Shown here: in pieces, positions 1 to 45,839 of the stretch
How positions within the stretch are numbered: position 1 is the stretch's first letter
How the letters are laid out: each line of letters opens with the position of its first letter
Assembly (NCBI GenBank): GCA_947628585.1
Contig: CANRAL010000006.1
Location: 1 to 45,839, forward strand
DNA: 45,839 bases
Direction of reading: 5' to 3'
Source of the DNA: an uncultured Bacilli bacterium
GTDB lineage: Bacteria; Bacillota_I; Bacilli_A; RF39; UBA660
The notes under the pieces: model-generated
Databases searched by the model: none
What the model saw: only the letters and a program-made list of their open reading frames with translations
Told to the model about the DNA's origin: nothing
Program-made: the position numbers and the translations under genes

Positions 1-317
1 CTTTCTTTGGGGTAAGGGGAAGTCTGCCCTTTTTTTAATATTTTTATAAAATAAATTTTATTTTTTCTTTCAGACTACGCTCCTCAAATTAATAAAGTTA
101 ACCTATTATATAACAAATTTATGCTTTTTTAAAGAGATTAAATGAATAATCACTTTAATTAAATTTGTTGATATTTCTAGATCTTAAACTTTTTAAACTG
201 ATTTTATTTTTTTATTTAACGATTTTATCTATTTGTTTTATTACTTTATTTTTTAGTAGTTTATTGTATAGAAAAAAACATATATGGTAATCCACATACC
301 CGTAAAGGTAATATGGA

Positions 318-653
318 TTACTCTTCATATGGTTTTTCATATATTATATATTCATAATAAAACCTACCATTTTCATTTCTTTTTTCTATCATTTTTAAAT
401 ATTTGTATCTTTTTAACTCATTTAAGATCTTCCTTATTATATCTTTACCTTCAATACAAATACTTGATAATCCCATTAATGAAAAATTCCAATTATCTGA
501 TAAAGATAACATCATTGAAAGTAAACCCTTGGCTTTTAAAATTAACCTTTTATCTTTAAAATGATAATTACTCATTACTGTATAACCTTCTTCTTTTCTA
601 ATTTTTTCATATTTTTTTCCATTTCTTTGCATAAAAAAATTGTGTTTCCACAA
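318..653 (-). pseudogene. RepA/DnaD-type N-terminal winged-HTH replication protein fragment, frameshifted
   Basis: Motif YTVMSNYHFKDKRLILKAKGLLSMMLSLSDNW typical of mobile-element HTH replication initiators; ORF stops at EKPYEE* while a shifted frame continues NPYYLYGYVDYH. Confidence 0.6.
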
Positions 654-659
654 TTCGTT

Positions 660-881
660 TTAATTATTTTCTAAATTATTTAGCTCTTCAATTACTTCTT
701 CTATTGATTTTTTAGGTGTTAAATCAATATAACTATCTTCTTTTAATTTATTATCATTTCCATAAAGAATATAATCATTAAATAGCCCTAAATTTTTACA
801 AGAACACCAGATCTCTTTATTAATTTTTTTATTTTCTATTATATCATTACACTTCTTACATTTAATTTTCATCGTTAACAT
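660..881 (-). CDS. small zinc-ribbon-like protein (DUF7695-like)
   Basis: 73 aa with CKKC...CSC pattern; accessory small protein next to the HTH fragment. Confidence 0.45.
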   Translation of the reverse strand: MLTMKIKCKKCNDIIENKKINKEIWCSCKNLGLFNDYILYGNDNKLKEDSYIDLTPKKSIEEVIEELNNLENN

Positions 882-907
882 CTAAATTGTGAAAAAGTAA
901 ATTGTAC

Positions 908-2989
908 TTACTCTCTAACACATATTTGAAATCTATCTGCAAGTCCATATAAATCTAATATTTGTTTAACATAATATCTGGTTCTATCAGAGCTTAAACA
1001 TCCTTCTACATATATATTTGCATTTTTTAATTTTATTGGGGTTATTAAATATGAAGATATATTGCTTAAAATTGGATCTTTTTCATTATATCTTTGTTTA
1101 GAAGTTGCTTTATGAATAGTATTATCAATAGTTGCTGTATTTAAAATTGTTGGATCGATATCATATAATATTTCACAAACCAACGGTAATAGCTCGCACC
1201 ATTTTGTAACAGAATATTCTTTACCATCATAAATCATATTTTCCAAGGTTGTTCCACTCATTGGTGTAACTATATCAGACAAAGAATAAATACCATCTTC
1301 AAAATCATTAGATGCCTCTCTTGATTCATATTCACGTTCTCTTTTTAACGGACCTACAATTTCTCTACAAGCTCTTGATGAAATTTCTTCGTTTCTTTTT
1401 TGAATATCAGATTCTTTCCATGTTTTATAGAATGCAACTGATGAAGTAATAACAAATTGTACATTTTTTAAATTTTCTACTTTTTCTTCCCAAGGTTTGT
1501 TTGAATTTTTAGAATTATAGCTACCGGAAATTGGAGCTAAATTGCCAATACAATTTAAATAAGTATTGTAAATTCTATTAGTTTCATCTTCACCACCTAG
1601 GTAATCAACCCACCATTTTGTCCTAGTTTGAGGCATTAAATGTTCAATAGTTATTTTATTAAGTTTTACAGGAATATTATTTTTTTCTATAAGTTCCATT
1701 TTATATAATAGTGCTCTTGCATATGCAATATATACAGAGTTTTTTAATTGATTTTTAAATTCTTCATCTGATGGAAATCTACTAGCAGGTGTAGGGCTGT
1801 TTGACAATTCAAATAAAATATTATCGTAATTTAATTCAATTATTTCACCTTGAATTTTTTCTACTAAACCATAAATAGTACTACGTAATGCTCCTCCACC
1901 TCCAGATGGTGATACAATTCTATATCTTAGCATAAAATCACTTAATAAATTCATTATTTTATATAATTCATCTTTATTAGAATTATATAATTTTTCAAAT
2001 AAAACTAAATATAAAGGATATAAATCATCAGTTTTTAATAAATTTAATATTTCTAAAATTATATTAATTTTTTCATCTGGACATTTATTAGCAACTATCC
2101 ATGAATAAAATTCAGAATATTTTAACATATCATTAAGTACTTCAACATGAGGTGATTTATTTGTATCAAAATAATCTTTAAAAGACTTATAAATATTATC
2201 ATTTACCACATCCTCATATATTTTTGTTATTAAATAATATTTTGCAAATTTTGATATATTATCATTGCCTAATTGTTGTTCAAGTTTTATCCAATAATTA
2301 TTATATAGCTTTTCTTGCTCAATACTAGTAGACGCTAACAATAAATAATTTCTAATTAAATCTGAAGGTTGTAATTTTTTACCAGTTGAATTAATTTTTT
2401 CAAATACAGTTTGAACTTTACTTAAATCATCGGATATTTCCAAATTTACATCTACAATTTCCAATTTTTGAATTGCATCATATATATTTTGAGGTTCAAC
2501 TTCAGATTCTTTTAATAATGTTAAAAACCTTTTATAGTTTTTTATTACATTTGATTGTTGATCTATTTCTTGTAAATTTCTTCCATCTATAACAGCACTA
2601 AATGCATCATTATCATAAGAAGTTTGCTTTAATTTAATCCTAAACTTTTCTATATCTGTATCATTTATTAAATACCTTGAATTTATTCTTAAATCTTCTT
2701 TTTTATAAAAATCTCTAATGGCACACAATAATAATAGAATCGTAGTTATCCTTTGCTGACCATCTACTAATATTAATTCATTAAAAGATGCACCGCTATT
2801 TTTACCCATATAATATACTACATTTCCTAAATAGTGTGTTGTATTTGTTTTATAAGCTTTTTCTATATCATAAAATAATTCATCGCATTGCTCATAAGAC
2901 CAATCATAATTTCTTTGAAAAGGTGGAACAATAAATACTTTATCCAATCCTCCCACTAAATTTAATACACTTGTACCAATTGCTCTCAT
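908..2989 (-). CDS. DUF262/DUF1524 GmrSD-like restriction/defence protein
   Basis: FIVPPFQRNYDW, LVDGQQRITTILLLL (DGQQR motif), ITIEHLMPQT (DUF1524 HNH-like), 693 aa. Confidence 0.88.
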   Translation of the reverse strand: MRAIGTSVLNLVGGLDKVFIVPPFQRNYDWSYEQCDELFYDIEKAYKTNTTHYLGNVVYYMGKNSGASFNELILVDGQQRITTILLLLCAIRDFYKKEDLRINSRYLINDTDIEKFRIKLKQTSYDNDAFSAVIDGRNLQEIDQQSNVIKNYKRFLTLLKESEVEPQNIYDAIQKLEIVDVNLEISDDLSKVQTVFEKINSTGKKLQPSDLIRNYLLLASTSIEQEKLYNNYWIKLEQQLGNDNISKFAKYYLITKIYEDVVNDNIYKSFKDYFDTNKSPHVEVLNDMLKYSEFYSWIVANKCPDEKINIILEILNLLKTDDLYPLYLVLFEKLYNSNKDELYKIMNLLSDFMLRYRIVSPSGGGGALRSTIYGLVEKIQGEIIELNYDNILFELSNSPTPASRFPSDEEFKNQLKNSVYIAYARALLYKMELIEKNNIPVKLNKITIEHLMPQTRTKWWVDYLGGEDETNRIYNTYLNCIGNLAPISGSYNSKNSNKPWEEKVENLKNVQFVITSSVAFYKTWKESDIQKRNEEISSRACREIVGPLKREREYESREASNDFEDGIYSLSDIVTPMSGTTLENMIYDGKEYSVTKWCELLPLVCEILYDIDPTILNTATIDNTIHKATSKQRYNEKDPILSNISSYLITPIKLKNANIYVEGCLSSDRTRYYVKQILDLYGLADRFQICVRE

Positions 2990-3103
2990 ATTTTCCTCCT
3001 ACTTATTAAGTATTATATCATTTTATATTAAATAAATAAACATATTCTCAGTAAAATAGGAGCTTATCAAAGTCATACACCATTGCCATAATTTAATCAC
3101 ATA

Positions 3104-3397
3104 TTACACGTCCTGACCTCCGGCATTTATGTGATTAAAAACAACAACTACATCCGAACTATTACCATAAAAACTTTGAACTTTTTTGGGACGATCATTG
3201 GGATTTAAAGTAATATCATTGTCTCTAGTTAAGGAAGCATCTATGCCTAAGTCTTTTAATCTATTATAAATATACTTACTTATTTTTAAAGTATAATCTT
3301 TTTCTGTTATGCCATTTGCAATAGTTCCGGGATCATCTCCTCCATGTCCAGCATCAATTACAACTTTCTTTGTTGCTCTTTCATCCATGTTTATCAC
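3104..3397 (-). pseudogene. N-acetylmuramoyl-L-alanine amidase (Amidase_3) N-terminal fragment
   Basis: VVIDAGHGGDDPGTIANGITEKDYTLKISKYIYNRL...FNHINAGG then an early stop; a full catalytic domain would continue. Confidence 0.7.
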
Positions 3398-3475
3398 CTA
3401 ATATAAAGTATGCAAATTGCTTATTTTAAGTGATTTATCTAATTTTTATAAACGCTTCAAATCCAAATTATAATC

Positions 3476-3916
3476 TTAATGCATTATTATAGCTGCTAAG
3501 ACTAAACCTAAAATAATAGTTGCAACAATAATTATTATTACATTTGTAAATCCGGATATATCTAGGCCTTCATCATCACTAATTATACTAGGATTACTAT
3601 TATTTTTTAAAGCTCTTGTATATTCTTTTTCTTGCTTTTTAGTACTATCATTAACTTCTTTAGATAATAAATCCATTAATAATTTAGCACCTGGAGTATT
3701 AGTATTGGCCGCTAAACTTATTACATCGCGATCTTTTAGAACACTTTTAACTAATTCGTCAGTAATTTCTTCCATATCATTCAAAATTATTTGAGCTTTA
3801 GTCCAATAGTTTTGAATAAAAGATGCCAAAATTTGTTCATCGTTTGAACCTATAATATTACGTTTAATGATATTTAAAATTTGATTAATGATCGCATCGT
3901 AATTATTATTTTCCAT
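3476..3916 (-). CDS. hypothetical protein with C-terminal transmembrane helix
   Basis: 146 aa ORF; C-terminal TNVIIIIVATIILGLVLAAIIMH. Confidence 0.5.
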   Translation of the reverse strand: MENNNYDAIINQILNIIKRNIIGSNDEQILASFIQNYWTKAQIILNDMEEITDELVKSVLKDRDVISLAANTNTPGAKLLMDLLSKEVNDSTKKQEKEYTRALKNNSNPSIISDDEGLDISGFTNVIIIIVATIILGLVLAAIIMH

Positions 3917-4010
3917 ATCTACTCCTATTATTTTAATTATAGCACGTACTTTAGTTAAAAGACAATTGTTTTTCTTGATATTTTATTGTAAGATAATAGT
4001 TGTGATTGTT

Positions 4011-5300
4011 ATGGAAAAATTAAGTGAAGATTTTATCATAAATTTAAGTAAAAAGAAAAATGAACCTGATTGGATGCGCGAATTTCGGCTTAAATCATAT
4101 CAAGAATTTTTAAAACAAGAAGAACCTCATTTTGGACCTAAAATAAATTTAGATTTCGATAAAATTTTATATTATAAAGAGAGAGAAAATGCTTTAACTA
4201 ATAATTGGCAAGATGTTAAAAAAGATGTCCGAGATACTTTTTGTAATTTAGGTGTTATTAACGCTGAAGAAAGATATTTGGATGGGGTAACTAATCAATA
4301 TGAAAGTGAAGTAATTTATCATAATCAAAAAACTACGAAAAATATAATTTTTACTTCTACGGATGATGCTTTACAAAAATATCCTTTACTTTTTCAAAAA
4401 TATTTTAATAATTTAGTTAAATATAATGAAAATAAATATACGGCTTTAAATGGAGCAGTATGGAGTGGGGGAAGTTTTATTTATATTCCACCTCATACTA
4501 AGTTAGATCGACCTTTGCAAAGTTATTTTCGAATTGATAGTGAGGCTTTAGGACAATTTGAAAGAACAATTATTATTGTTGATGATGATAGTGAACTAGA
4601 ATATATTGAAGGCTGCACTGCGCGAGTTCATAATAGTTTAGCCCTACACGCAGGAGTGGTGGAAATTTATGTAGGTAAAAATGCTCGGTGTCGTTATTCA
4701 ACAATTCAAAATTGGTCTACCGATGTTTATAATTTAGTAACTAAAAGAGCTATTGTTGAAGAAAATGGGCAAATGGAATGGATTGATGGTAATATTGGTA
4801 GTGGTTTAACTATGAAATATCCTTCTTGTATATTAAAGGGCAATAATGCTATGGGGAATTCTATAAGTATTGCCTATGCCAAAAAAAATCAAATATTAGA
4901 TGCTGGAGCGAAAATGATTCATCTCGGGAAAAATACTAAAAGTAATATTGTTAGTAAATCGATTGCTTTAGAAGGTGGTACTAGTAATTACCGAGGAACA
5001 GTCTTAATTAGTAAAGGTGCTACAAACAGTCAAGCGATAGTTAAATGTGATACGATAATTCTCGATGAAATTAGTAAAAGTAATACTTATCCTAAAAATA
5101 TTTTAAATAACGAAAGCAGTACTATTGAACATGAAGCAATTGTTTCAAAAGTAAGTGGCGAAAAATTATTTTATTTAATGAGTCAAGGACTAAGTATGGA
5201 TAAAGCGAAAGAACTATTAATATTAGGCTTTATTGCGGATTTTAAAAAAAGTTTACCGATGGAATATGCTGTCGAATTAAATCGACTACTTAAAGAATAA
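4011..5300 (+). CDS. sufB: Fe-S cluster assembly scaffold SufB
   Basis: KKKNEPDWMREFRLKS, QYESEVIYHN, GCTARVHNSLALHAGVVEIYVGKNARCRYSTIQNWS, EHEAIVSKVSGEKLFYLMSQGLS; likely start ATG 4011 rather than 3966. Confidence 0.93.
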   Translation: MEKLSEDFIINLSKKKNEPDWMREFRLKSYQEFLKQEEPHFGPKINLDFDKILYYKERENALTNNWQDVKKDVRDTFCNLGVINAEERYLDGVTNQYESEVIYHNQKTTKNIIFTSTDDALQKYPLLFQKYFNNLVKYNENKYTALNGAVWSGGSFIYIPPHTKLDRPLQSYFRIDSEALGQFERTIIIVDDDSELEYIEGCTARVHNSLALHAGVVEIYVGKNARCRYSTIQNWSTDVYNLVTKRAIVEENGQMEWIDGNIGSGLTMKYPSCILKGNNAMGNSISIAYAKKNQILDAGAKMIHLGKNTKSNIVSKSIALEGGTSNYRGTVLISKGATNSQAIVKCDTIILDEISKSNTYPKNILNNESSTIEHEAIVSKVSGEKLFYLMSQGLSMDKAKELLILGFIADFKKSLPMEYAVELNRLLKE

Positions 5301-5331
5301 TAACAGTTTTTAAAAAATTGTTATTTTTTTA
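5298..5331 (+). terminator. Rho-independent terminator after sufB
   Basis: ATAACAGTTTTTAAAAAATTGTTATTTTTTT hairpin plus T-tract. Confidence 0.6.
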
Positions 5332-5387
5332 AATAAATAATGGAATAAATTTTCGTTATTTTCTTACAAAAATTCAAAAACTGCAAT

Positions 5388-5416
5388 TTGCATTAAAAAT
5401 TTAATTTTGTTAAATT
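5388..5416 (+). promoter_or_regulatory. putative sigma-A promoter for ssb
   Basis: TTGCAT, 17-nt spacer, TAAATT upstream of an AGGAGG RBS. Confidence 0.4.
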
Positions 5417-5441
5417 AGCTTTTTGAAAGGAGGAAAATTAT

Positions 5442-5798
5442 TTGAATCAAGTTATATTAGTAGGACGTTTAGTAGAAAATCCTACTGTGAGTGAAACTGA
5501 AAATGGCAAAAAATATACTTCTATTAATTTAGCGGTTCCTCGTGCATTTAAAGGACCTGATGGTACTTATGAAACGGATTTTATTCGTTGCGTATTATGG
5601 AATGGCATAGCCGCGAATACTAGTGAATATTGTCAAATGGGCGATGTAGTTGGTATTAAAGGTCGTTTACAAAACCGTAAGTACGAAGATAAAAATCAAG
5701 AAACAAAATATATTACGGAAGTAATTGCCGAAAGAGTAACCTTTTTATCGAGTAATCATAAAAAGGAAGTTGAAGTTAGTGAAGTAGATAAAAAATAA
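5442..5798 (+). CDS. ssb: single-stranded DNA-binding protein
   Basis: MNQVILVGRLVENPTVSETENGKKYTSINLAVPRAF...TDFIRCVLWNGIA OB-fold; TTG start with AGGAGG upstream. Confidence 0.92.
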   Translation: MNQVILVGRLVENPTVSETENGKKYTSINLAVPRAFKGPDGTYETDFIRCVLWNGIAANTSEYCQMGDVVGIKGRLQNRKYEDKNQETKYITEVIAERVTFLSSNHKKEVEVSEVDKK

Positions 5799-5879
5799 AT
5801 AAAAAAGTTTACACAAGGTGTAATTTACGAAATATTATTTCTAACATGGATATACTAAAAAATGAAAAGAGGTATCTCC

Positions 5880-6236
5880 ATGATTATTGGTAGTAGATTA
5901 AAGGAAGCTCGAAAGAAATGTGGCTTAACTCAAGAAGAGTTAGGCAAACTTGTTGGGGTAGGTAAATCCGCTATATGTAGTTATGAAAAAGAAACTAGAA
6001 ATCCTACACTTGATACCGTTATTGAATTTATTTATTGTTTAGGAGTTTCTAGTGATTATTTATTAGGAGCTGACAATATAATTAAAACTGATGTTATTGA
6101 AAATCCTAAATATCGGACAATGACTAAAGAAGAAGTAAAGTTTATTGAAATTTTACGGAAAGATAAAGTTATTTATGAAATGCTTTTTGATGACCCTCGT
6201 CGAGGTTCCGAATTAATAAAGAAAAAATTAGGCTAA
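5880..6236 (+). CDS. XRE-family HTH transcriptional regulator
   Basis: MIIGSRLKEARKKCGLTQEELGKLVGVGKSAICSYEKETRNPTLDTVIEF; start ATG 5880. Confidence 0.9.
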   Translation: MIIGSRLKEARKKCGLTQEELGKLVGVGKSAICSYEKETRNPTLDTVIEFIYCLGVSSDYLLGADNIIKTDVIENPKYRTMTKEEVKFIEILRKDKVIYEMLFDDPRRGSELIKKKLG

Positions 6237-7153
6237 CAGTACTCTAATAAAAGAGCTTTGTTAGCCTTTTTCATTACAATTTTTTTAATATCATCTAAAT
6301 GCGAACCATTATCTTTTAAAAATTCACTTCTTTCAAAATTAACGTTACATAAACATTCTATTAACATAAGAATGTAATAATCATCTTTAGGTAATTCTCT
6401 TAATTTATTATTATCTATTGTTTCATTTATTACTTTTAATAAATTTAGCTCATTATTACTAAGTTTTCTTTTAGCTTTTTCGCAAGTTAAATAATAATAA
6501 CTATCTAAATAAAGCATTTCTATAAACATAGGTTTATAATATTTAAACTCTTCTATAGAATTAAAATAATAATTTATAATATTAAAAAAGTCTTTATTTT
6601 CCTTAATTAATTTAATAAGTATATCATCTTTTAAAATAGTATCACTATAATCACAATAATCTCTAACCGTAAATATTAAATTAACAAATTTTTTAGTTAC
6701 TAATTCATATTCTTCATTATCTATATACCATGTATCTAACCAAAGAATATTTTCATAGCAATCAAAGTTATCTTTAATTAAATCAATTAAATCCTGATTA
6801 AAAATTATTTTATAATAATTAGTTACTAAGTAATATTCTAAATCGTTATTTTGACTAATAAATTCTAATAAATTTTTAATATCTAAAGTTTCTACTAAAT
6901 TAACAAAGTCATATTCTTCAAAAACATAGTCATCTATTTGCAGAGCATAATTATAATTATATAATATTATATGTAATAAATTTCTTTTCTTTTTAAAACT
7001 TAAATCATAATTAACAGTTATAAAAGGAACAATAATATCCATATAATATTCATTTAAAAAATCATTTTTCTTTTTTTCGTTACTCGCAGCAATAACCGAT
7101 GCCAGTAAGTATTCTAAATCTTTGTCAATATTTCCGTTTAATAATAAGTCCAT
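6233..7153 (-). CDS. hypothetical protein, predicted helical
   Basis: 306 aa ORF, no recognised domain; convergent with the XRE gene, stops overlapping. Confidence 0.55.
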   Translation of the reverse strand: MDLLLNGNIDKDLEYLLASVIAASNEKKKNDFLNEYYMDIIVPFITVNYDLSFKKKRNLLHIILYNYNYALQIDDYVFEEYDFVNLVETLDIKNLLEFISQNNDLEYYLVTNYYKIIFNQDLIDLIKDNFDCYENILWLDTWYIDNEEYELVTKKFVNLIFTVRDYCDYSDTILKDDILIKLIKENKDFFNIINYYFNSIEEFKYYKPMFIEMLYLDSYYYLTCEKAKRKLSNNELNLLKVINETIDNNKLRELPKDDYYILMLIECLCNVNFERSEFLKDNGSHLDDIKKIVMKKANKALLLEYC

Positions 7154-7247
7154 AATCTCACCAATCTTTATATTTAAGTATAATATATTATTTTAGATTA
7201 TTTTGCAAGAATGAAATAATAAAACATATAATTATTTAGGTGAAGTT

Positions 7248-8018
7248 ATGAAATTCTTTAAATATTTAGGAATTATATCAATTATGGTTTTTAGTTTTTA
7301 TTATACGGATAAGATTGCAAATTTTGTATTAGAGAAAAATAAACTATATCAGGAAATTGACAAAGTTAAAGATAACTATAGGGTTTCAAGTGTATCGGCA
7401 ACAATTGATAATGAATATATTATTCCCGGATTAATGGGAAAAGTAGTTAATGTTAAGGATAGTTATTACAACATGAAAAATTTAGAAGTCTTTAATGAAT
7501 ATTATTTAGTTTATAGTGATGTTTATCCCGATGTTTCTTTAGATAATAATATAGATAAAATTATTAAACAAGGTAATCCTTTCAAAAATAGTATTGCTTT
7601 AGTTATAGAAAATGATCAAAATATTATTAATTATTTGGTTAAAAATAAAATTAAAGCCGATGTATTAATTACTTTAGAAGAATATTATAAACATCCTAAT
7701 TTAGAGTTAATTAATAATGATAAAAATAATTATGATAAGTTAGAAAGTTTATTAAATAATAGCAATTTAAATAAAAACTTATGTATTATTAATAATGATA
7801 TAGAAGAAATTTGTCGAAAAAATAAAAAATATTTAATTACTACGGAAGTATTAGATAATAATAGTTTTTTAAATTTAAAAAATAATATTCAAAGGGGAAA
7901 TATTTATTTAGTAAAAAAAGAAATGAATTTAGAAAATTTAAAATTATTTATTAAAGATATTAAATTTAAAGATTTAAATATAGTATATTTAAGTGATTTA
8001 ATTAGTGAAGAAAATTAA
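7248..8018 (+). CDS. membrane-anchored protein, possibly a degenerate polysaccharide-deacetylase (NodB) fold
   Basis: N-terminal TM; IALVIENDQNIINYLVKNKIKADVLITLEEYYKHPNLELI resembles a NodB layout without catalytic motifs. Confidence 0.4.
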   Translation: MKFFKYLGIISIMVFSFYYTDKIANFVLEKNKLYQEIDKVKDNYRVSSVSATIDNEYIIPGLMGKVVNVKDSYYNMKNLEVFNEYYLVYSDVYPDVSLDNNIDKIIKQGNPFKNSIALVIENDQNIINYLVKNKIKADVLITLEEYYKHPNLELINNDKNNYDKLESLLNNSNLNKNLCIINNDIEEICRKNKKYLITTEVLDNNSFLNLKNNIQRGNIYLVKKEMNLENLKLFIKDIKFKDLNIVYLSDLISEEN

Positions 8019-8084
8019 AATTTCAAAAAAAACTTTATTTAATTGCGCTTTTGATTTATAATTAAATGGTATTAGGAGGTAAAA

Positions 8085-8624
8085 ATGGAATTAAAAGGAA
8101 GTAAAACAGAAGCTAATTTAATGGCTGCTTTCGCAGGAGAAAGTCAAGCAAGAAATAAGTACACATATTATGCTTCAAAGGCTCGTAAAGATGGTTATGA
8201 ACAAATTGCTGCTATATTTGAAGAAACAGCAAATAATGAAAAAGAACATGCAAAGATGTGGTTTAAAGAATTGCATGGTGGAAGTGTTCCTGAAACTTTA
8301 GAAAATTTAAAAGATGCAGCTGAAGGAGAAAATTATGAATGGACAGATATGTATGCTGAATTTGCTAAAGTAGCTAAAGAAGAAGGATTTACGCGCATTG
8401 CTAATTTATTTGAAGGCGTTGCTAAAATTGAAAAAGAACATGAAGAAAGATATCGGAAATTAATCGATAATATTAATGAAAAGAAAGTCTTTAGTAAAGA
8501 TGGCGATGCTATTTGGATTTGCCGTAATTGTGGCCATGTGGTTATTGGTAAAGAAGCACCACTTGTTTGTCCTGTATGTAGTCATCCTCAAAGTTATTTT
8601 GAATTAAAAGCTGAAAATTATTAA
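8085..8624 (+). CDS. rbr: rubrerythrin
   Basis: [35 protein letters not shown]-terminal rubredoxin CRNCGHV...CPVCSHP. Confidence 0.95.
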
Positions 8625-8655
8625 AGTATGCAACCAGAAAGCATACTTTTTATTT
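8624..8655 (+). terminator. Rho-independent terminator after rubrerythrin
   Basis: AAGTATGC-aaccagaaa-GCATACTT followed by T-rich tract. Confidence 0.75.
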
Positions 8656-8727
8656 TTAAAAAATTTAGAAAATATAGACAAATTTTTTAATATGTTTTAT
8701 AATTTAAGGGAAAGAAGGAAGGAAAAT

Positions 8728-9546
8728 ATGAAGAAATTTTTAAGTGTTTTATTAATTAGTTTATTTTGCTTACCATTTGTAGTAAAAGCTGATGAATTAG
8801 TTAAAGTTTATTTATTTGAATCTGGAGGATGCCCTTACTGTGAAGATGAAATAAATTATTTAAAGAGTTTGGATTCTTATAAAGAAAAATTTGTTATTGT
8901 CGAAAAGGAACTATATATTGATCATGTTTATTGGAAAGCGGGAAAAGATTTTAAATTGGGTGTTAAAGCCGCTTTAGCATTCCAAGATGCTGGTTTTACT
9001 AAGGCAGCCTATAATGGAACTCCATTTGTGGTAATTAGTGATTTATATGCTACAACAAATTATAATGCAGATTTAGAAGATATCATTTTAGAAGCTTATG
9101 ATAAAGGTGATAAAGATGTTATCGGTTGTATGGAAAACGGTAATGATGATTGCTTAGAAGGATATGTAGATGCTACATATGAAGCTCAAGCTACTGAAAT
9201 TTATGATGCTAAAATTGAATCTGAACAAGCATCAGGAACTGCTACGGGAAGTGCTAGTAATTATAGTAAGGATGCATCTTCATTAAGTGGTAATGCTATT
9301 TTAGTTTTCGTTTTAGCTATTGTTGTTATTTTTACAATTATATTAGTTGTTAATAATGTTTTAAGTAAGAACTTAAAAAGTGAAAATGAGGAAGCTAAAG
9401 AAGAAAAGGAAGAAAAAGAAATTAGTGAAGAACCAAAACTAGAAAAAAAGGTTGAAAAAAAGGTTGTAAAAAAAGAACCAGTTAAAAAAACTAGTAGTAA
9501 ATCTTCTAAAAAAACTTCAAGTAAGGCTAAGAAAAATAATAAATAA
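8728..9546 (+). CDS. exported membrane-anchored thioredoxin-like protein
   Basis: Signal peptide MKKFLSVLLISLFCLPFVVKA, VYLFESGGCPYCEDEINYL, GTPFVVI (cis-Pro), TM, Lys/Glu/Ser-rich tail; start ATG 8728. Confidence 0.75.
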   Translation: MKKFLSVLLISLFCLPFVVKADELVKVYLFESGGCPYCEDEINYLKSLDSYKEKFVIVEKELYIDHVYWKAGKDFKLGVKAALAFQDAGFTKAAYNGTPFVVISDLYATTNYNADLEDIILEAYDKGDKDVIGCMENGNDDCLEGYVDATYEAQATEIYDAKIESEQASGTATGSASNYSKDASSLSGNAILVFVLAIVVIFTIILVVNNVLSKNLKSENEEAKEEKEEKEISEEPKLEKKVEKKVVKKEPVKKTSSKSSKKTSSKAKKNNK

Positions 9547-9557
9547 ATAGGTAAGTT

Positions 9558-10289
9558 ATGAAGAAAAAAGTCGTTATAAGTGGATGCAGTTTATTAGTAT
9601 TAATAGCTTTGGGAGTAGGAATATATTATTTATTTTTTAAAAAAGTAGATAATAAAGTTATTAGTGAAGATGCTATTAAATTTAAAGAAGAATATGAAAG
9701 TTTGAATGACAAAACTATTGAAAGTAATGGTAAAGTTTATAGAACAGTTAATATAAGTGAAGATAATCCATTTGTTTATAAAACAGCTGAAGAAATAGCG
9801 GAAATGATGGAAAATGATGAATCTTTCATTGTTTACTTTGGATTTAAATCTTGTCCTTGGTGTCGAAGTGTAATCAGTACTTTAGATCAAGTTGCTCATG
9901 ATAAAAATATTAAAAAAATCTATTATGTTGATGTTTTAGATATTCGCGATACTTTAACTGTGAATTCTAAAAATAAAGTAGAAACAACTAAAGAAGGAAC
10001 GGAAGGATATTATAAACTTTTAAAATTAATGGATAATGTTTTAGAAAAATATACTTTAACTAATAGTAAAGGTAAAGAAATAGATACCGATGAAAAAAGA
10101 ATTTATGCACCTAATGTAGCTGTGATAATTAAAGGTAATGCCGAAAAATTAGTAAGTGGAAATAGTGAAAAACAAACGGATGCTTATATGGAATTAACTG
10201 ATGAAATGGTTAAAGAAACATATAATATGTTTTCAGAAGTAATCCAAATTTATTTAGATAATGATTGTGAAAATCAAAAAGTCTGTTAA
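9558..10289 (+). CDS. membrane-anchored thioredoxin-like protein
   Basis: N-terminal TM; FIVYFGFKSCPWCRSVISTLDQVA. Confidence 0.75.
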   Translation: MKKKVVISGCSLLVLIALGVGIYYLFFKKVDNKVISEDAIKFKEEYESLNDKTIESNGKVYRTVNISEDNPFVYKTAEEIAEMMENDESFIVYFGFKSCPWCRSVISTLDQVAHDKNIKKIYYVDVLDIRDTLTVNSKNKVETTKEGTEGYYKLLKLMDNVLEKYTLTNSKGKEIDTDEKRIYAPNVAVIIKGNAEKLVSGNSEKQTDAYMELTDEMVKETYNMFSEVIQIYLDNDCENQKVC

Positions 10290-10305
10290 TTATAATAGAC
10301 TTTTT
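10276..10305 (+). terminator. Rho-independent terminator
   Basis: AAAAAGTCT-gttaattataat-AGACTTTTT. Confidence 0.75.
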
Positions 10306-10347
10306 GTTTTTATTTTAGTACAATTAAAATAGGATGGTAAAAAGGGA

Positions 10348-12096
10348 ATGCTAGGAAGAGTAATTGAAATACATAATAATTATTGTTATATAGAAAAAAA
10401 TAATATTAAAGCTAATATTATTAATTTGTATGTAAAAATAATTAATGATAATGAAATATATATTGGAGAAGTTACTAATATTAATCCCCAATATATAATT
10501 ATTAAATTATGTGGAGAAATAATTAATAAGCATTTTATTTTTGGAATTCGTAAAAAACCAAATATAGATAATGAAGTATATTTATTAAATAATGAAGAAA
10601 TAAACATATTATTTGGAATTAATGATTATATAGCTAAAAAAAGTTTATACATAGGTAAGAGTTCTTTATATGATAATTATCCTATATATGCTAATATGGA
10701 TAATTTATTTAGTAATCATTTAGTAATATTAGGTAATACTGGTAGTGGTAAATCATGTGGATTAGCTCGTATTTTACAAAATTTATTTTATAAAAAAGAT
10801 GCTAAAGCTTTAAATGCTACTTTTATAATTATTGATGCTTATGGTGAATATAAAAATGCTTTTAGTAAAATAAATTTTGTTCATCAAGATTTATATTATA
10901 AAAACTATACTACAGATTATAATTCTACGGATAAATTAATTGAAATTCCTTTATGGTTATTAAGTTTAGATGATATATGTCTTTTATTAGATGTTGATGA
11001 TAAGAATCAAATCCCTATTATTGAAAAAACTTTAAAATTAGTAAATGTCTTTTTAAATAATAATGAAAATCAAATTAATTATCAAAATAGTATAATTGCT
11101 AGTGCTTTATTAGATATTTTAATTCAAGGTAATAGTTCATCTCAAATTCGAGATCAAGTATTTTCGGTATTAACAAGATATCATACTAAAGATTTAAATT
11201 TGGATACCCCAATATATTTACCTGGTTATACTAGACCTTTAAAACAATGTTTAATGATTGATAAAACGGGTAAAATTTCGGATATTGAATTAGTAACTAA
11301 ATTTTTAAATAAATTTGTTTTAGCGGATATGAATTTAGATTTACCAGATAAAAGTTTTAAATATACTTTAAAAGATTTATTATATGCATTTGATTTTGCT
11401 TTAATAGATGAAGGTTTATTAAATGATCAAGAAATTTATAGTTTATCTCATAGTTTAAGAGTAAAATTAGCTAGTATTGTAGATAGTGAATTAAATAATT
11501 TTTTTCAATTTGAGGAATTTTTTACTTTAGATGAATTTATCTATAATTTAACACATAAAGATAAAGAAAAAGCCCAAATAATAAATTTAAATTTAAGTAA
11601 TATAGATGATCGTTTTGCTAAAAATATTGCTAAAATATATGCTAAATTATTTTTTGATTATAATAAAAGTAATCATAATCATTTAGATAATCCTTATCAT
11701 ATTGTTTTAGAAGAAGCTCATCGTTATGTTCAAAATGATAATGATGTTAATATTTTAGGTTATAATATTTTTGAAAGAATTGCTAAAGAAGGAAGAAAAT
11801 ATGCTGTATTACTTGATTTAATTAGTCAAAGACCAAGTGAATTAAGTGAAACGGTATTATCTCAAGTTAACAATTACATAATTTTTAAAATAACTCATCC
11901 TAGAGATATTGAATATATTAAAGGAACTATTCCTTATTTAGATGAAGAAACTATTGAAAAAATTAAAATTTTACCGGTGGGTAATTGTTATTTGTTTGGA
12001 CCATCCTTTATTTTACCAACTATAGCTAAAGTTGATATGGCAACTCCAGCTCCATTAAGTGAAAGCCCAAGCATATCTAAAGTTTGGTTTGATTAA
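10348..12096 (+). CDS. HerA-like (DUF87) ATPase
   Basis: HAS-barrel-like N-terminus; Walker A LGNTGSGKS, FIIIDAYGEY, VLEEAHRYV, RIAKEGRKYAVLLDLISQRPSELS. Confidence 0.85.
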   Translation: MLGRVIEIHNNYCYIEKNNIKANIINLYVKIINDNEIYIGEVTNINPQYIIIKLCGEIINKHFIFGIRKKPNIDNEVYLLNNEEINILFGINDYIAKKSLYIGKSSLYDNYPIYANMDNLFSNHLVILGNTGSGKSCGLARILQNLFYKKDAKALNATFIIIDAYGEYKNAFSKINFVHQDLYYKNYTTDYNSTDKLIEIPLWLLSLDDICLLLDVDDKNQIPIIEKTLKLVNVFLNNNENQINYQNSIIASALLDILIQGNSSSQIRDQVFSVLTRYHTKDLNLDTPIYLPGYTRPLKQCLMIDKTGKISDIELVTKFLNKFVLADMNLDLPDKSFKYTLKDLLYAFDFALIDEGLLNDQEIYSLSHSLRVKLASIVDSELNNFFQFEEFFTLDEFIYNLTHKDKEKAQIINLNLSNIDDRFAKNIAKIYAKLFFDYNKSNHNHLDNPYHIVLEEAHRYVQNDNDVNILGYNIFERIAKEGRKYAVLLDLISQRPSELSETVLSQVNNYIIFKITHPRDIEYIKGTIPYLDEETIEKIKILPVGNCYLFGPSFILPTIAKVDMATPAPLSESPSISKVWFD

Positions 12097-12175
12097 AGAT
12101 TAATAATTGCAAGGAATAAAATAATATGCTATAATTTTTTTGTGAAAAAAACTAAAAAAGGCAGGTGAATTATAA

Positions 12176-14416
12176 ATGTTAGATGGACTTGAAAAATTTG
12201 TAAAATCTTTTCTTTTAAGTTTAGATGCTATCGTTTATAATTTGATTAGCTGGTTTTATGATATATTTTTATTTTTAGCTAATGATTTAAATGTCTTTAC
12301 TAATGAAGATTATGCCGATATAGTAAAAAGAATTTATATTATTTTAGGAATTGTAATGCTTTTTGTATTATCTTATTCTTTACTTAGAGCCGTAATTAGT
12401 CCCGACGAATATTCTAAGGGGGATAAATCACCTGTTAATATTATCAAAAATGTATTAATTTCCTTAGTTATAATTGCTGTTTTACCAACAGTATTTGATA
12501 TAGCAACAAGAGTTCAAGGAACTATTTTAAAACAAGATGTAATAGGAAAAATTATAATAGATGGTGCTACTGAAAGTGATGATGCAATTAAAAATGGTGG
12601 TAAAACAATTGCTGTTCATGTTTATCAAGCTTTTTTGTATCCAACTTCATTTTCTAGTGAAAGTGGTAGTGTAAGCGAGGGCGAATCAGCTTTAGCGGTA
12701 ATTAATGAAGATATTCTAGCGGATGAAACTAGCTTTTTTGCTTTTAATGGTGAATATAAAGGTTATGATGTTCCTCAATTAATAGTAGATGATGAAATTA
12801 CGTATTTATATATTATTCCTATCATTGCTGGAGGCTTTGTTTTATGGTGCATTTTGTTATTCTGTTTTGATTTGGCTATTCGTGTTATAAAATTAATTTA
12901 TTATCAAATAATTGCTCCAGTTGCTGTTGTTTGTCGAGTTTTACCCGGCAATAAAGGTAAAAGCGTATTTAGTAATTGGCTGAAATATACAATAAATACT
13001 TACCTAGAAGTATTTATTCGAATATTTGTAATGTATTTGGGAGTATTTATAATAACTTTATTAGTTGATAAATTTCCAGATATTCTTTCTCTTGGCCAAA
13101 ATTCAGGACTAGATGTTGTTCAAAGATTATTAGTTCAAGCCTTTCTTATTATGGGTGTTATTGCCTTTATTAGACAAGCTCCAAAACTACTTCAAAATGT
13201 CTTTGGTTTTGAAACCGGTGGCTTGAATTTAGGATTAAAAGGATTATCAAGTAGATTAAGTGAAGGCGGTTTTTATGCAGCTCGAAATGCCATTACTACT
13301 ACTCCTAAAGCATTAGCTAGAAGAGCGCGGCATGCATTTAATAGTTATAAAGAAACTAAAGGTCAAAAGCCACTTAGAAGAGTTATGAATGGTGTAGGTG
13401 GTACATTCAGTACAATTTTTGGTTCAATGGGTGCTGGCTTTAGCTCCCTTTCTGGTGGCTTTAATGCTAAAAATGGAAAAGAAGCCAAAGAAGCTCAAGA
13501 AAAAACTCTTCAAAATATGGCTAATAAGCAAGCTGAAAGAGATAAATATTGGGCTAAGCATGGTAACACTCTAGGCGGTGTTATTATGGGTCGTGCTCAA
13601 GATTCGATTCATTCTTTTATGGGATTAGATGTTGCAGCATATGATCGAAAAATTGAGGAAGCAAATTCAGTTGTTAAAGGTGATGATGATTACAGATCGG
13701 AAATTGAATCTTTTATAAAAAAATATTTTACAAATTCTGCTATAGTTTCAAAGATGGTAGATGAAAAAGGTAAAACTACATTTAAAGGGGGAAATGCAAG
13801 CGAATTAGCTGCTATATATGAAAATGAGTTTTCTGGTCAATCGCTAGCAACTATTCAAAGAGAAATAGAAAGGCGAAAAGAGGAAGTAAGTCATAGAGAT
13901 TATGATGCTTTAGCTAGAGAACAAAAGATTAAAGAATTAATGGATAAAGATCAAAGTCTAACTCGCCAAGATGCCATTTCTAAAATAGATTCTGATGAAA
14001 TTAAAAAATTATCTCAACAAATGGCCATGGCCGATTCTAATCGAGTAGCAAATTTGGATAGTATGTATAGTCAATTATATAAAGCAACTGTTACAAATGT
14101 TGGTAATATTGTTTCTGAACTTATGCAACCTGATGGAAGAGTTAAAGATTTTGGTGATATAGAAAACGGAGGTATAGCTGGTAAAGAATTCTTTAGAATT
14201 GCTAAACAACAAAAAATTGCTGAGGCAATTTTTGAAAAATCTACTATTGAATATGTAGATCCATCTACAGGAAAGCGGTTAGATGTCAGTAAAAATAAAC
14301 CTGGTCAATTTGCTGAGTTTATGGACGATGCAGCATCTATTGCTAAAAATGTTGAATTTGACCTTAATTCAAAAAAACAACAATATATTGAAAAAAATAG
14401 TACGGATAAAAAATAA
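12176..14416 (+). CDS. VirB6/TrbL-like polytopic membrane T4SS protein
   Basis: 746 aa with several TM segments then a long soluble C-terminal domain; directly upstream of PrgI and VirB4. Confidence 0.75.
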   Translation: MLDGLEKFVKSFLLSLDAIVYNLISWFYDIFLFLANDLNVFTNEDYADIVKRIYIILGIVMLFVLSYSLLRAVISPDEYSKGDKSPVNIIKNVLISLVIIAVLPTVFDIATRVQGTILKQDVIGKIIIDGATESDDAIKNGGKTIAVHVYQAFLYPTSFSSESGSVSEGESALAVINEDILADETSFFAFNGEYKGYDVPQLIVDDEITYLYIIPIIAGGFVLWCILLFCFDLAIRVIKLIYYQIIAPVAVVCRVLPGNKGKSVFSNWLKYTINTYLEVFIRIFVMYLGVFIITLLVDKFPDILSLGQNSGLDVVQRLLVQAFLIMGVIAFIRQAPKLLQNVFGFETGGLNLGLKGLSSRLSEGGFYAARNAITTTPKALARRARHAFNSYKETKGQKPLRRVMNGVGGTFSTIFGSMGAGFSSLSGGFNAKNGKEAKEAQEKTLQNMANKQAERDKYWAKHGNTLGGVIMGRAQDSIHSFMGLDVAAYDRKIEEANSVVKGDDDYRSEIESFIKKYFTNSAIVSKMVDEKGKTTFKGGNASELAAIYENEFSGQSLATIQREIERRKEEVSHRDYDALAREQKIKELMDKDQSLTRQDAISKIDSDEIKKLSQQMAMADSNRVANLDSMYSQLYKATVTNVGNIVSELMQPDGRVKDFGDIENGGIAGKEFFRIAKQQKIAEAIFEKSTIEYVDPSTGKRLDVSKNKPGQFAEFMDDAASIAKNVEFDLNSKKQQYIEKNSTDKK

Positions 14417-14438
14417 TATATAGAAAGGATAAAAAGGT

Positions 14439-14765
14439 ATGAATAATAATTTTATAATTCCTGCAAATACTAAAAAATCTCAATTGATATTGGGATTCTT
14501 TACGCCTAGTGATTTAATAATATTTGGTACAGGGGTATCATTAACAATAATTTTGCTTTTATTTATGCAAGATGCTAGTTTTATTGAGTTAGTATTTATT
14601 TTACTACCTGCTTTAATAACTGGCTTTCTGGTTATGCCGGTGCCGCATTATCATAATATATTACAATTATTAACTAATATTATTACTTTTTATAATGGAA
14701 GAAGACGTTATTATTGGAGAGGATGGTGTGTAAGAGATGAATACGGAGACGACAAAACTAAATAG
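14439..14765 (+). CDS. PrgI/VirB3-like T4SS inner-membrane protein
   Basis: FIIPANTKKSQLILGFFTPSDLIIFG...VPHYHNILQLLTNIITFYNGRRRYYWRGW; 108 aa. Confidence 0.8.
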   Translation: MNNNFIIPANTKKSQLILGFFTPSDLIIFGTGVSLTIILLLFMQDASFIELVFILLPALITGFLVMPVPHYHNILQLLTNIITFYNGRRRYYWRGWCVRDEYGDDKTK

Positions 14766-15306
14766 TAAAATAGAATCTAAATACTCAGAAAATTGGTTAC
14801 CAGTTAAGCAAATAATTAATGGTATGATTATTTTGGATAGTGGAGAGTTTGTTACCGGAGTTAAAGTTGCTCCTAAAAATATATTTATTATGGATAATGG
14901 TATGCAACAAAATACTATAGCTAATTTGCGAAATTTGTATAATTCTATTGATTATGAATTTTGGTTATTAATTGCTGATCGACCTGTTGATATTGATGTT
15001 TATTTATCTCGTTTACAAATTTTATATAATAATGCTACCAATGGAGCTATTAAGAAATTAATACTACAAGATATAAATAAAGCTAATTTATTTATGAGTG
15101 CTGAATATAACGTAGTGGATACGGAATATTACATTTTGTTTAAAGAAAAGAAAATAGAATTAGTTCAAAAAAAATTACATAATTTAATGAGTGGATTAGC
15201 TACTGCAGGTTTACAATCAACTCAAACATCCAATAATGATTTAAGAATGGTATTAGATAATTATTTAAATGGTGGAGAACAAACCACTTTTGGAACGGTG
15301 ATGTAA
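14737..15306 (+). CDS. VirB4 N-terminal-domain protein (separate ORF)
   Basis: NWLPVKQIINGMIILDSGEFVTGVKVAPKNIF...; overlaps prgI by 29 bp and ends immediately before the VirB4 ATPase ORF. Confidence 0.65.
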   Translation: MNTETTKLNSKIESKYSENWLPVKQIINGMIILDSGEFVTGVKVAPKNIFIMDNGMQQNTIANLRNLYNSIDYEFWLLIADRPVDIDVYLSRLQILYNNATNGAIKKLILQDINKANLFMSAEYNVVDTEYYILFKEKKIELVQKKLHNLMSGLATAGLQSTQTSNNDLRMVLDNYLNGGEQTTFGTVM

Positions 15307-15307
15307 T

Positions 15308-17095
15308 ATGAGTAGATTAAAAAGTGAAATAGCCCCTAAAGGGATGGAATTTAAACCAACAGAATTTGTATTAGGTGGAAAATATTCTACAATTTTAACA
15401 ATTGTAACTTTTCCTAAAAATATTATGTTAGGACATTTGTCAAACTTAACAAGTATTCAAGGAGTTAAAGTAGCAATAAAACATATTCCTATTCAATTTT
15501 CTGTTTTACAAAAAATGTTAAATAAAGAAATAGCTGATTTAAAACAAAGATATCAAAATGAAAAAGATCAAACAATGCAAGAAATGATACGTCAAGATTA
15601 TGAATCATTGGAACAATTTATTCAAATGCTAGCAGCAACTCAAGCTCGAATTTTTGATTTTCAAATGCATATTTTAGTAACGGCAGATAGTAAAGAAGAA
15701 TTGGAATTAAGAAAGATGAATGTTAAATCTTTGCTTGAAGGTTTAGGAATGCGTGCTATTGCCTTGATGTTTGAACAAGAAAAGGCTTTAAAATCTATAA
15801 TTCCTATATTTCCACCTCAAGATATTGAACAAAGAATTGGAACACCTATTCCTTCAATTACAATCGCGGGAATGTATCCTTTTATTTTTGATAGTATTAA
15901 AGACCCTGGAGATGCAACTCTTTTAGGTATTGATTTCTCAGGAGGAGTAATATTATTTAATCAATTTTTATATCAAATTAAAAAAGAAAATAATCGAAAT
16001 AATGCCAATATTATTATTTTAGGTACTTCTGGTAGTGGTAAATCTACGGCAGCCAAATTACTTTTAAGAACGCATTTAAGAAATGGTTGCAAAGTTGTTT
16101 GTGTCGACCCTGAAGGGGAATTAGAAGAAATGTGCCATTCTATTGGTGGTGATTTCTTAGACCTTGGTAAGGGTGGAGAATTTGGAATGGTTAACCCTTT
16201 AGAAATTGTTATTGATGCCGATGAAGAAGAAATTGAACAAGGATTAGGATATACTGTTTTAACTCGTACAATTCAACAATTAAAAGCTTTTATGAAATAT
16301 TATTCTCCTAATATAGAAGAAGATGTTTTAAATATGTTTAGTGAAGTAGTTCAAGATACATATAAACGTTATAAAATAGATTATGAAACGGATTATACAA
16401 AATTAACTAGTAATGATTATCCTACTTTTGATGATGTATATGCAACAATTAAAGGTAGATTACTTTCAATGACTGATGCTACTCATGAACGGGATATTAT
16501 GGAAAGACTTGAACTTAAAATAAGACCATTAGTTAAAGAATTAAGATATTATTTTACTGGTCATACTACCTTAAGTATTCAAAGTGATTTTATTGCTTTT
16601 AATATTAAAGAATTAATGAATAGTGATGAAAATATTAAAAATGCATTATTCTTTAATATTTTAAAATATGCTTGGGGTTTATGTTTGGATAAAGATATTA
16701 ATACCATAATGTATGTTGATGAAGCTCATGTTTTGTTATCTACTCATAATGAATTGGGTGCTGAATTTTTAGCTCAAATTCAAAGAAGAAGTCGAAAGTA
16801 TAATACAGGTACTATTATAATTACGCAACAACCAACTGATTTCGCAGCTCCAAATTTAATTATGCATGGTAAAGCAATATTTGATAATGCCGCTTATTAT
16901 TTAATAATGAATTTAAGAAAACAAGCTGTGGAAGATTTAGGTAAATTGATTGATTTAAATGAAAGTGAAAAAGAATCTATTAAGTATTATAATCAAGGAG
17001 ATGCCTTATTTGTCTGTGGTAATCGAAGAATGCGTATTCAAGTTGTAGTTAGTCAAGAAGAATTAGATTCATTTGGTTCTGGAGGCGGACTATAA
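15308..17095 (+). CDS. VirB4/TraC-family T4SS ATPase
   Basis: Walker A ILGTSGSGKSTAAKLLLRTHLRNGCKVVCVDPEGE; MYVDEAHVLL; QRRSRKYNTGTIIITQQPTDF. Confidence 0.92.
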   Translation: MSRLKSEIAPKGMEFKPTEFVLGGKYSTILTIVTFPKNIMLGHLSNLTSIQGVKVAIKHIPIQFSVLQKMLNKEIADLKQRYQNEKDQTMQEMIRQDYESLEQFIQMLAATQARIFDFQMHILVTADSKEELELRKMNVKSLLEGLGMRAIALMFEQEKALKSIIPIFPPQDIEQRIGTPIPSITIAGMYPFIFDSIKDPGDATLLGIDFSGGVILFNQFLYQIKKENNRNNANIIILGTSGSGKSTAAKLLLRTHLRNGCKVVCVDPEGELEEMCHSIGGDFLDLGKGGEFGMVNPLEIVIDADEEEIEQGLGYTVLTRTIQQLKAFMKYYSPNIEEDVLNMFSEVVQDTYKRYKIDYETDYTKLTSNDYPTFDDVYATIKGRLLSMTDATHERDIMERLELKIRPLVKELRYYFTGHTTLSIQSDFIAFNIKELMNSDENIKNALFFNILKYAWGLCLDKDINTIMYVDEAHVLLSTHNELGAEFLAQIQRRSRKYNTGTIIITQQPTDFAAPNLIMHGKAIFDNAAYYLIMNLRKQAVEDLGKLIDLNESEKESIKYYNQGDALFVCGNRRMRIQVVVSQEELDSFGSGGGL

Positions 17096-17128
17096 TAATA
17101 AATTAAATGAATTTTGGGCGGTGAGGTT

Positions 17129-18745
17129 ATGAATAACGAAGCAAATGAAAATAAAGAAAAAAAAGTAGCAACTAGAAGAGTTGTTACTTCTTCGCGTGAA
17201 AATCGTTTATTATATAATCCTAATAATCGGAATAATAATTTAATTGCTCAAAATTATAATGCTAATAATGATTTGGAAGATATAGCTGATGAAGAAGAAG
17301 ATGAAACTGAAGAAGAAACTCAGGAAGAAACTGAGGAAGATAATGAAGAAAAATCTTTAGAAAATGAAGAAGAAAAAGAAGAAAAGAAAGATACTTCTCA
17401 AAAAAAGCCAACTAATATTAAGAAAGAAGTAGCAAGTGATGTTGCAGGAAAATTGTTAGTTAATTTTGGTAAAAAGAAAATATATTTTATTCTAATTTGT
17501 GCGGGTGCTGTATTTTTATTTTTTCTTTTGCTTTTAGCAATGCTTGGTGGATCTAGCTCAAACAATTATAATTCTTATTGCGGTGGAGAAAATGGGGATG
17601 TAATAAGTTTTATAGATACTTGGGAAGGAGAAAGTATGGCTGATACTTGTAGTGATACAGAGTATCGAGGCTATGATATTCATGATGGTACAATATCAAT
17701 TGGGGCTGGGATGACTAATTATGCTATTTCAACTTTAGAAATGGCCCATTATATCGAAGAAAATAATTGGCAAAGCTATTTTAATAAGCAAGGTTCTTTA
17801 TATAGAGTAGATGTTGGTTTATGTGTTCCTAAAGAAATAATTAATAAAATGAAATTACATGTTATAGAAACTACTTTTGGGGCTCATGTAGATGATGTAG
17901 CTATTCGCTTAGGTTTAGTTTTAACTCAATTTCAAAAAGATGCCATTATTTCTTTTAGTTATAATGTAGGTAATGCTTATACAGAAAAAGTATTAACTGC
18001 ATATCAAAATTATGGTTATGCTGGTTTATGGGATGAAATGAAAACTCATACTTGTGCATTTGGTTCTTGTAATCAACCAGGTTTAATGAAAAGAAGAAAA
18101 GCTGAATTTGCTTTATTTGTAACCGGTGATTATGGAGATACTGTAGGTAATTTTTATAACCGAAGTTTAGATAATTATGATGATTATGATTCAGAACATG
18201 TCATGGCTCAAAGAATGGTTTGTAGTCATAGCTCCTCATTTGGAGAATTGTTTGCTCCCCTTGATGAATTTTATTGTTCGGAAGGTTATCATTGGCGGAG
18301 TGTTCATCCAGTTACAGGAGGTAGTAGTCAACACTATGGCCTTGATTTAGGGGTAGGCGGCGTCGCGGGAAAACCTGTTTATGCCGTTCAATCCGGAACT
18401 GTTATTTATGTTTATAAAGATGCAAATTGTTCAATTTATAATAACAGTAATTGTAAAGCTCCTTCATGTGGTAATCAAGTAACAATTATGCATGGTGATG
18501 GAACGCAAACTGTATATTGTCATATGCAATATCAAAGTGTTACGGTTGATGTTAACGATTCGGTAGAAGGCGGTCAAATTATTGGTAAAGTTGGTTCAAC
18601 AGGTTCTTCAACCGGACCCCATCTTCATTTTGGTCTGAAGCTTGCCAATGGGGAATGGACAGATCCATATGATTATTTTAAAGATACCTGGGTTGCTTTC
18701 CACGAAAATGGAATCTTAACCGGTGATTTAAGTAGATGTGAATAA
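17129..18745 (+). CDS. membrane-anchored bifunctional cell-wall hydrolase (GH24-like lysozyme plus peptidase M23)
   Basis: Acidic N-terminus, TM, WEGESMADTC...GTISIGAGMTNY...DAIISFSYNVGN; then HYGLDLGVGGVAGKPVYAVQSGTV...GSTGSSTGPHLHFGL; start ATG 17129. Confidence 0.85.
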   Translation: MNNEANENKEKKVATRRVVTSSRENRLLYNPNNRNNNLIAQNYNANNDLEDIADEEEDETEEETQEETEEDNEEKSLENEEEKEEKKDTSQKKPTNIKKEVASDVAGKLLVNFGKKKIYFILICAGAVFLFFLLLLAMLGGSSSNNYNSYCGGENGDVISFIDTWEGESMADTCSDTEYRGYDIHDGTISIGAGMTNYAISTLEMAHYIEENNWQSYFNKQGSLYRVDVGLCVPKEIINKMKLHVIETTFGAHVDDVAIRLGLVLTQFQKDAIISFSYNVGNAYTEKVLTAYQNYGYAGLWDEMKTHTCAFGSCNQPGLMKRRKAEFALFVTGDYGDTVGNFYNRSLDNYDDYDSEHVMAQRMVCSHSSSFGELFAPLDEFYCSEGYHWRSVHPVTGGSSQHYGLDLGVGGVAGKPVYAVQSGTVIYVYKDANCSIYNNSNCKAPSCGNQVTIMHGDGTQTVYCHMQYQSVTVDVNDSVEGGQIIGKVGSTGSSTGPHLHFGLKLANGEWTDPYDYFKDTWVAFHENGILTGDLSRCE

Positions 18746-18756
18746 AAGGAGAAAAA

Positions 18757-19536
18757 ATGAAAAAAATAGTCTTATGTTTAATAATTATGCTTTGTTTAAC
18801 TGGTTGTAGTATAGAATACAATATAGAAATAACCAAAGATGATTTTAATGAAAGTACTACAATTATGACAGATACGAGAATGACAGAAACTTATCAAAAT
18901 GAAAGTTTAGAAAATATATTATCTAAAATTAGTAATAATTATTATGAACCAATATATTTTAATGATGAAAATTATGATTATTATGTGGGAGGAAAACAAG
19001 ATAACGTAGTTTTTTATGATATTAGTCCCTTTCAAAAAGATTATTTATTAGGAGTAAATTTAAAACATAATTTTAAATATAACGATATATATCGTTCTAA
19101 TATAATTAAAAATTGTTTTAATGAATTAAGTATTCAAAATAGTGATAATTACATTTTATTAAGAACGGATAATAATTGCAAAGCCTTTAGAGAATATTCT
19201 TTGTTAGAAAATATAACTATAAATATTAAAACTTCTTTAGAGGTAATTGCCAGTAATGCTGATAAAGTAGAAAATGGCATTTATACTTGGGTTATAACTA
19301 GGGAAAATTATGGAAATAAGTCTGTTCATTTAACATATAATTTAGGGAATAATAATATTATTGATAATCCAATAGATAATGACAAAGAAGAAGAAAATAA
19401 ACCGGATGAAAAGCCCCAAGAAAGTGAAGAAAGAATTGTTAATAATAAAATGAATAGCTTAATAATAATGATTAGTTTTGGTATTTTAATTATGGTTTTA
19501 ACTATAGTTATTAAACGAAAAAAAACAAGGTTATAG
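18757..19536 (+). CDS. lipoprotein with C-terminal TM helix
   Basis: Lipobox LCLTGC after signal peptide; C-terminal LIIMISFGILIMVLTIVIKRKK. Confidence 0.7.
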   Translation: MKKIVLCLIIMLCLTGCSIEYNIEITKDDFNESTTIMTDTRMTETYQNESLENILSKISNNYYEPIYFNDENYDYYVGGKQDNVVFYDISPFQKDYLLGVNLKHNFKYNDIYRSNIIKNCFNELSIQNSDNYILLRTDNNCKAFREYSLLENITINIKTSLEVIASNADKVENGIYTWVITRENYGNKSVHLTYNLGNNNIIDNPIDNDKEEENKPDEKPQESEERIVNNKMNSLIIMISFGILIMVLTIVIKRKKTRL

Positions 19537-19588
19537 TTGTTAATTAAGAAAATTTTTTGTATAATACTTAAAGAAGGAAGAGGAGTTT

Positions 19589-21721
19589 ATGAAATTTAAA
19601 ATAGATAAAAAAGACTTTATCATGTTTATTATATATTGCATACTTTTATTATATTTATGTGCAATAGCTATTTTAAATTTTACTTCTTTATTAAATGATG
19701 GCGCTTTTTATGGTTTAGTTCCTTTTAAAGCTTTTACTATGCCTTATTTACCTATAACTTTGTTAATGTTTGTTGGGGCTTTAGTAGCTATATTTTCCAG
19801 TGTATCTTCTTATATTTTTAAAAAAGATAAAGGTAAGGGAATTGGCTTAAAATTTAAAACTAAAGAAAGTGATGGCTATGCTAAGTGGGCTGATGAAAAA
19901 GAAATTAAAAAAGGCGAAGATGTTGTAAAAATAAATCGCCTTAGTGATACTTTAGAAGCGGCAGGGATACCTTTAATTAATAATGAAAAAGAAACGTATA
20001 TTGATAATGGGGAATATCATAGTTTAATTTTGGGGTCAACTGGTAGTGGGAAAACTCAAACTATAGTTAAACCGATGGTTAACTTTTTAGCTAAAAAAGG
20101 CGAAAGTATGATTATAACCGATCCTAAAGGGGAAATATATAAATATGCTGCGAATTATTTGAAAAAAAGAGGATATAGAATTATATTATTAAACTTTCGG
20201 GAACCCCAAAATGGTAATGCCTGGAATCCTTTAACTTTACCATACCAATATTATAAAGCGGGAAATGTTGATAAAGCGACGGAATTACTAGATGATATTG
20301 CTTTAAATATTTTATATGATCCTAATAATAAAAGTGATTCGGATTTCTGGGAAAAGAGTGCTGCCGATTATTTTTCAGGATTAGCTTTAGGGCTATTCAT
20401 GGATGCTAAAGAAAAAGAAGTAAATCTTAATAGTATTAATTTAATGAGTACTGTTGGGGAAGAAAGATGTGGAACTAGTCATTATATTAATGAATATTTC
20501 CGTTTCAAAGGTGAAAGTTCTAGTGCTTATATTTTTGCATCTAATACTATTAATGCGCCAACAGATACTAAAGGTGGTATTTTATCTACTTTTAGACAAA
20601 AAATTCGTAAATTTTCAACTCAAGAAAATTTAAGTGAAATGCTATCTTACAGTGATTTTGATTTAAGAAGTATTGGTGAAGGTAAAACCGCCATATTTAT
20701 GGTTATTCATGATGAAAAGAAAACTTATCATAGTTTAATGACTATTTTTATAAAACAATGTTATGAAACTTTAATCGATGTTGCTCAAGAAAATGGAGGA
20801 AAATTACCAATTAGAACAAACTTTATATTAGATGAATTTGCTAATATGCCTCCTTTGCGAGATGTTGATGCTATGATTTCAGCTGCTCGAAGTCGCTTAA
20901 TTCGTTTTACATTTATCATTCAAGACTTTGCCCAACTTAATTCAGTATATGGTGAAGAAGTAGCTCAAATTATTCGGGGTAATTGTGGTAATTTAATTTA
21001 TTTAATTAGTAGTGAATTAAAAGCCTTGGAAGAAATAAGTAAAATGTGTGGAGAAGTTAAAGTAACGGATGAAAAAGATAAAAATGCAACCCGTCCTTTA
21101 ATTTCAATTTCGGATTTACAAAAAATGAAATTATTTGAAGGTATTTTAATTCGTATTCGGAGTAATCCTTTTAAAATAAAATTACAACCAGATTTTAAAA
21201 TTGATTGGGGAATAGAAAGGATTGAAGAACCTTATCCTCAAAGAGTAAAACAACAAGTTGAATTATTTGATTTAAAGAAATATGTTATGGAACAAAGGAA
21301 TAAATTAATGGCTGAACAAGTAACTGATGGTCCGGATATGATGAATCCTTTTAGTAATCCTTTCAATAACCCTTTTAGTAAACCAATGGAAAATCCTTTT
21401 GCGATGCCTAATATGGGATTTAATCCTCAATTAAATGAAAGTGATAAAAATATGCCTAAAAATAATGGGGGATTAGATTTAGATGCTATGCTAAAAGATA
21501 TTGATGAAAAATTAAAAGCATTTGAACTAGAAGAAGAACAAGCTAAGAAAGAAGAAAAAGCTAAATTAGAAATGCCGGAAGAGGAAATGCCAAAAGAAAA
21601 AGTGGAAGAAACGGAAGAAAAACCTAAAATAAATGTTGATGCTGATAGTATTATTGTTAATGAAAATGTTATTTCTGACGATGAATTTTTTGATGATTTC
21701 TTTGATGATGATGACGAATAA
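19589..21721 (+). CDS. VirD4/TraG-type coupling ATPase
   Basis: N-terminal TMs; LILGSTGSGKTQTIVKPMV, MIITDPKGEIYKYAANYLKKRGY, FILDEFANMPPLRDVDAMISAARSR; acidic tail. Confidence 0.93.
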   Translation: MKFKIDKKDFIMFIIYCILLLYLCAIAILNFTSLLNDGAFYGLVPFKAFTMPYLPITLLMFVGALVAIFSSVSSYIFKKDKGKGIGLKFKTKESDGYAKWADEKEIKKGEDVVKINRLSDTLEAAGIPLINNEKETYIDNGEYHSLILGSTGSGKTQTIVKPMVNFLAKKGESMIITDPKGEIYKYAANYLKKRGYRIILLNFREPQNGNAWNPLTLPYQYYKAGNVDKATELLDDIALNILYDPNNKSDSDFWEKSAADYFSGLALGLFMDAKEKEVNLNSINLMSTVGEERCGTSHYINEYFRFKGESSSAYIFASNTINAPTDTKGGILSTFRQKIRKFSTQENLSEMLSYSDFDLRSIGEGKTAIFMVIHDEKKTYHSLMTIFIKQCYETLIDVAQENGGKLPIRTNFILDEFANMPPLRDVDAMISAARSRLIRFTFIIQDFAQLNSVYGEEVAQIIRGNCGNLIYLISSELKALEEISKMCGEVKVTDEKDKNATRPLISISDLQKMKLFEGILIRIRSNPFKIKLQPDFKIDWGIERIEEPYPQRVKQQVELFDLKKYVMEQRNKLMAEQVTDGPDMMNPFSNPFNNPFSKPMENPFAMPNMGFNPQLNESDKNMPKNNGGLDLDAMLKDIDEKLKAFELEEEQAKKEEKAKLEMPEEEMPKEKVEETEEKPKINVDADSIIVNENVISDDEFFDDFFDDDDE

Positions 21722-21743
21722 AAATCCTTAGGGATTTTTTTCT
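21720..21743 (+). terminator. Rho-independent terminator after the VirD4 gene
   Basis: AAAAATCC-ttag-GGATTTTTTT. Confidence 0.7.
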
Positions 21744-21787
21744 AGTTAAAGGTCATTTATCAAATAAAAATACCAACATATAATAAA

Positions 21788-22060
21788 ATGGTGGTAGTAA
21801 GAAAAATGAAAAGGATTAGATTAAGTGATTATAATCCAGCACTAGGGCCCTTAATAGATGTGCAACATCCTCTTGATTATAAAGAACATCCTACGGGAGG
21901 TAGTACTAATATTTATGCTGATAATCTATTATTGAATCATAAGAAATATTTACAAAAAGGAAAAAAGTATTTTATAATATGTCATAAAGGATATTTAAGT
22001 AAAAAGGTAGTTTCAACATTAGAATTTTTTGGTTATGATGTAACACAAGTAATCCAATAA
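21788..22060 (+). CDS. small rhodanese-like protein
   Basis: LIDVQHPLDYKEHPTGGSTNIYADNLL...YFIICHKGYLSKKVVSTLEFFGYDVTQV; Cys in the active-loop position; start may be 21806. Confidence 0.65.
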   Translation: MVVVRKMKRIRLSDYNPALGPLIDVQHPLDYKEHPTGGSTNIYADNLLLNHKKYLQKGKKYFIICHKGYLSKKVVSTLEFFGYDVTQVIQ

Positions 22061-22061
22061 A

Positions 22062-22086
22062 TATCAACTTTAAGTTGGTATTTTTT
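22062..22086 (+). terminator. Rho-independent terminator
   Basis: ATATCAAC-tttaa-GTTGGTATTTTTT. Confidence 0.6.
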
Positions 22087-22133
22087 GGATAGTTTTTTTA
22101 TAACAATTGTATTATAATATTATTGTGGTTTTT

Positions 22134-22721
22134 ATGCATGAAATATTTTCAAATTTTTATGATTTAATAATGAATACAGTTGCCAATTTAGGTATATATG
22201 GACCGATTATAGGTTCTATTTTAATTGTTTTAGAATCTATTATTCCCGTATTACCTCTTTTTGTTTTTATAACGATTAATACAATTGCTTTTGGAAAAAT
22301 TTTAGGTTTTTTAATTTCTTGGATATGTACAATTATAGGTTGTTCCTTATCTTATTTTTTAGTTAAGAAAGTTGGTTATAATTTTATTTATGCTAAAGCA
22401 CGAAAAAAAAGTTTATTAAAAAAAATTATGGGCTTTTTCCATAATTTAAGTTTATGTCAAATAACTGTCATTTTAGCAATTCCTTTTACACCAGCATTTA
22501 TGATGAATATTGCCGCGGGTCTAACCAATATCCCTTATAAAAAATATTTTATAGCTTTAGTTATTAGTAAAATATTTTTAGTTTATTTCTGGGGAACAAT
22601 AGGAGTTGGCTTAATTGAAAGTTTTAAACATCCTATGAATCTATTAATAGTTTTAATAATGGCTATTTCTGCTTATATTTTAAGTTTAATTATTAAAAAA
22701 GTATTTAAAATTGAGTGGTAG
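22134..22721 (+). CDS. DedA/VTT-domain membrane protein
   Basis: GPIIGSILIVLESIIPVLPLFVFITINTIAFGKILGFLISWICTIIGCSLSYFLVKKVG...AIPFTPAFMMNIAAGLTNIPYKKY. Confidence 0.75.
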   Translation: MHEIFSNFYDLIMNTVANLGIYGPIIGSILIVLESIIPVLPLFVFITINTIAFGKILGFLISWICTIIGCSLSYFLVKKVGYNFIYAKARKKSLLKKIMGFFHNLSLCQITVILAIPFTPAFMMNIAAGLTNIPYKKYFIALVISKIFLVYFWGTIGVGLIESFKHPMNLLIVLIMAISAYILSLIIKKVFKIEW

Positions 22722-23496
22722 CATTATTAATTAAAGTTCGAACTAAGGATGATTCTTTAACTTTTTCTTTACTTTTTAAAAATTCTAATTCTTTTTGAAA
22801 TTCTTGTAAAATAAAGTATTCAATTTTGGGGTAGTCTTTATTATCTAAAGAGTTTTTTAAATAAAAGTTTTGAATGGCTTCTTTTATTTTATTTATAAGA
22901 TAATTATCCTCTTCATCTAACAAAACAATATTTTTTTTATCAGGAGAAAAATTAAAATCATAACCTTCAAAACAATAATCGTCATAGATTCCTAAAGGGT
23001 AAATATCACCTTCATAATATTCTTTAATACAATTTAAATTAAATAAAATTAAAGTATTAATACTATAAATTGCTCTTAAATTAAACCAAATTTCTTTATT
23101 AGGAAGTTTATTAAAATTAATCATTATACCATCATAATCATGACTTAATAATTGATAATTAAAGAAATTATTATAAGGATATTTATGTAAAAGATAATTT
23201 AGTTTTTCATCACTGTCTAAAACAAAAATTTTACTATTTTCTTTTAAACTTAATTTTAAACAAGGAATTTTTCCATCAAACCAAAGGTTAGTATGAATTA
23301 ATAAAGCTGGATGCGTTGATAAATATTCTACCCATTCACTATATTGATCATTAATTAAATCACTTAGCCAAAAACCTCCTTTAGGTTTTAAAGAAGGGTT
23401 ATTATTAGTTATTTGATTAAATAAAATACTTTTAATATTTTTCGTTCCAACATGTAAATACATAAAAATTCCTCTTTTGTCTAAATATTCTAACAT
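22705..23496 (-). CDS. hypothetical protein, possible ADP-ribosyltransferase-like fold
   Basis: YLHVGTKNIKSIL...LKPKGGFWLS...SKIFVLDSDEKLNYLL...YDGIMINFNKL layout; no assigned family. Confidence 0.4.
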   Translation of the reverse strand: MLEYLDKRGIFMYLHVGTKNIKSILFNQITNNNPSLKPKGGFWLSDLINDQYSEWVEYLSTHPALLIHTNLWFDGKIPCLKLSLKENSKIFVLDSDEKLNYLLHKYPYNNFFNYQLLSHDYDGIMINFNKLPNKEIWFNLRAIYSINTLILFNLNCIKEYYEGDIYPLGIYDDYCFEGYDFNFSPDKKNIVLLDEEDNYLINKIKEAIQNFYLKNSLDNKDYPKIEYFILQEFQKELEFLKSKEKVKESSLVRTLINNATTQF

Positions 23497-23558
23497 AAAT
23501 TAAAAAATTTTGCATTAAAAATATAACTTATGTTAATATTATTATGGGAGGAGGATAT

Positions 23559-24759
23559 ATGCAAGATTTAGAAGAAAAATATCTTGAGTTATTAATTAAT
23601 AAATGTCTTAATTTTGAAAATACTAAGGCAGTATTAATAAATTATCATCGAGAAAATAAAAACTTTATTACTAAATTAGTTCAAAAGTTAAATAAAATGG
23701 GGATAACGGATATTTATTTAGATGAAGAGGATCCTTATAAATATCATGAATTATTACAAAAGGATATAGAAATAATTAAAGATGATGCTTATTTTAATAA
23801 AGATAAATGGAAAGAATTTGCCAAAAAGAATGCTAATTTTTTAATGTTAAAAAGTGAGTATCCTAATTTGATGAATGATTTAGATAATCAAAAAGTAAAT
23901 TATATTAATAATTTAATCTTAGAACGAAAAAAAGATTTTTATGAAAAGCAAAAGAAAAATGAAGTACCATGGTGTATTGCAGTTTTGCCAAGTTCCCTTT
24001 GGGCTAAAGATTTATTTCCTAATGATCAAAATGCTTATGAAAAATTATTTAAGGTTATTGGTAGTTTTGTTTTGTTAAATGAAAAAAATCCTAGTGAATC
24101 TTGGGATGAAGTAATAAATAATTCAAATAAATTAGTTGCCAAATTAAATAAATTAAAAATAAAGACTTTACATTATACTAATAAAAAGGGAACTGATTTT
24201 GCGGTAGATATAAGTAAAGATGCTATTTGGTGTGGTATTGGTAGTGATACTTTATGTATTGTTAATTTACCCAGTTATGAAGTTTTTACATCTCCTTTAA
24301 AGGATAGTGCTGAAGGTATAATTTATGGCTCTAAACCATTATTTTATAATAATCAAAAAGTAGATGATTTTTATTTTAAATTTCAAAAAGGTAAAGTTAT
24401 AGAATATGATGCTAAGAAAGGAAAAGAAGTATTAGATAATATTTTGGCTGGGAAGGATATGAAGTTTTTAGGGAAATAGCTTTAGTAGATAAAAATACCC
24501 CTATTGCTAAAAGTGAAATATTATTAAATACAACTTTATTAGATGAAAATGCTTCTTGTCATATAGCTTTTGGGGAAGGATTTCCAGAATGTTTAAAGAA
24601 TGGTTATCAATTAACTGATGAAGAATTAAAGAATAAAGGTTTAAATATAGCTACTAATCATGTTGATATGATGGTAGGTACAAAGGATTTAGATATTGAA
24701 GTAACTACTTATGATAATAAGAAAATAAAAATATTTCAAAATGGCGAATTTGTAATTTA
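23559..24759 (+). pseudogene. M29-family aminopeptidase (AmpS/PepS-like) interrupted by a single-base frameshift
   Basis: Frame 1: ...TKKGTDFAVDISKDAIWCG...NLPSYEVFTSPLKDSAEG...MKFLGK*; a shifted frame continues EIALVDKNTPIAKSEILLNTTLLDENASCHIAFGEGFPE...NHVDMMVGTKDLDIE...NGEFVI* to 24759. Confidence 0.85.
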
Positions 24760-24798
24760 GTTATAGACTAACTTAAATTTTTCTTTTATAATTAAAAT

Positions 24799-26289
24799 AT
24801 GAAAAAAAGTAGGATAAAAAAATTTTTAGTTACAAGTATTTATATTTTATTTATAATATTATTTGTTTTTTTAATCATTAGTAAAAAGTGTCAAAATGAT
24901 TTATTTTTTGATTTGAAAACTGGTGAAAGTATTTTAAAACATGGAATTGATTTTAAAGATCATTTTAGTTTTATTCCTAACTTAACTTATTTATACCATC
25001 ATTATTTATATGATTTAATTATTTATTTTATTTTTAAATTTTTTAGCTATGGAGGAGTTTTTCTTTTCTTTTTCTTAATTTTTATTCTTTTAGGTATATC
25101 TATTTTTTACGTTAATTTAAAAATTGGTAAAAGTAAAATATATGCTTTATTTATAACTTTGGTTACTTCTTTAATAATGGGAACATTTATGACTAATCGA
25201 GTTCAATCCGTTACCTTTTTATTATTTTATTTAGAATTTTATTTTTTAAATTGTTTATATGAAACGGGAAAGAAAAAATATGCCATTTATTTAATTATTT
25301 TATCAATTATTATAGCTAATATTCATATGCCTTTATGGATATTTACTATTGTTTTAACTTTGCCTTTTATAGCCGAATATCTTTTATCTAAAGTTAAAAG
25401 CTTAAAACCTTTTTTAAATAATAGAATAGTAATAAATAAAGTAAAAAATGAAAAATTATGGTTAATTACCATAGCATTATTAATTTTTTGTGGTTTATTA
25501 ACACCGCTTAAATTTAGTCCGTATACCTTTTTTATTAAAGCTTTAAAAAGTAATAGTGATTTTTTGTTTATCAGTGAAATGATGAAAACAGTGTTTATTG
25601 ATTATCAATATTTTTTGTTTTTGTTTTGTTTGACTTTTCTTTTAATCATTATGTTAAAAGTTAAAATTAAAATTCGGGATTTATGTTTATTTTTAGGCTT
25701 ATTTTTATTTGCCACTTTAGCTAATCGTAATATTGCCTATGCATATTTATTTTATCCAACTCTTATTTATAAAATATTAAGAGAAAATTTTGATTTAACT
25801 AAAGTATTTAGTTATCTTAAAAAATATGAAATAAATAATTTAGGATATTTATTTATGGTTATAATATTAATAGGAGTATTTCTTAAATGTTTTATTGATT
25901 TTGATATAGTTAATTTTAATTATAAAATTAAAGAAGATTATCCAGTAGAATCAGTAAAATATATTAAAGAAAATTTAGATTATAAAAATATTAAATTATT
26001 TAATGAATTTAATTTTGGTTCATATTTATTATATAATGATATACCGGTTTTTATTGATAGTAGGGCAGAAGTATACATAAAAAACTTTAATGGTGGATAT
26101 GATATCGTTAATGATTATTTACAAACAGAGGATTATGATAAGTATCAAGAGATTTTTGAAAAATATAATTTTGATTATGCTTTAATATTTAATGGGGGTA
26201 AGTTATATAACTATTTAATTAAAGATAGTAATTATAAACCAATTTATTATGAAAGTAATAAATATGTCTTATTTAAGTGTAATTTGTAA
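24799..26289 (+). CDS. polytopic membrane protein, GT-C/PMT-like
   Basis: 496 aa, many TMs; C-terminal YPVESVKYIKENLDYKNIKLFNEFNFGSYLLYNDIPVFIDSRAEVY typical of GT-C-like bacterial proteins. Confidence 0.6.
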   Translation: MKKSRIKKFLVTSIYILFIILFVFLIISKKCQNDLFFDLKTGESILKHGIDFKDHFSFIPNLTYLYHHYLYDLIIYFIFKFFSYGGVFLFFFLIFILLGISIFYVNLKIGKSKIYALFITLVTSLIMGTFMTNRVQSVTFLLFYLEFYFLNCLYETGKKKYAIYLIILSIIIANIHMPLWIFTIVLTLPFIAEYLLSKVKSLKPFLNNRIVINKVKNEKLWLITIALLIFCGLLTPLKFSPYTFFIKALKSNSDFLFISEMMKTVFIDYQYFLFLFCLTFLLIIMLKVKIKIRDLCLFLGLFLFATLANRNIAYAYLFYPTLIYKILRENFDLTKVFSYLKKYEINNLGYLFMVIILIGVFLKCFIDFDIVNFNYKIKEDYPVESVKYIKENLDYKNIKLFNEFNFGSYLLYNDIPVFIDSRAEVYIKNFNGGYDIVNDYLQTEDYDKYQEIFEKYNFDYALIFNGGKLYNYLIKDSNYKPIYYESNKYVLFKCNL

Positions 26290-26388
26290 ATAAAGTGTGA
26301 AATAATTAGAGAAATTTCGGTATTTTTGTTGCTATTTAGAAGATTATTGGGTATAATAAGACTATGTTAAAAAGGAGGAGTCAATTAA

Positions 26389-26583
26389 ATGAAAGAAGCG
26401 ACTGGAGAATTAAATATGACTGTTGTAACTGTTGTAGCTATTGCAGCAGTAGGAGCATTCTTTTATGCATTTGTTTGGCCAAGTATCCAAGCAAGTATTA
26501 AGAAAAATACCTGTGAAGTTCAATGTGCTGATACAGAAGGTACATGTTTTGATGAATGTATGGCTGCCGAAGCTGAAGAATAA
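26389..26583 (+). CDS. tiny Cys-rich pilin-like membrane protein (paralogue 1)
   Basis: MKEATGELNMTVVTVVAIAAVGAFFYAFVWPSI then CEVQCADTEGTCFDEC; strong RBS AAGGAGGAG. Confidence 0.7.
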   Translation: MKEATGELNMTVVTVVAIAAVGAFFYAFVWPSIQASIKKNTCEVQCADTEGTCFDECMAAEAEE

Positions 26584-26594
26584 TAGGTAGTTAA

Positions 26595-26834
26595 ATGAAA
26601 GAGGCTACAGGAGAACTAAATAGTACTATTATTGTTGTGGTTTCTATTGGGGTCTTAGCGACCTTTTTTTTCAGTTATTTATGGCCTTCAATAAAACATA
26701 ATTTTGAAAAAGAAAGTCAATGTAATAAAGCCTCATGTGATTGCAGCAGTAAAGTTCGAGAACAAAATGAAGGTTATTGTTTGTGTACTTTAAATAATGG
26801 TGGCGAATCTTTTCGCTGTGTTTATAAAGGATAG
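26595..26834 (+). CDS. tiny Cys-rich pilin-like membrane protein (paralogue 2)
   Basis: MKEATGELNSTIIVVVSIGVLATFFFSYLWPSIK then C...CDCSSK...CLC...C; same N-terminus as paralogue 1. Confidence 0.7.
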   Translation: MKEATGELNSTIIVVVSIGVLATFFFSYLWPSIKHNFEKESQCNKASCDCSSKVREQNEGYCLCTLNNGGESFRCVYKG

Positions 26835-26844
26835 GGATTAAAAA

Positions 26845-27366
26845 ATGAAAGAGTCAATAAGTGCTGTTAGTATATTTCAAATAGTTATCGTATTTATTTT
26901 ACTATTTACGGCGATAATGTGTTTGACTATAAATAATGCTAATGCCTTTGGAATAAAAGACGAAATAACTAATATTATTGAGTTAAGTGATGGAGATTTT
27001 TTAGATGCTTCTGGAAACTTAAGTCAAAAAATAGTTGAAACGATTGATCTTAGTAATTATCGAAATACGGGAAATTGTGGAGATGGTTATGTTGGTTTTC
27101 AAAGAAATGGATCTCGGATAAGTGATGATAAGGGAGCATCTGTTTGTATTAAATGCGTAGCTGTTTCTAGTGAAGTAGAAGATTATCTCGCAGGTATTTT
27201 AGGTGCCGAAAATGTTGCTAAGCAAGGAGAAAATTTAGAAGGTTATTATTATCAAGTAGAAGTATTTTATTCTTTAGATGTGCCAATAATTAAACAAGCA
27301 TATAATTTTAAAACTAAAGGCGAAACACGTCTATTGTATGGAAATACTCCAGGGTTGTGTAGCTAA
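26845..27366 (+). CDS. TadE-like/pseudopilin-like protein A
   Basis: MKESISAVSIFQIVIVFILLFTAIMCLTINNANAFGIKDEITNIIE; C-terminal soluble domain with NTGNCGDGYVGF. Confidence 0.55.
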   Translation: MKESISAVSIFQIVIVFILLFTAIMCLTINNANAFGIKDEITNIIELSDGDFLDASGNLSQKIVETIDLSNYRNTGNCGDGYVGFQRNGSRISDDKGASVCIKCVAVSSEVEDYLAGILGAENVAKQGENLEGYYYQVEVFYSLDVPIIKQAYNFKTKGETRLLYGNTPGLCS

Positions 27367-27824
27367 TGAGAGAAACGTTTGGTACAACATGGACATTCCA
27401 ACTAATAATAGTTTTTATTTTAATTTTTTCTTGTTTCCTATCATTAGTTATTAGTTATTCCAAAGCTTACTCTTTAAAAAATGAATCCCTAACAATTATT
27501 GAAAAATATGAAGGACTTACTACCGAATCTGGTGAAATAATGAATAATTATTTAAGAGAAAATGGTTATCGAACGACTGGCAAATGTCCTGAAGGATGGC
27601 TAGGAGCTGTTGATTTAGATGGCACTTATGAAAAAGTAAAAGATAGTACTCGTTACTATTATTGTCTAACCGAAGAAAGTGAAAAAGATAAAATTCATTA
27701 TAATATAAGATTGTTTTATAAATTTAATTTACCTGTTATAGGGGATATAACTACATTTAAAATTGAAGGAACAACAAATGATTTCATAGGAAATAATAAT
27801 CGAATAACAAAGGGAGTGTCATAA
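27366..27824 (+). CDS. TadE-like/pseudopilin-like protein B (paralogue of A)
   Basis: MRETFGTTWTFQLIIVFILIFSCFLSLVISYSKAYSLKNESLTIIE; TTGKCPEGWLGA matches NTGNCGDGYVGF; TAATG overlap with preceding ORF. Confidence 0.55.
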   Translation: MRETFGTTWTFQLIIVFILIFSCFLSLVISYSKAYSLKNESLTIIEKYEGLTTESGEIMNNYLRENGYRTTGKCPEGWLGAVDLDGTYEKVKDSTRYYYCLTEESEKDKIHYNIRLFYKFNLPVIGDITTFKIEGTTNDFIGNNNRITKGVS

Positions 27825-28822
27825 TGAATGGGATAAATGTAATTGTTTCAAATAAATATCAACAATTATTATTAAATTTAGAAATTGATGTTATTAAGCA
27901 TATAACCGGTGAATTTACAGTTGAAGATTTAACTCAAGAATTTACTAATTTTTATTTTAATAAAATGATTATTGATATAACGGCAATTAAAAATTATGAA
28001 AATATTAATATTATTCAAGCATTATCCCTTAATTTTGATGCTAGCAAAATTATTTTATTATTAGATGATTCTAATGTTGTTAATTCTCCCAAATTTTTAT
28101 CCCAATTAGTATCAATGGGAATTTATAATTTTACTAAAGATGTTCAAAGTATTAAATTTTTAATTGATAATCCTAATAGCTACAAAGATGTAGCTAATAT
28201 TCAACAACTAAATGGGGGAGAAGGAAGAGTAGTATTAAATAGTACCGCTTATGATAATAATCGAGGTTTCATTGGTCAAAGGGTAATTGGTTTTAAAAAT
28301 TTAACTGATGGGGCTGGATCGACAACTTTAGTTTATTTATTAAAGCAACAATTAGAAAGAGAATATAAAGTTAAAACCGTAGAAATTAATGGTAATGATT
28401 TTAAGTTATTTAAAGATCGTAGTTTAGTTTCGATTAATAGTAGTGATTTAAATAATTTTATTCAAGAAAATAGTGATGCTGAAGTTATTCTTGTCGATAT
28501 TAATGGCGAAGTTGAAGGATTAATAGATGAAGTAATTTATTTAGTTGAACCTGGTTTAATTAAATTAAATAAATTAGTATCACAAGATAGTGGTATTTTT
28601 GAAAGATTAAATGGTAAAAAAATTGTTTTAAATCGTAGTTGTTTAACACAAGAAGATGTGGAAGATTTTGAAAAGGAAAGTGGCAGTAAAATATTCTTTA
28701 ATATTCCTAATTTGGATGATAAAGTAAATAATCATGCAATCTTAAATACCTTTTTACAAACTTTAGGATTTAGTCGAATGGATAATGAAAATTCTAATGG
28801 ATTATTTAGCATTTTTAAATAG
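27824..28822 (+). CDS. CpaE/TadZ-like protein with degenerate Walker A
   Basis: Receiver-like N-terminal half, then VIGFKNLTDGAGSTTLVYLLKQQL...VKTVEINGNDF and VILVDINGE as in MinD/CpaE ATPases, but P-loop lysines absent. Confidence 0.6.
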   Translation: MNGINVIVSNKYQQLLLNLEIDVIKHITGEFTVEDLTQEFTNFYFNKMIIDITAIKNYENINIIQALSLNFDASKIILLLDDSNVVNSPKFLSQLVSMGIYNFTKDVQSIKFLIDNPNSYKDVANIQQLNGGEGRVVLNSTAYDNNRGFIGQRVIGFKNLTDGAGSTTLVYLLKQQLEREYKVKTVEINGNDFKLFKDRSLVSINSSDLNNFIQENSDAEVILVDINGEVEGLIDEVIYLVEPGLIKLNKLVSQDSGIFERLNGKKIVLNRSCLTQEDVEDFEKESGSKIFFNIPNLDDKVNNHAILNTFLQTLGFSRMDNENSNGLFSIFK

Positions 28823-28831
28823 GAGGTAGAT

Positions 28832-29179
28832 ATGGATTTTTGTTATAAAACAGCATCTATTTGGCAAGTTGTTGGTTACGCTTTTTTAGTTTTAAAAATA
28901 TTAATACCTGTAATAATAATTATATTAGGAATTGTTAATTTTAGTAAAGCAATTGCCTCTAATGACGATAAGGCTATATCTAAAGCTGGAGGTTCATTAA
29001 TAAAAAAAATTATTATAGGTATAGTAATATTTTTTATTCCGACAATTATAAGTGCTATTTTTAGTCTTTTGGGATTATTTATTGATTATAAATCGGATTT
29101 TTTAGTATGTAAAAACTGTGTTTTAAGTCCTAAACAATGTGATACTTCGTACAAAGGGGGAATTATTCCAACGGAGTAA
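28832..29179 (+). CDS. VirB2/TrbC-like two-TM protein 1
   Basis: IWQVVGYAFLVLKILIPVIIIILGIVNFSKAIASNDDKAISKAGGSLIKKIIIGIVIFFIPTIISAIF; Cys-containing tail CKNC. Confidence 0.6.
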   Translation: MDFCYKTASIWQVVGYAFLVLKILIPVIIIILGIVNFSKAIASNDDKAISKAGGSLIKKIIIGIVIFFIPTIISAIFSLLGLFIDYKSDFLVCKNCVLSPKQCDTSYKGGIIPTE

Positions 29180-29285
29180 TTCCATAGATTTTTAAGGATT
29201 TTTTAGTTTACAGTAATGCGAATATTTTATTGACAACTATTGGGATTTAAGTTAAAATAAAGACATGAGAAGGAGAGATGTATAA

Positions 29286-29690
29286 ATGGGTGGTAATATT
29301 CAAGCCGATAATTTAGGACATGCTGTTGGTGGATTTTGTTATGATACTGTAACTTTATGGCAATTTGTTGGTATGGTTTTATTAGTGCTAAAAATAGTTA
29401 TTCCAATCATTTTAATTATTTTGGGAATGATTGATTTAGGAAAGGCTGTTATTTCTAGTGAAGATAAAGCTGTTAGTAAAGCTGCAACTAAATTATTATG
29501 GAGAATTGTAGCTGCTATTATAATTTTCTTCATACCGACAATAGTATCTGCTATATTTGGTTTAGTTGGAAGTTTTAATGAAGAAGTAAAAGAAGATTAT
29601 AATATTTGTCGAACCTGTATCGAACATCCAAATCGATCTAGTGAAAATGAAGGTTCTTGTAAATATTATATGAATGGCGTTAGTATTTAA
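29286..29690 (+). CDS. VirB2/TrbC-like two-TM protein 2
   Basis: LWQFVGMVLLVLKIVIPIILIILGMIDLGKAVISSEDKAVSKAATKLLWRIVAAIIIFFIPTIVSAIF; tail CRTC; paralogue of the preceding gene. Confidence 0.6.
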   Translation: MGGNIQADNLGHAVGGFCYDTVTLWQFVGMVLLVLKIVIPIILIILGMIDLGKAVISSEDKAVSKAATKLLWRIVAAIIIFFIPTIVSAIFGLVGSFNEEVKEDYNICRTCIEHPNRSSENEGSCKYYMNGVSI

Positions 29691-29717
29691 AAAAGAATGA
29701 TTACTCATTCTTTTTTT
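29688..29717. terminator. bidirectional terminator between convergent genes
   Basis: AAAAAAGAATGA-ttac-TCATTCTTTTTTT. Confidence 0.8.
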
Positions 29718-31060
29718 AAACTATAAGCTACTTCATTTATTGGGCCTGCCCCAATTGTAATAACAATATCTTCAGAAGTAATATTTTCTTTTAAATAATC
29801 TTTAATTTTAGAAAAACTATCAAGATAAATTACATTAGGATTTATCTTTTTTATTTTATTTACTAAATCTTCTTCCCGAACATTATAGATATTTTCTTCC
29901 CGAGCAGGATATATTTTAGCAATTATTATATGATCAAAGTTACTTAGTATTTCGGCAAATTCATTCATATGGTCTAAGGTACGAGAATAAGTGTGAGATT
30001 GAAATACGGCCCAAGATTCTTTATGCTTAATGCCTTTAACTGATTCGACAGTTGAAGCAATTTCAGTTGGATGATGAGCATAGTCATCATATATTTTGGC
30101 TCCGTTATAAGTACCAATATATTCAAAACGTCTATTAACACCGGTATAGTTTTCTAATGCCTCTTTAATTACTGAAATTTCCATATTATATTGAGTTGCT
30201 AAAGTAAAGGCGGCTAAGGCATTATAAATATTATGTTTACCAGTTATTTTTAAATTAATATTAGTTAAGCATTTATTACTATGATAAATGTCAAAACTAT
30301 AACAACCATATTCATTAACACTTAAATTTTTAGCTGTAAAATCGGCATCTTCATTTATACCATAGGAAATTATTTTTTTAGAAGTTTTTGAAATAATTTC
30401 TCTAATGTTTTCTTCATCTAAATTAACAACGGCAAAGCCATCATCAGGTAACAAATTAATATATTTTAGAAAAGATGCTTTTATATTATCGATATTTTTA
30501 AAATAATCTAAATGATCATCATCAATATTTAAAATTACTTCACTAGTCGGTAAAAAATTTAAAAAACTATCTACATATTCACAAGCTTCCATTATAAAAT
30601 AATCTTTTTCACCAATTAAATAATTAGCATTTATTTTAGGTAAAATGGCGCCAATAGAAATAGTAGGTTTTAGTGAAGCATCCAAAAAAATGCTACTAAC
30701 CATACCAGTTGTTGTGCTTTTACCATGAGTACCAGATATACATAAGCGATTTTTATATTTAGGCATTAATAAACCTAAAAATTCAGCTCTTTCATAACAT
30801 TTTTTATGTAACCTTTGAGCTTCTTTTAATTCTGGGTCATCATTTTTAATTGCCGCCGTATAAACAACTATTTCCGCTTCTTTAATAAGTTCCGGATGGT
30901 GTCCAATTTTTATTATGGCACCATCTTTAATTAAATTTTCAATAATTGTACTTTCGTTTATGTCACTACCACTTACTATATAGTTATCTTTAAGTAACAT
31001 TTCGGCGATGCCACTCATACTAATACCCCCGATACCTATAAGATGTATTTTTTTATTCAT
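29705..31060 (-). CDS. murC: UDP-N-acetylmuramate--L-alanine ligase
   Basis: IHLIGIGGISMSGIAEMLL, ISGTHGKSTTTGMV, DDYAHHPTEI. Confidence 0.96.
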   Translation of the reverse strand: MNKKIHLIGIGGISMSGIAEMLLKDNYIVSGSDINESTIIENLIKDGAIIKIGHHPELIKEAEIVVYTAAIKNDDPELKEAQRLHKKCYERAEFLGLLMPKYKNRLCISGTHGKSTTTGMVSSIFLDASLKPTISIGAILPKINANYLIGEKDYFIMEACEYVDSFLNFLPTSEVILNIDDDHLDYFKNIDNIKASFLKYINLLPDDGFAVVNLDEENIREIISKTSKKIISYGINEDADFTAKNLSVNEYGCYSFDIYHSNKCLTNINLKITGKHNIYNALAAFTLATQYNMEISVIKEALENYTGVNRRFEYIGTYNGAKIYDDYAHHPTEIASTVESVKGIKHKESWAVFQSHTYSRTLDHMNEFAEILSNFDHIIIAKIYPAREENIYNVREEDLVNKIKKINPNVIYLDSFSKIKDYLKENITSEDIVITIGAGPINEVAYSLKKE

Positions 31061-31108
31061 AAGTACTTGGACCTCCTATATAATTTTATTTTTTTAATAG
31101 TTATTTAA

Positions 31109-31558
31109 TTACTTATCGGTAGAACCAAAACCACCAGTTCTTTTACCTTGAGCATTATCATTATCAACTGTTAAATATTTCATAAAAATAACTTGGCCAA
31201 TAACGTCACCTTTTTTAATTTCTAATTCATGATCTAAGCAATTAATATATTGAAAATAGAAATGGCCATCATTAGTTTCGTTTCCATAATAATCGGCATC
31301 AATTATCCCAATGCTGTTAGCCATAATTAATCCTTTTTTAGGGCCACTACTCCGATTACATAAAATAAAAAATTCGTCATCTGCACAATATGCTTTTAAA
31401 CCTGTAGGTATTAAAGTTGGTTTAACTCCTAATTGAAATGGAGGTATTTTTATATCTACCGCTGCTTCAATATCATAAGCTGCTGCTTTTTCTGTTTTGC
31501 GAATAGGGATATTTATTCCTTTATCTTCATAACCTTTTACAATTTCAAATCCTCTCAT
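31109..31558 (-). CDS. dut: dUTP diphosphatase
   Basis: KTEKAAAYDIEAA, NRSSGPKKGLIMANSIGIIDADYYG, RTGGFGSTDK. Confidence 0.9.
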   Translation of the reverse strand: MRGFEIVKGYEDKGINIPIRKTEKAAAYDIEAAVDIKIPPFQLGVKPTLIPTGLKAYCADDEFFILCNRSSGPKKGLIMANSIGIIDADYYGNETNDGHFYFQYINCLDHELEIKKGDVIGQVIFMKYLTVDNDNAQGKRTGGFGSTDK

Positions 31559-31607
31559 AAAAATTCATCCTTCCTTGTCATTAATATATCATAATTTTAA
31601 AAAAAAT

Positions 31608-32243
31608 TCATCCTATATCATATAAAAGAGTAATCCTTTTTCCCTTTATTTCAATAAAACCTTCAGCTTTTAAATAACCAATTTCGCGACTCATAGCGGA
31701 TCTATCAATAACTAAATAATTGGCTAAATCAGTGAAATTAAAGGGCAAATATACATATTTTGTACCATGTTTTTTCGCCATAATTCTTAGGTAGGCTAAA
31801 AGCTTATTACGAATGCTTTTATTGGTTAAAATTTCCAACCTTTCATTTCGTTCTTGAAGCTTTTGATTAATGGCAATTAAAATGTTTTTTAAAAATTGCG
31901 TATAATAATATTTATCTAAAGAGCAGTTTAAAATTTCTTGGTAGTCAATAAAAATGATAGTTGCCTCTTCTTTAACCAAAATTTCCAAATTATTATTAGC
32001 AATAGGGTTAAACATATAACCAAACATATCATCTTCCATGAATTCATCAACTAAAGATTTATTACCTTCATAATCAATTTTTTGCATTTCAATTAAACCC
32101 GATATAATAATTCCAATGGTATTATTATTGTGTAAAGTATTAGAAATTTCTTCATTTTCCTTAAAAGTATAGGTATTTGCTTCCATTATTTTTAGAAGTT
32201 TACATTTATTATTTTCCGATATATTTGCGAAAATTTTAGCCAT
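31608..32243 (-). CDS. Crp/Fnr-family transcriptional regulator
   Basis: cNMP-binding-like N-terminus, C-terminal HTH FNFTDLANYLVIDRSAMSREIGYLKAEGFIEIKGKRITLL; divergent from nrdD. Confidence 0.85.
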   Translation of the reverse strand: MAKIFANISENNKCKLLKIMEANTYTFKENEEISNTLHNNNTIGIIISGLIEMQKIDYEGNKSLVDEFMEDDMFGYMFNPIANNNLEILVKEEATIIFIDYQEILNCSLDKYYYTQFLKNILIAINQKLQERNERLEILTNKSIRNKLLAYLRIMAKKHGTKYVYLPFNFTDLANYLVIDRSAMSREIGYLKAEGFIEIKGKRITLLYDIG

Positions 32244-32283
32244 TTGACATCACCTTTAATTAATTTTAGCATTTTTTTTAATT

Positions 32284-32299
32284 TGTTGCAATTGCAACA
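32284..32299. promoter_or_regulatory. 16-bp perfect palindrome, candidate Crp/Fnr operator
   Basis: TGTTGCAATTGCAACA in the divergent intergenic region. Confidence 0.6.
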
Positions 32300-32320
32300 T
32301 TATAATTATTTTTTTTATGC

Positions 32321-32326
32321 TATACT
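32321..32326 (+). promoter_or_regulatory. putative -10 element of the nrdD promoter
   Basis: TGCTATACT extended -10-like; no good -35 hexamer at the right spacing. Confidence 0.5.
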
Positions 32327-32350
32327 GAAAACGTAATGTAGGAGGAAAAT

Positions 32351-34510
32351 ATGAAAATTATCAAAAGAGATGGACATGTTGTAGATTACTGCCCAGAAAA
32401 AATTGAAAAAGCTATAATGAAGGCTAATGCTGAAGTTGAAGAAGAAGATCAAGCTAGCAGCACTCAAATAAAAAATATTATTAAATATATTGAAAAATTA
32501 GGCAAAAAGAGAATGCTAGTTGAAGATATTCAAGATATAATTGAAGTTAAATTAATGGCTATAGGTAAGTATGCTTTAGCTAAAAAATATATCACATATC
32601 GTTATACTAGAGAATTAGTTCGAAAATCAAATACGACCGACTTAGCAATAAAAGAATTAATTGATGGTGAAAATGAATATTGGAATACCGAAAATTCTAA
32701 TAAAAATGCTAAAATCGTTACAACTCAAAGAGATTATTTAGCGGGTATAACTTCAACGGATATTACAAGACGTTTTTTACTTCCTGAAGATATTGTAAAA
32801 GCCCATGATGACGGAATAATTCATTTTCATGATGCCGATTATTTTGCTCAAAATGCTTTACATAATTGTGATTTGATTAACTTAGAAGATATGCTTCAAA
32901 ATGGAACTAATATAAATGGCGTTATGATTGAAAAACCACATCGTTTTTTAACCGCGATGACTATAGCAACTCAAATTATTACGGCTGTTACATCTAGTCA
33001 ATATGGTGGGGCTACAATAACAATGACTCATCTTGCACCATTTGCTCGCGAAAGTTATAAAAGATATTTAAAAAAATATCAAGATAGAAAATTAACTAAA
33101 GCTCAATGCGAAAAATTTGCTAAGGAAGATTTAGCTCGAGAAATAAAAGATGGCGTTCAAACTTTCCAATATCAAGTTAATTCTATGACAACTACTAATG
33201 GTCAAGCTCCATTTTTAAGTGTTTGTCTATATTTAGGTGAAACTGAAGAATATAAAGAAGAACTTGCTATGATTATTGAAGAAGTATTAAAACAAAGAAT
33301 TGAAGGTATGAAAAATGAAAAAGGAGTTTGGATTACGCCAGCTTTCCCTAAACTTCTATATGTCTTAGAAGAAGACAACATAAATGAAAAAAGTAAATAT
33401 TGGTATTTAACTGAATTAGCGGCGAAATGTACCGCTAAAAGAATGGTACCAGATTATATTTCAGAAAAAATGATGAAAAAATATAAAATTGATAAAAATG
33501 GTAATGGTCAATGTTATCCATGTATGGGATGTCGGAGCTTCTTAACCCCTTATGTTGATGAAAATGGAAAACCAAAATATTATGGTCGTTTCAATCAAGG
33601 GGTTGTAACTTTAAATTTAGTTGATGTGGCTTTATCAAGTGATAAAGATAAAGAAACCTTCTGGCGCCTTATGGATGAGAGATTAGAACTTTGTCATAGA
33701 GCTTTACAAGCTAGACATAAAAGATTAAGTAAAGCAACTAGTGATGTTGCACCTATTCTTTGGCAACATGGAGCATTAGCAAGATTACCAAAAGGCGAAA
33801 GTATTCATGATTTACTTCATAATGGTTATTCTACTATTTCTTTAGGTTATGCTGGTCTTTATGAATGTACAAAATTTATGACAGGTCATTCACATACTGA
33901 TAATGGCGAAGGTAAAGAATTTGCTTTAGAAGTTATGCGTAAACTTAATGATGCTTGCAAAAAATGGAAAGAAGCCGAAAATATCGATTATAGTGTTTAT
34001 GGAACGCCAATTGAATCAACAACTTATAAATTTGCTAAATGCTTAAAAGAAAGATTTGGTATTATTAAAGGAATTACTGATCGAGATTATATTACAAATT
34101 CTTATCATGTTCCTGTATTTGAAGAAATTGACGCTTTTGAAAAATTAAAATTAGAAAGTGAATTTCAAGTACTTAGTCCAGGAGGAGCTATTAGTTATGT
34201 GGAAACTCCTAATTTAACTAATAATATTCCCGTTGTAATTGAACTTATTAAGTTTATATATGACAATATAATGTACGCGGAACTTAACACTAAGAGTGAT
34301 TATTGTCAAGTATGTGGCTATGATGGAGAAATTTTAATTGATGATAATTTAGACTGGTACTGTCCTAACTGTGGCAACCGAGATCACTCAAAATTAAATG
34401 TAGCTCGGCGGACATGTGGTTATATAGGTACTAATTTCTGGAATAAAGGAAGAACTCAAGAAATAAAAGAAAGAGTACTTCATGTAGATAATAAAGAAGC
34501 TGAGGCTTAA
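32351..34510 (+). CDS. nrdD: anaerobic ribonucleoside-triphosphate reductase
   Basis: ATP-cone MKIIKRDGHVVDYCPEKIEKAI; C-terminal zinc site CQVCGYDGE...CPNCGNRD; glycyl radical RRTCGYIGTNFWNKGRTQEIKERVLHV. Confidence 0.96.
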   Translation: MKIIKRDGHVVDYCPEKIEKAIMKANAEVEEEDQASSTQIKNIIKYIEKLGKKRMLVEDIQDIIEVKLMAIGKYALAKKYITYRYTRELVRKSNTTDLAIKELIDGENEYWNTENSNKNAKIVTTQRDYLAGITSTDITRRFLLPEDIVKAHDDGIIHFHDADYFAQNALHNCDLINLEDMLQNGTNINGVMIEKPHRFLTAMTIATQIITAVTSSQYGGATITMTHLAPFARESYKRYLKKYQDRKLTKAQCEKFAKEDLAREIKDGVQTFQYQVNSMTTTNGQAPFLSVCLYLGETEEYKEELAMIIEEVLKQRIEGMKNEKGVWITPAFPKLLYVLEEDNINEKSKYWYLTELAAKCTAKRMVPDYISEKMMKKYKIDKNGNGQCYPCMGCRSFLTPYVDENGKPKYYGRFNQGVVTLNLVDVALSSDKDKETFWRLMDERLELCHRALQARHKRLSKATSDVAPILWQHGALARLPKGESIHDLLHNGYSTISLGYAGLYECTKFMTGHSHTDNGEGKEFALEVMRKLNDACKKWKEAENIDYSVYGTPIESTTYKFAKCLKERFGIIKGITDRDYITNSYHVPVFEEIDAFEKLKLESEFQVLSPGGAISYVETPNLTNNIPVVIELIKFIYDNIMYAELNTKSDYCQVCGYDGEILIDDNLDWYCPNCGNRDHSKLNVARRTCGYIGTNFWNKGRTQEIKERVLHVDNKEAEA

Positions 34511-34512
34511 AA

Positions 34513-35022
34513 ATGCGCTATGCCAAAATCCGAAAAATGGATATATCTAATGGCCCCGGGATTCGTGTATCTTTATTTGTCCAAGGTTGTACTTTTAATT
34601 GTAAAAATTGTTTCAATCCTGAGACTCATGATTTTAAAAAAGGCCAAGAATTTACTCCTGAAAAATTAGAAGAATTACTGAATTTATGCGCTAAAGATCA
34701 TATTGTCGGCTTATCTATTTTGGGAGGTGAACCAATGCATCCTAATAATATTAAGGATGTTACCTTGGTAGCTAAAGAATTTAAAAAAAGATATCCTCAA
34801 AAAAGTTTATGGGCATGGAGTGGATTTCTCTTTGATGATTTAAAAAATCAAGAAATATTAAATTATTTAGATGTTTTAGTAGATGGAAGATATGTAGATG
34901 AACTTCATGATTTTACTTTAGAATGGCGTGGGTCTTCTAATCAACGAGTTATAGATGTAAAAAAATCTTTAAAAGAAAATAAAATCGTTTTATATGATGC
35001 TCAATTGGTTAAAAACAATTGA
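34513..35022 (+). CDS. nrdG: anaerobic ribonucleotide reductase activating protein (radical SAM)
   Basis: FVQGCTFNCKNCFNPETHDF (CxxxCxxC), SILGGEPMHPNN; TGA stop. Confidence 0.95.
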   Translation: MRYAKIRKMDISNGPGIRVSLFVQGCTFNCKNCFNPETHDFKKGQEFTPEKLEELLNLCAKDHIVGLSILGGEPMHPNNIKDVTLVAKEFKKRYPQKSLWAWSGFLFDDLKNQEILNYLDVLVDGRYVDELHDFTLEWRGSSNQRVIDVKKSLKENKIVLYDAQLVKNN

Positions 35023-35028
35023 GTTTTT
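35000..35028 (+). terminator. Rho-independent terminator overlapping the nrdG stop
   Basis: CTCAATTG-gttaaaaa-CAATTGAGTTTTT. Confidence 0.8.
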
Positions 35029-35095
35029 CTATAAATTTTAGTATAATTAAAAAGAATAGGGTAATAGTTATAAAAAAGATAAAAAAGGAGGTAAA

Positions 35096-36823
35096 ATGCA
35101 AAATACCAAAATAAATAAAATATTAGTTTTTTGTATATTTTTAGTTGTAGTAACTTCCTTTTTAATTGTTCATGTATATATAAAAAATAAAAATAAAATA
35201 ATTTTAAAAAATAATAATGATAAATTAATAAGTATAAAAGTTCAAGATGAAAATGGTGATTATATTGATTCGGAATTGACAACATGGCCAACAACAGATT
35301 GGTATACTTTTGATAAAGAAGCAAGTACATGTGAAAATGGGGGAGAAGTAAATTTTGAAAATGGGCAAATAGTATTAAATACAAATGGTAGTGAAAAATG
35401 TACGATTTATTTTAAGTTAAAATATAAGGGAGATAGTCGAAAAGTAATTGAAAAGGCTTTAGAAAAAAAAGATGATGTAACATGTACGGCGAATGTATAT
35501 AGTCCTTTAGTTGAAATTGATGACGAAACTTATTTATCTGGAGATAATGAATGTATAGATTTTAACTATGTATGGTATTCAGGAAAACTATGGCGAATAA
35601 CTCAAATAAATTCAGATGGAACTATGAAGATGATAACCCAAAATGCTATGACGGGGCTTCCTTTTGGAGCTACATCTGATTTTGAAAATTCTTGGGTTTA
35701 TCAATGGTTAAATGAAGATTTTTTAGATACCTTATATAATGCTGATAATATTTTAGTAAAAGATGCTAAATGGGAATTAAGTTCTTGGTATGATTACGAA
35801 AAAGGAGAAATTTATAAAACGGTTACTTCAACGGTTGGTTTATTAAATCCTTTTGAATACAATATAAGCGATAGAACAATAATAATGCCAAACATGTCAA
35901 ATTATTTAGTTAATAATTATACTTGGTGGTTATCTTCACGGCTTAATGCATCAGAAACATATGTACATTTGGCTAGCTATGATAATATCATAGGCGCTAC
36001 AGAATCAAATCTTATTGGTAGTGGAGTTCGCCCAGTTGTATTATTAAGAAGTGATGTTTTATTGGAAGGTGAGGGAACAAAAGAAAATCCTTTTACCATC
36101 GTAGGAGATAGAGAAACTGGAAAAACAAATGAAAAAATAAATACAAGGTTAAGTGGAGAATATGTTAATGTATTAGGTAAAGTATATCGAATAGTAAGTA
36201 TTGAAAAAGATAGTGAAGGAAATGACATAACTAAAATAACAAGTTTAGACTATGCTAGAGATGAAAGGAACGAAATAGTAAAGAAAAATAGTACAAACCC
36301 TAATGAAAATATTCATAATTATAATGATGCCTTTAAATCAGGAAATGAAAATTATTGGGGAGCATATTTAAACAAGACATGGTTAACTGAAGATTTAAAA
36401 AAATATTTAACAACAAGTACCTATTATGTAAATACCATTATAGGATTAGATGTATTTGATAGGAATTATAAAAATACAATATGTAAAGACATTGATAGTA
36501 TTGAGCCAACTAAAACATGCGAAAAAACCGAAAATGTTTTTGAAGGATATGTTGGGTTATTAAGGATAGGGGAAATGTTTGTATATCCTTATGATGGTGA
36601 TGGTGCTAATGCTCAAAGTATGTATATTTTAACCTCTTCTGATGAAGGAGGATATTATCCATACATGTATGTAAACTATGTATATCAATTTGATTCATAT
36701 GGATATACTGATCCTTTAGCAGCAAAACCCGTAGTTACTTTAAAGTCAGATGTGTACATAACAAAAGGAGATGGAAAAACACCAACAACAGCATATGAAG
36801 TAGCAGTTCCAACAGTTCCATAG
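35096..36823 (+). CDS. membrane-anchored/secreted protein with two DUF6273-like domains
   Basis: N-terminal TM; two copies of the layout YVWYSGKLWRITQINSDGTMKMIT / YVNVLGKVYRIVSIEKDSEGNDITKIT, each ending VRPVVLLRSDV...GTKENPFTI / AKPVVTLKSDVYITKGDGKTPTTAYEV. Confidence 0.65.
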   Translation: MQNTKINKILVFCIFLVVVTSFLIVHVYIKNKNKIILKNNNDKLISIKVQDENGDYIDSELTTWPTTDWYTFDKEASTCENGGEVNFENGQIVLNTNGSEKCTIYFKLKYKGDSRKVIEKALEKKDDVTCTANVYSPLVEIDDETYLSGDNECIDFNYVWYSGKLWRITQINSDGTMKMITQNAMTGLPFGATSDFENSWVYQWLNEDFLDTLYNADNILVKDAKWELSSWYDYEKGEIYKTVTSTVGLLNPFEYNISDRTIIMPNMSNYLVNNYTWWLSSRLNASETYVHLASYDNIIGATESNLIGSGVRPVVLLRSDVLLEGEGTKENPFTIVGDRETGKTNEKINTRLSGEYVNVLGKVYRIVSIEKDSEGNDITKITSLDYARDERNEIVKKNSTNPNENIHNYNDAFKSGNENYWGAYLNKTWLTEDLKKYLTTSTYYVNTIIGLDVFDRNYKNTICKDIDSIEPTKTCEKTENVFEGYVGLLRIGEMFVYPYDGDGANAQSMYILTSSDEGGYYPYMYVNYVYQFDSYGYTDPLAAKPVVTLKSDVYITKGDGKTPTTAYEVAVPTVP

Positions 36824-36935
36824 ACTTTTAAATAATCGAAATACTTTTTGAAATTAAGTTTAAAGGTTAAAAATAAAAAGTTTAGCAAAATACAGAAAAA
36901 CTATTGGAATAATTAGTAAATTTAAATAAGAATTT

Positions 36936-36963
36936 AAAAAGTGTAAATAACTTTACACTTTTT
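36936..36963 (+). terminator. Rho-independent terminator upstream of the spoIIA-like operon
   Basis: AAAAAGTGTAAA-taac-TTTACACTTTTT. Confidence 0.8.
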
Positions 36964-36984
36964 ATTTGGCTTATTTTGCAATGT

Positions 36985-36993
36985 TTTGTCGAA
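36985..36993 (+). promoter_or_regulatory. candidate Spo0A box
   Basis: TTTGTCGAA matches the 0A-box consensus TTTGTCRAA, intergenic, about 50 bp upstream of the spoIIAA-like start. Confidence 0.45.
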
Positions 36994-37044
36994 TATGTTT
37001 AAAAAAAAAATAAAAGACTTATTATGGTTTTAGAAGGAGGCAAT

Positions 37045-37377
37045 ATGTTAAAGATAGATGCCGAATATAAAAATAATATTTTATATATTAGATTAGATGG
37101 AAATTTAAATTATAAAAATAGTTATAAAATTAATGATTTTCTTTTACCAGTGATAACTAAATATGATATTAAGTATTTAGTATACAACTTAAGATTTTTA
37201 AATAACATTGATTTAAAAGGTTATGATGCTATTTTGAATACTAAATTTCTTTTAAAGAAAAATAAAGGCAAAATTTATTTAAGTAATGTTGGAAGAAATG
37301 TAATTAATATTTTTAAAAATTTAAAAATACCCATTGTTAGAAAGGAAAAAGATGTACTTAATTTAATAGGTGAATAA
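37045..37377 (+). CDS. spoIIAA: SpoIIAA-like STAS anti-sigma factor antagonist
   Basis: STAS layout NILYIRLDGNLNYKNSY...DIKYLVYNLRFLNNIDLKGYDAIL; adjacent to sigF-like gene; AGGAGG RBS, ATG 37045. Confidence 0.7.
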   Translation: MLKIDAEYKNNILYIRLDGNLNYKNSYKINDFLLPVITKYDIKYLVYNLRFLNNIDLKGYDAILNTKFLLKKNKGKIYLSNVGRNVINIFKNLKIPIVRKEKDVLNLIGE

Positions 37378-38018
37378 TGAAAAATAATTTACTAGAAAAA
37401 TATGATAAATTAATATGGTATGTTGCTAATAAGTTTTATGGTGTAGATAAATATGATTTATATCAAACAGGAGTAAAGGCTTTAATTGAAGCGGAAAAAC
37501 GTTTTCAAAGTGATAAAGGTGCTAAATTTAGTAGTTATGCTTATAGTTATATTTATGGAGAAATGTATAAGCTAGCTAATAATCATATGTTAAAAGTAAG
37601 TCGAGATTTATTAAAGTTAAAAAATGCTATTGAAAAAACTAGAGATTTATTAACTCAAAAAAATGGTGAAATACCAACTTTAGCTGAAATAAGTAAAGTT
37701 TTAGGATATTCACCAGAGGAAATTAAAATGGCTATTGACTGTTTAAATCCCGTTTGTTCTATGGATGATGAAAGTTTAGAAACCCGTAATTTATATGAAG
37801 TTGTTCCAGATGCAAATGGACTAGATATCGATAATAAAATTCTTGTTGAAGAAAGTTTAAATACGCTTAATCCGATGGAACAAGAAATAATCAAAAAAAG
37901 ATATTATGAAGATTTAACTCAAAGTGAAACTGCGGAAAAATTGGGGATAAGTCAAGTTAAAGTAAGTCGTTATGAAACACGAAGTCTAGTAAAAATGCGA
38001 GATTTTATTAATTTATAA
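37377..38018 (+). CDS. sigF: sporulation-type sigma-70 factor (SigF/SigG-like)
   Basis: YDLYQTGVKALIEAEKRFQSDKGAKFSSYAYSYIYGEM, LKVSRDLLKLKNAIEKTRDLL, YYEDLTQSETAEKLGISQVKVSRYE. Confidence 0.85.
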   Translation: MKNNLLEKYDKLIWYVANKFYGVDKYDLYQTGVKALIEAEKRFQSDKGAKFSSYAYSYIYGEMYKLANNHMLKVSRDLLKLKNAIEKTRDLLTQKNGEIPTLAEISKVLGYSPEEIKMAIDCLNPVCSMDDESLETRNLYEVVPDANGLDIDNKILVEESLNTLNPMEQEIIKKRYYEDLTQSETAEKLGISQVKVSRYETRSLVKMRDFINL

Positions 38019-38063
38019 TGTATAAAAAAATGAACCCTAATCATAATAAAAAAAGGTGATTAT

Positions 38064-38501
38064 GTGAAAAAAGAAGATTATAAAAAATTAGTAAAAAAAG
38101 TATCTCCTAAAGAACCTAGATTTAGAAATATAATTGTTGCTTTTGCTACGGGAGGAACTATTGGTTTAATTGGGCAAATAATCATTACGATTTTAACAAT
38201 TGTTTTTGGAATATCCAAAATAGAAGCAGGTGGTTGGCTAGCTTTAATTTTAATCTTTTTATCTACATTGATGACGGCTTTAGGATTTTTTGATAAATTG
38301 GTTACTAAATGTAAATGTGGTTTAATAATTCCTACTACCGGTTTTGCGCATAGTGTTGCCTCTTCGGCTTTGGATTATCGTAATGATGGTTTAATAACTG
38401 GTTTAGGAGCTAATTTTTTTAAACTTGCAGGATCAGTAATTTTGTATGGAGTAATTAGCAGTTTTATTTTAGTAATAGTGAAGGTGATTATTTGTGGCTA
38501 G
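38064..38501 (+). CDS. spoVAC: stage V sporulation protein AC
   Basis: FATGGTIGLIGQIII...LTALGFFDKLVTKCKCGLIIPTTGFAHSVASSALDYRNDGLITGLGANFFKLAGSVILYG. Confidence 0.9.
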   Translation: MKKEDYKKLVKKVSPKEPRFRNIIVAFATGGTIGLIGQIIITILTIVFGISKIEAGGWLALILIFLSTLMTALGFFDKLVTKCKCGLIIPTTGFAHSVASSALDYRNDGLITGLGANFFKLAGSVILYGVISSFILVIVKVIICG

Positions 38502-39471
38502 TATGAAATTTAAAAATGTCTATATAAAAGATTATTTTTCTTTAGTAGGACCGATTGAAAAAGAAAGTCGTTTAAAAAATTATGATTTAGCAATGGATGA
38601 TTATTATTTTAAAGAAAAAACTTTTGAAAAAGCAGAAGTAAAAATGCAACAAGTGGTAATTGATAATGTTTTAAAGAAAAATAATTGGCAAATAAAAGAT
38701 ATTGATTATTTGGTAGGAGGAGATTTATCTAATCAAATAAGTGTTACTAATTATAATGCTGTAAATTATAATGTACCTTTTTTAGGAATATATTCAGCGT
38801 GTGCTACATTTGCAGAATCTTTAATTTTAGGAAGTGTTTTAATTGATAGTGGGAATGCTAAAAAAAATTTATTAGTTACAAGTAGTCATAATTTAAATGC
38901 TGAAAAACAATTTCGTTATCCAGTTGAATATGGAGCACCTAAACCCCATACATCTACCTTTACCACCACGGGGGCTATAGCCACTATTTTAACTAAAGAA
39001 GTAGGTAAAATTAAAATTGAATCAGCAACTATTGGTAGAACTATCGAATTAGGCGAAAAAGATGCTAATAACTTGGGGGCAGTTATGGCTCCGGCAGCTG
39101 CAAGTACTTTACAAACTCATTTAACAGAATTAAAACGGGATATAAATTATTATGATTTAATATTGACGGGAGATTTAGGTTGCATCGGTTCAAATATTTT
39201 AAAAGAATTTTGTGAAAAAACTTATAATTTGAAATTAAAAAAATATACCGATGCTGGTTGTGAATTATTTTTAAAAAGTCAAGATACTTATGCTGGCGGT
39301 AGTGGACCTGCTTGTTTGCCTTTAGTTTTATATAATAAAATTTTAAAACAAAATAAATATAAAAAAATATTAATAATTGCTACAGGAGCACTTCATAGTG
39401 TTGCCATGGTGAATCAAAAGCAAAGTATTCCGGCGATTGCGCATGCCGTAAGTTTGGAGGTTGTAAAATGA
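38494..39471 (+). CDS. spoVAD: stage V sporulation protein AD (thiolase-like fold)
   Basis: DIDYLVGGDLSNQISVTNYNA, GIYSACATFAESLILGSVLIDSG, GDLGCIGSNIL, TYAGGSGPACLPLVLYNKIL, LIIATGALHS. Confidence 0.93.
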   Translation: MASMKFKNVYIKDYFSLVGPIEKESRLKNYDLAMDDYYFKEKTFEKAEVKMQQVVIDNVLKKNNWQIKDIDYLVGGDLSNQISVTNYNAVNYNVPFLGIYSACATFAESLILGSVLIDSGNAKKNLLVTSSHNLNAEKQFRYPVEYGAPKPHTSTFTTTGAIATILTKEVGKIKIESATIGRTIELGEKDANNLGAVMAPAAASTLQTHLTELKRDINYYDLILTGDLGCIGSNILKEFCEKTYNLKLKKYTDAGCELFLKSQDTYAGGSGPACLPLVLYNKILKQNKYKKILIIATGALHSVAMVNQKQSIPAIAHAVSLEVVK

Positions 39472-39818
39472 TATATTTATATTCATTTCTTTTGTCGGGA
39501 GTGGTGTGTGCTTTAGGCCAAATTATTTTAGATAACACTAAATTAACTCCCGGACATATTACCAGTATATTTACGGTGGGAGGTGCCATCTTATCATTTC
39601 TTGGTTGTTATGATTTTTTAATTTCTAAGTTTGGCGCGGGAGCAACAGTTATTATCTCTAATTTTGGTCACATGCTTTATTCATCAGCTTATCAAGGTTA
39701 TTTAGAGGAAGGAATTTTAGGAATTTTCTCGGGAATGTTTGTTAAATCTTCTATTGCCATCACCGGAGTAATTGTTTTTTCATTTATTTTTGCAATTATT
39801 TTTAAGCCTAAAGATTAG
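39468..39818 (+). CDS. spoVAEB: stage V sporulation protein AEB
   Basis: LLSGVVCALGQIILDNTKLTPGHITSIFTVGGAILSFLGCYDFLISKFGAGATVIISNFGH; ATGA overlap with spoVAD. Confidence 0.9.
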   Translation: MIYLYSFLLSGVVCALGQIILDNTKLTPGHITSIFTVGGAILSFLGCYDFLISKFGAGATVIISNFGHMLYSSAYQGYLEEGILGIFSGMFVKSSIAITGVIVFSFIFAIIFKPKD

Positions 39819-39836
39819 ATTTATCTAGTCTTTTTT
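39811..39836 (+). terminator. terminator after the spoVA genes
   Basis: AAAGATTAGAT-tt-ATCTAGTCTTTTTT. Confidence 0.6.
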
Positions 39837-39896
39837 AGTTGCAATTATTTTTTTAATTTGATATTATATTATTGATAATAAAAGGGTGAGGCAAAA

Positions 39897-40619
39897 ATGG
39901 AAAATCAAGAACCATTAATAAAGGAAGAAGAAGAAAAATTAATTGTTGATACTAGTGAAGTAAAACCCAAAAAGGCTATTCTTTTTGATACGGTTGTTGA
40001 AAAGAAAGAAGATGCTTTAGATAAAGAAGAAGTTTCTTTAACGAAAAAAGAAGATGAACCTTCTGAAGCTGCTACCGAAATAGTTAGTCCTATAGAAGAA
40101 ATTAAAGAAGAAATAAATGTAGATACTTCTTTAACGGAAAAAGAAAATGAGTCTTCTAAAGATGCAACCGAAATTGTTAGTCCTATAGAAGAAATTAAAG
40201 AAGAAATAAAGGTAGATAATTCTTTAACGGAAAAAGAAGATGAACCTTCTGAAGTTGTAGCCGAAATTGTTAGTCCTGTAGAAGAAATTAAGGAAGAAGT
40301 AAAGATAGATAATTCTTTAACAGAAAAAGAAGATGAGCCTTCTAAAGATGCAACCGAAACTGTTAAACCTATAGAAGAAAAACAAGAAAATCCGGAACCA
40401 AGTAAAGAAGAAGTGAAGGAAAAGAAAGTAGATGAAACGATAGAAAAAACTCCTTCTAAAGGAAAAAAAGATAAGAAAAAAATAGTTAGTATTATTGTTA
40501 CAGCTATTTTGACAGCTTTAACTTTATATTTATTATATCAAGTTTGTTTAGGATTTTATTATGGATTTAAATATAAAAATTATGCTTCTGAAAATATACC
40601 AACCGAAACTCAACCTTAA
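39897..40619 (+). CDS. acidic repeat protein with C-terminal TM
   Basis: Glu/Lys-rich, SLTEKEDEPS...EIVSPIEEIKEEIKVDN repeats, C-terminal VSIIVTAILTALTLYLLYQVCLGFYYG. Confidence 0.7.
   Translation: MENQEPLIKEEEEKLIVDTSEVKPKKAILFDTVVEKKEDALDKEEVSLTKKEDEPSEAATEIVSPIEEIKEEINVDTSLTEKENESSKDATEIVSPIEEIKEEIKVDNSLTEKEDEPSEVVAEIVSPVEEIKEEVKIDNSLTEKEDEPSKDATETVKPIEEKQENPEPSKEEVKEKKVDETIEKTPSKGKKDKKKIVSIIVTAILTALTLYLLYQVCLGFYYGFKYKNYASENIPTETQP
40035..40390 (+). repeat. 93-bp (31-aa) in-frame tandem repeat, about 3.8 copies
   Basis: Units begin at 40035, 40128, 40221, 40314, each starting tctttaac(g/a)(g/a)aaaaagaa. Confidence 0.85.
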
Positions 40620-40933
40620 ATTAAAATATTTAATATTTGGTTAAAATATACTTTATGTTGATTATTTAAATAGATCATTTTGGTAATATGGTCTATTTTT
40701 ATTATTTTGCCTTGAATATTTTTAATAAATCCATCTTGGTAATAAGCGATTTTTACTAATTCTTTACTATAATAACAATTGATAATTTTTTCTTCTAAAT
40801 CTTTTATTTCTTCTTCGGAAAGAATAGGCTTGGGAATTTTACTTTTTTCTAATAATAAGCTTTGAATAGTTTCTTTTGAAGAATTAACCGATTCAAATGG
40901 TTGCCATTTAATTATTCCTCGATCAAATTTCAT
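40616..40933 (-). CDS. YolD-like protein
   Basis: RGIIKWQPFESVNSSKETIQSLLLEKSKIPKPILSEEEIKDLEEKI...VKIAYYQDGFIKNIQGKIIKID; overlaps the Y-family polymerase gene. Confidence 0.8.
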   Translation of the reverse strand: MKFDRGIIKWQPFESVNSSKETIQSLLLEKSKIPKPILSEEEIKDLEEKIINCYYSKELVKIAYYQDGFIKNIQGKIIKIDHITKMIYLNNQHKVYFNQILNILI

Positions 40934-42192
40934 TCGTGATGACCTCCAATTTTTTGATTTCTTTCAATGGCAGTAGAGTCGGGTAGTAAGCTGGAGGCTT
41001 TAATAATACTATTTTTGCCAAATTTATGTTTAATTTCATCAATAGCTATATTAACTTTTTCTTCATTTTTTTGGTCTTGTAAGCTATGAAATAAATCTAA
41101 TTGAATTCCTGTTTTTTTAGTTAATCCCGCGCAACAAACAGTAACTTTTCTAATAGGCAAAAATTCGTAATAACGATCAAAAATTATTTCACAATAATGG
41201 AGTATTTCTTGATTATTATCGGTTGGAGCTTCTAATTTGGTAGTGTGATAAAAACCTCCTCCAATATCTTTAGAATAAGTAATTCCTAAACCAATAATGG
41301 TAGCTACTTTATTATTTTCCCGTAGCCGAGATGTAAGAAGTTCTATCATTTCGTGAATAATTAATTTAATATTATTTTCATTATAATCTTTAAATAAAAC
41401 TTGAGAATGACTATAAGATTTATCTTTTACGATTTCTTTATAATCTTTAATTTGACTTAAATCAATGCCATTAGCATGATTCCATAATTCTAGACCCATT
41501 ACCCCAAATTTACTTTTTAATTTTTGTCGATCATATAAAGCCAAGTCTTTAACGGAATAAATATTTAAAATATTTAAATTTTTTTCCATTCTTTTACCAA
41601 TGCCCCACATTTTAGACAAAGGAGTAATAGGCCATAGTTTATTAGGAATATCTTCGTAAGTCCATTTGGCAATACCATTTTTATATTTTTTAGCTTCTGT
41701 ATCCATAGCTACTTTAGCAAGCAACATATTTGGCCCAATTCCACAATTGGCCGTAAGTCCTGTTTTTTCATAAATAGTTTTTAAAATAACTTTGGCAAGT
41801 TCATAATCAGTTTTTTGATACATTTTTAAATAGTTAGTAACATCTAAAAAGCATTCATCAATAGAATAAATGTGTAAATCTTCTGAACTTACAAAATCCA
41901 AATAAATGTTAACAACTTCTTTACTCTTGGCACTATATAATTTCATTCGCGGAGGCACAATAATATATTTTATATTTTTAGGTATTTCATATAATCTCGT
42001 TCTTGAGGCAATTCCTTGAGCTTTTAAATAAGGAGTAATAGCTAAAGTAATAGCTCCTTGACCTTGCGATTTATTAGCAACTACTAAAGGAACACTAAAA
42101 GGATTTAAATGCCTTTCTACGCATTCCACAGAGGCAAAAAAACTTTTTAAATCTATACATAAAATATTTCTTTTAGGATATAATTCATCCAT
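40930..42192 (-). CDS. Y-family DNA polymerase (UvrX/ImpB-MucB-SamB type)
   Basis: RNILCIDLKSFFASVECVERHLNPFSVPLVVANK, DLHIYSIDECFLDVTNYL, GLTANCGIGPNMLLAKVAMDTEAK; ATG 42192. Confidence 0.92.
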   Translation of the reverse strand: MDELYPKRNILCIDLKSFFASVECVERHLNPFSVPLVVANKSQGQGAITLAITPYLKAQGIASRTRLYEIPKNIKYIIVPPRMKLYSAKSKEVVNIYLDFVSSEDLHIYSIDECFLDVTNYLKMYQKTDYELAKVILKTIYEKTGLTANCGIGPNMLLAKVAMDTEAKKYKNGIAKWTYEDIPNKLWPITPLSKMWGIGKRMEKNLNILNIYSVKDLALYDRQKLKSKFGVMGLELWNHANGIDLSQIKDYKEIVKDKSYSHSQVLFKDYNENNIKLIIHEMIELLTSRLRENNKVATIIGLGITYSKDIGGGFYHTTKLEAPTDNNQEILHYCEIIFDRYYEFLPIRKVTVCCAGLTKKTGIQLDLFHSLQDQKNEEKVNIAIDEIKHKFGKNSIIKASSLLPDSTAIERNQKIGGHHE

Positions 42193-42315
42193 TTTTATAC
42201 CTCCAAACATTTGTTTTCTAAAACCATTATAAAATAATTAAAATAATAGTGCAATTCCTTTTTATGGAAATTAAAAAAAATATGTGGTATTATAATGATG
42301 AATGGGGGCACGGTC

Positions 42316-45300
42316 ATGGCTTTAAAAATAGAAACTTTGCCAGAATTTTTAGAAACTGACTTAATAACAACTCAAGAATTTATTAAACGGAGAACTTTAA
42401 ATTCTCAAAAAATATTTTATTTAATTTATGGTAAAAATTTAGATGAAAAATTAGACATAAGTAAAATAAAAGATCCTAATAATTTTGAAAAGACTTTAAA
42501 TTCGATTAAAAAAGCCTTTTTAGAAAAAAAGTTTTTATTGTCGGATATTTTGGAATGTAGTTATGATTTATTTATAAATAATCTAAATCAATTTAACCTA
42601 AGTCCTAATAATATTAATTTATTAAAAAAAATTTTTGGACCTTCCTATAATTTAGAATATGATTTAAGCAGTTTATCTTTAGGGGAAATTAATAGTTATT
42701 ATCAATTAATAAATTCTTTAAAAGAAAAGATAAAGATGATTAAAAGAGAAGCTTCTTATGATTTAACTTATAATAATCGGAGTATTTTAAGTATTTTACG
42801 TTGTTCTAAAGAAGAATTAGCAATTTTTAAAAATCGTATTTTGGATAATCGTAAAAAAATACGTAATGCTTTTCATCTAGCTTTTGGTTCTGATTTAAAA
42901 AATCTGGCGAATTTATTAATATTAGATGAAAATCAATTAAAAGATTTTTATGAAGGGGTGGAATTAGGCCGAAATATAATTATAAATTATCGTGGAAGTG
43001 AAAATCCAATTACTAAAAATATAAATAAATATAAAAATAAGAAAAAGAAAGTTAGTAAAAGTGAATATTTAAAAGATATTTTATCTTGTTCTAATGAAGA
43101 AATGCAAATTATAGAAGAAAAAATAAATTTGGAACCTAGTTATGCTATTTTAAAAAAATATTTTGGTGATGATTTAGATAAAGCTTTTGATATAAATAGT
43201 TTAATTTTACCCGAAAAGAAAAAATTTAAGCAAATTAAAGAAGAATTATTATTTTTCAAAAGACAATATCATAAGGAAAGAAAAAATTTATTAACGACTA
43301 TTGTTAATGCGCCTTATGAAGAATTAATATTAGTAATAAATAAAATAAAACCTGATTCTAAAAGATATAAAATATTAGTAAAGGCTCATGGGAAAAACTT
43401 TAATCAAGCCAAGGATTTAACTAATTTTTCCGATTATGATAAAGTAATTTATTATGATGCTATAGCTTATATTCGTACTGCTTTAAAAAGGCCTAAAACT
43501 TATTCTCAAGATTTGATGGCGGTATTAAATTGTTCTAAAGAGGAATTAGAGCTTTCTTTGGCTACTAAAAGTAAAAGTTCTCAACAGTATTTAATTTTAG
43601 TAAAAGCTCATGGAGAAAATTTTACTCAAGATAATCGAAATACTTTAAATTCCAAAGAAAAAATAATATATAATCAAGCCATTTATAGTTTACGAAAAAA
43701 ATTAAAAGATTCTCAAATATTTTTAAAACAAATATTTCATTGTACGGAAAAAAGTTTAGAAAATGCTCTAAAAGCAATAGATAAAGAATCACCATATTAT
43801 CTTGTTTTAAGTAAAGCTTACAATAATAATTTTCTAGGACCTAAAGTAGGCGTATTAACTACTGAAGAAGAAAAAATATATGAAGATGCTAAAAATTATA
43901 TTGCTACAATTTTAAAAGAACAAAATCAAAATAAATATCTTTGGGAACTCGTAGGGTGTACTTTAGAAGAATTAGAATTAATTTTACCAAGTTTACCTAA
44001 AAACTGGAAATTTTTAACCAATTTACAAGATGTTTTTGGAACTGACTTAAAGGAAAAACAAAATCCTAATTATAATTATCAATACATTTCATATCCTTTA
44101 TTTTTCTTAAGACAACGTTATGAAAAAATTATTATTCGCGGTAGTAATGTTTCTAAGGCTATGACTTTAACTCAAACTTTAAATTGTCAAATGACGGAAT
44201 TAAATCGATTACTTCCTTATCTAAATAAAAACCAACTTGAAACATTAAAATTAGCATATGGCGAAAACTTAGATCAAGTAAAAAATTTAAAAAATATTTC
44301 TTTGAGTAATAAAAAGAATTTTAAATATCTTATAAATAGATTAAAAAATCTTTATCAAAAAATTATCATTGATAATGATTCGGGTAATCTTTATTTATGT
44401 GATGTTATTGGGTGTACTATTGAAGAATTACAAAAATTACTTCCTTATTTAAATAGTACTTATCAAATAATATTAAAACAAATATATGGGGAAAATTTAG
44501 ATCAAAAAAGAAATCTTACTAATGTTGACGAAAAAATGTATAATATTTATAGCGCGGCGAAAAAAAGATTAAAACAATTATATAAAGATATAATTGTTGA
44601 TCAAAATTATGAAAAGTACAACCAAAATGGAAAAAACAATCAATATTTATATGAAACTATTGGTTGTTCTAAAGAAGAACTACCAATGTTAATATCTTTA
44701 TTAAATAAAAATAGTGCATCTTATCAGCTATTAGTTAAAATATATGGTGAAGACTTTTTAGGTATTAAAGATTTAAGTAAATTGACTAAAAGCGAAAAAT
44801 CTAACTTTGGTAGTATTAAAAATCGTTTAAAGAGATTTTATAAAAATGGTGCTAAAAAGGAAAGTTACAATGAAAATAAATATCTATGGGAAATTTTAAA
44901 ATGTAGTAAGGAAGAATTAAGAAAAATTTTAACTTTATTAAATCCTAACACTTATTATTATAAATGTTTGCAAAAAGGATTTGGTCCTACTTTCGATTCA
45001 GTTTGCCATTTAAGTGAATTGTCGGAAAATGAAAAAGTTAATTTTAATGCTGGTTTATCTATACTACGAAAAAAAATAAAGAATGTTAATTGGAAAGAAA
45101 TTGAAGAAAAAGAAAAAACTTATTTTCTAACGTATTTAACTAATGATTCTCAAGAAATTTTAGAAAAATGTTTAGCTTTAATCGATAAAGATAGTCCAAC
45201 TTATGCTATTCTTAAACGAGTTCATGGTTCTAATTTTGATTTAAAAGCAAATTTAGAAGATTTAAATACCCAAGAAAAACAAAAATATTATCGAGCCAAA

Positions 45301-45615
45301 CAAATAATATTATTAAATTATAGTAAGGTGTTGATTGAAGAATCTAAAAAAGTAAATACTTTATCTTTAGAAGAATCTTTTATCTCTAATTTGATTAATT
45401 GTTTACCTAGTAACTATCAACAAATAATAAGACTATATTTAAATAATGATAATAATGTGGATATTGTATCTAATCTTTTAAATATAGATAAAGAGGAAGT
45501 TATAAGAAATTTAAATATTATTTATAAATGGTTAAATGATGTAATAAAATCTTATAAAGCTAATTTTCAAGATGAATTATCTTTAAGTGATAATGTTTTA
45601 AGACGATTGAATTAA
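42316..45615 (+). CDS. giant helical repeat protein (about 75-aa units, about 12-13 copies)
   Basis: Recurring motif LxxIL.C(S/T)xEELxxxL...LxxxxxxYxILxKxYGxxxxxxxxLxxLxxxExxxYxxAxxxLRxxxK; start 42295 or 42316. Confidence 0.8.
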   Translation: MALKIETLPEFLETDLITTQEFIKRRTLNSQKIFYLIYGKNLDEKLDISKIKDPNNFEKTLNSIKKAFLEKKFLLSDILECSYDLFINNLNQFNLSPNNINLLKKIFGPSYNLEYDLSSLSLGEINSYYQLINSLKEKIKMIKREASYDLTYNNRSILSILRCSKEELAIFKNRILDNRKKIRNAFHLAFGSDLKNLANLLILDENQLKDFYEGVELGRNIIINYRGSENPITKNINKYKNKKKKVSKSEYLKDILSCSNEEMQIIEEKINLEPSYAILKKYFGDDLDKAFDINSLILPEKKKFKQIKEELLFFKRQYHKERKNLLTTIVNAPYEELILVINKIKPDSKRYKILVKAHGKNFNQAKDLTNFSDYDKVIYYDAIAYIRTALKRPKTYSQDLMAVLNCSKEELELSLATKSKSSQQYLILVKAHGENFTQDNRNTLNSKEKIIYNQAIYSLRKKLKDSQIFLKQIFHCTEKSLENALKAIDKESPYYLVLSKAYNNNFLGPKVGVLTTEEEKIYEDAKNYIATILKEQNQNKYLWELVGCTLEELELILPSLPKNWKFLTNLQDVFGTDLKEKQNPNYNYQYISYPLFFLRQRYEKIIIRGSNVSKAMTLTQTLNCQMTELNRLLPYLNKNQLETLKLAYGENLDQVKNLKNISLSNKKNFKYLINRLKNLYQKIIIDNDSGNLYLCDVIGCTIEELQKLLPYLNSTYQIILKQIYGENLDQKRNLTNVDEKMYNIYSAAKKRLKQLYKDIIVDQNYEKYNQNGKNNQYLYETIGCSKEELPMLISLLNKNSASYQLLVKIYGEDFLGIKDLSKLTKSEKSNFGSIKNRLKRFYKNGAKKESYNENKYLWEILKCSKEELRKILTLLNPNTYYYKCLQKGFGPTFDSVCHLSELSENEKVNFNAGLSILRKKIKNVNWKEIEEKEKTYFLTYLTNDSQEILEKCLALIDKDSPTYAILKRVHGSNFDLKANLEDLNTQEKQKYYRAKQIILLNYSKVLIEESKKVNTLSLEESFISNLINCLPSNYQQIIRLYLNNDNNVDIVSNLLNIDKEEVIRNLNIIYKWLNDVIKSYKANFQDELSLSDNVLRRLN

Positions 45616-45780
45616 AAACTAAAATATCGAAGAATAAAAAAATATTCTATTAACATAGGATATTTTTAATTAGTTAAATCATAAGAAGTGCTACTACTAT
45701 TAAGAGATTCTCTTGGAAGCTATAATATATAACAATTAAAACTAAATCAATATTTTAATAAATAGTAACTATTCAGACCT

Positions 45781-45816
45781 AAAAAGATAGAAAAAAAGAA
45801 ATCTATCTTTTTTTAA
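45781..45816 (+). terminator. putative terminator/hairpin near window end
   Basis: AAAAAGATAGA-aaaaaagaaa-TCTATCTTTTTTT. Confidence 0.6.
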
Positions 45817-45839
45817 TGTTGATAAGTATAGAAATTTAG

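Follow-up and report, generated by a model that had tools for sequence, protein, structure and literature searches.

A domesticated type IV secretion system, probably clustered ancestrally with Tad pilus genes, in an order of small-genome gut Bacilli

Gene content of the locus

The window, i.e. the whole 45,839-nt stretch of DNA that was analyzed, is an entire contig (C6) of a 95% complete draft genome of an uncultured Bacilli bacterium. It contains a type IV secretion system (T4SS). A check of gene order, strand, and ATPase motifs, together with profile matches, showed that the T4SS genes are real and arranged on one strand as originally predicted. Its components are the following.

12176..14416, + strand: VirB6/TrbL-like polytopic membrane protein, 746 aa (NF045848, NF045889, and TrbL_4 matches; conserved position before VirB3)
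14439..14765, + strand: VirB3 of the TcpE/PrgI family, 108 aa (TcpE/PrgI profile; always immediately 5' of the N-terminal half of VirB4)
14737..15306, + strand: N-terminal half of VirB4 as its own ORF, 189 aa (NF045975 positions 94-276, 1.3e-11)
15308..17095, + strand: ATPase half of VirB4, 595 aa (NF045975 positions 295-891, 5.7e-100; Walker A GTSGSGKST, Walker B region VDEAH)
17114..18745, + strand: VirB1-like cell-wall hydrolase (cytoplasmic/TM N terminus, GH24 lysozyme, M23 peptidase)
18757..19536, + strand: lipoprotein with an LTGC lipobox, a C-terminal TM, and a predicted LppM-like fold (structure model)
19589..21721, + strand: VirD4 coupling ATPase with an acidic C-terminal FFDDFF tail (NF045973 CD1115 family, over cut-off)

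As assessed by profile searches, VirB6 matches NF045848 (MMCAP2_0566 family) at 7e-12 and NF045889 at 5e-9, with a TrbL_4 match (2.7e-4) that is below the cut-off. Five of the seven VirB3 family members match the TcpE/PrgI profile (best 5.7e-5), the window copy by itself being weak (0.03). The hydrolase displays Peptidase_M23 (2.4e-23) and Phage_lysozyme (5.5e-8) matches, and VirD4 scores 294 bits against NF045973 CD1115 (1.5e-87, cut-off 250), with FFDDFF columns that are invariant in 10 aligned sequences. The locus thus encodes a Gram-positive (MPF_FATA-type) machinery, as defined by the presence of VirB4, VirD4, VirB6, VirB3 (via family members), and a VirB1-like hydrolase. The occurrence of VirB4 as two ORFs, which had been noticed in the original prediction, is real and ancestral. 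Indeed, the N and C ORFs are adjacent in 81/81 loci, spaced by −4, −1, or +1 nt. This split is not peculiar to the order, since it is also found in other Bacilli T4SS loci and in plasmids. The possibility that the lipoprotein is a hidden VirB8 was rejected because its predicted structure (pLDDT 79) matches LppM (top Foldseek match 2nc8, E 6e-8), not VirB8. Profile searches detected no VirB8/TcpC among the T4SS cluster proteins. A second VirB4-like match, on contig C50, was rejected as FtsK.

HerA, which had been proposed as an extra motor of the system, proved to be a bystander as judged from its distribution. It is present in only 2/81 VirB4 loci (the window and L087), plus L047 among the loci from whole genomes. 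Its gene has a GC content of 21% versus 28-30% for the T4SS genes, the protein has a HerA-like fold only (157 bits versus a cut-off of 800), and there is no NurA/SIR2-type partner among the adjacent T4SS-side proteins that were scanned. What the system does have as an additional ATPase is a member of the TadA/VirB11 family, encoded on another contig.

The system also extends further than 10348-21721, the interval originally assigned to it. Although the T4SS genes in this interval stand, a downstream block was missed, as were the Tad genes on contig C2. This block consists of prepilin-like proteins and a TadZ-like ATPase (26389-28822), followed by two PF18895-type pilins (28832-29690).

26389..26583, + strand: short prepilin-like protein with leader MKEATG and one TM (leader, position; family directly 3' of TadC in most clusters)
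26595..26834, + strand: second short prepilin-like protein with leader MKEATG (leader, position; family directly 3' of TadC in most clusters)
26845..27366, + strand: candidate prepilin-like minor pilin, 173 aa (in other genera, its homologues sit between TadC and TadZ)
27366..27824, + strand: second candidate prepilin-like minor pilin, 152 aa, leader MRETFG (in other genera, its homologues sit between TadC and TadZ)
27824..28822, + strand: TadZ/CpaE-like protein with predicted N-terminal receiver-like and ParA/MinD-like domains and a degenerate P-loop (model fold, position 3' of the prepilins)
28832..29179, + strand: T4SS pilin-like (VirB2-like) protein with two TM and two conserved Cys (PF18895 family)
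29286..29690, + strand: second T4SS pilin-like (VirB2-like) protein (same PF18895-type family; adjoins VirB6 in other genera)

The prepilin-like proteins match no pilin family but have M[KR]E..G leaders, and a prepilin peptidase A24 is encoded in the same genome. The TadZ-like protein has no significant family match by sequence; ParA/MinD/SRP-type NTPases are among the top fold matches of its model (pLDDT 74), with E values of 1e-5 to 1e-3 and low TM-scores. PF18895 (T4SS_pilin) matches 13 of the 22 members of the VirB2-like family (best 6e-7), the copy at 28832..29179 scoring 0.05. These VirB2-like genes remain with the T4SS where Tad is absent, and are gone from two loci with Tad but without T4SS. 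In the order, arrays of up to seven pilin-like genes, encoding proteins of 70-819 aa, many with large ectodomains, are found 5' of VirB6.

Inheritance of the T4SS and its Tad partner

Core VirB4 was found in 126/146 sampled genomes of the order, VirD4 in 132, and TadA in 121, with VirB4 and VirD4 together in 125. The T4SS is spread over about 65 genera, mostly in single copy and intact. Its identity to the copies in the window's genome tracks that of PheT (Spearman 0.79, n = 30), including within the genus (0.67, n = 24). A patchy distribution, which had been named beforehand as a finding that would point to an ordinary ICE, is therefore not what is seen. The ATPase half of VirB4 is under purifying selection, with a dN of 0.05 and a dS of 0.78 (dN/dS of about 0.06) relative to genome G006. 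No PF03432 or MobP3-type relaxase was detected in the 95% complete genome, which extends the absence originally reported for the window; the search covered MOBP-like types in draft genomes. PF03432 matches are patchy among relatives (7/30 sampled genomes). A true ICE is found in the sister genome G010, with a MobL relaxase (7.6e-26), and on a VirB4 tree the ICE VirB4s of the order form a separate, unsplit clade. No relatives of the system were found on viral contigs. Near-universal, mostly single-copy, and vertical occurrence, with no relaxase found, strongly supports the original view of a domesticated, vertically inherited chromosomal T4SS rather than an ICE.

In the window's genus, T4SS and Tad modules are scattered over separate places, and TadA (G000:C2:6468-7508), TadB, TadC, and CpaB of this genome are on contig C2. 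By contrast, 48 genomes of the order have one long cluster in which TadA precedes VirB4 by 6.7-14.2 kb on the same strand. The TadA homologue at locus L039 matches TIGR03819 (2.4e-30) and VirB11 (2.7e-33), and the family profile matches CpaF (8rkd, 3e-19). TadB and TadC align with plasmid TadB/TadC at 97% probability using HHalign, versus 16% for the crossed control, and the plasmid TadC is a T2SSF protein (4.9e-8). The RcpC/CpaB match of CpaB is weak. Sequence searches of TadZ, TadB, and TadC against the PDB gave nothing usable, and Pfam searches with members of the TadB, TadC, and TadZ families gave no informative match. T4SS and Tad pilus were probably encoded in one cluster ancestrally. 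On the other hand, 14 genomes have VirB4/VirD4 without a strong TadA match (at E<=1e-50), and nine have TadA without core VirB4. These clades keeping either module alone weaken the case for obligate Tad-T4SS cooperation, and suggest that the two modules cooperate without forming a single obligate machine.

Similarity to known systems

A Tad pilus paired with a T4SS is not unprecedented, since Bacillota conjugative plasmids pEYLC1.2 (NZ_CP082335), CP141730.1, pTPHSE1 (NZ_CP154620), and pY0017/pL15 share both. The common components are VirB4, VirB6/TrbL, VirD4, the cell-wall hydrolase, a TadA-like ATPase, and TadB/TadC-like proteins; pEYLC1.2 also has CpaB, a ParA-like ATPase, a PF18895 pilin (5.9e-12), and a split VirB4. 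However, these plasmids carry relaxases (MobP3, MobP2, MobL-like) and partition genes, whereas the system of the order is chromosomal, relaxase-less, and core, and the VirB4 proteins share only about 26-29% identity. Because the Tad label changes at least three times on the VirB4 tree, which has long branches, a single Tad-T4SS lineage is not supported.

MPF_FATA ICEs and plasmids, including the Mycoplasma/Spiroplasma Mbov_0397 type that is the top NCBIfam match of the window's VirB4, have the same VirB1/B3/B4/B6/VirD4 set. The system of the order differs by having no detected relaxase, being non-mobile, and possessing a split VirB4 and a Tad partner. With the Tad/Flp pilus (CpaF/TadA, TadB, TadC, CpaB, TadZ) it shares the TadA-CpaF match, the TadB/C match, the weak RcpC/CpaB match, and the TadZ-like protein, but the cluster is fused to a T4SS, and the Glu5 motif that is usual in Flp is missing from its prepilins. 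The closest functional parallel is probably the T4SS of Patescibacteria (Saccharibacteria), likewise small-genome monoderms in which it is chromosomal, vertically kept, and mostly relaxase-less. VirB2-like PF18895 pilins encoded in arrays, mostly without a relaxase, have been described there (PMC12102498, PMC12857230), and such pilins, often in arrays and without relaxase, are a feature of the T4SS of the order as well. Patescibacteria nevertheless belong to another phylum, have no Tad reported in the same cluster, and have a T4SS whose function is in epibiotic growth.

Possible functions

A T4SS without a DNA-cutting enzyme, usually found beside a Tad adhesion pilus, probably serves cell contact rather than gene transfer. 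Our preferred reading, to which we give a probability of about 60%, is that of a domesticated Gram-positive T4SS, core to an order of gut Bacilli with small genomes (probably GTDB RF39) and ancestrally clustered with Tad, that performs contact-dependent, non-conjugative translocation as proposed for the Patescibacteria T4SS. In brief, (i) the Tad filament, probably bearing the large adhesin-like protein of its operon, would touch a neighboring cell or surface, (ii) the GH24-M23 hydrolase would open the wall, (iii) VirB6, VirB3, both halves of VirB4, and the pilins would form the envelope conduit, and (iv) VirD4 would pass a substrate, most likely a protein, into it. The variable downstream genes were rejected as effectors because those that were read encode housekeeping (phosphoketolase, RecG, CTP synthase) or surface proteins. 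It is conceivable, although doubtful, that the relaxase-free T4SS forms one device with a Tad motor made up of TadB/TadC and TadA, the latter being related to VirB11/CpaF. This would be an envelope machine of a new class in monoderms, order-wide and independent of Patescibacteria, that takes from or delivers to neighboring cells.

That the T4SS merely assembles diversified pilin arrays for surface display, with no translocation between cells, would fit the pilin-like gene arrays and their large ectodomains. We consider this unlikely because VirD4, which is dispensable for pilus assembly alone, is kept in 125 of the 126 VirB4-bearing genomes, which argues for a translocated substrate. A DNA uptake (competence) machine delivering DNA to ComEC is a little less plausible still. 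ComEC is encoded in this genome and in most relatives, Tad pili can mediate transformation (PMC4322843), and so can a T4SS-derived system in Helicobacter (PMC13395361). However, the window's genome has a separate PilB-type ATPase. In addition, VirD4 is retained, although T4SS-derived uptake in Helicobacter is not known to need an export coupling protein. In Patescibacteria, both T4SS and T4P are essential, but comEC could be deleted with no effect on viability (PMC12857230). Conjugation with a substrate provided by an unrecognized relaxase elsewhere, or by mobilizable elements in trans, appears improbable. Although VirD4 is conserved and plasmids of the same T4SS+Tad layout bear MobP2/MobP3 relaxases, this genome has no PF03432 or MobP3-like gene, and the patchiness of relaxases in relatives contrasts with a near-universal T4SS. 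Finally, an ordinary or decayed ICE present here by chance, as might be suggested by component families typical of conjugative elements and by real ICEs in relatives such as G010, is scarcely credible and already largely refuted by the distribution, copy number, integrity, and purifying selection of the T4SS, the lack of a detected relaxase in this genome, and the separate, unsplit ICE VirB4 clade.

We found no paper combining RF39 and VirB4 in the open-access library that was searched. According to a recent review, VirB11 homologues are universally absent from Gram-positive T4SSs, which also have no VirB2 pilins except in Patescibacteria (PMC12857230). Here, the core T4SS of a large uncultured gut order of monoderms includes pilins of VirB2-like type, and encoded together with it are an ATPase of the VirB11/TadA family and a Tad platform; similar Tad+T4SS clusters also exist on relaxase-bearing plasmids. 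If our preferred reading of contact-dependent translocation is true, a conjugation machine would have been domesticated independently for a second time in bacteria with small genomes, this time not in Patescibacteria, and the contact-dependent life of RF39-like gut bacteria would become a testable question.

Composition of the T4SS and of the wider cluster

All of the ORFs in the original prediction are present in their predicted positions in the window, which is an entire contig (C6) of a 1.24-Mb draft genome (59 contigs, ~95% complete). The features discussed here are the following.

10348-12096, HerA-like ATPase
12176-21721, T4SS genes, including VirD4 (19589-21721)
26389-29690, prepilins through pilins, including two-TM proteins (28832-29690)

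Profile searches confirmed that VirB4 is encoded by two ORFs, VirB4N and VirB4C, both matching NF045975 (1.3e-11 and 5.7e-100), and identified VirD4 (NF045973, 1.5e-87), VirB6 (NF045848, 7e-12) and a GH24+M23 hydrolase. The VirB4 halves are adjacent in 81/81 loci, with a spacing of -4, -1 or +1 nt. The small protein preceding them is TcpE/PrgI (VirB3), a match seen in five of seven family members and weak for the window copy, and the lipoprotein resembles LppM in a structure model. VirD4 has an acidic FFDDFF-type C-terminal tail, partly invariant among 10 divergent VirD4s, which is possibly a docking tail.

In other genera, a single-strand cluster encodes a sortase-region/adhesin-like protein, a DUF5411 TadE-like protein, CpaB, TadA, TadB and TadC, followed by a short prepilin, two larger prepilins, a TadZ-like protein, a pilin and often more long pilin-like proteins, and then by VirB6, VirB3, VirB4N, VirB4C, M23, the lipoprotein, VirD4, rhodanese and DedA. 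The cluster is broken up in the window's genome, where TadABC and CpaB are on another contig (C2). In 48 genomes TadA, a member of the VirB11/CpaF family, is encoded 6.7-14.2 kb upstream of VirB4, in the same orientation. TadB and TadC match plasmid TadB and TadC with 97% probability, versus 16% in the crossed comparison. DUF5411 (PF17424; L065:8320-10131 and L066:6469-6870) is the TadE-like protein of this cluster, and in the window's genome it forms a fusion with an M15 D-Ala-D-Ala peptidase.

The two-TM proteins of the window group with PF18895 T4SS pilins (13 of 22 members match, best 6e-7). Upstream of VirB6 in six loci (L132, L135, L150, L152, L155 and L157) are arrays of 5-7 pilin-like genes (70-819 aa), and long pilin-like proteins in L166, L172 and L181 combine a signal peptide and a large ectodomain with a VirB2-like hairpin at the C terminus. 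Patescibacteria are known to carry chromosomal T4SS that have no relaxase and are accompanied by arrays of VirB2-like pilins, and in co-culture they depend on the T4SS (PMC12102498, PMC12857230). The arrays found here, with up to 7 genes encoding 70-819 aa, are strikingly similar.

The original prediction that HerA might be an extra motor did not hold: it adjoins the T4SS only in the window and in two other loci (L087 and L047), which rules it out as part of the system. This low-GC gene, confined to three neighboring species and next to which neither a NurA nor a SIR2 partner was noticed, is perhaps a defence gene.

Inheritance and relationship to ICEs

The VirB4 ATPase half is found in 28 of the 30 genomes of the window's genus, its own included (identity at least 82%), and in five of six sampled other genera (~70%); the rest of the class has only distant, ICE-type or plasmid-type copies. 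Across the order (probably GTDB RF39), core-form VirB4 occurs in 126/146 genomes and core VirD4 in 132/146, together in 125; ICE-type VirD4s in two genomes (G148 and G160) are additional to the 132. A genome-contig search returned 547 encoding stretches, the best 80 of which are all from uncultured bacteria labeled mostly Bacilli or Tenericutes, including Candidatus Caccenecus avistercoris. These labels, together with the small size and AT-richness of the genomes, point to RF39 as the probable order. Identity to the window's genome tracks that of PheT (Spearman 0.79, n=30; 0.67 inside the genus, n=24), and dN/dS against a relative (G006) is about 0.06 for VirB4C, 0.13 for VirD4 and 0.4 for VirB6.

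As predicted, no relaxase was recognizable, neither PF03432 nor MobP3-like matches being found in the ~95%-complete draft, and ICE VirB4s form a separate clade on the tree, which leads us to reject an ICE. A mobile contrast to the core system exists within the genus: genome G010 has the ICE-type loci L049 (contig C5) and L050 (contig C6), each with VirD4 and an unsplit VirB4. Both also encode a relaxase-type protein, which in L049 is a MobL relaxase (7.6e-26) and in L050 gives weak relaxase matches.

Partnership of the Tad and T4SS modules

VirB4 and TadA (counted at E<=1e-50) occur together in 112 genomes, VirB4 alone in 14, TadA alone in nine and neither in 11 (Fisher p 2.7e-5, phylogeny ignored). 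In five loci of the VirB4-only group the pilin genes remain together with VirB6-VirD4, and at four of these loci Tad genes are absent from the vicinity, whereas both TadA-only loci examined (L173 and L174) retain Tad and lack the pilin. The PF18895 pilins are thus components of the T4SS module, and Tad and T4SS are two cooperating modules whose partnership is not strictly obligate. In five loci from some genera (L101, L104, L106, L114 and L119), other genes follow VirB3-VirB4N-VirB4C, with VirD4 and the hydrolase not nearby, and T4SS parts seem dispersed.

The plasmids pEYLC1.2, CP141730.1, pTPHSE1 and pY0017 combine T4SS and Tad with a relaxase. The presence of both systems on the Sulfobacillus plasmids was remarked in a 2019 paper. 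In the zrk4 plasmid (CP074574), which has both systems, the unannotated neighbor of VirD4 (L203:5987-7717) has no Pfam match; its PHLHFMLY segment appears HUH-relaxase-like. A Tad+T4SS locus with split VirB4 is also present in genome G040, from another family (L052, contig C17), as one operon, TadA-TadB-TadC-VirB6-VirB3-VirB4C-VirB4N, in which the VirB4 halves are reversed; several proteins with repeated C-terminal motifs are encoded downstream. Since the Tad label requires at least three changes on the VirB4 tree, which carries long-branch warnings, the pairing would have arisen repeatedly or modules been exchanged.

Possible role of the system

Composition, conservation, selection, linkage and the lack of a detected relaxase are direct observations; the role is inferred. 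With ComEC and a separate PilB-type ATPase encoded in the genome, DNA uptake is a possibility, though one that would not need the T4SS. Pure surface display is disfavored by the retention of VirD4. In the favored secretion model, the Tad pilus would make contact, GH24-M23 would open the wall, and VirB6, VirB3, VirB4 and the pilins would form a conduit for a substrate, probably protein, fed by VirD4.
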